A DNA stretch of 32,201 nt from assembly GCA_945869955.1 (NCBI GenBank), contig CAMBQP010000051.1, forward strand, positions 1 through 32,201, written 5' to 3'. Below are positions 1 to 32,201 of the stretch, piece by piece. Below the pieces are notes generated by a model that had not been told where the DNA came from, did no database searches, and worked only from the letters and a program-made list of their open reading frames with translations. Both the position numbers and the translations under genes were made by a program. Origin of the DNA: Schlesneria paludicola DSM 18645. Lineage in GTDB: Bacteria > Planctomycetota > Planctomycetia > Planctomycetales > Planctomycetaceae. Each line of letters starts with the position of its first letter. Within the stretch, counting starts at the first letter, position 1.

Positions 1-2134
1 GTTCCACCGCGAGCCAGTCAAGTATCTCGGGATGCGTCGGAGACGCCCCTTTCCGGCCAAAATCGAAGACCGTGGCAACCAGCGGACGACCAAAGTGACG
101 TCCCCAGAGATGATTTACCGCCACGCGAGCGGTCAGCGGATTTCCCGGATCCGTCACCCAGTGCGCCAGTGCCGTCCGGCGACCGGTGCTGGTCGACGGA
201 AACGGTTTTAAGCGAGAATCTTCGGTTTCCAGATTTGACTCTAAGGCTTTGGATGCGCCGCGTAACGAGCTGAACGATTCACTCGGTTCATCGATAGCCA
301 TTCGCCCTTTCTCCAACGCAGTTCGAGCGGTCGAGACCTTGGCTTCTGCTTCCGCTTTTTTGTCCATCGCCGCTTGGATCAGGTCCCGCTGGGCCCGCGA
401 CAAATCCTCGTCCGCTTTCGCGGCCGCCACAATCCGTTCGGCGCGTGCTGCGGCTTTCGCCAGTTCAGCGACCCGCGCCCCCTGGGCTGGGTCGTGTCGA
501 GCCTGATCGGCAGCGGCCCGGGCTCGAATCGCATCCGGTTGGGCCATGGCCCAGACCAGTCCTTTTTCCGCGATGACGACAGCCAGTTTTAATTGTTCGA
601 CTGGGACGAACGGTTCACCCGGTTTCTGGTCTGGTTTCTGGTCTGATTTTCGTGGCAGCCGTTCCTCGGGTGTCAGTGCTGCCTCCAGTCGGTCTCGCTC
701 TTCCCCTGCGGCCAATTGCGTTTTCGCCTTAGCGAGTTCCTGATGTTTCTTCACGATCAGTTGCTCCGCCTGCTGCTGGTAGGCTTCTACCACCTGCAAA
801 CGAAGTCCCGGCTGGATCGCCACCGCAGGAAGTGACACAGTCTTGATCGGAGGAGAGGGGATCGCCAGAAAACGGGGAAACGCTGGTTCCATCACCTGAT
901 TCAGATCCGGATTTCGGTCATCGCCACGCAGATGCAAGTAAGTTTTGGCCTCGAGATTACAGTCGAAAGGACGTGGGATGCCATCCTTTTCGAAATCAAT
1001 CTGGCCATTTGTCGCGTCAAGTCGAAGCTGATACGGCTCGAATAACGCTCGGAAACGATAATAATCCGCCTGCGAAAAGGGGTCATATTTGTGGTCGTGG
1101 CATTTCGCACAATTGAACGTCAGTCCGAGCATCCCCTTGGCCGTATGTTCGATGGTTTCATCCAGCCAACTCGTCCGGTTGAACTTGAAATACTGACGAC
1201 CGAGATATCCCCCAGCTCGTAATCGCTGCGGATCTTCTGGATAAAGTTCGTCTGCGGCCAGCATTTCCCGTAGCATCTGGTCATACCCCTGATCCGCATT
1301 CAGCGATTCCACGATCCAGTCGCGCCAGTGCCAGATATGCTTCTGGGAATTCCGGGCGTCTTCACCCAATCCCCACCAGTCGCTGTATCGCCAGATATCC
1401 ATCCAATGGCGGCCCCAGCGTTCACCATAATGGGGGCTTTCGAGCAATCGGTTCACCACGCGGTTGATCGCGTCGGCCGAATCATCCGCAAGAAAAGCGG
1501 CAAGCTCGTCCGGAGTTGGAGGCAATCCGATCAGGTCGAGCGAAACACGCCGCAACCAAACGCGTTTCTCGGCCGCAGGCTGCGGCTGTAATCCACGCTG
1601 CTGATACGTGACCGCCAAAAATGCATCGATCGGATTTTTGCCCACAAAAACAGCCTCGGTTCCGGGTAGTTTGCCTGTGACAGGGACATCACGGGCTCCC
1701 GGCTGAATCCGTGGAACGGGGACCCGAATGGGAGCTTGAAAGGCCCAATGGTCACGCGGATCCCGTTCAGGTGACTCGCCAGGGGGAGCCATCGCCCCGG
1801 CCTCGATCCATCCCCTTAGCGCCGCAATTTCACCCGGTGTCAGTGGCTCACCTTCGGGAGGCATCCGCTCAGCCTCGTCGAGGGACATCACGCGCTGTAG
1901 CAACGGACTGGTGGTTGGCTCACCGAGCCTGATCACCAGTCCCGACTCGCCCCCTTTTCTCGCCAATTCGGCCGTATCGAGTCGTAGTCCCGCTTCCTGT
2001 TTCAGCACTCCATGGCAAGCGTAACATCTTGCCTGAAGCACCGGTTTGATCTGACGAAGATAATCAACCGGCTCAGCTCGCGCAGCCGGAATGACGAACC
2101 CCAACCAGCAGATGGCAACCAAAGTCGATTTCAT
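1..2134 (-). CDS. DUF1549/DUF1553 planctomycete cytochrome c-type protein (3' end outside window)
   Basis: Exported protein of the planctomycete-specific PSCyt1-DUF1549-DUF1553 architecture; 711 codons are in the window and the C-terminus is cut off. I see a signal peptide (MKSTLVAICW..., likely cleavage after ARA at residue 20) and a c-type heme motif CYACH at 37-41. The DUF1549 block lies around 155-245 (RRVSLDLIGLPPTPDE, YGERWGRHWMD). A second CxxCH, CAKCH, is at 342-346, followed by DHKYDPFSQADYY. An Ala/Glu/Lys-rich, probably helical segment follows at about 430-620. DUF1553 begins with HWVTDPGNPLTARVAVNHLW and continues to the edge. The start is the ATG at 2134. In this family the gene is often followed by a DUF1501 gene, which would lie outside the window. 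The molecular role is not established; oxidation of polysaccharide-derived compounds with electron transfer through heme is a common proposal. Family assignment is firm, function is not. Confidence 0.92.
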   Translation of the reverse strand, partial: MKSTLVAICWLGFVIPAARAEPVDYLRQIKPVLQARCYACHGVLKQEAGLRLDTAELARKGGESGLVIRLGEPTTSPLLQRVMSLDEAERMPPEGEPLTPGEIAALRGWIEAGAMAPPGESPERDPRDHWAFQAPIRVPVPRIQPGARDVPVTGKLPGTEAVFVGKNPIDAFLAVTYQQRGLQPQPAAEKRVWLRRVSLDLIGLPPTPDELAAFLADDSADAINRVVNRLLESPHYGERWGRHWMDIWRYSDWWGLGEDARNSQKHIWHWRDWIVESLNADQGYDQMLREMLAADELYPEDPQRLRAGGYLGRQYFKFNRTSWLDETIEHTAKGMLGLTFNCAKCHDHKYDPFSQADYYRFRALFEPYQLRLDATNGQIDFEKDGIPRPFDCNLEAKTYLHLRGDDRNPDLNQVMEPAFPRFLAIPSPPIKTVSLPAVAIQPGLRLQVVEAYQQQAEQLIVKKHQELAKAKTQLAAGEERDRLEAALTPEERLPRKSDQKPDQKPGEPFVPVEQLKLAVVIAEKGLVWAMAQPDAIRARAAADQARHDPAQGARVAELAKAAARAERIVAAAKADEDLSRAQRDLIQAAMDKKAEAEAKVSTARTALEKGRMAIDEPSESFSSLRGASKALESNLETEDSRLKPFPSTSTGRRTALAHWVTDPGNPLTARVAVNHLWGRHFGRPLVATVFDFGRKGASPTHPEILDWLAVE

Positions 2135-2224
2135 AAACAGGCCTGGAATCAATCAGGAAGTGGCAATCGAAAACAACAGGATACCGACAGTTTAAGGACG
2201 ATTTTTGCTGGAGAACCTTCACGA

Positions 2225-3580
2225 TTAAACCGGATATTTCCACTCGCCCCGATATTCTCGCTTCAACAGTTTGTTTGCCGCCTCATCGTTGACAATCAAT
2301 TCCTTGGTCGCATCCCATTCCATGCTACGGCCCAATTTCAACGAGAGCATCGCCAAGAGACTCATCGTGGTAGACCGGTGTCCCTGTTCGATGTCGCTGA
2401 CCGGTAACTTGCGTGATTTGACCGAGCTCAGGAAGTCTGCCCACAACTCTTTAATGTTCTGCTTGTCGGGCATTCCCAGTTGGGGGGCTTCGTGGATCGG
2501 CGGACCAAACGTCGGATAGAACCTCCAGCCATCTTCCCAACCCATGTGGAAGGTCCCCTTGGTACCATAAAAGTAGCAACCGACCGACTCACCCTTTTCC
2601 GCGTTGTTTCCCGAGAATTGCCGATGTTCCCAGACCGCCGTGAACCGCTCGAAATCGAAGCTGGCGATCTGATGATCGGGGGCATCGCTGGTCTGTTCGG
2701 TAGCGGTATTGACTGCGGGTCCTTTGATCGCCCGCCCCCCCGTCGAAAAAATCTTGCGAGGGGCTTTTTCGTCCATGATCCACAGAATCTGATCCATCCA
2801 ATGGATTCCCCAGTCGCCCAGTGTTCCATTGGCATAATCCAGAAAATTCCGAAAACCTTTGGGGTGGATGATTGGACAATAAGGACGCAGCGGACCCGGT
2901 CCGCACCACATGTTCCAGTCGAGTCCCTGGTGGGGGTCCTGATTTTTAGTCGGCTCTTCCTTGTCGCCTCCATAATGGACGAAGGCGCGAACCATCCCAA
3001 TCTTTCCCGCTTTTCCTGATCGCAGAAATTCGCGTCCCGAAAGATTGTGCGGCGAGACGCGTCGATGCGTACCGACCTGCACGATCCGGCTCTGATTGCG
3101 AGCCGCATTCACCATCGCTCGCCCTTCGAGAATGGTGTGTCCCACCGGTTTTTCCACGTAGACATCCGCCCCCGCATTGACCGCCGCAATCGTGATCAGG
3201 GGATGCCAGTGGTCGGGGGTGGCATTGATGACAATCTCGGGCTTTTCCTTGTCGATCAGTTCGCGAAAATCCTGATAGACTTTGGGCGCATCCGCCGTGA
3301 GCTCTTTTTGCTCACCCTTGATTCGCTCGACCTGCTTCAAATCAACGTCACACAAGGCCACGATCTGACACTGTCCCGAAGCAATCGCTTCGCGAACGAT
3401 ATTCCCTCCCCACCAGCCACAGCCGATCAGTGCGGTTCGATAACGTTTTCCCCCCTTGGTCGGATCCTGACCTCGCAGCAGTGCCGGTGCCGCAAAGGCC
3501 ACGCTGACTGCCGCAGCGGTTTTTAACAGTGAGCGACGGTTCAGGTGAAAACCATTCTCGGGAAGTAAGAAGTCAGACAT
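2225..3580 (-). CDS. Tat-exported Gfo/Idh/MocA family oxidoreductase
   Basis: NAD(P)-dependent sugar/inositol-type dehydrogenase-like protein, 451 aa from the ATG at 3580. That ATG follows a GAGGTG Shine-Dalgarno; a TTG 18 bases upstream is also in frame but has poorer context. The N-terminus has a twin-arginine signal (NRRSLLK, Arg15-Arg16, then a hydrophobic Ala-rich stretch), so the enzyme is probably folded with its cofactor before export. The Rossmann motif GCGWWGG follows the signal, and the family EKP motif appears as YVEKPVGHT. The substrate half includes GTLGDWGIHWMDQILW, typical of planctomycete secreted Gfo/Idh paralogues. It lies 90 bases upstream of the DUF1549/1553 gene on the same strand, so co-transcription is possible. 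The substrate cannot be read from sequence. Exported members of this family are numerous in planctomycetes and are thought to act on carbohydrates. Confidence 0.92.
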   Translation of the reverse strand: MSDFLLPENGFHLNRRSLLKTAAAVSVAFAAPALLRGQDPTKGGKRYRTALIGCGWWGGNIVREAIASGQCQIVALCDVDLKQVERIKGEQKELTADAPKVYQDFRELIDKEKPEIVINATPDHWHPLITIAAVNAGADVYVEKPVGHTILEGRAMVNAARNQSRIVQVGTHRRVSPHNLSGREFLRSGKAGKIGMVRAFVHYGGDKEEPTKNQDPHQGLDWNMWCGPGPLRPYCPIIHPKGFRNFLDYANGTLGDWGIHWMDQILWIMDEKAPRKIFSTGGRAIKGPAVNTATEQTSDAPDHQIASFDFERFTAVWEHRQFSGNNAEKGESVGCYFYGTKGTFHMGWEDGWRFYPTFGPPIHEAPQLGMPDKQNIKELWADFLSSVKSRKLPVSDIEQGHRSTTMSLLAMLSLKLGRSMEWDATKELIVNDEAANKLLKREYRGEWKYPV

Positions 3581-3608
3581 ACGAAGCACCTCGATCAATC
3601 AAGAGTTG

Positions 3609-3654
3609 TGTGATGCCAGGAAAATGTTTATTCCGTTGTGATGCCATTGTGATG
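3609..3654. promoter_or_regulatory. Direct repeats TGTGATGCCA upstream of the Gfo/Idh gene
   Basis: TGTGATGCCA occurs exactly at 3609-3618 and 3637-3646, with a third partial copy TGTGATG at 3648-3654. They lie 29-74 bases ahead of the leftward ATG at 3580. The 28-base spacing (between two and three helical turns) and the position would fit binding sites for a regulator. This is inference from position and repetition only. Confidence 0.3.
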
Positions 3655-3881
3655 AATCAGGGAGTTGGACGGAACCTTAACCGCAATCAATGATTCAGAC
3701 CTCTGCTGTTGCAGAGAACCAATCCTGCCGCGAACAATCCCGCACCAGCGCACGAGGTGCGACCGGTAACCCGCTCACAACCCGCACCTGGTCCTTTCAG
3801 ATCAGTACAAAAGATGATATCGAGCTCCGCCGCAACGCAACAGCGGCGACGTGATCGAGAAGAATGCCGATAGCACAAATA
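3655..3881. other. Gene-free gap between the Gfo/Idh gene and the PTPS-like gene
   Basis: With the repeats at 3609-3654, this completes a gap of about 300 bases. It holds a small hairpin, CGCAC-GAG-GTGCG at 3749-3761, without a T-run. A 63-codon leftward frame at 3687-3878 is Cys/Arg-rich and resembles no protein I know. I do not regard it as a gene. Confidence 0.4.
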
Positions 3882-4379
3882 TCAACGGACGGGGATTTCG
3901 CACATCGCCCATTGTCCAAAGTTTTCTTCCACTTCAACCCGCAAAAGCTCAAGATGTGTCCCCCCCGCGTGCCGTAGAAAAACGTCTTTCAGTTGCAGAG
4001 CGATCCAGTGCGCAATCAATTCGGCCGTCGTGTTGGCGACAGGCAACAGGACGCAATCCTCGCGCGGAAAAACCCAGCGGCGTTCCGCAAAAGTCGTGGT
4101 CACTTCTTTTTCATTTGCCACCACGCGAATACTCGGGTGCTGTGTGGGAAGCAGCACATGATGATCCAGCTCATTGACCAACTTCTGCGTCGCATCGCGG
4201 AGGGCGATGAAGTCGAAGACATAGTGATTTTCATCCAGCGGGCCAGCGACTTCGACGGCAACACGCCAATTATGGCCGTGCAATCGTTCGCAGATCGTTC
4301 CATTGAAGGTGATGAAATGGGCCGCACTAAAGACCAAATGGTCCTTGGTCACCCGCACCCGATATCGCTCGTTCGCCAT
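3882..4379 (-). CDS. 6-pyruvoyl-tetrahydropterin synthase / QueD-type 6-carboxytetrahydropterin synthase
   Basis: Small (165 aa) T-fold enzyme acting on dihydroneopterin triphosphate. The zinc ligands are visible: His21 in FSAAHF, then His34 and His36 in ERLHGHNW. Cys30 gives the spacing CxxxHGH, which is the QueD-type arrangement rather than the longer Cys-HGH spacing of animal PTPS. The Asp-His pair LDHH (72-74), the NTTAE segment and the C-terminal VEVEENFG glutamates complete the active site. QueD makes the 7-deazaguanine precursor of queuosine, but no queC, queE or folE lies nearby. The closest upstream neighbour on this strand is a CitG-family gene 101 bases away, a pairing that could instead point to a pterin cofactor such as tetrahydromethanopterin. 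The superfamily is certain; the product (carboxy- or pyruvoyl-pterin) is not. No strong Shine-Dalgarno precedes the ATG at 4379. Confidence 0.88.
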   Translation of the reverse strand: MANERYRVRVTKDHLVFSAAHFITFNGTICERLHGHNWRVAVEVAGPLDENHYVFDFIALRDATQKLVNELDHHVLLPTQHPSIRVVANEKEVTTTFAERRWVFPREDCVLLPVANTTAELIAHWIALQLKDVFLRHAGGTHLELLRVEVEENFGQWAMCEIPVR

Positions 4380-4480
4380 GTTGACTGCTTGAAAAAGTGT
4401 AAGAATTCAAAAAACGTTTTTGCCGAACAGTGTCCCGCAGGATGCACCACGTCGTTCGCTACGGCACCCGTTGAGTGGCT

Positions 4481-5353
4481 TTACGGTCGGCGTCCCGCTT
4501 GTCGCAAAGCCTCGCGGGAAGGAGGCGTCATCAGACCATCTCGCAGAGCTGCAAACAAGGTCGCGGCCACCAGATCGGCGGTTGTCCCTGGATTGCGACG
4601 ATGGCCGTCCACGCGCAGCCAAGCATCGAATTCTGCGAGCTTTTGGGGATCCAGACCACCCTTCCCCTCATCATCCCCATACTGCATCAATTGTTTTGCT
4701 CGTAACGTCGCTTCGCTGGCCAACTCCCCACCACATTTCCGGGCAATCAAGGTGTCGGGCCACTGTGACAGCATCCAAACATGCAGCGTGATGACCGCCG
4801 TTTCCCAATCTGTCGGCCCGGATAATAGCTGACACAGTTTTTCTCGTGCCTGAAACACCAGTCGAAAATCCGTGACATACTGTTCCGCAATCCGATCACG
4901 CCCCGCCGCGAGCCGCATCGCCTCTTGCAGCGTGACGGTCGGGATTTCCTGAACGTCCTGGGACGAGACTTGCCCCAATCCTCCCGGTTGAGCCAAACTG
5001 ATCGCCGCATAAACCTGCTCGGCATCCCGCGCCGTCGTCTGATTCAGAATCGAAGCGAGTCCCGCTGCGAGCGAAACCTTGGGCTGAACGGCAGCCAATG
5101 GTGCGAGTAACAGCACGATCCCGAGATTCACATTGGTATTCGTCGCCAGACGCGTTGCGCGAACCGCTTCGTAGGTTGCTCGCCCGATACCGAACAGCGA
5201 CCCCATGGCCAACGGTGCCGCCACGGCTTTTGCCGCAGCGACAAAATCCTGGTAGCACAGGTCATGAAACGCCGCCCCAGGATGGACGTTCCCCGGCTTC
5301 CGCGCCGTCGCCTCGATCAGACAGGCCAACTCGATCTGTTCCGCCAGAGTCAA
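4481..5353 (-). CDS. CitG-family protein (triphosphoribosyl-dephospho-CoA synthase-like)
   Basis: 290-aa, mainly helical protein of the CitG/MdcB family. Known members join ATP and dephospho-CoA to make the prosthetic-group precursor of citrate or malonate lyases. The N-terminal ARKPGNVHPGA (17-27) corresponds to the family KPGLV-like motif. The C-terminal RNPGTTADLVAATLF (from about 253) matches the HPGTSADLLAAT-type motif. The start is a TTG at 5353 with GGAAG about 8 bases ahead; no ATG gives a better N-terminus. No lyase acyl-carrier subunit or citX/mdc gene is in the window, so a role in citrate lyase maturation is not supported here. CitG-like genes are also found in the tetrahydromethanopterin/methanofuran C1 gene sets of methylotrophs and planctomycetes, as I recall them, and the adjacent PTPS-like gene makes that reading attractive. 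The specific reaction is unknown. Confidence 0.82.
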   Translation of the reverse strand: MTLAEQIELACLIEATARKPGNVHPGAAFHDLCYQDFVAAAKAVAAPLAMGSLFGIGRATYEAVRATRLATNTNVNLGIVLLLAPLAAVQPKVSLAAGLASILNQTTARDAEQVYAAISLAQPGGLGQVSSQDVQEIPTVTLQEAMRLAAGRDRIAEQYVTDFRLVFQAREKLCQLLSGPTDWETAVITLHVWMLSQWPDTLIARKCGGELASEATLRAKQLMQYGDDEGKGGLDPQKLAEFDAWLRVDGHRRNPGTTADLVAATLFAALRDGLMTPPSREALRQAGRRP

Positions 5354-5556
5354 TTCTTACTTCCTGTCCAAAAGCCGGAATCCGTTTGTCGCTGTTGAAT
5401 CATCAGTCGCTGTTTACTCATCAGTCAGGGTCACGCCACGAAGCGTGCAGGCAGGACAAAATCCTCTACAATTCATATCATCCCGAGGACCTGATTGCAT
5501 CGCTAACCCAATTTTTGCATCGCCAACCCAATTTCCTACTGAAAGCCCCAGCCCAA
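5354..5556. promoter_or_regulatory. Divergent intergenic region with two tandem duplications and a TACAAT box
   Basis: Separates the leftward CitG/PTPS block from the rightward SDR-glpK-glpD unit. It contains an imperfect 18-bp tandem duplication at 5390-5425 (units begin CGCTGTT and end CATCAGT). A 20-bp tandem duplication at 5495-5534 (TTGCATCG then T or C, then AACCCAATTT) has one mismatch. A hairpin CACGC-CACGAA-GCGTG lies at 5432-5447. TACAAT at 5467-5472 could be a rightward -10 box, but no convincing -35 stands 16-18 bases ahead. Control of the glycerol unit from here is inferred from position. Confidence 0.4.
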
Positions 5557-6336
5557 GTGACTTCTTTCCAGCAAACCCAATTTGATCTGACTGGCCGTGC
5601 CGCTTTGGTGACCGGAGCCGGTGGCGGCATCGGTCAAGCCGCTGCCATCACGCTGGCAAAAGCCGGTGCGTTCATCGGCCTCCATTTTCGCTCGAATGAA
5701 GCGGGGGCTCGTTCAACACTGGCCGAGATCGAACAACACGGAGGTCACGGTATCCTGCTCCCCGGCGATTTAACGCTCGAAGCGGATGCCAACCGAATCG
5801 TGGACGATTTCGTGGCACAGGCGGGACGACTCGATGTGCTGTTTAATAACGCCGGTGACCCGTTGACCCGATCCTCCCTCGAAAACTGCCCGACCGACCT
5901 GTGGATGCAAGCCTTTCAGGTCAATGTCCATTCGGCATTCCTGGTGACTCGCCGAGCCATCCCCCCTCTGCGCAATGCCGGGGGACACGGCAGCATCATC
6001 AACAACCTCTCCCTCTCGGTTCAGACCGGAGGTTCCGGCGGAGCGGGTCCCTACGCGGCCGCGAAAGGAGCCTTGCAAGTCTTCACCCGCACCTTATCGC
6101 GTGAACTGGCACCACAGGTCAGAGCCAACTGCATCATGCCGGGAGTCGTTGAAACGCGGCATCACGAAGTCTTCAGTACCGCAGAAAAAATGGCTGACTA
6201 TCGCCGCCAAACGCCGCTCGGTCGAAATTCCACCTCGGATGAAATCGCGCAGGCCGTCCTCTTCCTGGCATCCGATGCTTCGAGTTTCATGACGGGTGGA
6301 GTCATCGATTTGAATGGTGGGCGGTTCTTGAGATAA
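5557..6336 (+). CDS. SDR-family (FabG-like) NAD(P)-dependent oxidoreductase
   Basis: Classical short-chain dehydrogenase/reductase, 259 aa from a GTG start at 5557. The open frame runs much further upstream, but that part overlaps the CitG gene and a repeat-bearing spacer and has no SDR homology. The chosen start leaves only a 12-residue lead before the fold. The cofactor motif TGAGGGIG is at 19-26 and NNAG follows in LFNNAGDP. The catalytic Tyr166 and Lys170 form YAAAK, with Ser152 or Ser154 before it. The C-terminus ([17 protein letters not shown]) is the usual SDR ending. The gene ends 40 bases before glpK, so it is probably in the same transcript. The substrate is unknown; an alcohol or keto intermediate linked to glycerol use is a guess. 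The Shine-Dalgarno ahead of the GTG is weak, so the start is the least certain point. Confidence 0.85.
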
Positions 6337-6376
6337 ACAGTTTTCAGTTTTCGTTCATTTTCCGCAGGAAGTGACC

Positions 6377-7876
6377 ATGCCATTTGTACTCGCACTCGAC
6401 GAAGGGACCACCAGTTGCCGCGCGGTCATCTTTGACCAATTGGGCCAGGTTCGTGCAATGGCCCAACGCGAATTCACCCAGCATTTCCCCCAACCCGGCT
6501 GGGTGGAACATGACGCCAACGAAATCTGGTCGACTCAACTCGCCGTCGCTCAACAGGTACTGGCACAAGAAAAAATCCTGGCAAGTGACCTGGCCGCCAT
6601 CGGCATCACCAATCAGCGTGAAACCACGGTGATCTGGGATCGGCAATCCGGTCAGCCAATCGCTCCTGCCATCGTCTGGCAAGACCGCCGGACAGCCGAC
6701 GTTTGCGAACAGCTGCGGCGTGATGGTGCCGAAGCGATCGTGCATGCAAGAACGGGCTTGGTACTCGACCCCTATTTCTCGGCCACGAAAATCGCCTGGA
6801 TCCTCGACCACGTTCCGCATGCCCGCCAGCGCGCCGAAGCGGGTGAACTCGCCTTCGGAACCATCGAAAGTTGGCTGATCTGGAAACTGACCGCAGGCCG
6901 ACGTCACGTCACCGATGTCACGAATGCCTCGCGAACACTGATCCTGAACATTCACACCCGCCAGTGGGATGACGAACTGTTGCGGCTCTTCCAAGTCCCC
7001 CGCGCACTCCTCCCCGAAGTCTGTGATTGCAGTGGTATCATCGGGGAATCGACCGCCAGCCTGCTCGGTACATCGATCCCGATTGCCGGACTGGCGGGGG
7101 ACCAGCAGGCGGCCCTCTTCGGGCAGCACTGTGTCAAACGGGGCGAAACTAAAACCACCTACGGAACCGGCTGCTTCCAGTTGCAACACACCGGCGAGAC
7201 GGCGATCGCTTCGCAAAATCGCCTGATCACCACGATCGCCGCAGCGCCTCAAGGAGAAAAAGCGTATGCCCTCGAAGGGAGTGTCTTCATCGGCGGTGCA
7301 GTCGTGCAGTGGCTGCGCGACGGGCTGGGGGCAATTCATTCGTCGGCCGAAGTCGAAGCCTTGGCGAGTTCGGTCCCTGATAGCGGCGGAGTTTCGTTTG
7401 TCCCCGCGTTTGCCGGATTGGGAGCCCCCTACTGGGATCCGCATGCTCGGGGGATAATCATTGGCCTGACTCGCGGCACAACCGTCGCGCATATTGCTCG
7501 AGCCGCGATCGAATCGATTGCCCATCAGGTGGCCGATCTCTTTGATGCCATGCGGAGCGACTCGGGGCTGACGTTGACCGAAATGCGTGTCGATGGTGGG
7601 GCCGCACAAGATGACCTGCTGATGCAATTTCAAGCCGATCTGCTGGGCGTCCCCTTAATTCGGCCCGCCATCGCCGAGATCACCGCTCGCGGTGCCGCGT
7701 CACTTGCCGGCTTAGCCGCGGGGGTCTGGAAGAACGTTGCCGAGCTGGCGGCGCTCGAACAGATCGATCGCCATTTTGAACCACAGATGTCTCCGCAAAT
7801 CGTCGCGGATCATCGTGACCGCTGGCGGCGTGCCGTCGGTCGCTGCACGAACTGGGAAGGAAACACTCCACGATGA
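6377..7876 (+). CDS. glpK: Glycerol kinase
   Basis: Phosphorylates glycerol to sn-glycerol 3-phosphate in the cytoplasm; FGGY kinase family, 499 aa, the normal length. The start is the ATG at 6377, preceded at good spacing by AGGAAG; a GTG two codons earlier is also in frame. The phosphate-binding loop [12 protein letters not shown] opens the protein. Glycerol-contact residues are recognisable in [10 protein letters not shown] (Arg-Glu), IVWQDRRTA (Trp), LDPYFSATK (Tyr) and [11 protein letters not shown] (Asp). The second ATPase half has [20 protein letters not shown] and [11 protein letters not shown]. The loop before [10 protein letters not shown] lacks the arginine used by E. coli GlpK to bind the inhibitor fructose 1,6-bisphosphate, so that feedback may be absent. 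The stop overlaps the glpD start (ATGA), implying translational coupling. No glycerol facilitator gene (glpF) is seen. Confidence 0.97.
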
Positions 7877-9435
7877 ATCGCCAGGAAATGCTCAAGCGTC
7901 TTGCCAACCAGAAACATGCTTGGGATATGATCATCATCGGCGGGGGAGCGACCGGGGTTGGCACCGCAGTCGATGCCGCCTCACGCGGCTACAAGGTGTT
8001 GCTGCTCGAACAATTCGATTTTGGTAAGGGGACATCCAGCCGCAGTACAAAACTCGTTCATGGGGGAGTGCGCTATCTCGAACAAGGAAACATTTCGCTG
8101 GTGATGGAGGCACTCAAGGAACGAGGCATTCTGCGTCAGAATGCCCCACACCTGGTCCACGACCTGGCCTTCATCGTCCCCAGCTATACCTGGTGGGAGT
8201 CTCCGTTCTACGGAATTGGCCTCAAAGTTTACAACATGCTATCAGGCCAGTACCGCTTTGGTCCCACCAGTCGCCTGTCTCGTGACGAGATCCTGCAGCG
8301 ACTCCCCACCATTAAAACCGAGGGCCTGAAAGGGGGAGTCGTTTATTACGACGGTCAGTTCGATGATTCGCGACTGCTGCTAAATCTGGTCGCCACGGCA
8401 GCTGAACAAGGCGCAACCCTCTTGAATTATGTCGAGGTGACCGGGTTAATTCGAGATGACGACGGCTTCATTCATGGTGTGGTGGCGCGGGATCGGGAAA
8501 CAGGACAACAGCAGGAACTGCGATCCCGTGTGGTCATCAATGCCACCGGCGCATTTTGTGACGGCGTGCGAAAAATGGCCGACCCCCATGCGTCCCCGAT
8601 GATCTCTCCCAGCCGAGGCATTCATCTCGTCTTTGATCGGTCATTCCTGCCTGGCGACAGTGCGATCATGGTTCCGCACACCGCAGACGGTCGAGTCATG
8701 TTTGCCATCCCCTGGCACAACCATACCCTGGTGGGGACAACCGATGTGGCGATTCCTGATACGCCGATCGAACCCCGCGCCACGCAGGACGAGATCCATT
8801 TCATTCTCGAAACCGCCGGTCGTTATCTGCAGCGCCCGCCGACTCGTGCAGATATCCTGAGTGTTTTCGCGGGGATCCGACCATTAGTTCGAGCCGGCGA
8901 CGGGAAAAGTACCGCGGCTCTCTCACGCGACCACACGATCCATATCGGCAGTGCGGGCCTTTTAACCATCGCGGGGGGGAAGTGGACGACCTATCGGAAC
9001 ATGGCCGAAGACTGCGTCAATCAAGCCGCCACACTGGCTCAGCTTCCCGATCATCCCTGCATCACGCGGACATTGCCGATTCACGGATCCGGATTACAAC
9101 TCCACGTTCCGACCGATCTGGCCCAATATGGAGCTGACGCGATGGCCATTCAGGCCCTGGGCTTTGCCCACCCCAAGCTCACCGACCGCTTACATCCCGA
9201 CCTCCCCTATACGGAGGCCGAGGTTGTCTGGACCGTCCGGCATGAAATGGCCAGAACGCTCGAAGACGTGCTCGCCCGCCGCCTGCGAGCACTCTTTCTG
9301 AACGCCCGAGCGGCGGTGGCGATGGCCCCACGCGTGGCAGAACTGATGGCAGATGAACTTGGTAGGGACACCCCCTGGCAGCAGCAACAGATCGAAGATT
9401 TTCAGCAGTTGGCAAAATCCTATATTGTGGATTGA
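7873..9435 (+). CDS. glpD: FAD-dependent aerobic glycerol-3-phosphate dehydrogenase
   Basis: Oxidises glycerol 3-phosphate to dihydroxyacetone phosphate at the membrane and passes electrons to quinone; 520 aa. The FAD-binding dinucleotide fold is at the N-terminus ([11 protein letters not shown], glycines 23, 25 and 28), followed by [23 protein letters not shown], the family signature. The substrate region includes [13 protein letters not shown] and [15 protein letters not shown]. The cap ends with AGIRPLV and [20 protein letters not shown]. The C-terminal helical domain contains [25 protein letters not shown], as in GlpD/GlpA. The gene overlaps glpK by four bases, so the two are one translational unit completing glycerol catabolism. 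A short GC hairpin (GGGCG-GGAGT-CGCCC, 9440-9454) follows the stop, without a T-run. Confidence 0.97.
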
Positions 9436-9439
9436 TACC

Positions 9440-9454
9440 GGGCGGGAGTCGCCC
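9440..9454 (+). terminator. Possible weak terminator hairpin after glpD
   Basis: A five-base-pair stem GGGCG/CGCCC with a five-base loop begins five bases past the glpD stop. There is no U-tract, so intrinsic termination is uncertain. It may only stabilise the 3' end. Confidence 0.25.
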
Positions 9455-9780
9455 ATCAGTGCAGTCAAAACAAATAGGTCTCGGGCAATTCGTCGTGTTC
9501 TCGACGGCAGAATACAGACTGATCCAGCCTCTCAGGTCGTAAGTTCGCTGTTGGGTGACAGGTGCGAAGATCGGGGATGTCGTCTGGGTAGGAAAAGAGT
9601 TAACAGTACAAATCGGGGTCTCTGTCTGCTGCGAGTTCGCAGATACGGATCCTGAAAATCCCCAAGCAACATCTATGGGGTACGACGAGAATCCCAGTTA
9701 GTCGACAGCGTTACACCGCCAACGCGAGCAGGGTACAAGCCAAGGGGTGGGCTGACCGTGGGGACACCTGGCTCACTTAC
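9455..9780. other. Gene-free stretch before the 230-bp repeats
   Basis: I see no coding sequence here that resembles a known family. The short open frames lack a Shine-Dalgarno and have unstructured, Arg/Ser-rich translations. The stretch leads directly into the first 230-bp repeat and may be degraded repeat or transposon-related sequence. Confidence 0.4.
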
Positions 9781-10010
9781 GGGTCAAACGATCGGATCGC
9801 TCGTGTGTCGCATGTCGTTGATCCGCAAAGTTTAACCGCGCCTCGAAGAGAAGCGCGTTAACCGGCAGCCCTGCACCAACCCGAGGTGTCTTTGCACGTT
9901 TGATCATTGACGAACTCATCGACCGTACGTTTCCACGCCGAGACAATATCGATGCCCGGAAACGGCCGAAGAGGTCGGCTGAACACCGACCCGCCTGCGC
10001 CGATGGCTAC
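9781..10010 (+). repeat. 230-bp repeat, copy 1 (complete)
   Basis: Complete unit running from GGGTCAAACG to CGATGGCTAC, where copy 2 starts head-to-tail. It contains several potential hairpins: GGATC/GATCC around CGCTCGTGTGTCG; TTAACCGCGC/GCGCGTTAA; a CACCA/TGGTG-like pair near 9877-9890, weakened here by one base; and GGTCGG-CTGAACA-CCGACC. Reading the reverse strand gives an Arg-rich open frame that recurs in other copies. Confidence 0.85.
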
Positions 10011-10167
10011 GGGTCAAACGGTCGGATCGCTCGTGTGTCGCATGTCGTTGATCCGCAAAGTTTAACCGCGCCTCGAAGAGAAGCGCGTTAACCGGCACCC
10101 CTGCACCAACCCGTGGTGTCTTTGCACGTTTGAGCATTGCGAGCCTCGTTGACGGCGGTTTCCAATA
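10011..10167 (+). repeat. 230-bp repeat, copy 2 (truncated at its right end)
   Basis: Follows copy 1 in tandem with very few differences up to about 10139, then decays gradually. TTGACGGCGGTTTCCA still aligns with the equivalent part of copy 1. The last roughly 70 bases of the unit are missing, and the transposase gene region begins there. Confidence 0.8.
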
Positions 10168-10185
10168 CATCAAACACACCAATTA

Positions 10186-10806
10186 TTAGTGGTAGGCGAC
10201 CCTGCCCGATTCAAGACCGCGATACGGTGCCACCCATGACCATTGCTGCATTGGCTTTCCTTCAAGAATTGGATTTTGTTCCACATATCGAATTGCATTC
10301 GAAATTGCCTCATCGTGATCGAGATAGACCTTCCAACGACTATGTGCCCAAACGGAACGGAATCGACCGTCCGATTGCAGGTGCTGCATGGGATGCCGAC
10401 AGTCTATCACCAATTGTCGAGTGGCAGCACCTTTGAGCAGCGTCGCGATTTGTTCAACCTTGTAGTGATGGCGAGCGATCACTAAATGAGTGTGTTGGGG
10501 CATGATCGCACAGGCCCAGATTGTATACCCATTTTTTTTAACAAGAGTCGCAAATCCCTCGGCAATCGATTCTTTTTGGTCATCTGTGAGTGTCACCGCT
10601 GGATACACCAGCGCCCGTTGAGCCGCGTTTCGTGCTGCCACTTCTCGGGGCGTCAATTCGGACAATAATTTTCTCGAGAGCGTCCGACGTGGATGGCCAA
10701 ATTGAACAAGCTCCCATCGCCCCACAAAATCCGACCAACTTCCCCGAGGATCGTTCGGAAGCCAATAGCCATACATGGTCAGAATCACGTGATACCCGTG
10801 GATCAT
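10186..10806 (-). CDS. RAYT-type (REP-associated, IS200-like) tyrosine transposase
   Basis: Single-domain Y1 HUH-type transposase of 206 aa from the ATG at 10806; an upstream TTG at 10815 would add three residues. The metal-binding pair is His105 and His107 in IMPQHTHLVIA, with Thr in the middle where most relatives have a hydrophobic residue. The nucleophile is Tyr174 in AIRYVEQNPI, a form typical of the REP-associated group. The N-terminus GYHVILTMYGYWLPNDPRGS is the shape seen in planctomycete IS200-like proteins. These enzymes act on hairpin-forming single-stranded DNA and are usually single-copy and domesticated. Here the gene lies between two blocks of a 230-bp hairpin-rich repeat, in reverse orientation to them. 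The frame is intact with no frameshift. Whether it still mobilises DNA is unknown. Confidence 0.85.
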   Translation of the reverse strand: MIHGYHVILTMYGYWLPNDPRGSWSDFVGRWELVQFGHPRRTLSRKLLSELTPREVAARNAAQRALVYPAVTLTDDQKESIAEGFATLVKKNGYTIWACAIMPQHTHLVIARHHYKVEQIATLLKGAATRQLVIDCRHPMQHLQSDGRFRSVWAHSRWKVYLDHDEAISNAIRYVEQNPILEGKPMQQWSWVAPYRGLESGRVAYH

Positions 10807-10901
10807 TTTCGTCAATCACCCATTACAAAACCGAGTTGGTCACCAAAAATCAACCGACAGCATTGCAGGGTAGCAAGACGTGACACAAAAACAGTGTCGC
10901 C

Positions 10902-11081
10902 GTTTAACCGCGCCTCGAAGAGAATCGCGTCAACCGGCAGCCCTGCCCTACCCAAGGTGTCATTGCACATTTGAGCATTGACGACTTAGTCGCCGATAAT
11001 TTTCTACCTCGAGCTGAAATCGATGTCCAGAGACGGCCGAAGAGGTCGGCTGAACACCGACCCGCCTGCGCCGATGGCTGC
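10902..11081 (+). repeat. 230-bp repeat, copy 3 (truncated at its left end)
   Basis: Begins abruptly at GTTTAACCGCGCC, about 50 bases into the unit, and runs to the junction with copy 4. It is more diverged than the others (AGAATCGCGTCAACC replaces AGAAGCGCGTTAACC, weakening that stem), but keeps the perfect GGTCGG/CCGACC hairpin. It is the first copy on the right side of the transposase gene. Confidence 0.8.
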
Positions 11082-11311
11082 GGGTAAAACGGTTGGATCG
11101 CTCGTGTGTCGCATGTTGTTGATCCGCAAAGTTTAACCGCGCCTCGAAGAGAAGCGCGTTAACCGGCACCCCTGCACCAACCCGTGGTGTCATTGCACGT
11201 TTGACCATTGACGAACTAGTCGACCGTATGTTTCCACGCCGAGATGAAACCAACCCCCAGAGACGGCCGAAGAGGTCGGCTGAACACCGACCCGCCTGCG
11301 CCGATGGCTAC
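11082..11311 (+). repeat. 230-bp repeat, copy 4 (complete)
   Basis: Complete unit of the same 230-base period, starting GGGTAAAACGG and ending at CGATGGCTAC. It retains TTAACCGCGC/GCGCGTTAA, CACCA-ACCCG-TGGTG and GGTCGG/CCGACC. Confidence 0.85.
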
Positions 11312-11360
11312 GGGTCAAACGGTTGGATCGCTCGTTTTAATCATGCTGTTGGGCCGCAAT
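11312..11360 (+). repeat. 230-bp repeat, copy 5 (remnant)
   Basis: The first 27 bases (GGGTCAAACGGTTGGATCGC and on) match copy 4. The next 20 or so are only loosely similar (ATGCTGTTGGGCCGCAA). The array ends here, shortly before the 3' flank of the TIR-STAND-FGE gene. Confidence 0.6.
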
Positions 11361-11445
11361 GGCGTTTGGGGCGATGGTTGATCTCGATCGCGGATCTGGG
11401 CGGCACGATGATGATCACCGCTCCCCCTTCCACTCCGGCACCTCC

Positions 11446-11508
11446 GGTCGGGGCTACCGCCCGCTCCCTACGGGCCTCCGTTCCAGGGTACGCTCGCTCT
11501 TCCCGACC
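11446..11508. other. GC-rich inverted repeat downstream of the TIR-STAND-FGE gene
   Basis: GGTCGGG (11446-11452) pairs with CCCGACC (11502-11508) across 49 bases, and CTCCGG occurs next to both arms. The area lies 39-101 bases past the leftward stop at 11547. If the gene end is a DGR variable region, a GC-rich element and hairpin would be expected nearby, but the usual form is a short-loop hairpin, so the match is loose. No gene is seen in 11361-11546. Confidence 0.3.
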
Positions 11509-11546
11509 CTCCGGTTTCGGCTCCGCCGACTGGCGCTCACGCGACT

Positions 11547-14500
11547 CTACTCGCTGGAAGGAACTGCGGCCACACGAAAGCCCAGGCTGCTGTTCCGGAG
11601 GTCCGGAGTGCTCCAGAAGCGGATCGCCGAGCGGCAATTGGACGCTCCGCTGCTCCAGCAACCGCCCCGGCTCACCCGGCCCGAGCCCGACTTAGCACCG
11701 ATTGGATCTACGACAGCCTGCCCACCATAGTCGTCATGCCAATCGTGACACCATTCCAAAACGTTTCCATGCATGTCAAACAAACCGTATCCGTTTGGTA
11801 ATTTCGCGCCACTCAACGTGGCTTGATTTTCGGACAATGGCATCCAGGTCCCATATTTCCGCGATAAGACTTCTTGATTGCCACTACTATAAAATGTCGT
11901 CGTCCCCGACCGACATCCAAATTCCCATTCCGCTTCCGTCGGTAAGCGGTATCCAGTGCCATGAGGAACCAGTTCCCACGTGTCCCATTCTTCGCCCGCA
12001 ACTTTCTCCTTCTCGCCGGTTCGGACATAAGCAGGATCGCGACCGTTCTGCTTACTCAGCCAATTACAATACAGCACCGCGTCATACCAACGGACCTGCT
12101 GAACCGGGTAACCCTCGCCCGGGCTGTAATTCTTTTGAGCCCCGATCCAACCCTGAGGCTTTTCTGAATCGGGATAGTCCCGATCGTTCACGAACTGCCG
12201 AAACTGCAACACCGTGATCTCGCGATCGCTCAGGTAATAAGCCTGACTCAACGTGACCGACTGCTCTACGAACTCACTACCAGGGGAATCTTTCCGAACA
12301 AACATCCCCGGCTCGATCTTGAGCATCGTGATTCCCTGCGAATTGCGAAACCAGCTTTCCTTTGCCCGTGGCAGACCCGGTTCCGATTTCTTCAACTCTG
12401 GTTCAGGGACACCCCACTGACGGAGCGCCCAACCGGCAGAACTATGCAGCACAGACGCGTCAGCGGCTACATACCAATCCTCGAACAGCGCAACCCACAG
12501 CGACTTGAAATCCGCTCGCAGACTCTCTTTTTTGATCGCACCCACCCCACAAGCCAAGGCCGAGCGAAGGGGGACATCCTCGGCGTTTTTTGCCTGTTTC
12601 AAGAGCTTCCCAAGATCGCCATGCCAATCCGGAAACCGATCAATGAACAGCGTCCGCTCGATCGGGTCGGGACGATCTTGAATCTGACACATGTCACTCG
12701 CAATCGTGGCGTCTCCCAAATGCAAGCCGATCACCGCCAAACGACATTTCCACTGCCACTGCTGATTCATCGGTGCGTAAATCCGCGTTTCGCCTTCCTT
12801 GGGAGGTACTGCCGGAGTGTTTGATTTGGCCGCTAAGGTCGCCTGATCGGCAAGCTCGTGAAGCCTCGGCAACGCTCGTTCGCTCACATGGCCCAAGGCC
12901 GTGACCAAATTATCCACTTCATCCGCGTTCGCCGTTTCGATGTACGAACAAAGTTTTTCCACATCCCCCTGCCCAAACGCGGCGAATGCATACGCGAGAC
13001 TTTGCTCTCCCCGCTCATTTGCCGCCGCACTGACCACCTGCGCCTGCTTTTCCAACTCGGCAATCACCTGACGCGTCGGATACTTTTTGTCCAGCAAATC
13101 TTGAATCGGGTTGGCTGTCCATTTTCCAGAACTGTTCGCAATCTTATTCACTAACTTATCGAGATCGTTTTTCCGCTGGATCTGCTGGTAACTAAACCAC
13201 CCACTCCCCAACAACAACACTCCCGCACTGACCAGCAGCCACTGATTCCGTTTCCGAGACTTTTCCACTGCCAGACTGCGGTGCAGATAGGTCCGCTGAT
13301 CCGGACCCAGATCCTCCTGCCGTGCAGGATAGAACTCCCGTGCGTTCCGCAGCGCACTTCCACGCAGCAATGCGGCAGCCCCGTCCCGCTGCCACTCGTC
13401 CAACTTCAATTCCAACTGGGTCCGCCAGAGCAAAAACCTCCGGTCCTGATTCACCCATCCCTTCAAACGCCCCCACCGACGTAACAACTCTTCATGGGCC
13501 ACTTCCACCGTCATCCCGCTGGGAACGCCCTGACTCGCTGCGGCATCACTCGGCCCCGCATCGGTTACCTCCGCGGTCAGGTCGAGAGATCCCTCGCCCC
13601 CTCCACCCGCTCCAGACGTGATTAACAACCGCTTGTCGGCCAGATGACGCGCCACGCGGCGGGAGGTTTCATCCAGTTCGCTCAGTGGAATTCGTCGTCG
13701 CGTATCATTTTCCGAACGGGAACCGGCCCGAACCAGTTTGCGAAACAGTAGCGGACAGGCTTGCTGCTCGTCCTGCGGTAACTCGCCATAAACCTCTTCC
13801 GCATACGTGGCAATCGCGCGACTCAGTGGCCCCCCTGTTTCGGCCTGAAGAGCCGCTCCCTGCGAAGCCTCTTGTCGGCCAAGATTTTCATATCCGGCAT
13901 GCGTCATTTGCGAAACCGTACGGCGTTTCCACAGCTCTTCCAATGCAAATTCCAGCAGCGGCAGATTCCCTTGTTCCGCCCCCGCTTCCGCCAGAATCCG
14001 GTCGACCAACCCCTCCTGAAACGTCAGCCCGACGTTACTCGCCGGCCCCTCGATTATTGCACGCAACTCGTCGACGTTCATCGGCCCGAGATCCAGGTGG
14101 CTGTTCGAGATACGGTCGAGTAACTGTCGGTCCTGCAGAATCTCGGTATAAAAATCCCCGCGAACGGTCATCACGACCGACAGGGGTGAATCCTTGCGGG
14201 AGGTCGCCGCCAGCAGTTCTTGCACAAACCGCATCCGCCGCTGGGGATTTTCACAACTGGTATAAAGCTCTTCCCACTGATCGACGAACAACAGCAAGCG
14301 GGTGGTCCCCGGCTGCTGTCGTAAGACAGCATTCACGCGACCCCACAGCGGCACCACCGGATCGACCTGCTCCAAATCCCGAGCAAACTTATGCAGTTCC
14401 TCTTCCAGGGGCGTATGTGAAAGATGAGGATCGCTTAAAGGGACGAGCGCCGAAGCCAACGAATAGAGCGGATCGAGATGCGGAACCATGCGGACCACAT

Positions 14501-15155
14501 CCCAGACCGGCCCCTTGCCAAAAGTTCGCAAATGAGGAACCAATCCGGCACTCACCAGTGACGACTTGCCGCTCCCCGAGGCACCAATCACCGCCACGAA
14601 CGATTGTTTTTCGACCAGGTCAATCAATTTCTGTTTGTAGACGTCACGGCCGAAGAAGAACGAGGCATCTTCTTCCCGGAAGGCGAACAGACCTCGGTAG
14701 GGGCAGATCAAGTTCTGGGGCTGCAGACCATTCCGATCGACCGATTCGCCCCGAATCGCCGCTGCCAATTTATCCAGCGCGACCTCATGGTCCGCTTCAT
14801 TCCGCAGATCAATCCACATCAATTGCTTCAGAAACCCCAAGGGGGGTTCGCAACCGGGGAGCAACACAGGAATCACGGGAAAGTCATTGCGTCCGGCGAG
14901 TTGATCGAGCGCCCAGGCCCGTTCCCGCTGCTGCCAAGGGCCCATGGGATTCGGCCCCAGAAAAATGGCGACGGCGCGACTGGATTGCAGCGCCTGTTCC
15001 AGCGCCACCACCCAATCGTGTCCCGGCGAGAGATACCATCGATCGACGAACGCCGAACGCTGGCGCGACTTTAAGGCATTGGCCACGCGTTCCACCTGGA
15101 TATGATCCAAGGAGTTGTAGCTCAAAAACACGTCATACAACGGATCGCCAGCCAT
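11547..15155 (-). CDS. TIR - STAND NTPase - FGE (formylglycine-generating enzyme-like) fusion protein
   Basis: 1202-aa signalling or immune-type protein, numbered from the ATG at 15155; a TTG at 15233 would add 26 residues of poor quality. Residues 5-115 form a TIR domain (YDVFLSYNSLD), with Glu78 in GPWQQRE at the position of the NADase catalytic glutamate. A STAND/AAA-type NTPase follows: the lead CPYRGLFAFREEDASFFFGR, Walker A GASGSGKSS at 191-199 and Walker B LLLFVDQWEEL. A single membrane segment is near 639-657 (WLLVSAGVLLLGSGWF). From about 944 there is an FGE/sulfatase-modifying domain of C-type lectin fold (MLKIEPGMF, YRLPTEAEWEFGCRSG, GNVLEWCHDW, LGFRVA). Of the two catalytic cysteines of true FGE, only the second is kept (NCRS); the first position is Ser. 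The domain is therefore probably a ligand sensor rather than an enzyme. Its last 100 bases resemble a DGR variable region (separate entry). Confidence 0.9.
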   Translation of the reverse strand: MAGDPLYDVFLSYNSLDHIQVERVANALKSRQRSAFVDRWYLSPGHDWVVALEQALQSSRAVAIFLGPNPMGPWQQRERAWALDQLAGRNDFPVIPVLLPGCEPPLGFLKQLMWIDLRNEADHEVALDKLAAAIRGESVDRNGLQPQNLICPYRGLFAFREEDASFFFGRDVYKQKLIDLVEKQSFVAVIGASGSGKSSLVSAGLVPHLRTFGKGPVWDVVRMVPHLDPLYSLASALVPLSDPHLSHTPLEEELHKFARDLEQVDPVVPLWGRVNAVLRQQPGTTRLLLFVDQWEELYTSCENPQRRMRFVQELLAATSRKDSPLSVVMTVRGDFYTEILQDRQLLDRISNSHLDLGPMNVDELRAIIEGPASNVGLTFQEGLVDRILAEAGAEQGNLPLLEFALEELWKRRTVSQMTHAGYENLGRQEASQGAALQAETGGPLSRAIATYAEEVYGELPQDEQQACPLLFRKLVRAGSRSENDTRRRIPLSELDETSRRVARHLADKRLLITSGAGGGGEGSLDLTAEVTDAGPSDAAASQGVPSGMTVEVAHEELLRRWGRLKGWVNQDRRFLLWRTQLELKLDEWQRDGAAALLRGSALRNAREFYPARQEDLGPDQRTYLHRSLAVEKSRKRNQWLLVSAGVLLLGSGWFSYQQIQRKNDLDKLVNKIANSSGKWTANPIQDLLDKKYPTRQVIAELEKQAQVVSAAANERGEQSLAYAFAAFGQGDVEKLCSYIETANADEVDNLVTALGHVSERALPRLHELADQATLAAKSNTPAVPPKEGETRIYAPMNQQWQWKCRLAVIGLHLGDATIASDMCQIQDRPDPIERTLFIDRFPDWHGDLGKLLKQAKNAEDVPLRSALACGVGAIKKESLRADFKSLWVALFEDWYVAADASVLHSSAGWALRQWGVPEPELKKSEPGLPRAKESWFRNSQGITMLKIEPGMFVRKDSPGSEFVEQSVTLSQAYYLSDREITVLQFRQFVNDRDYPDSEKPQGWIGAQKNYSPGEGYPVQQVRWYDAVLYCNWLSKQNGRDPAYVRTGEKEKVAGEEWDTWELVPHGTGYRLPTEAEWEFGCRSGTTTFYSSGNQEVLSRKYGTWMPLSENQATLSGAKLPNGYGLFDMHGNVLEWCHDWHDDYGGQAVVDPIGAKSGSGRVSRGGCWSSGASNCRSAIRFWSTPDLRNSSLGFRVAAVPSSE
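11571..11670 (-). other. Candidate DGR variable region at the 3' end of the FGE domain
   Basis: Encodes RGGCW through LGFRV, the standard site for DGR diversification in FGE-type target proteins. The constant positions (RGG, W, CRSA, R, P, R, LGFR) are kept. At the variable positions the codons are nearly all NNC/NNT: AGC AGC, TCC AAT, ATC, TTC, AGC, ACT, GAC CTC, AAC AGC AGC. That is what adenine mutagenesis of AAC/AAT template codons would leave. Normal C-ending codon bias could contribute. No reverse transcriptase, Avd or template repeat is in the window, so the call rests on pattern only. Confidence 0.45.
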
Positions 15156-15274
15156 CCCATCCCCGCACTTTCCGCAACATAAAAACGGATCACACAACGG
15201 CAACCCGATCGTAGCGAATTGCCCAGCAAACAAAAATCGGACCCAAAACCCCAGAAAAATCAGGCAGCCCCCAG

Positions 15275-15295
15275 AAAAAAAACTCCGCAGGAGTT
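15275..15295 (-). terminator. Intrinsic terminator, leftward, ahead of the TIR-STAND-FGE gene
   Basis: On the minus strand the stem AACTCC-TGC-GGAGTT is followed by a run of eight T (two of them in the stem), the classical Rho-independent form. It lies 120 bases upstream of the ATG at 15155 (42 bases from the alternative TTG). No leftward gene precedes it in the 550 bases to its right, so it could block read-through or act as an attenuator. Confidence 0.6.
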
Positions 15296-15300
15296 CCAGT

Positions 15301-15342
15301 CCCCTCGCCCCGGTACTCCGGGGCGAGGGTTAGGGTGAGGGG
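15301..15342 (+). repeat. REP-like hairpin element, pair 1 left
   Basis: A perfect 12-bp stem, CCCTCGCCCCGG / CCGGGGCGAGGG, with a TACT loop (15302-15329), then the tail TTAGGGTGAGGGG. The same element recurs inverted at 15477 and again as a pair near 31.2-31.4 kb. Confidence 0.85.
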
Positions 15343-15476
15343 TTCTTCGATCAGCCCAACACCACCCAAAAAACTCTCCGGCCTTCCCGATGAATTTCCT
15401 CTTTCATTTTCCGCTTCCTCTTTTATTTTCCGCATTGAATTCGACCGTCGTTTTTTTAAACCGGGCCGAAATAAGA

Positions 15477-15518
15477 CCCCTCACCCTAACCCTCTCCCTG
15501 GAGTACCGGGGCGAGGGG
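15477..15518 (-). repeat. REP-like hairpin element, pair 1 right (inverted)
   Basis: Reverse-oriented copy: tail CCCCTCACCCTAA, then the imperfect stem CCCTCTCCCTGG / CCGGGGCGAGGG around AGTA. The stem has mismatches compared with its partner at 15301. Confidence 0.8.
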
Positions 15519-15842
15519 ACTGGCCGCAAACAGCTTTCTTGACGCGCTTTCTCCTATTTTTCCCTCTTTCTCACGATTTCTTATTCGTTGGATGCGTGTG
15601 ATTCGTGGTTCCCTCTCCTCAATAATTTTCATATTTTCTTTGATTGCTGTGATTTTTTCTTGCGATTTGTTAAAATGAGATTCGTCGCCACAAGATTCGG
15701 CACGGTTGTGATTCGGTCCATTTTTTCTGCATTCTTCGAGTTTTCATCTGGGATTCTCGATTGCTTCATAATTGACTGCTAAATTTCTCGACATTCCTGT
15801 CAGCGAACTCCCGTCAACAAGCCCTCACGCGATCCGGATACG

Positions 15843-16121
15843 ATGAACCAGACAGCCGCTTCTCTTGATCACACCGATTTTTGTCATGCAGATCTTCAAT
15901 CGCTGCGAGATCATATTCAGCAGCGGACGTTCGGCCGCTTGCATGATCTGCGGATTACCCGTTTGGCAGATGGTCGTATTCAGGTTTCCGCGATTGCCCA
16001 TTCCCGCTTTGTCCACCAACTCGCCGAGTGGGCCGTCTTGGAACGGTTGGCTCCTCAGTCGGTCGATCTGTGCGTCTCGCTTTTTCTGTCGTCCCACACT
16101 TTTATCGAGGTACCAGCATGA
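15843..16121 (+). CDS. Small BON-domain-like protein
   Basis: 92-aa protein; I recognise only a likely BON-type alpha/beta fold. Residues 18-80 show a helix (DLQSLRDHIQQ), a strand with DGRIQVSAIAHS where BON domains have V.L.G.V.S, and then HQLAEWAVLERLAPQSVDLCVSL, resembling the second helix and final strand of that domain. No signal peptide or membrane segment is visible. It precedes the STAS gene with an ATGA overlap, so the two are translationally coupled and likely functionally linked. The ATG at 15843 has only a weak Shine-Dalgarno (GGAT). The frame is probably genuine because of the coupling; the domain call is tentative. Confidence 0.6.
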   Translation: MNQTAASLDHTDFCHADLQSLRDHIQQRTFGRLHDLRITRLADGRIQVSAIAHSRFVHQLAEWAVLERLAPQSVDLCVSLFLSSHTFIEVPA

Positions 16122-16483
16122 CTGTCGTCGATCATCGTAGCTTTTACATTGAACAGGTTCGCAATGTCACCGTGGTCTGTTTCACCGTCCCGGCGCTGGT
16201 GGAATCGACTTGTGAATTTGTTTCCGACGAACTGTTTGAACTCGTGGAAAATATCATCGCCAATGGCCCAATTCAGGTGGTGATCGATCTTTGGAGCGTC
16301 CGTGAAATCGATGACTGGGGACTGGCGATGCTGCGCGCCTTTCACGAAACGATCGAAGATCACGGCGGGATGACAATTCTCTGCCGCATTCCTCAAACCG
16401 TCGCCACCGCCCTCAGCCATTCGGGACTGAAAACCTGCTTCCATCTGCAGGAAACCCGCGGCGAAGCGATCTGGTCGTTTTGA
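16118..16483 (+). CDS. STAS-domain protein (anti-sigma factor antagonist-like)
   Basis: 121-aa single STAS domain. The ATG at 16118 is chosen because GAGG lies 8 bases ahead and it overlaps the upstream stop (ATGA); the open frame extends 30 codons further but the extension has no domain character. The strand-helix pattern fits: NVTVVCFTVPALVES, a helical ELFELVENIIANG, then VVIDLWSVREIDDWGLAMLRAFHETIEDHGGMTILCRI, corresponding to the SpoIIAA core. At the usual phosphoserine position the sequence reads REIDDWGL, with Asp instead of Ser/Thr. Switching by phosphorylation in the SpoIIAA manner is therefore doubtful, and the protein may be constitutively in the unphosphorylated-like or mimic state. 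No kinase or sigma-factor gene is adjacent. It faces the RND pump gene, with 120 bases between the two stops. Confidence 0.8.
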   Translation: MTVVDHRSFYIEQVRNVTVVCFTVPALVESTCEFVSDELFELVENIIANGPIQVVIDLWSVREIDDWGLAMLRAFHETIEDHGGMTILCRIPQTVATALSHSGLKTCFHLQETRGEAIWSF

Positions 16484-16603
16484 GTTACTCACTCTCGATG
16501 ACGGCCGTTTTCGGCGGGCTTGGTCCGAGACAGATTGAACAAAAGGTAACGGCCAATCCCGATCTCTGACTGACTTGCTGGCCCATCACATAAATCCGGA
16601 AGC

Positions 16604-19600
16604 TTATTTTCCCCGTGAAGGGGTCAACAGACGAACGATCCCATGCCGAATCGGGGCCAGCGTCAAAAGATCCATCAGGAACTTGCCGACGGACGCCACC
16701 CAGCCCCCAGAAAGAATTTTCCATTCGGTCATCTGATCAATCACCGCGAAAAAGACGGGCGTCAAAAAGATCCCGAATAGCGTCACACCCAGCATACCGC
16801 TGAAGACTGCAGTCCCCAGCGCCTGCCGCATTTCCGCCCCAGCCCCCTTGGCCATCACCAACGGGACAACTCCCAGAATAAACGCGAACGAAGTCATCAG
16901 GATCGGACGTAGTCGCAGTTCGCACGCATGCAGCGTCGCCTCGCGGCGGGAATCTCCTGCAGCACGTCGGAACTTCGCAAATTCCACGATCAAAATCGCA
17001 TTTTTACAGGCTAGGCCGATCAGCACGATGAAGCCGATTTGCGTAAACAGATTGATATCCATCTTGGCAATCGCCACACCCGTAATCGAACTCAACACAC
17101 ACATCGGCACCACCAGAATCACCGCCAGCGGCAGTGACCAGCTTTCGTACAGAGCCGCCAGCACCAGGAAGACAAACAGTACCGACAACCCAAACAACTG
17201 GATCCCAGTGTTTTTAACCAGTTGCTCCAGAAAGGTAATCTCGGTCCATTCCATGGACATTGTTTCAGGAAGCTCGCGCCGACAAACGGCTTCGACTTGC
17301 TCTCTCGCCTGCCCACTGCTGAAGCCTGGTTTGAGGCTTCCATTGATCGCGGCCGAGGGGTACATGTTGTATCGCGTTAACACCAGGGGCGAACTGATCT
17401 CACGCAGGGACGCGATCGAGGCGATCGGTACCATTTCACCCAGCCGATTTCGCACCCGCAACTTCCCGACATCGCGAACCTCGTCACGAAAACGCTCATC
17501 CGCCTGAACGACCACCTGCCAGGTGCGACCAAACCGATTAAAATTGTTCACGTAGCGCGAACCAAGATAGCCCTGTAACGTGCCGAAGACGTCGTTCAGG
17601 TTGATCCCCTGCGTTAGGCATTCTTCGCGATTAATGTCAACAAATAATTGTGGTGAGTTTGCATTAAAAACCGTAAACATACCGACCGGAGCCGCTTCTT
17701 TATTGGCTTGCCGGACGATGTTGTCAGTCTCTTTCTGTAATGCCAACAGTCCCGCTTCGCCCCGGTCTTCGATCATCAATTTAAATCCCCCGGCACGACC
17801 GAGGCCATTCACCGCAGGAGGAGGAAAGACGTTGATCAAGGCCTCGGGTATCTCGGCAGCGATTCGCCGATTCAACTGCTTCAGAATATTCGCGGCCGAT
17901 TTCTCGGGTTCGCGACGGTCATCAAACTGCTCCAGAATGATAAACATGGTACCGAAGTTGGAACCGTAGGCACTTAACACGAACGCGTTACCAGCGACGG
18001 AATTCACATTCTTGATACCGGGGATGCTGAGGGCGATTTGTTCAATCCGCGCCACCACCTCCCGCGTCCGCATCGCTGAAGACGAATCGGGTAATTGGAT
18101 CCCCGCCAGAAAATACCCCTTATCCTGGGACGGAATAAAGCCACTGGGAAGCTGCTGAAAACCCCAGTAAGTCAGGTATAATAATCCGCCATAAACAATC
18201 AAAACCAGCGACGGAACACGAAGCATCCGGCCAACAATCGAAATATAAGCCCTGGTTGACACCCGGAACGTGGCATTAAACAGCCAGAAAAACCAGCCAA
18301 ACAAGAAATCGATTACGCGTGTCAGCGGATCACGCGCCGCCGATTTGGGTTGAAGTAACAACGCCGCCAGGGCGGGACTCAGCGTCAGCGAATTCAGGGT
18401 CGAAATTGCGGTCGAAATCGCAATCGTCAAGGCAAACTGACGAAAGAACAGGCCCACAATCCCGCTGAGAAACGCACAGGGAATAAAGACCGCACTCAGC
18501 ACCAGGCCGACCGCGATCACCGGGCCAGAAACTTCTTGCATGGCGGCGATCGCCGCATCACGCGGTGCCAGTCCCCGCTCGATGTACTGCTCGACCGCCT
18601 CGACCACCACAATCGCATCGTCGACGACGATGCCAATCGCCAGGACGAGTCCGAACAGGGTGAGGTTATTAATACTGAATCCGGTCAAGGCCATCGCAGC
18701 AAAGGTTCCGATAATGGCAACAGGGACCGCAATCAGCGGAATCAAGGCTGCTCGCCACCCCTGTAAGAAGACCAGCACGACGATCGCCACCAGAATGATG
18801 GCGTCACGCAACGACTTGACCACTTCAAAAATCGACTCGCGAATGAAGGGGGTCGTGTCATAACCAATCTCGTAATGCACCCCCTGCGGGAAATCTTGGG
18901 ATAATTCGGCCATGGTCGCTTTGATCGCGTCTGCCGTTTTCAGGGCATTGGCGTCAGGGAGCTGAAAAATGGCCAGGCCGACGGTCGGTTTACCATCAAA
19001 GCGGTTGGCAATGTCCTGCGAACGGGCACCCAGTTCAACGCGACCGATATCTTTGATACAGAGCAGGTTCCCCTCATGGTCAGCACGTAACACGACTTGC
19101 TCGAATTCCTCGACCGTCGATAATCGGCCCAAGACATCGAGCGGAAGTTCCAAGGCGGCAGCACCACCTAACTGGTCCGGAGGAGCCGGGGCTTGGCCAA
19201 TGTGACCGGCAGCGATATCCCGATTCTCTTCACGCAAGGCCGCGACAACATCCCCGATGCTCAAATTCAACGTCGCCAGTTTGTCAGGATCGACCCAAAT
19301 CCGCATGCTGTAATCACGCTGGCCAAATAGCAGCACTTCGCTGATCCCCGGCAGCCGGGAAAGCTCGTCCTTGATATGCATTAACGCGAAATTACTGAGA
19401 TATAACTGGTCGTAACGATCATCGGGACAATTAATGCTGACGGTCAGCAGGATGTCGGGTGAACGTTTTTTCGTCGTCACCCCTGTTTGCCGTACCACAT
19501 CGGGAAGCGACGTCAATGACAGGCTGACACGATTTTGCACCATCACCTGCGCAAGATTCAAATCGGTTCCCGGCTTGAAAGTGACGGTCAGCGTATACGA

Positions 19601-19861
19601 ACCGTCGCTGGTGCTTTGCGACGACATGTACAGCATGTTCTCGACGCCGTTGACCTGCTGCTCAATCGGGGCGGCGACCGTCTGGGCGACTACCTGAGCA
19701 CTGGCTCCTGGATAGTTGCAGTCGACCTGAACCGTCGGCGGAGCGACCGGAGGATACTGCGCGATCGGCAGTCCAAAAACGGCGATCCCCCCCGCCAGTG
19801 TGATCAGAATTGAAATCACACTGGCAAAAATCGGCCGATCGATAAAGAACCGCGAAAACAT
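16604..19861 (-). CDS. RND-family inner-membrane efflux pump (AcrB/MexB-like, HAE1)
   Basis: Proton-driven multidrug or toxin exporter, 1085 aa, within the range of the family (AcrB is 1049). It opens with the typical MFSRFFIDRPIFASVISILITLAGG first membrane helix. The proton-relay residues are present: Asp414-Asp415 in GIVVDDAIVVVE and Lys953 in GLACKNAILIVEFAK. RLRPILMTSFAFILGVVPLV carries the conserved arginine of the next helix. Porter-domain motifs such as YPGASAQVV and NRFGRTWQVVVQADERFR are visible, as is SGFIPSQDKGYF after TM7. It lies 103 bases downstream of the adaptor gene on the same strand, forming a two-gene efflux operon. No TolC-type outer-membrane gene is in the window, so the channel must be encoded elsewhere. 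The substrate cannot be inferred. Confidence 0.96.
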   Translation of the reverse strand: MFSRFFIDRPIFASVISILITLAGGIAVFGLPIAQYPPVAPPTVQVDCNYPGASAQVVAQTVAAPIEQQVNGVENMLYMSSQSTSDGSYTLTVTFKPGTDLNLAQVMVQNRVSLSLTSLPDVVRQTGVTTKKRSPDILLTVSINCPDDRYDQLYLSNFALMHIKDELSRLPGISEVLLFGQRDYSMRIWVDPDKLATLNLSIGDVVAALREENRDIAAGHIGQAPAPPDQLGGAAALELPLDVLGRLSTVEEFEQVVLRADHEGNLLCIKDIGRVELGARSQDIANRFDGKPTVGLAIFQLPDANALKTADAIKATMAELSQDFPQGVHYEIGYDTTPFIRESIFEVVKSLRDAIILVAIVVLVFLQGWRAALIPLIAVPVAIIGTFAAMALTGFSINNLTLFGLVLAIGIVVDDAIVVVEAVEQYIERGLAPRDAAIAAMQEVSGPVIAVGLVLSAVFIPCAFLSGIVGLFFRQFALTIAISTAISTLNSLTLSPALAALLLQPKSAARDPLTRVIDFLFGWFFWLFNATFRVSTRAYISIVGRMLRVPSLVLIVYGGLLYLTYWGFQQLPSGFIPSQDKGYFLAGIQLPDSSSAMRTREVVARIEQIALSIPGIKNVNSVAGNAFVLSAYGSNFGTMFIILEQFDDRREPEKSAANILKQLNRRIAAEIPEALINVFPPPAVNGLGRAGGFKLMIEDRGEAGLLALQKETDNIVRQANKEAAPVGMFTVFNANSPQLFVDINREECLTQGINLNDVFGTLQGYLGSRYVNNFNRFGRTWQVVVQADERFRDEVRDVGKLRVRNRLGEMVPIASIASLREISSPLVLTRYNMYPSAAINGSLKPGFSSGQAREQVEAVCRRELPETMSMEWTEITFLEQLVKNTGIQLFGLSVLFVFLVLAALYESWSLPLAVILVVPMCVLSSITGVAIAKMDINLFTQIGFIVLIGLACKNAILIVEFAKFRRAAGDSRREATLHACELRLRPILMTSFAFILGVVPLVMAKGAGAEMRQALGTAVFSGMLGVTLFGIFLTPVFFAVIDQMTEWKILSGGWVASVGKFLMDLLTLAPIRHGIVRLLTPSRGK

Positions 19862-19964
19862 GGATTCACTCGTAGAATATCGCGGAAATAATGATTCGGG
19901 TTCGCCGCGTCACATCCACAGCAATTTTGACGGCAGGATCTGAAATCGTCTAAGAATTCCCTGA

Positions 19965-21299
19965 TCAGGGCTTGGCCGGTTCCTTGGCGTCAACAGTCAA
20001 TTTTCCCCCGGCAGGAATCGCGTTCACGGGGGGAGTCGTTGTCGGCGGTGCGGTTGTGGGTGGTGCGGTTGTGGGTGGTGAGGTTGTGGGTGGTGAGGTC
20101 GTTGCTGGTTCGATTGATCCCTGTGCTTCCCCCAGCAGCTTCGGCTGAACTTTGGCACCCGCCCGAACCCGCTGCAACCCCGACACAATCACTCGGTCGG
20201 TCGCCACGACCCCCTCCTCAATCACACGACGACCCTCTTTCAACGAGCCAATTTGCACCCGGCGGTAGACGACTTCATCCTCTTGATTGACGACATAAAC
20301 AAAGCGTTGTCCCTGGTCTGATCCGAGTGCTCCCTCAGGAACCATAATGGCCGGGTGCGGCTTTCCAATCGGAACATGCAGACGAATAAACATCCCCGGT
20401 GACAGCAACAGATTCTCATTTTCCACGGTGGCCCTGAGCCGCAGCGTCCCTGTCGTCGTCGAGAGATGGTTATCGAGAAAGTCGATGACTCCCTTGCGAG
20501 TGAATTCGGTTTCGTCTGCCAAGGCAAACAGGACCTCATATTTTGTATCGCGAGGGGAAAGAATTTTTCCTTCACGGATCAAGCGTTCCACCCGCAAAAT
20601 GGTTCGTTCGTCGATATCAAAATAGGCATAGATCGGATTCAGCGACATCACACTGACAAGCGGCGTTTCGTCGGCGATAATCAGGTTACCCGGATCGATC
20701 AGGCGCCGGCTGATCCGCCCCGTGATTGGTGAATTGATTCGCGTGTATTCGTGATTCAGTTCCGCAAGGGTTTGGGTTGCAACCAAGGCATCCAGTCCCG
20801 CTTCCGCTTCTGAGCGATCTGCGGAAATCAGATCGAGTTCTTCCTGGGTCGTATTCTTCGTACCAAACAACTTGCGTGCCCGATCCTCCTGACGTTTCAG
20901 CCGATCGACCCGAGCCTTGGATTGGGCGACGCTGGCCGAAGCGCGGGCCAACTCCGCATCATAAGGCCGGGCATCAATGTGGAACAGCGGTTCCCCTTGC
21001 TGGACATTCGCCCCGTCGACGAAAAAGGCTTTTTCCAGATAGCCACTCACCCGCGAGCGGATTTCCACCGATTCACGAGCCACCAGGCGACCGGTCGTTT
21101 CTTCGAATTCCTGCACGTCCTCCCGAGTCGGGTAAGCGACGATCACTTCAGGGATTTTGGCCGCCGGGGGAGGCCCGGCCGGTTTTTGACAGCCCGTCAT
21201 TCCCCCCGACAACATCAAGCTGAGTCCCCAGCTGACGATCACAGACAACGACATCAAACCGCTTGGTTTTCGGTCAGTAGCAAAGGCGGGATCTGGCAT
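19965..21299 (-). CDS. RND efflux periplasmic adaptor (membrane fusion protein)
   Basis: 444-aa adaptor linking the RND pump to the outer-membrane channel. The ATG at 21299 is preferred; the open frame reaches 21410, but the extra 37 residues are not signal-like. A hydrophobic segment ends in GGMTGC with Cys37, so it is probably a lipoprotein. The lipoyl/barrel-sandwich halves are VEIRSRVSGYLEKAFFVDGANVQQGEPLFHID and RINSPITGRISRRLIDPGNLI. They flank a helical hairpin (ASASVAQSKARVDRLKRQEDRARKLF and following). The beta-barrel and membrane-proximal domain follow. The last 40 residues carry a low-complexity Pro/Thr tail built from five PPTT-type repeats encoded by a 15-bp tandem array, unusual for this family. 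The RND pump gene follows 103 bases downstream. Confidence 0.93.
   Translation of the reverse strand: MPDPAFATDRKPSGLMSLSVIVSWGLSLMLSGGMTGCQKPAGPPPAAKIPEVIVAYPTREDVQEFEETTGRLVARESVEIRSRVSGYLEKAFFVDGANVQQGEPLFHIDARPYDAELARASASVAQSKARVDRLKRQEDRARKLFGTKNTTQEELDLISADRSEAEAGLDALVATQTLAELNHEYTRINSPITGRISRRLIDPGNLIIADETPLVSVMSLNPIYAYFDIDERTILRVERLIREGKILSPRDTKYEVLFALADETEFTRKGVIDFLDNHLSTTTGTLRLRATVENENLLLSPGMFIRLHVPIGKPHPAIMVPEGALGSDQGQRFVYVVNQEDEVVYRRVQIGSLKEGRRVIEEGVVATDRVIVSGLQRVRAGAKVQPKLLGEAQGSIEPATTSPPTTSPPTTAPPTTAPPTTTPPVNAIPAGGKLTVDAKEPAKP
20037..20101. repeat. 15-bp tandem repeat inside the adaptor gene
   Basis: About four to five copies of a 15-base unit (GTTGTGGGTGGTG plus CG or AG on the plus strand) encode the P-P-T-T-x series near the adaptor C-terminus. 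Because 15 is a multiple of three, copy-number change would keep the frame. Confidence 0.85.
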
Positions 21300-21372
21300 A
21301 CAAGGAAACCTGGTAAAGCCGAACTGGGGCAGGAAATTGAGCGGAAAACGATCCATCGAGAAAGTTACCCGC

Positions 21373-21402
21373 ATCATAAGCAGTCTGCTGGCTGCGACAC
21401 AA
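21373..21402 (-). promoter_or_regulatory. Possible sigma70-type promoter for the efflux operon
   Basis: On the minus strand TTGTGT (21397-21402) is followed after 18 bases by TATGAT (21373-21378). The -10 box lies 74 bases upstream of the adaptor ATG at 21299. Both hexamers are near consensus, but planctomycete promoters are poorly defined. Confidence 0.4.
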
Positions 21403-21445
21403 CCAGCCACCCACCCACCGCGTCGAAACGGGAGATGACAGTTTT

Positions 21446-24400
21446 TTAAGGGGTTTTCTTGATCAGTCGCACATAATCGATTCCCACCATGTACCCTTTT
21501 TCAGCTTTGGGGTTCGCTCCAGTAATCTGGAAACCGAGTTTATGCTCACCGGCAGTCAGCATTTTGGGGCCAACCGACATGACGCCCGTTGTCACCACAT
21601 CCACGTCATAACAGTCAATCGGACCACCCAGGATTTCTCCGTCGACCAAAAGTTGCACAATTCCATAGTCCCGCGCCATCGTCAGCACGACCTCCACGTC
21701 GTACATTCCTGCCGTCGCCACGGGAAGCTCTAACTCGAGCCGCGCCCCCGGCCCCGCCCCGGTCCACCAGAGATGATCCGTTCCCGACCATTTGTCTTTG
21801 GGAAAACCGGACATCGCCTGACTGGCGGCATTGCCACCCGTTTTGCCCACAATCTTCAGCGATTCCCCCTCGAACACACCCAGGACCCGCCCGGTCTTGG
21901 GATCAATCGGTGCTTTCGGACCCCGTAGCGAAACTTGGGCAGGAGTCCCCAGATAAGCAATCAGATCGCGCTGCTCATCAGGAGTCAGTTGATTCAACTG
22001 TCCCTCGGGCATCAGTGACAGTTCAGAAAGCTTCCGCTCGTCGATATCCGCCTTGGCAACAATGACGGTGTCATTGATCGTGCGGATCGTCACCGCGCTG
22101 TCGGTTTCTTTCTGGATCAGCCCCGAGATGACTCGCCCATCATTCGTCGAGATCACCGTCATCCGATAATCCTTGCCCACGATCGAAGACGGATCGAGGA
22201 TATTTTCCAGCAGATAATCGAGATTGGCTCGATTCGAACCGGTGATATCCGGGCCAATTTTGCCCCCTTCCCCAAACAACTGATGGCATGCCGAGCAGGT
22301 TTTCGCATACAGCCGTCGACCATTACTCAGGTCTGCCGTCTTGAGGCGAGCCGGTGTTAACACTGCTTTTTGCTTGGCAATCAATGCCAGCTTATCGCCA
22401 GCCGTTGGCCGAAATTCGCCCCAGACCGATTGAATCCGTTTTGAGAGCGCAACATCCTTGAAACCCAGCAGTTGTTGTATGTGATAAGCATGCACGTCCG
22501 TACGCGGAACGTCCTTCTTCTCAATCGCATCAAACAACTTTCCGGCCGAGACCGGTCGACTCACCAGCGTATTGATGGCGTCTCGTTTCTCCGTTTCGGT
22601 CAACTGGCCATACCGGGTCAGAATGGCGAAGGGAATTTTGGCATCGTCGTAGGCGGCGAGTGCTCGTAAGGCCGTGCCGCGTAACTCGGCCTGATCCAGG
22701 GCCAGCAGAATGACTACGGCCGCTTCGGTGTCCCGTCCCTTGACCAGCAGTTCCAGCGCTTTCTGTCGTTTTTCCAGCGGTGCTTTCGCGTCCGCCAGTG
22801 TTGATCGCATGCGTGGCAGGATTCGCTTGTCACCAAACGCGACCGCAATCTGATCCGCTTTTGCCTGCACGTTGGCATCAGGACTTTGCAACAGTTTTTC
22901 GTAGGCAGGAGTCCAGGCGGCAGGCTGCGGGATATTGACCCGGCCTTCAAAGGCCTTGCCGATTTCCTCGAGCAGCATCGATTGCGTCGCGGTCTCGGTC
23001 GACTGCGACATCCACTCGATCGCCGCATTCAGCGGCTCGATGGCCGAGGCGGCACGGCGAACGATATAGCGTGAAACCTTTTCCAGCTGCGACGACTTCG
23101 CCAGCGCGATCGCTCGCTGCGGGTCGGCAACGACCAGCGGCTCGACCCCGTACCAGATCACCAGTGGAAGATTATGGTCTTTCGCATCTTCCGCTCGCGA
23201 CAACAAACCTTCTGCCACCCCCCAACGCTGATCCAGCGGCAATCGCTGCAGGGCCGAGGCGAGATAGAGCCGCACCACGGGTGAGGGATCCGACTTGGCC
23301 AGCGCCGCCAGTTTAACGAGCTGATCCGCCGACAGGACCTTGTCTTCCAGTTCGAGCTGAATTGCCCAAGCCCTTAGATACTCACTCTCGGGACCGGTTG
23401 AGTCGAGCAGTTTCGTGGTCAGATCAGGACTGATCCCCACGACGGAATGGATCGTCCAGAGCAGTCGCAGTTTCTGCGTCATCCCTTCCGCCTGCTGGAA
23501 ATGGGATTGCAGCAAGTTTTTGACTTCGACCGATTGGGCTGTCCCCCCTGGCGACATCGTCAGTTGCTCTTGCAACCGCCGCCGCGACATCCGGACATAC
23601 CATTCGTTAGGATGCTGCAGCAGGTCGACCAGATCAGCAGGTTTCCCCCCTGCCAGTTTGGCCATCGATTGTTTCTGGCTCGCTTTCGCTGCAGCATCGG
23701 GAGTTCCATACGCGATATTGTAGACGCGGCCGTTGGTCCGATCCCAGATTTCCGGGTTCGTACGATGGCAGGCGTTCTTGTCGTACCAGTCAATCAGATA
23801 GACCGAGCCATCTGGACCGTATTTCAAGTTGATCCCGCGAAACCAGCGGTCATTGGCGATCATCGTGTCGGGAGCTCGCTTGCCGATGTAGCCCGATCCG
23901 GACCGTTCCAGGCGACATTCATTGATCCGATTTCCATGCACGTTATGCATGTAAATCTGATTGCGATATTCCGCCGGCCAGTTGTCCCCCAAATAAATCA
24001 TCGCACCACAATGAGCATGACCTCCCCCCGCCGCGAGCGTATCCGAGGGGGCATGGGGTTCGTGACCCCACCAGGCATGATCGGCCAGATTCCCCACATA
24101 GTGAGCGTGGTCGGCGATCGTCTTGATGTCGTCAAACGTATACGGATTAAAGTGCTGGCCACCCTGTCGGTGATAACGCCCCCCCTGCACCATGTGCCAC
24201 AAGTGCGGAATCACGCAAGCGGTGATAAAGGCCTGACCCCGATCATTAAAATCAACTCCCCAGGGGTTGCTGGTCCCATTCGAAAAAACCTCGAATTGAC
24301 GCTTGGTCGGATGATAACGCCAGACCCCGGCATTCAGCCCTTGCCGCTCGCTGTCGGGTGTCCCTGGTTTGCCCACTTTCGAGTGGGTAAAGACCCCATG

Positions 24401-26164
24401 ACAGCCGTAAAGCCAGCCATCGGGTCCCCAGATGAAGGCGTTCAAGGTTTCGTGCGTATCCTGCCAGCCGAATCCATCCAGCAGGACAGTCGCACCCGCT
24501 GGAACGTCCGCAGGAAACTGGACAGCCTGTGCTGTGGCCCCTTTCACAACAGGATCAGGAACATCATCTCCATCCTGATCCGGAATAAACATCAGGTAAG
24601 GAGGTGCCCCGACCCAGACCCCACCAAAACCGACTTCCAGTCCACTCACCAGATTCAGACCCTCGATGAAGACTTTTCGTGATTCAAACGAACCGTCTCC
24701 ATCGGTATCTTCGAGGATGACAATCTTGTCACTCCCCTTCCCGTCCGCCGCCCGATTGGGATAGGTGTAAGCCTCGGCAATCCAGAGACGGCCACGATGA
24801 TCGATCGTAAACGCAACCGGCTGATGAACCAGTGGCTCACCCGCCGCCAGTGTTGCCCGAAACCCTTTGGGAACCGTCATCCGTGCCGCGGCCTGTTCGG
24901 GGGACAGCCCTTCCGCCATCTCGATCGGTTGCTTTGGCTGCGCCGCAGACCACTCCGCCTCAGATACAGTGGCAACCGATTGCAGCAGCACATGACAACC
25001 CTTCATCCCCCCGACAACAATGTCCGGAATCTGGTCACCATTCAGATCGCCCACCGTTAACTGTCGCCCGATCCCCGCTTCGCCGTCGGCGAGGTACGGA
25101 ATCCAGTTGACCCCCTCTTTGGTCCGCTCCAGCTTGAACCAGTAGACCACCGCCCCCGCATCCCACATCGGACTGCGGTCGTGATGCGACCAGTAGGTCT
25201 TACCGGTGACAATGTCCTTCAGCCCGTCGCCATCCATGTCATGCAGGGCGAGCGAATGCAATTCGGTGAACCTCACCCCGTACGGGTTGTCATCCGGCTT
25301 CTCTCCCATGATCAGGTGCTTCTTGAATTGGATCTGATCCCCCTCGGCAACCTGTTCGTACCAGGCGAGTCCAAAAGCATGCGCCTGTAAACTGGTGATG
25401 ACATCGTTGTCACCGTCCCCATCAATGTCGTAGGCAAACATGTCGCCGCCGCCGGCACCTGAAAAGGGATACGCATGAACCACCCAGAGTGGATCCCCCT
25501 CGATCGATTTCGGTTGTTCCAGCCAGCCATCTTTGTACAGCAGGTCTTGACGTCCATCTCCATTCACATCACCGACCCCCAGGCCATGCCCAAACGGAGT
25601 ATCGGTGATTTTTCCGCTGATCACATGCAGCGTTTGCTCTGCAAACGGCTGCTTGGGATCGAAGCTGAGATACCCGAAGACCCCATCGCGGGCACAGACC
25701 AGTTCGGGACGTGCGTCACCGACCAGATCGACAAACTGGGGCGATTCATTTCCGACTTGGGCAAAGACTTTGTGCTTCTTCCAATGCTGATCCAATTTGT
25801 CGCGTCCCGGATTTTCAAAAATGAAGCCAGGGGTTCCGGGAAGCCCTGCCGTCAAAACGTCATTCCAGCCATCCCCATTAAAGTCGTAAACCCACGAGAA
25901 AAAGTTGTCGGAATAACCTCGACGGTTTTGGGGCTTAGAAGGATAAATCTCATGTCGCTGCGAGAATTCTGGACCTTCCCACCAGAAGGGACCATGCACC
26001 ACATCCGGTTTCCCATCCTGATTGAGATCCCCCAAGCTGGCCCCTTCCGAAAAGTAGTCTTCGGTTAAAGCTCGCCGTTCAAATTGATGAACCTGGAATT
26101 CTTCCGCATTGACTGGCAGACTCAATGCGATCAGGCAGATCCAGGTAAGCGTTGGGGTGCGCAT
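21446..26164 (-). CDS. Giant FG-GAP / membrane-bound dehydrogenase / HEAT / cytochrome c protein with carbohydrate-binding-like C-terminus
   Basis: 1572-aa exported protein of the planctomycete-verrucomicrobial heme-binding dehydrogenase type. It has a signal peptide (cleavage near VNAEE, about residue 20). Residues 40-400 hold six or more FG-GAP/VCBS calcium-type repeats (GDLNQDGKPDVV, YDFNGDGWNDVL, GDVNGDGRQDLL, YDIDGDGDNDVI, HDMDGDGLKDIV). From about 425 comes the PVC-type dehydrogenase propeller (MTVPKGFRATLAAGEPLVHQ..., IDHRGRLWIAEAYTYP), ending near 830 (NGRVYNIAYG). A HEAT-like helical region covers roughly 850-1240. The c-type heme motif CSACH is at 1290-1294, with the family signature LLENILDPSSIVGKDYR. 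Residues from about 1430 form a beta-sandwich resembling a carbohydrate-binding module (GPGARLELELPVATAGMYDVEVVLT). A role in surface polysaccharide or sugar oxidation is plausible, not shown. Confidence 0.92.
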   Translation of the reverse strand: MRTPTLTWICLIALSLPVNAEEFQVHQFERRALTEDYFSEGASLGDLNQDGKPDVVHGPFWWEGPEFSQRHEIYPSKPQNRRGYSDNFFSWVYDFNGDGWNDVLTAGLPGTPGFIFENPGRDKLDQHWKKHKVFAQVGNESPQFVDLVGDARPELVCARDGVFGYLSFDPKQPFAEQTLHVISGKITDTPFGHGLGVGDVNGDGRQDLLYKDGWLEQPKSIEGDPLWVVHAYPFSGAGGGDMFAYDIDGDGDNDVITSLQAHAFGLAWYEQVAEGDQIQFKKHLIMGEKPDDNPYGVRFTELHSLALHDMDGDGLKDIVTGKTYWSHHDRSPMWDAGAVVYWFKLERTKEGVNWIPYLADGEAGIGRQLTVGDLNGDQIPDIVVGGMKGCHVLLQSVATVSEAEWSAAQPKQPIEMAEGLSPEQAAARMTVPKGFRATLAAGEPLVHQPVAFTIDHRGRLWIAEAYTYPNRAADGKGSDKIVILEDTDGDGSFESRKVFIEGLNLVSGLEVGFGGVWVGAPPYLMFIPDQDGDDVPDPVVKGATAQAVQFPADVPAGATVLLDGFGWQDTHETLNAFIWGPDGWLYGCHGVFTHSKVGKPGTPDSERQGLNAGVWRYHPTKRQFEVFSNGTSNPWGVDFNDRGQAFITACVIPHLWHMVQGGRYHRQGGQHFNPYTFDDIKTIADHAHYVGNLADHAWWGHEPHAPSDTLAAGGGHAHCGAMIYLGDNWPAEYRNQIYMHNVHGNRINECRLERSGSGYIGKRAPDTMIANDRWFRGINLKYGPDGSVYLIDWYDKNACHRTNPEIWDRTNGRVYNIAYGTPDAAAKASQKQSMAKLAGGKPADLVDLLQHPNEWYVRMSRRRLQEQLTMSPGGTAQSVEVKNLLQSHFQQAEGMTQKLRLLWTIHSVVGISPDLTTKLLDSTGPESEYLRAWAIQLELEDKVLSADQLVKLAALAKSDPSPVVRLYLASALQRLPLDQRWGVAEGLLSRAEDAKDHNLPLVIWYGVEPLVVADPQRAIALAKSSQLEKVSRYIVRRAASAIEPLNAAIEWMSQSTETATQSMLLEEIGKAFEGRVNIPQPAAWTPAYEKLLQSPDANVQAKADQIAVAFGDKRILPRMRSTLADAKAPLEKRQKALELLVKGRDTEAAVVILLALDQAELRGTALRALAAYDDAKIPFAILTRYGQLTETEKRDAINTLVSRPVSAGKLFDAIEKKDVPRTDVHAYHIQQLLGFKDVALSKRIQSVWGEFRPTAGDKLALIAKQKAVLTPARLKTADLSNGRRLYAKTCSACHQLFGEGGKIGPDITGSNRANLDYLLENILDPSSIVGKDYRMTVISTNDGRVISGLIQKETDSAVTIRTINDTVIVAKADIDERKLSELSLMPEGQLNQLTPDEQRDLIAYLGTPAQVSLRGPKAPIDPKTGRVLGVFEGESLKIVGKTGGNAASQAMSGFPKDKWSGTDHLWWTGAGPGARLELELPVATAGMYDVEVVLTMARDYGIVQLLVDGEILGGPIDCYDVDVVTTGVMSVGPKMLTAGEHKLGFQITGANPKAEKGYMVGIDYVRLIKKTP

Positions 26165-26656
26165 GTCGAGATTCTCATCAGGGTAGCGGTAGGGAGAATG
26201 GCAAACGAATCAAACCTGGCCAATTCGTTGAGATCTTAGCCGTAGTATGTCGGCGGAACAGGCTGGAGACAATTGACTTCCAGAGTATACGGGACGGTTT
26301 GCAGTTCCGGGAAGTTGAGAACGCCTCCCTTACTCTTGGATCGTTCACCGTTCAAATGCTGAAGAGATCAACGCAATTTAAACGGACAGGTGAGTTCTCT
26401 CAGGGACCGTCCCCATCAGACGATAGCCCGCTCGGTTCTTCCCGACGGAAATGCGGGAACGTGGATTTAACGCCAAGGCGCCAAGCCGCAGGGGCGCAAA
26501 GAATACAAAAAACGGGTTGGCGTTTGCAAATTTGAAGTCTACCGTTGGTTCGATTTTTCTTTGCGTCCCTGCGACTTTGCGTCCTTGCGTTAAATTTCCA
26601 AAACAGCCCATGCGACCCGGCCCCCGTGTTCTCGCAGAAAAATCCGCCAGCAGCCG
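26165..26656. other. Gene-free gap between the giant cytochrome protein and ribBA
   Basis: The only clear structure is a 38-bp inverted repeat pair at 26466-26594 (own entry). The short open frames through it follow the repeat and have no family resemblance. The left part, next to the start of the giant gene, should contain that gene's promoter, but I could not identify one. Confidence 0.45.
26466..26594. repeat. Imperfect 38-bp inverted repeat (MITE- or REP-like)
   Basis: The arms at 26466-26503 and 26557-26594 are reverse complements with six or so differences; both begin TTTAACGC and end CGCAAAGAA read inward. The 53-base loop has no gene. The composition (CGCCAAGGCGCCAAG, GCGCAAAG) resembles an interspersed repeat seen in many bacterial genomes. 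It sits between two leftward genes and could also fold in RNA as a long hairpin. Confidence 0.75.
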
Positions 26657-27907
26657 CTATTCCGGCAGATTGGCCCCGCCAGGAAACCTATGACCCATTT
26701 TGTCTCGTTTGGTCGCCAGATAGAATTCTCGCTGCTTTTCAGCTGGTGCAATAATCGGAACTTGCTCGACCACCGTCAGATCGAATCCTGGAAACGCGTT
26801 GATCTTCTGCGGATTATTCGTCAGCAACCGAACCGAGGTGAGCCCCAGATCTTTCAGGATTTGCAGGCCGACACCATAGTCACGCGAATCGGCTTTGAAA
26901 CCGAGTTTGTGGTTCGCTTCGACCGTATCATATCCCTGATCCTGGAGCTGATAGGCCTTGAGTTTGGCGAGTAGCCCAATCCCGCGTCCTTCCTGAGGCA
27001 GATAAATCACCGCCCCTGCCCCCTCGTGATGGATCATCCGCATCGCCATGTGCAACTGGTCCCCACAATCACAGCGGAGCGAATCGAGCACATCTCCGGT
27101 GAAACAAGAGGAATGAACTCGCACCAGCGGTGCCGGGACCGAACTGAGGTCACCCCAAACAATCGCCATCGGCTGCTGTTCTTCGTACTGCACGCTGTAG
27201 GCAATGATCTTAAACGAACCATAATCACGCGTCACAAACGGGGTTTCGACTTCCCGCGTGACCAGCTGCTCGCGCCGCCGCCGATAGCGGATAATCTGGT
27301 CGATCGAGATCAGCGGAATGCCAAATTTTTTCGACAGTCCGCGCATCTCGTCAATCCCAGCCATCCCCCCACCCTGCTCGCTCAGGATCTCAATCAGCAC
27401 CCCAACAGGCTTCATCCCCGCCAGACGGAGCAGATCGATGGTCGCCTCGGTATGTCCCGTTCGACGTAGCACTCCCCCCTCTTTCGCCAGTAACGGATTC
27501 AGATGGCCCGGACGGACAAAGTCTGCGGCGACGCTGGCAGGGTCACTCATCGCAACAATCGTTTTGGCACGGTTGTCAGCACTGACACCACTCCCCGCAT
27601 CCCGATGATCGACAGGAGTCATAAACAACGTCTGATTGGGAGCGTTGTTCCGCTGACTATCGACAATGGGCGAAAGCCCCAGTCGATCTGCAGTCTCTTG
27701 CAGCAGCGGTACACACAAGACCCCGGCTCCGTACCGCAGCATGAAGCTGACCATTTCCGGAGTCACCGCTTCTGCGGCACAAACGAAGTCCCCCTCGTTT
27801 TCACGCTCTTCCGCATCCACAACCATCACCAAACGCCCCGCTTTCAACGCATCAATCGCGTCGTCTAGGGGAGAAAAGCAATCGGGTGTGGAGGGAGGAA
27901 CGATCAT
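26657..27907 (-). CDS. ribBA: Bifunctional 3,4-dihydroxy-2-butanone-4-phosphate synthase / GTP cyclohydrolase II
   Basis: Supplies both precursors of riboflavin: the RibB half converts ribulose 5-phosphate to the four-carbon phosphate, and the RibA half opens GTP. 416 aa, normal for the fusion. The RibB motifs are [13 protein letters not shown] (acidic active site), [12 protein letters not shown] and [12 protein letters not shown]. The RibA zinc site has the spacing Cys-10 residues-Cys-x-Cys in [34 protein letters not shown] and LLTNNPQKI supply the GTP-binding and catalytic parts. Both halves look complete. The ATG at 27907 has a poor Shine-Dalgarno. The 130 bases upstream show no FMN-riboswitch signature, but do contain three tandem 17-bp repeats that might be regulatory. 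The other riboflavin genes are not in the window. GTP cyclohydrolase II activity has no evident link to the PTPS-like gene 22 kb away. Confidence 0.96.
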
Positions 27908-27968
27908 CGTGTCACTAAGCCAATCATTACAGGGATAAAAACAGTTGCCGGGAAATTATAGCAGGGCC

Positions 27969-28019
27969 GCCACTGAAGTACGGGTGCCACTGCAGAGCGG
28001 TTGCCACTGGAGCGCGGCC
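27969..28019. repeat. Three tandem 17-bp repeats upstream of ribBA
   Basis: Units at 27969, 27986 and 28003 share GCCACTGNAG-N2-CGG-N2 and are followed by a further GCCAC. They fill the gap between the PQQ-propeller stop (28039) and the ribBA start, 62-112 bases ahead of the ATG. Seventeen bases is not an exact number of helical turns, so cooperative binding on one face is not clear. Confidence 0.8.
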
Positions 28020-28038
28020 GCCACAATTCCTGGCGAGT

Positions 28039-29367
28039 CTACTTTGCCAGATCGACGCAGATCAGCTCTTTGTCGTTGCGGACATACATCCGCTTGTTGG
28101 CATAAGCGGGGGCACACCAGGCGACCTCGCGTCCAAACGCATTATTGGTCGCATCAATCACATGCATGCGGGAAAGTTCCGTAAAGCCCTTCGCGGTGAT
28201 TTGTCCAATAATCAGGTCACCCGTTTCCGCAAACATCCAAAACTTGTCGGACGAGCCCGCTCGAACCAGAAATACGGTTCCGCTCCCGACCTTCCGTTCG
28301 CCCAGCGGCTGCGGAGTCGTCCACTGAATGTCACCACTGGGAATGTCAAAGCAGCGCAGGTCACCGCTTTGATCCAGCCCAAAGATCTTGCCATCCATCA
28401 GGAATGGCTGAACATTGACCGGAGAAATCCCTTTTTTGGCTTGATCACGCCAGACGGTCTTGGCTCCCGGTTTGTCGGCAGCCAATTCCAGCAGAATGTT
28501 TTTGTTGTTATAGCCCCCCACAAACAGAAAATTCCCCAGTTGGATCGGAGTCATAATGATCGAACCATTGTCCCCCTTGTAATCCTGTAACCAGTACTGC
28601 TTGCCCGTTTCGGGATCAACCGAGTAGATCGAATCGGGGCTGCAAATAATCAACTGTCGTACACCCGCGTGCTGAATGATCAGCGGAGGCGAATAACCCT
28701 GTTCCGTCGCGGTCCCCGTTCGCCAGATCTCGACACCCGTGTCTTTGTTCAACGCAACACAGTGCGACCCTTCGCCCCCCGCCAGAATGATCAGCTTGTT
28801 GCCATCAATCAGCGGCTGACTGGCATACCCCCACAACGCCGCTTTCGTCTTGTAAGTCTCTTTCAGATTCTGGGACCAGACCACGTCCCCCGAAGTGGCG
28901 TCGAGACACGCAATCATCCCTTCAGCACCATGCGCATAGACCTTTCCGCCATGAATCAGCGGAGTCGTACGGGGTCCTGCCGGATACGAAATCGAGTAAG
29001 TCTCGGCCTTTTCTTTCGACCAGAGCTGTTTCCCCGTCTTTTCATCGAAACAGAGAATTCGCTCGACACCCGTCGATTCCTTGCGGGCGAAGTTGTCGAC
29101 TTTGACATCGTCCCTGGTCACATAATCGGTGACGTAAACCTTCCCTCCGGCCACGGCGGGACCCGAGTACCCCCCGGCGACTGGTGCCCGCCAGACAATC
29201 TTAGCCTCTTTCGGCAACGTGTCGACCAGCCCGGTTTCGCGCCAGACGTTATCGCGTTTTGGCCCCATCCACTGCGGCCAGTCATCCGCCCGAGCCGGAG
29301 CCTGAACGACCCCCTGCACGATGATGGCACCAAAAACTGACAGACACAGGCAAGTTCGAAGCATCAT
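28039..29367 (-). CDS. Secreted PQQ-type beta-propeller protein
   Basis: 442-aa protein of the PQQ_2/BamB-like propeller group that is abundant in planctomycetes. The start is the first of two adjacent ATG codons (29367), with AGGG five bases ahead; the open frame begins 23 codons earlier without a signal-like N-terminus. The signal peptide MMLRTCLCLSVFGAIIVQG ends near APARADD. The mature N-terminus DDWPQWMGPKRDNVW is the usual WPQWxGP opening. Repeating blades are visible: GKVYVTDYV, ILCFDEKTGKQLWSKE, MIACLDATSGDVVWSQN, CVALNKDTGVEIWRTG and IYSVDPETGKQYWLQD. No methanol-dehydrogenase catalytic motif or heme site is seen, so it is more likely a binding or scaffold propeller than a quinoprotein enzyme. 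It lies 131 bases ahead of ribBA and 131 bases after the class-V aminotransferase gene, on the same strand. Confidence 0.9.
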   Translation of the reverse strand: MMLRTCLCLSVFGAIIVQGVVQAPARADDWPQWMGPKRDNVWRETGLVDTLPKEAKIVWRAPVAGGYSGPAVAGGKVYVTDYVTRDDVKVDNFARKESTGVERILCFDEKTGKQLWSKEKAETYSISYPAGPRTTPLIHGGKVYAHGAEGMIACLDATSGDVVWSQNLKETYKTKAALWGYASQPLIDGNKLIILAGGEGSHCVALNKDTGVEIWRTGTATEQGYSPPLIIQHAGVRQLIICSPDSIYSVDPETGKQYWLQDYKGDNGSIIMTPIQLGNFLFVGGYNNKNILLELAADKPGAKTVWRDQAKKGISPVNVQPFLMDGKIFGLDQSGDLRCFDIPSGDIQWTTPQPLGERKVGSGTVFLVRAGSSDKFWMFAETGDLIIGQITAKGFTELSRMHVIDATNNAFGREVAWCAPAYANKRMYVRNDKELICVDLAK

Positions 29368-29498
29368 AGAATCCCTAAAGAACAAGAGGTTTACTGGCGG
29401 AATGGTAGTTCCCCTTCGCGATCGCATGCAAGCCACGCCCAGCCCCCTAGGGGCCTGCGGCGGGTCATCCGCCAGAGAAGTCCCTTCGCACCCCAGAA

Positions 29499-30803
29499 TC
29501 AGGCATCAGCGAATGAGACCAATTTCTTCAGGCTTTCGAGTAACCTGGCCACTTCCTCTACCGTATTATAGTGCATCAATCCCACCCGGACGACACCCTG
29601 CGGTTCCAACCCGAAAAACTCAGTCAACTGTAACGCATAAAAGTTGCCATGCCCGACGAATAATCCCGATCGCCCCAGCGTTTCCGCAATCTGGATGGCC
29701 GACAGCCGATCATGGACAAAACTGACCGTCGGTGTTCGTTCCTGCAGCCGCCCCAGGTCGGTGAGCCCCAGAATCTTCAGCCCCGGAATCTGACTCAAAC
29801 CTGATAGCAGCAATTCCGCGAGCTGCCGTTCATAGTCACCGATGGCGTGATACCCCCGCTGTAGAGTCGCTCGCAACGTGGCGACAGCCGGAGCGGTGGC
29901 ATGACTGGCGTTCGTCGCCGAGGCCGTGACAACCTGGCGCCCCAGATCGGCCAGATAATCGACCGCCGCTTTCGCCCCCGCAATCCCCTCAAAATTTTGC
30001 GTCCCCGTCATCCAGCGTCCCGGCAACGACTCGGTCACCGGACGAAGCTTATACGGCGACAGGGATTTCAATCGCTCGGGCCTCCCATACAAAACCCCCA
30101 CATGCGGACCAAAAAACTTGTAGGCGGAACAAGCGAGCCAGTCACAATTCCACTCGGTCACATCCGGTAGCGAATGCGGGGCATAATGGACCGCATCCAG
30201 AAAGACCTGAGCACCAGCTGCCTGAGCTTCACGGCAGATTTCCTGAACTGGATTGACGGTCCCCACGATGTTTGAGGCACATCCAACCGCCACCAACCGG
30301 GTTTTGGCCGAAAGCTTGGACCGGAAGTCGTCCAAATCAAGCGTGCAATCGGCACGATGAAACTCGACATACCGCACCGTCGCCCCCGCATCCCGTGCCG
30401 CCAAGACCCACGGAGTCACATTTGCGTCATGATCCAGCCGCGTCACCAGGATTTCATCCCCCGGCTGCCAGGTCCGACTGAGAGCTCGACTGAGTGCAAA
30501 CGTGAGCGTCGTCATGTTGGCACCGAAGACGATCGACTCGGGATGCGGTGTACCGAGCAGTGCCGCGACGGTGGCATGTGCCGATTCCAGTAACTGATCG
30601 CTCTCGACAGCGGTCGGATACTGGCCGCCACGATTGGCATTGGTGTGGGCCATGTAATGCCCCACGGCATCAATCACCCGCTGCGGAACCTGACTTCCCC
30701 CCGGCCCATCAAAAAACGCGACCGGGTGCTTGGCAACAGTTCTCCGTAAGCCAGGAAACTGATCGCGGCACCACGTCAAAGGAAACGTCGTTGGTATGGT
30801 CAT
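29499..30803 (-). CDS. Class-V aminotransferase, cysteine desulfurase-like (VC1184-type)
   Basis: 434-aa fold-type I PLP enzyme. The N-terminal VAFFDGPGGSQVPQRVIDA and NANRGGQYPTA are the signature of the VC1184-like branch of class-V aminotransferases. The PLP phosphate and ring contacts appear as FGANMTTLTFALSRAL, DHDANVTPW and VFLDAVHYAPH. The Schiff-base lysine is Lys229 in CSAYKFFGPHVGVLYGR. The C-terminus VVRVGLMHYNTVEEVARLLESL is typical. The catalytic cysteine of SufS-type desulfurases (in HHCAQP) has no equivalent; the region reads LFVGHGNFYALQL. Sulfur transfer is therefore unlikely despite the usual annotation as cysteine desulfurase. Relatives include isopenicillin-epimerase-like and kynureninase-like enzymes. 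The substrate is unknown, and the genes downstream give no clue. Confidence 0.9.
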   Translation of the reverse strand: MTIPTTFPLTWCRDQFPGLRRTVAKHPVAFFDGPGGSQVPQRVIDAVGHYMAHTNANRGGQYPTAVESDQLLESAHATVAALLGTPHPESIVFGANMTTLTFALSRALSRTWQPGDEILVTRLDHDANVTPWVLAARDAGATVRYVEFHRADCTLDLDDFRSKLSAKTRLVAVGCASNIVGTVNPVQEICREAQAAGAQVFLDAVHYAPHSLPDVTEWNCDWLACSAYKFFGPHVGVLYGRPERLKSLSPYKLRPVTESLPGRWMTGTQNFEGIAGAKAAVDYLADLGRQVVTASATNASHATAPAVATLRATLQRGYHAIGDYERQLAELLLSGLSQIPGLKILGLTDLGRLQERTPTVSFVHDRLSAIQIAETLGRSGLFVGHGNFYALQLTEFFGLEPQGVVRVGLMHYNTVEEVARLLESLKKLVSFADA

Positions 30804-31062
30804 TCGAGTGATCCATTCATGGGGTATTGCAAAAGTGGCCAGTCGGGCAAATCAGGGGACAAGCGTCGTCAAATTCGTTCCGATTTTGAGACGGATGCGG
30901 GGTTCTCAATGACGACCTGAATCGTCGCACGCAACCGGTTCTAGCGTTTTTCAGCGGTTCGCAAAAGTCGCTGGATGACAGTGGCCGCCTGGCAGTCTGT
31001 TGAAAAAGGGGGACAGGCACCTCGCACTGTGTATTATTCAAGTGGATTTCTGAGGCTTATGC

Positions 31063-31092
31063 CACTGCTTGTCCGCTCTGGGACAAGCAGTG
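31063..31092. repeat. Perfect hairpin CACTGCTTGTCC / GGACAAGCAGTG
   Basis: A twelve-base-pair stem with a six-base loop GCTCTG. It follows a stretch reading GTTGAAAAAGGGGGACAGGC, which looks like another repeat family. There is no T-run, so it is more like a REP-type element than a terminator. Confidence 0.7.
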
Positions 31093-31235
31093 CCAAACAT
31101 CTCTGGACACGCCACCTTGTATTCACCGCCCCCTGCTTGACGATGTCGTCCCACCAGACAATCCAACAAAATCGTTGAAGAGTGGCGATTACCCGAACCG
31201 AATCTCACAGCCAAAGACTGCGGGCAGGTCCTGTC

Positions 31236-31276
31236 CCCTCGCCCCGGTACTCCGGGGAGAGGGTTAGGGTGAGGGG
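31236..31276 (+). repeat. REP-like hairpin element, pair 2 left
   Basis: Same element as at 15301: stem CCCTCGCCCCGG / CCGGGGAGAGGG (one mismatch) around TACT, then TTAGGGTGAGGGG. The flanking GTTCTTCGA is shared with the 15.3-kb copy. Confidence 0.85.
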
Positions 31277-31376
31277 TTCTTCGAACGTCAAGGTCACCCG
31301 CAGCAGTTCGCGATTCATTTTCTGAGAATCACCGAGAATTCGACGAGATGTTTACGTTTAACGGCGGCGGGAAAAG

Positions 31377-31424
31377 CCCCCTCACCCTAACCCTAACCCT
31401 CTCCCCGGAGTACCGGGGCGAGGG
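31377..31424 (-). repeat. REP-like hairpin element, pair 2 right (inverted)
   Basis: Inverted copy with an extra CCCTAA in its tail. The stem is CCCTCTCCCCGG / CCGGGGCGAGGG around AGTA, with one mismatch. The space to its partner is 100 bases, against 134 in pair 1. Confidence 0.85.
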
Positions 31425-31522
31425 GACTCGCTCCAGTCCTCGCAGTGACATCGTAAGTCGCCACTCAATAAAAACCGGACTGTTGATATGGCGTCGCGGG
31501 AAGAAACGAGCAAGACGAAGAG

Positions 31523-31552
31523 CACTGCTTCTCCGAAGACTCCGAAGCAGTG
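31523..31552. repeat. Hairpin CACTGCTTC / GAAGCAGTG
   Basis: A perfect nine-base-pair stem with a 12-base loop. It shares the outer CACTGCTT/AAGCAGTG with the hairpin at 31063 but has a different inner stem and loop, so the two may be members of one family. Confidence 0.6.
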
Positions 31553-31615
31553 GCACCTTGGCCAGCCGGGCCAGTCCTGCCAAAAAATCTCTAAACCCTG
31601 ATGATTGAAGGAGAT

Positions 31616-31673
31616 GGGACTGGCCAAGCGGCTGGCCACCGGTTGGCCAATTGGCCAGCCCGTGGCCAGTCCC
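31616..31673. repeat. Nested palindrome built on TGGCCA
   Basis: The outer arms GGGACTGGCCA (31616-31626) and TGGCCAGTCCC (31663-31673) pair perfectly. The inner arms GGCTGGCCA (31630-31638) and TGGCCAGCC (31652-31660) also pair perfectly, and the core TTGGCCAA (31643-31650) is itself a palindrome. TGGCCA occurs five times in 58 bases. Confidence 0.8.
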
Positions 31674-31775
31674 TCCGAGATTTCTTTTGAACAACAGACC
31701 GAATTCCCAAACATCGAAATCACCTGCGATATTCCCACATCCACATCCGATTCACAAAACATCCATCGCGACCAA

Positions 31776-31823
31776 GGAGGAAAGGGGACTGACTCCGTCC
31801 GCGGTGTCTGTCCCCTTTCCTCC
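31776..31823 (+). repeat. Hairpin array unit A
   Basis: A perfect 14-bp stem GGAGGAAAGGGGAC / GTCCCCTTTCCTCC closing a 20-base loop that begins TGACTCCGTCCGCGG. It is followed by the linker GGCGCGACCAGCTCGTCGCG, itself able to form a CGCGAC/GTCGCG hairpin. Confidence 0.85.
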
Positions 31824-31843
31824 CGGCGCGACCAGCTCGTCGC

Positions 31844-31883
31844 GTGAAAGAACGGGGACCGACTCCGTCCGCGGTGTCTGTCC
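31844..31883 (+). repeat. Hairpin array unit B (right arm lost)
   Basis: The left arm GTGAAAGAACGGGGAC and the shared loop are present. The right side continues GTCCACAGCGCGACC, so the stem cannot form fully. It looks truncated or recombined into the next unit. Confidence 0.75.
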
Positions 31884-31896
31884 ACAGCGCGACCAG

Positions 31897-31944
31897 GGAG
31901 GAAAGGGGACTGACTCCGTCTGCGGTGTCTGTCCCCTTTCCTCC
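31897..31944 (+). repeat. Hairpin array unit C
   Basis: Same stem as unit A, 121 bases further on, with one base different in the loop (CCGTCTGCGG). The same CGCGACCAGCTCGTCGCG linker follows, so A+B and C+D form a 121-bp direct repeat. Confidence 0.85.
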
Positions 31945-31964
31945 CGGCGCGACCAGCTCGTCGC

Positions 31965-32016
31965 GTGGAAGAACGGGAACTGACTCCGTCCGCGGTGTCT
32001 GTCCCCGTTCTTCCAC
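31965..32016 (+). repeat. Hairpin array unit D
   Basis: The stem GTGGAAGAACGGGAAC / GTCCCCGTTCTTCCAC has one mismatch in 16 bp. The arms are completely different from those of units A and C, yet the loop is the same. Confidence 0.85.
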
Positions 32017-32201
32017 GATTGAGTGATTTTACCAACAAACGAATGTACCGCGAGACCAAACATCCAAACGTTTGGAAAGAACTTCCAAAACTGTCGCCCC
32101 CTGAGCCAGCGGAAAAACCAAAGGATCAGAACTCGTTTCCGTCGTTCGACTGAAAAGTCACTCGACGACAGCAAATCCTCATTTATTGGACTTTTTTCCC
32201 T

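Follow-up and report, generated by a model that had tools for sequence, protein, structure and literature searches.

A RAYT transposase gene within a tandem array of its probable cognate REPINs in Schlesneria paludicola, and a candidate REP super-family of planctomycetes

The stretch of DNA analyzed here (the window, 32,201 nucleotides) is the whole of contig C51 from a 6.25-Mb genome of Schlesneria paludicola assembled in 394 contigs, and it contains an intact RAYT gene among copies of a 230-bp repeat. This locus is very likely a REPtron: the REPINs cognate to a domesticated IS200/IS605-like RAYT form a tandem array, and the RAYT gene lies inside it. The RAYT very probably recognizes the paired hairpin repeats surrounding it. 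The layout is the ordinary one of a REPtron with tandem REPINs, while the REP tag and the hairpin geometry differ from those described.

Five copies or fragments of the 230-bp unit were located around the RAYT gene, as had been proposed in an earlier sequence-only reading of the window, and both their coordinates and their matches within the genome bore this out. With 9780-10009 as the reference unit, the second copy (10010-10139) corresponded to unit positions 1-130 at 97% identity, the third (10902-11079) to unit positions 51-229 at 85%, and the fourth (11081-11310) was 91% identical; the fifth is represented by its beginning (Table 1). The proposed arrangement of two copies on one side of the gene and three on the other was also confirmed, with the right end missing from copy 2 and the left end from copy 3. 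The array copies matched their own genome with E-values of 8.5e-117 to 3.6e-51, hence the repeat is not a product of chance.

Table 1. Coordinates of the RAYT gene, REPs, and REPINs in the window.
Feature	Positions	Strand	Remarks
Truncated B REP, head only, left array edge	9780..9789	-	GTTTGACCCGTA, unrelated sequence after
REPIN 1, A head > ... < B head, 190 bp	9830..10019	.	heads at 9830 (+) and, by its end, 10019 (-)
A REP, GTTTAAC-5 nt-CTC-GAA-GAG	9830..9850	+	head and triloop hairpin frame
Second hairpin within the B module, GGTCGG-N7-CCGACC	9973..9991	+	compensatory changes in relatives
B REP, GTTTGAC-5 nt-GCC-ATC-GGC	9999..10019	-	head and triloop hairpin frame
Truncated REPIN 2, A module only, cut right before the RAYT region	10060..10139	+	unit positions 51-130
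RAYT (TnpA_REP-like HUH Y1 transposase), 209 aa, intact	10186..10815	-	Pfam Y1_Tnp; H108/H110, Y177, N181
REPIN 3	10902..11090	.	A head 10902 (+); B head a GTTTTAC variant, end 11090 (-)
REPIN 4	11131..11320	.	A head 11131 (+); B head end 11320 (-)
Beginning of fifth 230-bp copy	11311..11335 (25 bases; end approximate)	+	stops in spacer

Each 230-bp unit was found to hold two short inverted REPs of about 21 nt, A and B, approximately 190 bp apart. Both match one frame, in which a GTTT[AG]AC head is followed by 5 nt and then by a hairpin with a 3-bp stem and a triloop: module A reads GTTTAAC-CGCGC-CTC-GAA-GAG in full, and module B reads GTTTGAC-CCGTA-GCC-ATC-GGC on the opposite strand. The window heads form inverted pairs facing outward, as in a REPIN. 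Since these pairs recur with about 190 bp between outward heads, the 230-bp period is one REPIN (the A REP, an interior of about 150 bp, and the inverted B REP) and a spacer of about 40 bp, in tandem. The earlier reading had further considered the 230-bp multi-hairpin unit a different kind of partner repeat. Its identification of the RAYT and of a real partnership between RAYT and repeat stood, but this last idea failed, because the unit consists of two inverted REPs of about 21 nt in the same format as the REPs of relatives, and because tandem REPIN clusters beside RAYTs have already been described (PMC3116915).

The RAYT open reading frame as called starts with TTG at 10815; translation probably starts at 10806, because the Met at residue 4 is conserved in relatives. 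The protein scored 27.9 bits against Pfam Y1_Tnp, above the cut-off of 23. Its best NCBIfam match was REP_Tyr_transpos (E 2.5e-12), at 46.9 of the 80 bits of that model's cut-off, which is a model threshold and not a biological definition; the RAYT is a divergent relative of the model. Among 81 aligned RAYTs, H108, Y177, and N181 were present in all 81 and H110 in 80, so that the HUH motif, the catalytic Tyr, and the Asn at Y+4 that mark the RAYT family were all recovered. The tyrosine motif of this clade is Y-V-E-x-N-P, with P182 (Y+5) in 79 of the 81. An AlphaFold2 model (pLDDT 80.2, pTM 0.80; residues 20-36 and 40-47 unreliable) resembles IS200/IS605 TnpA and E. coli TnpA_REP (PDB 4er8), and its 30 best Foldseek matches were all TnpA-type transposases, with 4er8 at rank 13, in agreement with a predicted Y1 transposase fold.

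The placement of IS200/IS605 transposases above 4er8 by Foldseek could be taken to mean that the RAYT is simply an ordinary insertion sequence of the IS200/IS605 type moving as a unit, with the repeats as its subterminal hairpins and leftover solo ends. The same explanation would fit the occurrence of RAYT and repeats at different places in three genomes of the genus, designated G000, G002 (two copies), and G006. By sequence, however, the best PDB match was 4er8 (E 3.2e-6), ahead of the top IS200/IS605 transposase (E 1.9e-4), and the residue at Y+4 is N in 81/81, as in TnpA_REP, where IS608 has Q (PMC6006769). Copy numbers also argue against it, with one RAYT (two in G002) to 29-113 repeat copies per genome, as do the several REPs found on each side of the RAYT at loci of this clade, where such an element would have one hairpin per end. 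An ordinary insertion sequence is therefore considered improbable.

The pairing of RAYT and repeat extended to other planctomycetes. The closest RAYT relatives among the records collected came from two uncultured Schlesneria metagenome-assembled genomes, and the three other close RAYTs of the genus (two in G002 and one in G006, at 72-75% identity) carried the repeat on both sides. The genes neighboring the window RAYT were unmatched in the stretches examined around these three loci, where different genes adjoin. For a broader comparison, a profile was built from 13 RAYTs (the window and 12 loci from relatives), and the best 80 of 406 confirmed loci among 425 candidates were retained; 78 were usable, with both flanks of at least 60 bp, and two had flanks that were too short. 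The left and right 300 bp shared a repeat at 66 of the 78 loci and at two of 231 control positions, which were pseudo-genes of equal length elsewhere in the same loci; flank-to-flank similarity was not found at the remaining 12 of the 78. In the profile set itself, which partly overlaps the 80 loci, left-right similarity was observed at 13/13 (E <= 1e-3). The earlier reading had named a RAYT without the repeat in most relatives as evidence against its proposal. The reverse was observed, with the repeat at 4/4 close homologues (window included) and some flanking repeat at the great majority of clade loci. By sequence comparison, the pairing is no accident of one locus.

Heads inverted with respect to each other beside RAYTs were arranged as >< pairs in 62 cases and as <> pairs in 17. 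In the single-contig genome G106, for example, GTTTAACCCGCAGCCGAAGGCGCAGGCG-type REPs form one inverted pair on either side of the RAYT, and the B profile of the window also finds them, weakly. Quite a few Y1 genes of this clade or related to it, such as those of loci L012, L027, and L130, had at least one in-frame stop, which suggests ongoing RAYT decay.

The flanks of the 80 loci were searched for shared motifs. In counts of 8-mers, CGTTTAAC ranked first and CGTTTAGC was within the top six. The head GTTTA[AG]C occurred within 200 bp on the left at 62, on the right at 54, and on both sides at 53 of the 80 loci, and its density was 6.76 per kb near the RAYT versus 0.164 per kb beyond 500 bp, an enrichment of about 41-fold. 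In contrast, GTAG (5.41 near versus 3.58 per kb far) and GGAG (7.88 versus 6.96 per kb) were hardly enriched. A canonical GT[AG]G tag at the hairpin foot was thus not found, as judged on the GTAG form alone. In the close relatives of the window, the clearest change in the A 21-mer was the middle base of the loop, which is GAA in the window, GCA in G002 and G006, and GTA in the second G002 locus.

A hairpin was found at a fixed distance from this head. For 185 of 244 distinct heads, the 40 bases that follow folded better than the 40 that precede. When all offsets were scanned, a hairpin with a 3-bp stem and a triloop began exactly 12 nt from the first base of the head for 163 of 230 heads, at 48 of 63 loci (window included), and every other offset accounted for 0 to 25 heads. 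With a loop of 3 or 4 allowed, the hairpin was present for 178/230 heads and at 164 of 4,800 random positions. A GNA loop with a C-G closing pair was frequent (134 of 227 heads, offset 13-15); mini-hairpins of the d(C-GNA-G) type are notably stable in DNA. Both of the pairs adjoining the closing pair were complementary in 40 of 46 distinct cases, while shuffling one side gave a mean of 18.9 and a maximum of 28 (0/2000 as high). For this test, offsets 13-15 had been chosen after an earlier count; the all-offset scan is free of that choice. That first C-GNA-G count, with 37/61 stems fully paired against a shuffled mean of 14.8, was discarded as it mixed in spurious upstream matches. An outer REP stem was likewise dropped after swaps of 3' tails between loci, in which the native folds were better in only 19/39 (p = 0.59). 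Directly before the head, TC was present in 87 of the 163 hairpin-bearing cases, and this dinucleotide is a candidate site of cleavage.

A genome-wide search for the unit and for RAYT paralogues, which the earlier reading had recommended, returned 52 repeat matches and one copy of the RAYT, together with five other, more distant Y1 matches. The RAYT is hence flanked by REPs that are multicopy in their host genome, which is the defining feature of a REPtron. The matches resolved into modules A (unit positions 51-134) and B (188-230), which occurred singly, in the combinations A-B and B-A, and in tandem. In a manual count of the dispersed copies, the order <B..A> was observed at 13 loci and A>..<B at eight, so that what moved among them may be something other than the A>..<B REPIN. 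Beside RAYTs, A>..<B predominates, and either pairing may be the one that moves. In six stretches of this genome (L070, L073, L074, L078, L079, and L086), similarity extended well beyond B and A, to roughly 300 bp by eye. This subfamily is mostly of the <B..A> order with an extra hairpin-like stretch upstream of B, and its moved unit may be larger than a REPIN.

The window also contains a second palindromic repeat, GGGGACTGACTCCGTCYGCGGTGTCTGTCCCC, which occurs twice in a 121-bp tandem at 31767-32004. Variants were found in stretches L073, L078, and L092 of the same genome, and another lies beside a match to a different Y1 transposase in L015 (palindrome 203-234, Y1 match from 315); this palindrome may be the REP that belongs to a further RAYT of the genome. 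To the right of the array, the gene at 11547-15233 on the reverse strand encodes a fusion of TIR, nSTAND1, and FGE-sulfatase-like domains of 1228 aa, for which PADLOC returned weak matches only, and which is a possible signaling or defense protein.

Among 15 genomes of the genus, five carried the repeat. The A/B model copies numbered 32/29 in G000, 97/113 in G001, 78/96 in G002, 30/44 in G005, and 42/52 in G006, and the other ten had essentially none, apart from one marginal B match in G011 (E 9.9e-4). The clade RAYT was found in G000, G002 (two), and G006 only, that is, in 3/5 repeat-bearing genomes versus 0/10 others (p = 0.022). The earlier reading had held that a repeat equally abundant without such a RAYT would speak against the partnership. 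This was the case in two genomes, G001 and G005, where no clade RAYT was detected among matches listed to E = 10; G001 has the highest repeat number in the genus. These assemblies are fragmented (about 300 contigs in G001 and about 210 in G005). The contig starts examined, six from G001 and two from G005, all carried repeats, the contigs having been picked for matches near their ends, and the RAYT contigs of G002 and G006 stop no more than about 200 bp past the last flanking repeat or start within about 400 bp of the gene. A loss of the G001 and G005 RAYTs in assembly is possible. Remnants of the gene were found in G004 (32 C-terminal residues, 53%) and, as an N-terminal fragment (28%), in G022 of another genus, where the A core formed inverted pairs about 165-177 bp apart at two of three loci examined.

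The head variants followed the RAYT phylogeny. A tree of 81 rows, rooted at its midpoint, was split with support of 100/99 into a half of 45 (AAC heads in 40, AGC in two, and none in three) and a half of 36 (AGC in 23, none in 13, and AAC in zero), and the head labels required 12 changes on it versus 34.8 in shuffles. Linked inheritance of the gene and its flanking repeats would also sort the heads, and the sorting hence indicates a lasting partnership rather than recognition. Candidate residues for AAC versus AGC specificity, such as N173/R173, were dropped, as the AGC-headed exception L139 retains N. Locus L174 (WYBR01000033.1), titled Vicinamibacteraceae (Acidobacteriota), has a RAYT nested among those of planctomycetes, from either a transfer or a mislabeled metagenome-assembled genome (isolate name PLA1).

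Exact REP patterns were then searched in 297 genomes of the class. The pattern GTTTAAC-N4-AGCCGNAGGCG occurred in 24 genomes with 610 copies, and its reversed control once; GTTTAGC-N4-ANCCGNAGGNG occurred in 28 genomes with 937 copies, and its reversed control had a single occurrence in each of 15 genomes. At E <= 1e-30, the clade RAYT was present in 57 of the 297. With p-values that ignore kinship between genomes, it was found in 11/24 genomes with the AAC pattern versus 46/273 others (p = 0.0017), in 22/28 with the AGC pattern versus 35/269 others (p = 5.9e-13), and in 27/45 with either pattern versus 30/252 others (p = 1.9e-11). It was missing from 13 of the 24 genomes bearing the AAC pattern, and it was present in 14 of the 18 genomes with at least 20 REP copies. 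The window's own genome gave zero matches to the exact patterns because its A REP has a different stem and its B REP another loop, and the patterns miss such variants.

These distributions bear on the possibility that the repeats are MITE-like elements mobilized by another transposase, which cluster at the RAYT passively, for example through recombination between arrays. Such elements would account for G001 and G005, with many repeats and no clade RAYT detected, and other Y1 proteins are present in these genomes. However, the sorting of head types with the RAYT halves and the co-occurrence across the 297 genomes would be left unexplained, and this alternative is regarded as very improbable. 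The conservation of the hairpins raises another possibility, namely that the repeats serve as functional RNAs or in regulation, for instance as terminators or attenuators, with the RAYT in their cluster by happenstance. The inner hairpin of B covaries at two pairs (G-C/A-U in 19/13 and 26/6 of 34 sequences); RNAalifold on the A module gave nine pairs, none changed on both sides, and was not used as evidence. Against this, a search of Rfam identified no family at gathering score (RF02946, below threshold, reached 18.6 of 53.4 bits), the repeats lie beside RAYTs far more often than at control positions, and the head variants follow the RAYT tree. Chance placement among regulatory elements is thus the least probable of the alternatives, and an extremely unlikely one.

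As a REPtron, the locus shares several features with known systems. Like the E. coli TnpA_REP (4er8) REPtron and gammaproteobacterial RAYTs, it has a single-copy HUH Y1 protein with a Y...N motif and inverted short hairpin repeats that flank the gene and are dispersed in the genome, with one family per transposase. GTAG/GTGG REPs and their RAYTs have been described (PMC2817692), as have recognition determinants and a role of GTAG as guide (PMC8266576). In the gammaproteobacterial REPs, GT[AG]G is placed at the foot of a stem that is long or bulged; the window clade instead has a GTTTA[AG]C head, separated by 5 nt from a triloop hairpin of 3 bp. In Pseudomonas fluorescens SBW25, REPINs are the moving unit, and these inverted REP doublets occur in tandem copies that include their flanks and in clusters beside each RAYT (PMC3116915), much as in the window. 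The window REPIN is a heterodimer of A and B, with about 190 bp between ends where the SBW25 REPINs have about 71 bp, and it has an extra conserved interior hairpin.

Atypical flanking structures without GT[AG]G are known from two groups of TnpA_Y1, class 3, which is chiefly from Planctomycetes, Acidobacteria, and Proteobacteria, and subclass 2.6, which is mostly from Bacteroidetes (PMC6006769). Class 3 is characterized there by the motif YV[VI][AENY]EQ and the foot CnGA. The window clade has Y-V-E-x-N-P (N at Y+4 in all and P at Y+5 in nearly all aligned RAYTs) and the head GTTTA[AG]C, and by that motif it is not class 3. REPs have also been divided into GTAG and CGTC super-families, with GTAG repeats reported in the PVC superphylum (PMC3733652). 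The CGTC REPs and the TIRtrons of that study resemble the window clade in having REP-like repeats or long TIRs without GTAG, and TIRtrons flank RAYT-like genes; the CGTC REPs are reported there without a dedicated transposase, whereas the CGTTTA[AG]C tag of the window clade is accompanied by one.

The GTTTA[AG]C head and its hairpin geometry are apparently undescribed. No description of a GTTTAAC/GTTTAGC REP was found in open-licence full texts, and a listing in the supplementary tables of PMC6006769, where atypical structures are compiled, is possible. On balance, we favor the view that planctomycetes possess a third REP super-family beside GTAG and CGTC, with a (T)(C)GTTTA[AG]C tag, 5 nt to a mini-hairpin (a 3-bp stem, often with a C-GNA-G triloop), served by its own deep RAYT clade with AAC-reading and AGC-reading halves. 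If true, this would imply a guide rule unlike that of GTAG.

By analogy with the E. coli, Stenotrophomonas, and Marinomonas enzymes, the most likely mode of binding, cleavage, and mobility, with the head as guide, is as follows. The RAYT would bind REPs that become single-stranded, such as those on the lagging-strand template, and would recognize them by both the GTTTA[AG]C head and the small hairpin. It would then cut next to the REP with Y177 of its HUH active site and rejoin strands, such that REP or REPIN copies could be excised, copied, or recombined. In this manner, dozens of dispersed copies may have been seeded while the RAYT stayed single-copy.

The exact, low-background REP signature may be of use for planctomycetes, where few REPs are described in the searchable open literature. 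Only in a few GTAG systems is it understood how RAYTs choose REPs and the sites they cleave. The phylum-wide clade identified here has a longer and different head, a tiny hairpin at fixed spacing, and two natural variants that track the protein tree, and with its AAC and AGC heads and the corresponding protein halves, it represents a clean natural experiment on recognition.

Follow-up and report, generated by a model that had tools for sequence, protein, structure and literature searches.

A gene in the 32,201-nt stretch of DNA analysed here (the window) is best explained as encoding an NLR-like receptor with an FGE sensor hypermutated by a diversity-generating retroelement (DGR), a reading to which a probability of roughly 0.8 is assigned. 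The gene lies on the minus strand, with its ATG at 15155 and its stop codon at 11547–11549, and forms an uninterrupted frame of 1202 aa with TIR, nSTAND1 and FGE-fold domains. The preliminary description had placed this intact frame correctly at 11547–15155, leaving out the strand, and the TIR, STAND and FGE domains that it had named were all matched in Pfam (TIR_2, nSTAND1 and FGE-sulfatase), far above cut-off. The features are as follows:

11547–15155, minus strand: TIR-nSTAND1-FGE receptor gene, 1202 aa (open reading frame and Pfam)
14766–15131, minus strand: TIR domain, aa 9–130, with Glu78 in a W-x3-E motif (Pfam TIR_2, E 1.4e-22)
13380–14702, minus strand: nSTAND1 NTPase, aa 152–592 (Pfam nSTAND1, E 9.8e-110)
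13188–13241, minus strand: putative membrane helix, about aa 639–656 (Kyte-Doolittle)
11568–12329, minus strand: FGE/C-type-lectin-fold domain, aa 943–1196 (Pfam FGE-sulfatase, E 7.9e-41)
11562–11687, minus strand: DGR variable region (VR), aa 1157–1198 (own-genome DNA search and template comparison)
11408–11497, minus strand: conserved structured hairpin downstream of the VR, a candidate DGR target-site element (covariance model R1, 96.4 bits)

The 1202-aa protein combines an effector, a STAND NTPase with Walker A and B motifs and a C-terminal sensor, the layout of NLR-like STAND proteins. The predicted structure of the N-terminal domain (pLDDT 71) matches TIR folds, and Glu78 lines up with its equivalent in oyster TIR-STING and PdTIR and is unchanged in 14 relatives; both the fold and the catalytic-position Glu that mark TIR NADases are present, bearing out the earlier assignment of Glu78 to the NADase position. 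The Walker A (GASGSGKSS, residue 191) and Walker B (LLLFVDQWEE, residue 287) motifs of the NTPase are likewise intact, as had been described. Membership of these well-established families points to an NLR-like TIR effector function, and the sequence further predicts ligand-triggered activation of the nSTAND1 switch, NADase activity and a role of the protein in phage defence. PADLOC models gave only weak hits. The single membrane helix that had been claimed is borderline in the window protein (Kyte-Doolittle 1.56 over 17 residues at about 639–656) but stands out in two orthologues (2.39 and 2.0); a real helix would place the TIR and NTPase domains in the cytoplasm and the sensor possibly in the periplasm.

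The same genus and family contain TIR-nSTAND1 relatives of full or nearly full length, with 49% identity in genomes G001 and G060. The G001 orthologue (G001:C139, L109 1483–5055) has the same TIR-nSTAND1 scaffold joined to an FGE variable tail of another type (...FRVCRARISF), closer to the type found on contig C67 of the window genome (...FRVSRTRIGF); this suggests a reshuffling of scaffolds and VR families between genes. In the G060 orthologue (L110 1387–4500) the frame stops at about residue 1052 and a VR/template-like match lies 1.1 kb downstream (G060:C14:103594–103652); this may be a broken gene.

Among solved structures, the best match of the FGE domain by sequence is Treponema denticola TvpA (E 1.6e-30), and the same chain is the top structural match (E 5.4e-23) of the FGE domain model (pLDDT 91). 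TvpA is a known DGR variable protein, and through this match in both sequence and fold the domain shows the C-type-lectin-fold variable domain expected of a DGR target. An active formylglycine-generating enzyme was considered and rejected: in an alignment to human FGE, Cys1174 falls at C341 and Ser1169 at C336, so one of the two copper Cys ligands is missing and enzymatic activity is unlikely. Ser1169 is itself a VR codon. The preliminary description was right in taking the FGE domain as a lectin-type probable sensor but overlooked that its C-terminal ~45 codons are a DGR variable region.

That the 3’ end of the gene, its last ~120 bp, is such a region is almost certain. The changeable codons include 1159, 1162, 1168, 1169, 1178, 1180, 1181, 1182, 1186, 1188 and 1190. 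A DNA search of the window’s own genome using the last 161 bp returned three further loci with 81–86% identity, encoding a short FGE protein (C69), a Ser/Thr kinase-FGE protein (C271) and a TIR-NACHT-FGE protein (C380, a contig that begins inside the VR). A degenerate VR pattern run over the 6.25 Mb matched exactly four loci, the window and these three, and its reversed control gave no match over the same 6.25 Mb. The 400 nt upstream of the VR are merely 49–57% identical between loci, with near-identity beginning at the VR itself. Among the three complete copies, almost all differences fall at the first two positions of NNC codons, as expected from an AAC-rich template. Single adenines outside AAC codons vary too, giving Cys1166 in the window where other copies have Ser, and Trp1181 in place of Gly or Arg.

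A template was inferred by placing AAC at the variable codons and was searched against 99 related genomes. It matched real template repeats in G028 and G044, both rich in AAC/AAT codons and each overlapping the 3’ end of a reverse transcriptase (RT) gene. An HRDC-domain gene adjoins the G028 template repeat (Pfam), a similar gene was recognised by reading in G044, and the G028 template contig is judged from the match position to be JAQBZS010001039. Compared with the G028 template, which comes from another planctomycete genus rather than from the window’s own genome, 24 of the 25 variable positions in the three complete copies lie at adenines, and no variation is seen at 93 of the 94 non-adenine sites (Fisher p = 6e-18); VR changes are confined mostly to template adenines, as is characteristic of a DGR target. 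The G044 template gave p = 5e-14. As a positive control, the two VRs at the G044 locus were compared with their own template, and their changes lay at adenines in 15/16 and 17/18 cases.

These data bear directly on two other accounts of the common 3’ end. The gene could encode a TIR-STAND receptor of fixed specificity, its FGE domain binding one conserved ligand and its C-terminal similarity reflecting ordinary homology; FGE domains do have common conserved C-terminal motifs, the domain gives a plain FGE match in Pfam, and no DGR gene was found within the 32,201-nt window. Ordinary homology, however, would not yield near-identical synonymous sites beside saturated adenine sites, nor does it sit with upstream DNA that is just ~50% identical between loci, with the real template repeats of relatives or with the strength of the adenine confinement, and this account is highly improbable. 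The end could also have spread among FGE genes by gene conversion or module duplication, without reverse transcription, given that the VR and the element downstream of it are common to loci as a ~280-bp block (82% over 276 bp between the window and C271). Neither event would restrict the differences to template adenines or NNC codons, and very little weight is given to them. With a DGR variable region at the sensor tip, the receptor has no fixed ligand, and hypermutation of the site is ongoing or was so until recently; active diversification today is likely.

The genome contains one complete DGR, on C67 (L050 4294–11477), comprising an RT, an Avd protein (NCBIfam, above cut-off), a template and VRs. 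Its targets are a trypsin-NTPase-FGE protein and another, truncated FGE protein, and its two VRs are changed at template adenines (12/13 and 18/20). The C67 template belongs to a different family, with just 71% identity over 62 bp to the window VR, and this DGR was rejected as the donor. A template repeat of the window VR family was not found in the 394-contig, 94.8%-complete assembly, where the family is represented by four VR copies only, and no second DGR RT was found there besides that of C67. The RT on C205 (506 aa, L054 3144–4664) was considered as a DGR RT and discarded, its NCBIfam matches being retron-like and below cut-off and its locus lacking an FGE neighbour. An HRDC accessory was likewise discarded as a trace of the missing cassette, being merely a 69-residue match inside a 779-aa frame that is probably a RecQ-type helicase.

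The receptor may on this evidence be a DGR relic, diversified formerly and frozen once its template and RT cassette were lost, or its VR may be served by some other source. The missing template and RT would fit such a history, as would the lack of a counterpart to the G028 HRDC accessory other than the match in the helicase-like frame. Against this, the assembly is fragmented exactly at the VR repeats, with C380 beginning inside the VR and C349 inside the downstream element, and the non-adenine sites are so nearly identical among copies that the last overwriting must have been recent. A relic is held to be unlikely, and the template and RT were presumably lost to assembly gaps rather than being absent.

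A GC-rich element (11497–11408) lies ~50 bp past the end of VR homology, downstream of the stop codon, and DNA similar to it follows VRs in other genera. Searches of genomes with a covariance model of the element scored the top first-look candidates only. In the window’s own genome, the model found five places: the window, C271, C69, C191 and the start of C349. The first four copies all stand directly past FGE VR-type ends. C349 starts inside the element (L161 1–75) and is without an FGE gene; it appears to be the far side of the repeat broken at C380, or an assembly break at an unseen VR. Across the 99 relatives, 27 of the 29 assessable matches with fetched loci are downstream of an FGE C-terminus, at a distance of 20–76 nt as measured from C-termini found by regular expression, and the same holds for 14 of 16 matches outside the training set. 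The two exceptions among the 29 are a match with an FGE-like tail only and the weakest match, which has nothing beside it. None of eight template repeats carries a downstream copy. Because the training set came from VR-bearing loci, the evidence for specificity consists of the unconditional genome searches only. A VR-like FGE C-terminus followed by the hairpin was also observed in G039:C40 (L170 ~1360–1500), without an obvious open gene upstream, and is possibly a degraded target.

In the alignment of the element 94% of cells are paired, and 40 cells show double changes against 11 for shuffles and no more than 8 for slid controls, counts that are flattered by the fitting of the alignment to the structure; the fold of the first alignment already gave compensatory pairs. 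No family matching the element was found in Rfam. The ~90-nt hairpin, conserved and covarying and placed after such VRs in many planctomycetes, is proposed as a DGR target-site element. Efficient homing in phage BPP-1 depends on a stem-loop directly after the VR, and in phage-type DGRs the stems measure 7–10 bp, with GRNA loops, and lie 4–34 bp past the VR (Guo et al. 2011, PMC3240598); a stem-loop after the VR was again important in E. coli (PMC12875486). The window hairpin likewise lies shortly downstream of the VR and has a GRNA-type loop (GGTA), as do several other copies though not all, whereas its ~90 nt with interrupted helices differ from the 7–10 bp stem of BPP-1. Since it is longer and only some copies have the GRNA loop, the putative function of the hairpin would at most be like that of the BPP-1 site.

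The hairpin could instead act in FGE genes as a transcription terminator or an element of the 3’ UTR, unrelated to retrohoming. It starts 20–76 nt past the last conserved FGE motif, near or beyond the stop codon, as such an element would, and its absence after template repeats discriminates incompletely given that these are not the 3’ ends of genes. There is, however, no T-run after the hairpin in the window, few of the genome’s many FGE loci carry it and those that do have VR-type ends, and BPP-1 homing is known to require, or to be enhanced by, a stem-loop just past the VR (PMC3240598; PMC12875486). This alternative is a substantial one, to be put at appreciably less than even odds. Only slightly short of even, and offered tentatively, is the wider proposal that one template repeat in Planctomycetota diversifies, in trans, the sensor tips of unrelated scaffolds (TIR-STAND, TIR-NACHT and Ser/Thr kinase), with the ~90-nt composite hairpin after each VR serving as a conserved cis-acting address by which target genes are marked for overwriting and the template is spared.

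The genes flanking the receptor are metabolic and efflux genes, and no defence gene neighbours it in the window. Downstream of the receptor gene, a RAYT-like/IS200-like transposase ORF (10186–10815, minus strand) has direct-repeat blocks with a GTTTAACCGCGCCTCGAAGAGAAGCGCGTTAACCGGC core on either side of it, within 9780–11359, an arrangement resembling a REP/RAYT array next to the gene’s VR end. Upstream of the gene, a 48-nt inverted repeat (96%; 15296–15343 and 15476–15523, 132 nt between arms) was observed, each arm being itself partly palindromic. The preliminary description had the gene sitting alone beside a transposase/repeat island, as is common for accessory defence genes; this argument is weak, with an array of RAYT-like/REP-like character and metabolic and efflux genes as flanks. 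Phage records match the receptor only in part and so give no sign of a phage-borne receptor gene.

In the mechanism proposed for the DGR-diversified receptor, an RT would copy a template repeat held elsewhere in the genome, mutating adenines, and the mutated cDNA would overwrite the 3’ end of the receptor gene, together with those of three or more other genes that end in FGE. Each such gene would gain a new sensor surface on a constant scaffold. Contact between a sensor variant and its ligand, which is most likely an invader or a surface molecule, would be expected to bring about NTPase oligomerisation and the consumption or conversion of NAD+ by the TIR domains, and the cell would thereby be killed or arrested; a probable membrane anchor would lie between the nSTAND1 switch and the C-terminal sensor. 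Retrohoming into the VR of the receptor is presumably ongoing.

This kind of receptor is already known, although experimentally uncharacterised, and what is added here is a VR common to four scaffolds and the conserved hairpin. In multicellular bacteria, nSTAND1/NACHT proteins with lectin folds are DGR targets, some having an N-terminal TIR and some being diversified in trans (Doré et al. 2024, PMC10907252), and systems in which STAND-FGE proteins carry effectors or adaptors, with the DGR in cis or elsewhere, have been predicted to act against invaders (Kaur et al. 2021, PMC8195603). The targets of Thiohalocapsa PB-PSB1 and relatives (PMC10907252, clade 5D) likewise join a STAND NTPase to a C-terminal CLec/FGE VR, some with an N-terminal TIR, and trans diversification has been proposed for them. 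Unlike these, the window target is alone on its contig, has a VR common to kinase-FGE and TIR-NACHT-FGE proteins and a long conserved hairpin past that VR, and the assembly lacks its own template. The STAND NTPase-FGS conflict systems (PMC8195603) similarly fuse nSTAND1 or another STAND to FGS (FGE-fold), with an N-terminal effector or adaptor and a DGR in cis or elsewhere; the window protein differs from them in its direct TIR fusion instead of an EAD adaptor, and in the description of its VR at the nucleotide level. TvpA (PDB 2y3c) has the FGE/C-type lectin fold in common with the window protein, and their C-terminal VRs align without gaps over RV-RGG...LGFR, but its 294-residue chain lacks the TIR-NTPase scaffold. 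The order effector-STAND-sensor is also that of Avs and other bacterial NLR-related antiphage STAND proteins; characterised Avs-type proteins have repeat-type sensors for conserved phage proteins (PMC10907252), in contrast to the hypermutable lectin-fold sensor of the window protein.

The TIR-STAND-lectin fusion thereby becomes a concrete immune-type receptor with a sensor built for hypermutation, its variable codons named, and a single VR family extends across four scaffolds in one genome. A large DGR survey of 2021 states that remote targets are invisible to it (PMC8144416), and the covariance model of the VR-adjacent hairpin finds such targets; if the hairpin is a cis address, it alone could locate remote DGR targets overlooked by RT-centred surveys. 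If it is a homing address, the old question of how DGRs discriminate target from template would become testable in planctomycetes by stem mutations. The bacterium can probably rewrite what its receptor detects, as animals diversify their immune receptors.

What the first reader, a model, noticed from the sequence alone, without database searches (positions are those of the whole stretch)
11571..11670. C-terminal 100 bases look like a DGR variable region
FGE-type targets of diversity-generating retroelements end in RGG-S/C-W..., CRSA.R..., P..R...LGFR with AAY codons in the template. Here every constant position is kept and nearly all variable positions are NNC or NNT codons (Ser, Ser, Ser, Asn, Ile, Phe, Ser, Thr, Asp, Leu, Asn, Ser, Ser), as expected after adenine-specific mutagenesis. 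If real, a TIR immune-type receptor would have a hypervariable sensor. No reverse transcriptase or template repeat is in this window, so it would have to be a remote (trans) target.
Basis: inference. Interest (0 to 1): 0.8.

Follow-up and report, generated by a model that had tools for sequence, protein, structure and literature searches.

The report
Remote hypervariable region of TIR-STAND receptor
The end of a bacterial immune-type receptor gene carries a genuine hypervariable patch of the kind written by diversity-generating retroelements, shared with three other unlinked genes of the same genome, although the writing machinery for this patch is missing from the available assembly.

Summary
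The window gene (11547-15233, -) encodes TIR-nSTAND1-FGE, and its last ~130 bases recur at 81-86% identity in three other unlinked FGE genes of the same genome: TIR-NACHT-FGE, kinase-FGE and a lone FGE. Upstream the four genes are only about 50% identical. Inside the block third codon positions are 88-98% identical. Differences fall on codon positions 1 and 2, and 25 of 26 variable columns in the mutable stretch are adenine in real template repeats (TRs) of family-level relatives, next to HRDC and reverse transcriptase (RT) genes. The mutable stretch is 11586-11681; the repeat block is about 11543-11687. The genome does hold a complete DGR (contig C67, bAvd type), but its TR disagrees with the window VR at 37 of 95 non-A positions and cannot be its template. 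The cognate TR, RT and HRDC genes were not found in the 394-contig, 94.8%-complete assembly. They lie either in a gap (contig C380 breaks inside a sister VR) or have been lost. DGR-diversified TIR/STAND/FGE sensors and remote VRs are already described, so this is a well-supported new member of a known kind. Whether diversification is still active cannot be told.

The parts
11547..15233 (-). Target gene: TIR-nSTAND1-FGE receptor, 1228-aa ORF from the first TTG; the true start is probably downstream, near residue 28
   Evidence: ORF; Pfam TIR_2 1.5e-22, nSTAND1 9.9e-110, FGE-sulfatase 8.3e-41
14766..15131 (-). TIR domain (residues 35-156)
   Evidence: Pfam PF13676
13380..14702 (-). nSTAND1 NTPase domain (residues 178-618)
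   Evidence: Pfam PF20703
11568..12329 (-). FGE / C-type-lectin-fold domain carrying the variable region
   Evidence: Pfam PF03781; best solved-structure match is the DGR variable protein TvpA, 2y3c, 1.7e-30
11543..11687 (-). VR repeat block shared with C69, C271 and C380 (shared by C51 and C69 over 11560-11687; to about 11543 with C271)
11586..11681 (-). Mutable stretch of the VR (codons that differ between sister VRs)
   Evidence: 25 of 26 variable columns are A in G028 and G140 TRs
11543..11585 (-). Constant 3' tail, probably the IMH-like homing anchor; it includes the stop codon 11547-11549
   Evidence: Near-identical among sisters with unmutated adenines; IMH role inferred

Best explanation
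The last ~130 bases of a TIR-nSTAND1-FGE receptor gene are a DGR variable region. It belongs to a set of at least four VRs in this genome written from one A-rich template by an HRDC-type DGR. Shown: shared block, sharp edge, adenine-type substitutions, third-position homogenisation, and relatives with the complete HRDC-RT-TR cassette. Inferred: an error-prone RT copied a template RNA, randomised adenines in the cDNA, and the cDNA replaced the VR of each target, guided by the constant 3' tail. The FGE domain displays the varied residues as a ligand-binding surface; ligand binding would trigger the STAND NTPase and the TIR effector, so the gene would be a conflict receptor with a diversified sensor. 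The cognate RT/TR is not in the assembly. It most likely sits in an assembly gap (contig C380 breaks exactly inside its VR); otherwise it was lost and the VR is now frozen.
For: Three sister segments at 81-86% DNA identity in unlinked genes, with a sharp upstream edge and shared tail. Upstream FGE DNA identity is about 0.5 and third-position identity 0.36-0.43, against 0.88-0.98 inside the block. Variable columns fall 13/12/2 on codon positions 1/2/3. 25/26 variable columns are A in G028 and G140 TRs against 6/82 invariant columns, p 8e-18. G028, G120, G140 and G098 carry HRDC-RT-TR cassettes with such TRs; their VRs differ from the TR at 15-17 of 31 A and 0 of 83-89 other bases in G120 and G140. 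The Fuerstiella ortholog of the same receptor has a VR beside a TR. FGE homology to TvpA with the VR in register.
Against: No cognate TR, RT or HRDC accessory was found in the own assembly. The predicted template was built on the DGR hypothesis and then used to find relatives, a mild circularity. One variable column (GGA/GGG) and one tail difference are not A in G028. No population or strain data show current variation. Immune function rests on domain content only.
Confidence: 0.93

Rival explanations
1. Frozen relic: the VR was written by a DGR, but RT and template have since been lost from this genome, so the four receptors no longer diversify.
For: No cognate RT, TR or HRDC found in a 94.8%-complete assembly. 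Target genes in isolates without RT and TR are reported in Treponema denticola (PMC4891356). The Fuerstiella locus has lost its RT body.
Against: C51 and C69 show no non-A difference over the 126 columns compared, so writing was recent. The assembly has 394 contigs and C380 ends inside a VR.
Confidence: 0.33
2. The C67 bAvd-type DGR of the same genome writes this VR in trans.
For: It is the only DGR RT in the assembly, and its own VRs are A-specific.
Against: Its TR differs from the window VR at 37/95 non-A positions, against 1-2/92 for its own VRs.
Confidence: 0.04
3. Ordinary FGE-family conservation plus rapid divergence at surface positions, without any retroelement.
For: Other FGE proteins of the genome keep the same protein motif.
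Against: The sisters share the DNA, including third positions, only inside the block, and differ at template adenines.
Confidence: 0.02
4. Gene conversion between paralogs followed by diversifying selection.
For: Shared block with nonsynonymous differences between unlinked genes.
Against: Changes sit where relatives' TRs have A, including AGC to TGC and AGG to TGG; silent third positions do not change; the TR next to an RT is unmutated in relatives. Selection alone does not produce this.
Confidence: 0.02

Closest known systems
DGR-diversified STAND/TIR/FGE antigen sensors of multicellular bacteria (Thiohalocapsa PB-PSB1 and relatives; PMC10907252)
   Same: C-terminal FGE/CLec VR, nSTAND1 or NACHT centre, sometimes an N-terminal TIR; targets diversified in trans and loci missing RT or TR
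   Different: Here the own assembly holds no cognate TR or RT for the four VRs, and the relatives' cassettes are HRDC-type; HRDC is not mentioned in that paper's main text
Treponema denticola TvpA DGR (PMC4891356; structure 2y3c)
   Same: FGE-type VR in the same register, HRDC accessory, remote and orphan target genes
   Different: TvpA has no TIR or STAND domains
FGS-domain, DGR-linked NTP-dependent conflict systems (PMC7159879)
   Same: Hypervariable FGS/FGE domain coupled to NTPase-based conflict modules, with the TR near or elsewhere in the genome
   Different: Those passages centre on vWA-MoxR ternary systems; this gene is a single-chain TIR-nSTAND1-FGE

Membership tests
Diversity-generating retroelement (target gene/VR) | VR at the C-terminal end of a CLec/FGE-fold protein | tested here: met
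Diversity-generating retroelement (target gene/VR) | Differences confined to template adenines | tested here: met
   25/26 variable columns are A in relatives' TRs; own TR not available
Diversity-generating retroelement (target gene/VR) | Cognate template repeat in the same genome | tested here: not met
   Not in the assembly; assembly incomplete, so the claim concerns the VR, not a complete DGR
Diversity-generating retroelement (target gene/VR) | DGR-type reverse transcriptase in the genome | tested here: inconclusive
   One on C67, with a different TR
Diversity-generating retroelement (target gene/VR) | Accessory protein (Avd or HRDC) for this VR family | tested here: not met
   HRDC accessory present in relatives; none found in the own genome
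Diversity-generating retroelement (target gene/VR) | Active mutagenic retrohoming | not testable with these tools
   Needs reads or experiment
TIR-STAND immune receptor (Avs/NLR-like conflict protein) | N-terminal effector, central STAND NTPase, C-terminal sensor | tested here: met
   TIR_2, nSTAND1, FGE in that order
TIR-STAND immune receptor (Avs/NLR-like conflict protein) | Match to a described anti-phage system model | tested here: not met
   Only weak partial PADLOC matches
TIR-STAND immune receptor (Avs/NLR-like conflict protein) | Anti-phage or conflict function | not testable with these tools
   Needs experiment

The most novel reading that the evidence does not exclude
One shared template diversifies, in trans, the sensors of four unlinked conflict proteins with different effectors (TIR-nSTAND1, TIR-NACHT, kinase, lone FGE beside an AAA ATPase). 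Orthologous TIR-nSTAND1 receptors swap their FGE sensor between two DGR classes (HRDC-type here, bAvd-type in Fuerstiella and apparently in G001), so one retroelement supplies a common variable module to a whole receptor repertoire.
Probability: 0.4. Interest if true: 0.68.

Novelty: new member of a known kind. Interest (0 to 1): 0.5.

Why it matters
A hypervariable region was recognised from sequence alone without RT or template nearby, and the whole genome bears it out. It adds a clear case in which conflict receptors with different effectors draw on one variable sensor module. Surveys that need the VR next to the RT miss such remote targets, as PMC8144416 says of its own metagenome survey. 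The predicted template gives a direct probe for the missing cassette.

Tried and rejected
The C67 DGR as template source was rejected on non-A mismatches. C205 holds a retron-like RT (best matches RT_other and retron), not a DGR. The HRDC hit at C75 lies in a 779-aa frame and is probably a RecQ helicase (inferred from length). Exact template and RT searches of viral contigs gave nothing, so there is no sign of a phage-borne donor. A first multiple alignment with wrongly oriented loci was useless and was redone. The inverted-repeat (cruciform) search downstream of the VR failed on a strand argument and was not repeated. Structure prediction was not run because TvpA homology at E 1.7e-30 places the VR. 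No close strains existed for a strain comparison.

Full report
Observation. The window lies in contig C51 of a 394-contig, 6.25-Mb genome, 94.8% complete. The ORF 11547-15233 (-) encodes TIR_2 (residues 35-156), nSTAND1 (178-618) and an FGE domain (969-1222). Its C-terminus is RVSRGGCWSSGASNCRSAIRFWSTPDLRNSSLGFRVAAVPSSE. The motif is common to FGE proteins, including ones in this genome without any DGR link. DNA comparison is what decides.

Sister VRs. A DNA search of the own genome with the last 145 bases finds three more segments at 86, 83 and 81% identity: C69:7153-7284, C271:1188-1320, C380:1-116. Their genes are a lone 288-aa FGE protein, a Ser/Thr-kinase-FGE protein of 634 aa and a TIR-NACHT-FGE protein whose contig stops inside the VR. 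Just upstream of the block the genes are only 49-54% identical, with third-position identity 0.36-0.43. Inside the block third-position identity is 0.88-0.98 while first and second positions drop. The upstream edge is sharp at 11687. Of 27 variable columns in 126, 13/12/2 fall at codon positions 1/2/3. This is what copying from one template with random change at adenines leaves behind.

Template. I wrote a predicted template from the four VRs, placing AAC/AAT at variable codons. In the own genome it finds only the four VRs and a partial match to the C67 template. In same-family genome G028 it finds, at 90% identity, a segment directly downstream of an RT gene and an HRDC gene, encoding RVNRGGSWNNNARNCRSANRNRNSPDNRNNNLGFRVAAV, an unmutated template. 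A wider family search (170 genomes, matches in 26) adds HRDC-RT-TR cassettes in G120, G140 and twice in G098, and RT-TR fragments at contig edges in G188 and G090. In G120 two VRs differ from the TR at 17/31 and 15/31 adenines and 0/89 other bases; in G140 one VR differs at 17/31 and 0/83. With G028 or G140 as reference, 25 of 26 variable columns in the mutable stretch of the window's VR family are A, against 6 of 82 invariant columns (p 8e-18). Choosing templates by similarity to a predicted sequence is slightly circular, but the RT/HRDC neighbourhood, the A-specific VRs in those genomes, and the codon-position and third-position evidence do not depend on it.

Where is the machinery? The own genome has one DGR, on C67: bAvd, RT, TR and two VRs, A-specific. 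Its TR differs from the window VR at 37 of 95 non-A positions, so it is not the template. No second DGR-like RT and no DGR-type HRDC accessory was found. Two readings remain. Either the cassette is in an assembly gap, made plausible by C380 breaking inside its VR, or it was lost and the VRs are relics. Zero non-A differences between C51 and C69 over the 126 columns compared argue that writing was recent. Activity today is unproven.

Orthologs. TIR-nSTAND1-FGE orthologs occur in G001 (same genus, 49%) and in a Fuerstiella MAG (45%). TIR is 74-76% and nSTAND1 about 55% identical, but FGE only about 32-40%. The Fuerstiella copy sits beside a TR and a bAvd fragment without an RT body. Its VR differs from that TR at 13/32 A and 1/82 other bases, apart from in-frame three-base insertions. 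So the same receptor chassis is a DGR target elsewhere, coupled to another DGR class; exchange of the sensor module is my inference.

Mechanism. Shown: a VR with the DGR signature in a TIR-nSTAND1-FGE receptor, shared with three other genes. Established for the families: FGE/CLec folds carry DGR diversity, as in TvpA, which is the best solved-structure match with its VR in register. Inferred: the FGE patch binds an invader-derived ligand, nSTAND1 switches and oligomerises, and TIR acts as effector, possibly through NAD+ (general knowledge of TIR domains).

Known kind. DGR-diversified STAND/TIR sensors, trans targets and degenerate loci are described in PMC10907252, FGS-DGR conflict systems in PMC7159879, and HRDC accessories with remote and orphan targets in PMC4891356. 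This is a new, clean member. The distinguishing points are four architectures sharing one VR family and no cognate machinery in the assembly.

Confidence figures. The 0.93 of the best explanation is for the VR being DGR-written. The relic reading (0.33) is a sub-case about the fate of the machinery, so the figures are not meant to add to one.

Noticed in passing
window 9780-11359: A Y1 (IS200-like, RAYT-type) transposase ORF at 10186-10815 (-) lies among four copies of a ~279-nt direct repeat just downstream of the VR gene.
   Followed up: partly
L001 (G000:C67:24185-27579) and C67:20636-20757: A complete bAvd-type DGR of the same genome: bAvd, RT, TR and two FGE-type VRs with A-specific differences (12-18 of 30 A, 1-2 of 92 non-A).
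   Followed up: yes
L034 (G000:C380): The sister VR on C380 has one extra in-frame codon (TTC) in the AAC run; the Fuerstiella VRs also carry in-frame three-base insertions relative to their TR. Slippage in AAC runs is possible.
   Followed up: partly
L095 10861-14727: Fuerstiella MAG: TIR-nSTAND1-FGE ortholog, bAvd fragment and TR without an RT body, followed by a second FGE target with a VR.
   Followed up: partly
L002 1285-2805: A 506-aa retron-like reverse transcriptase on contig C205 (best PADLOC models RT_other and retron RT_outgroup).
   Followed up: partly
L106 3637-7317 (G000:C69): The lone FGE target with a sister VR lies beside an AAA (AAA_5-type) ATPase gene and an unannotated 413-aa gene, reminiscent of MoxR-type conflict loci.
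   Followed up: no
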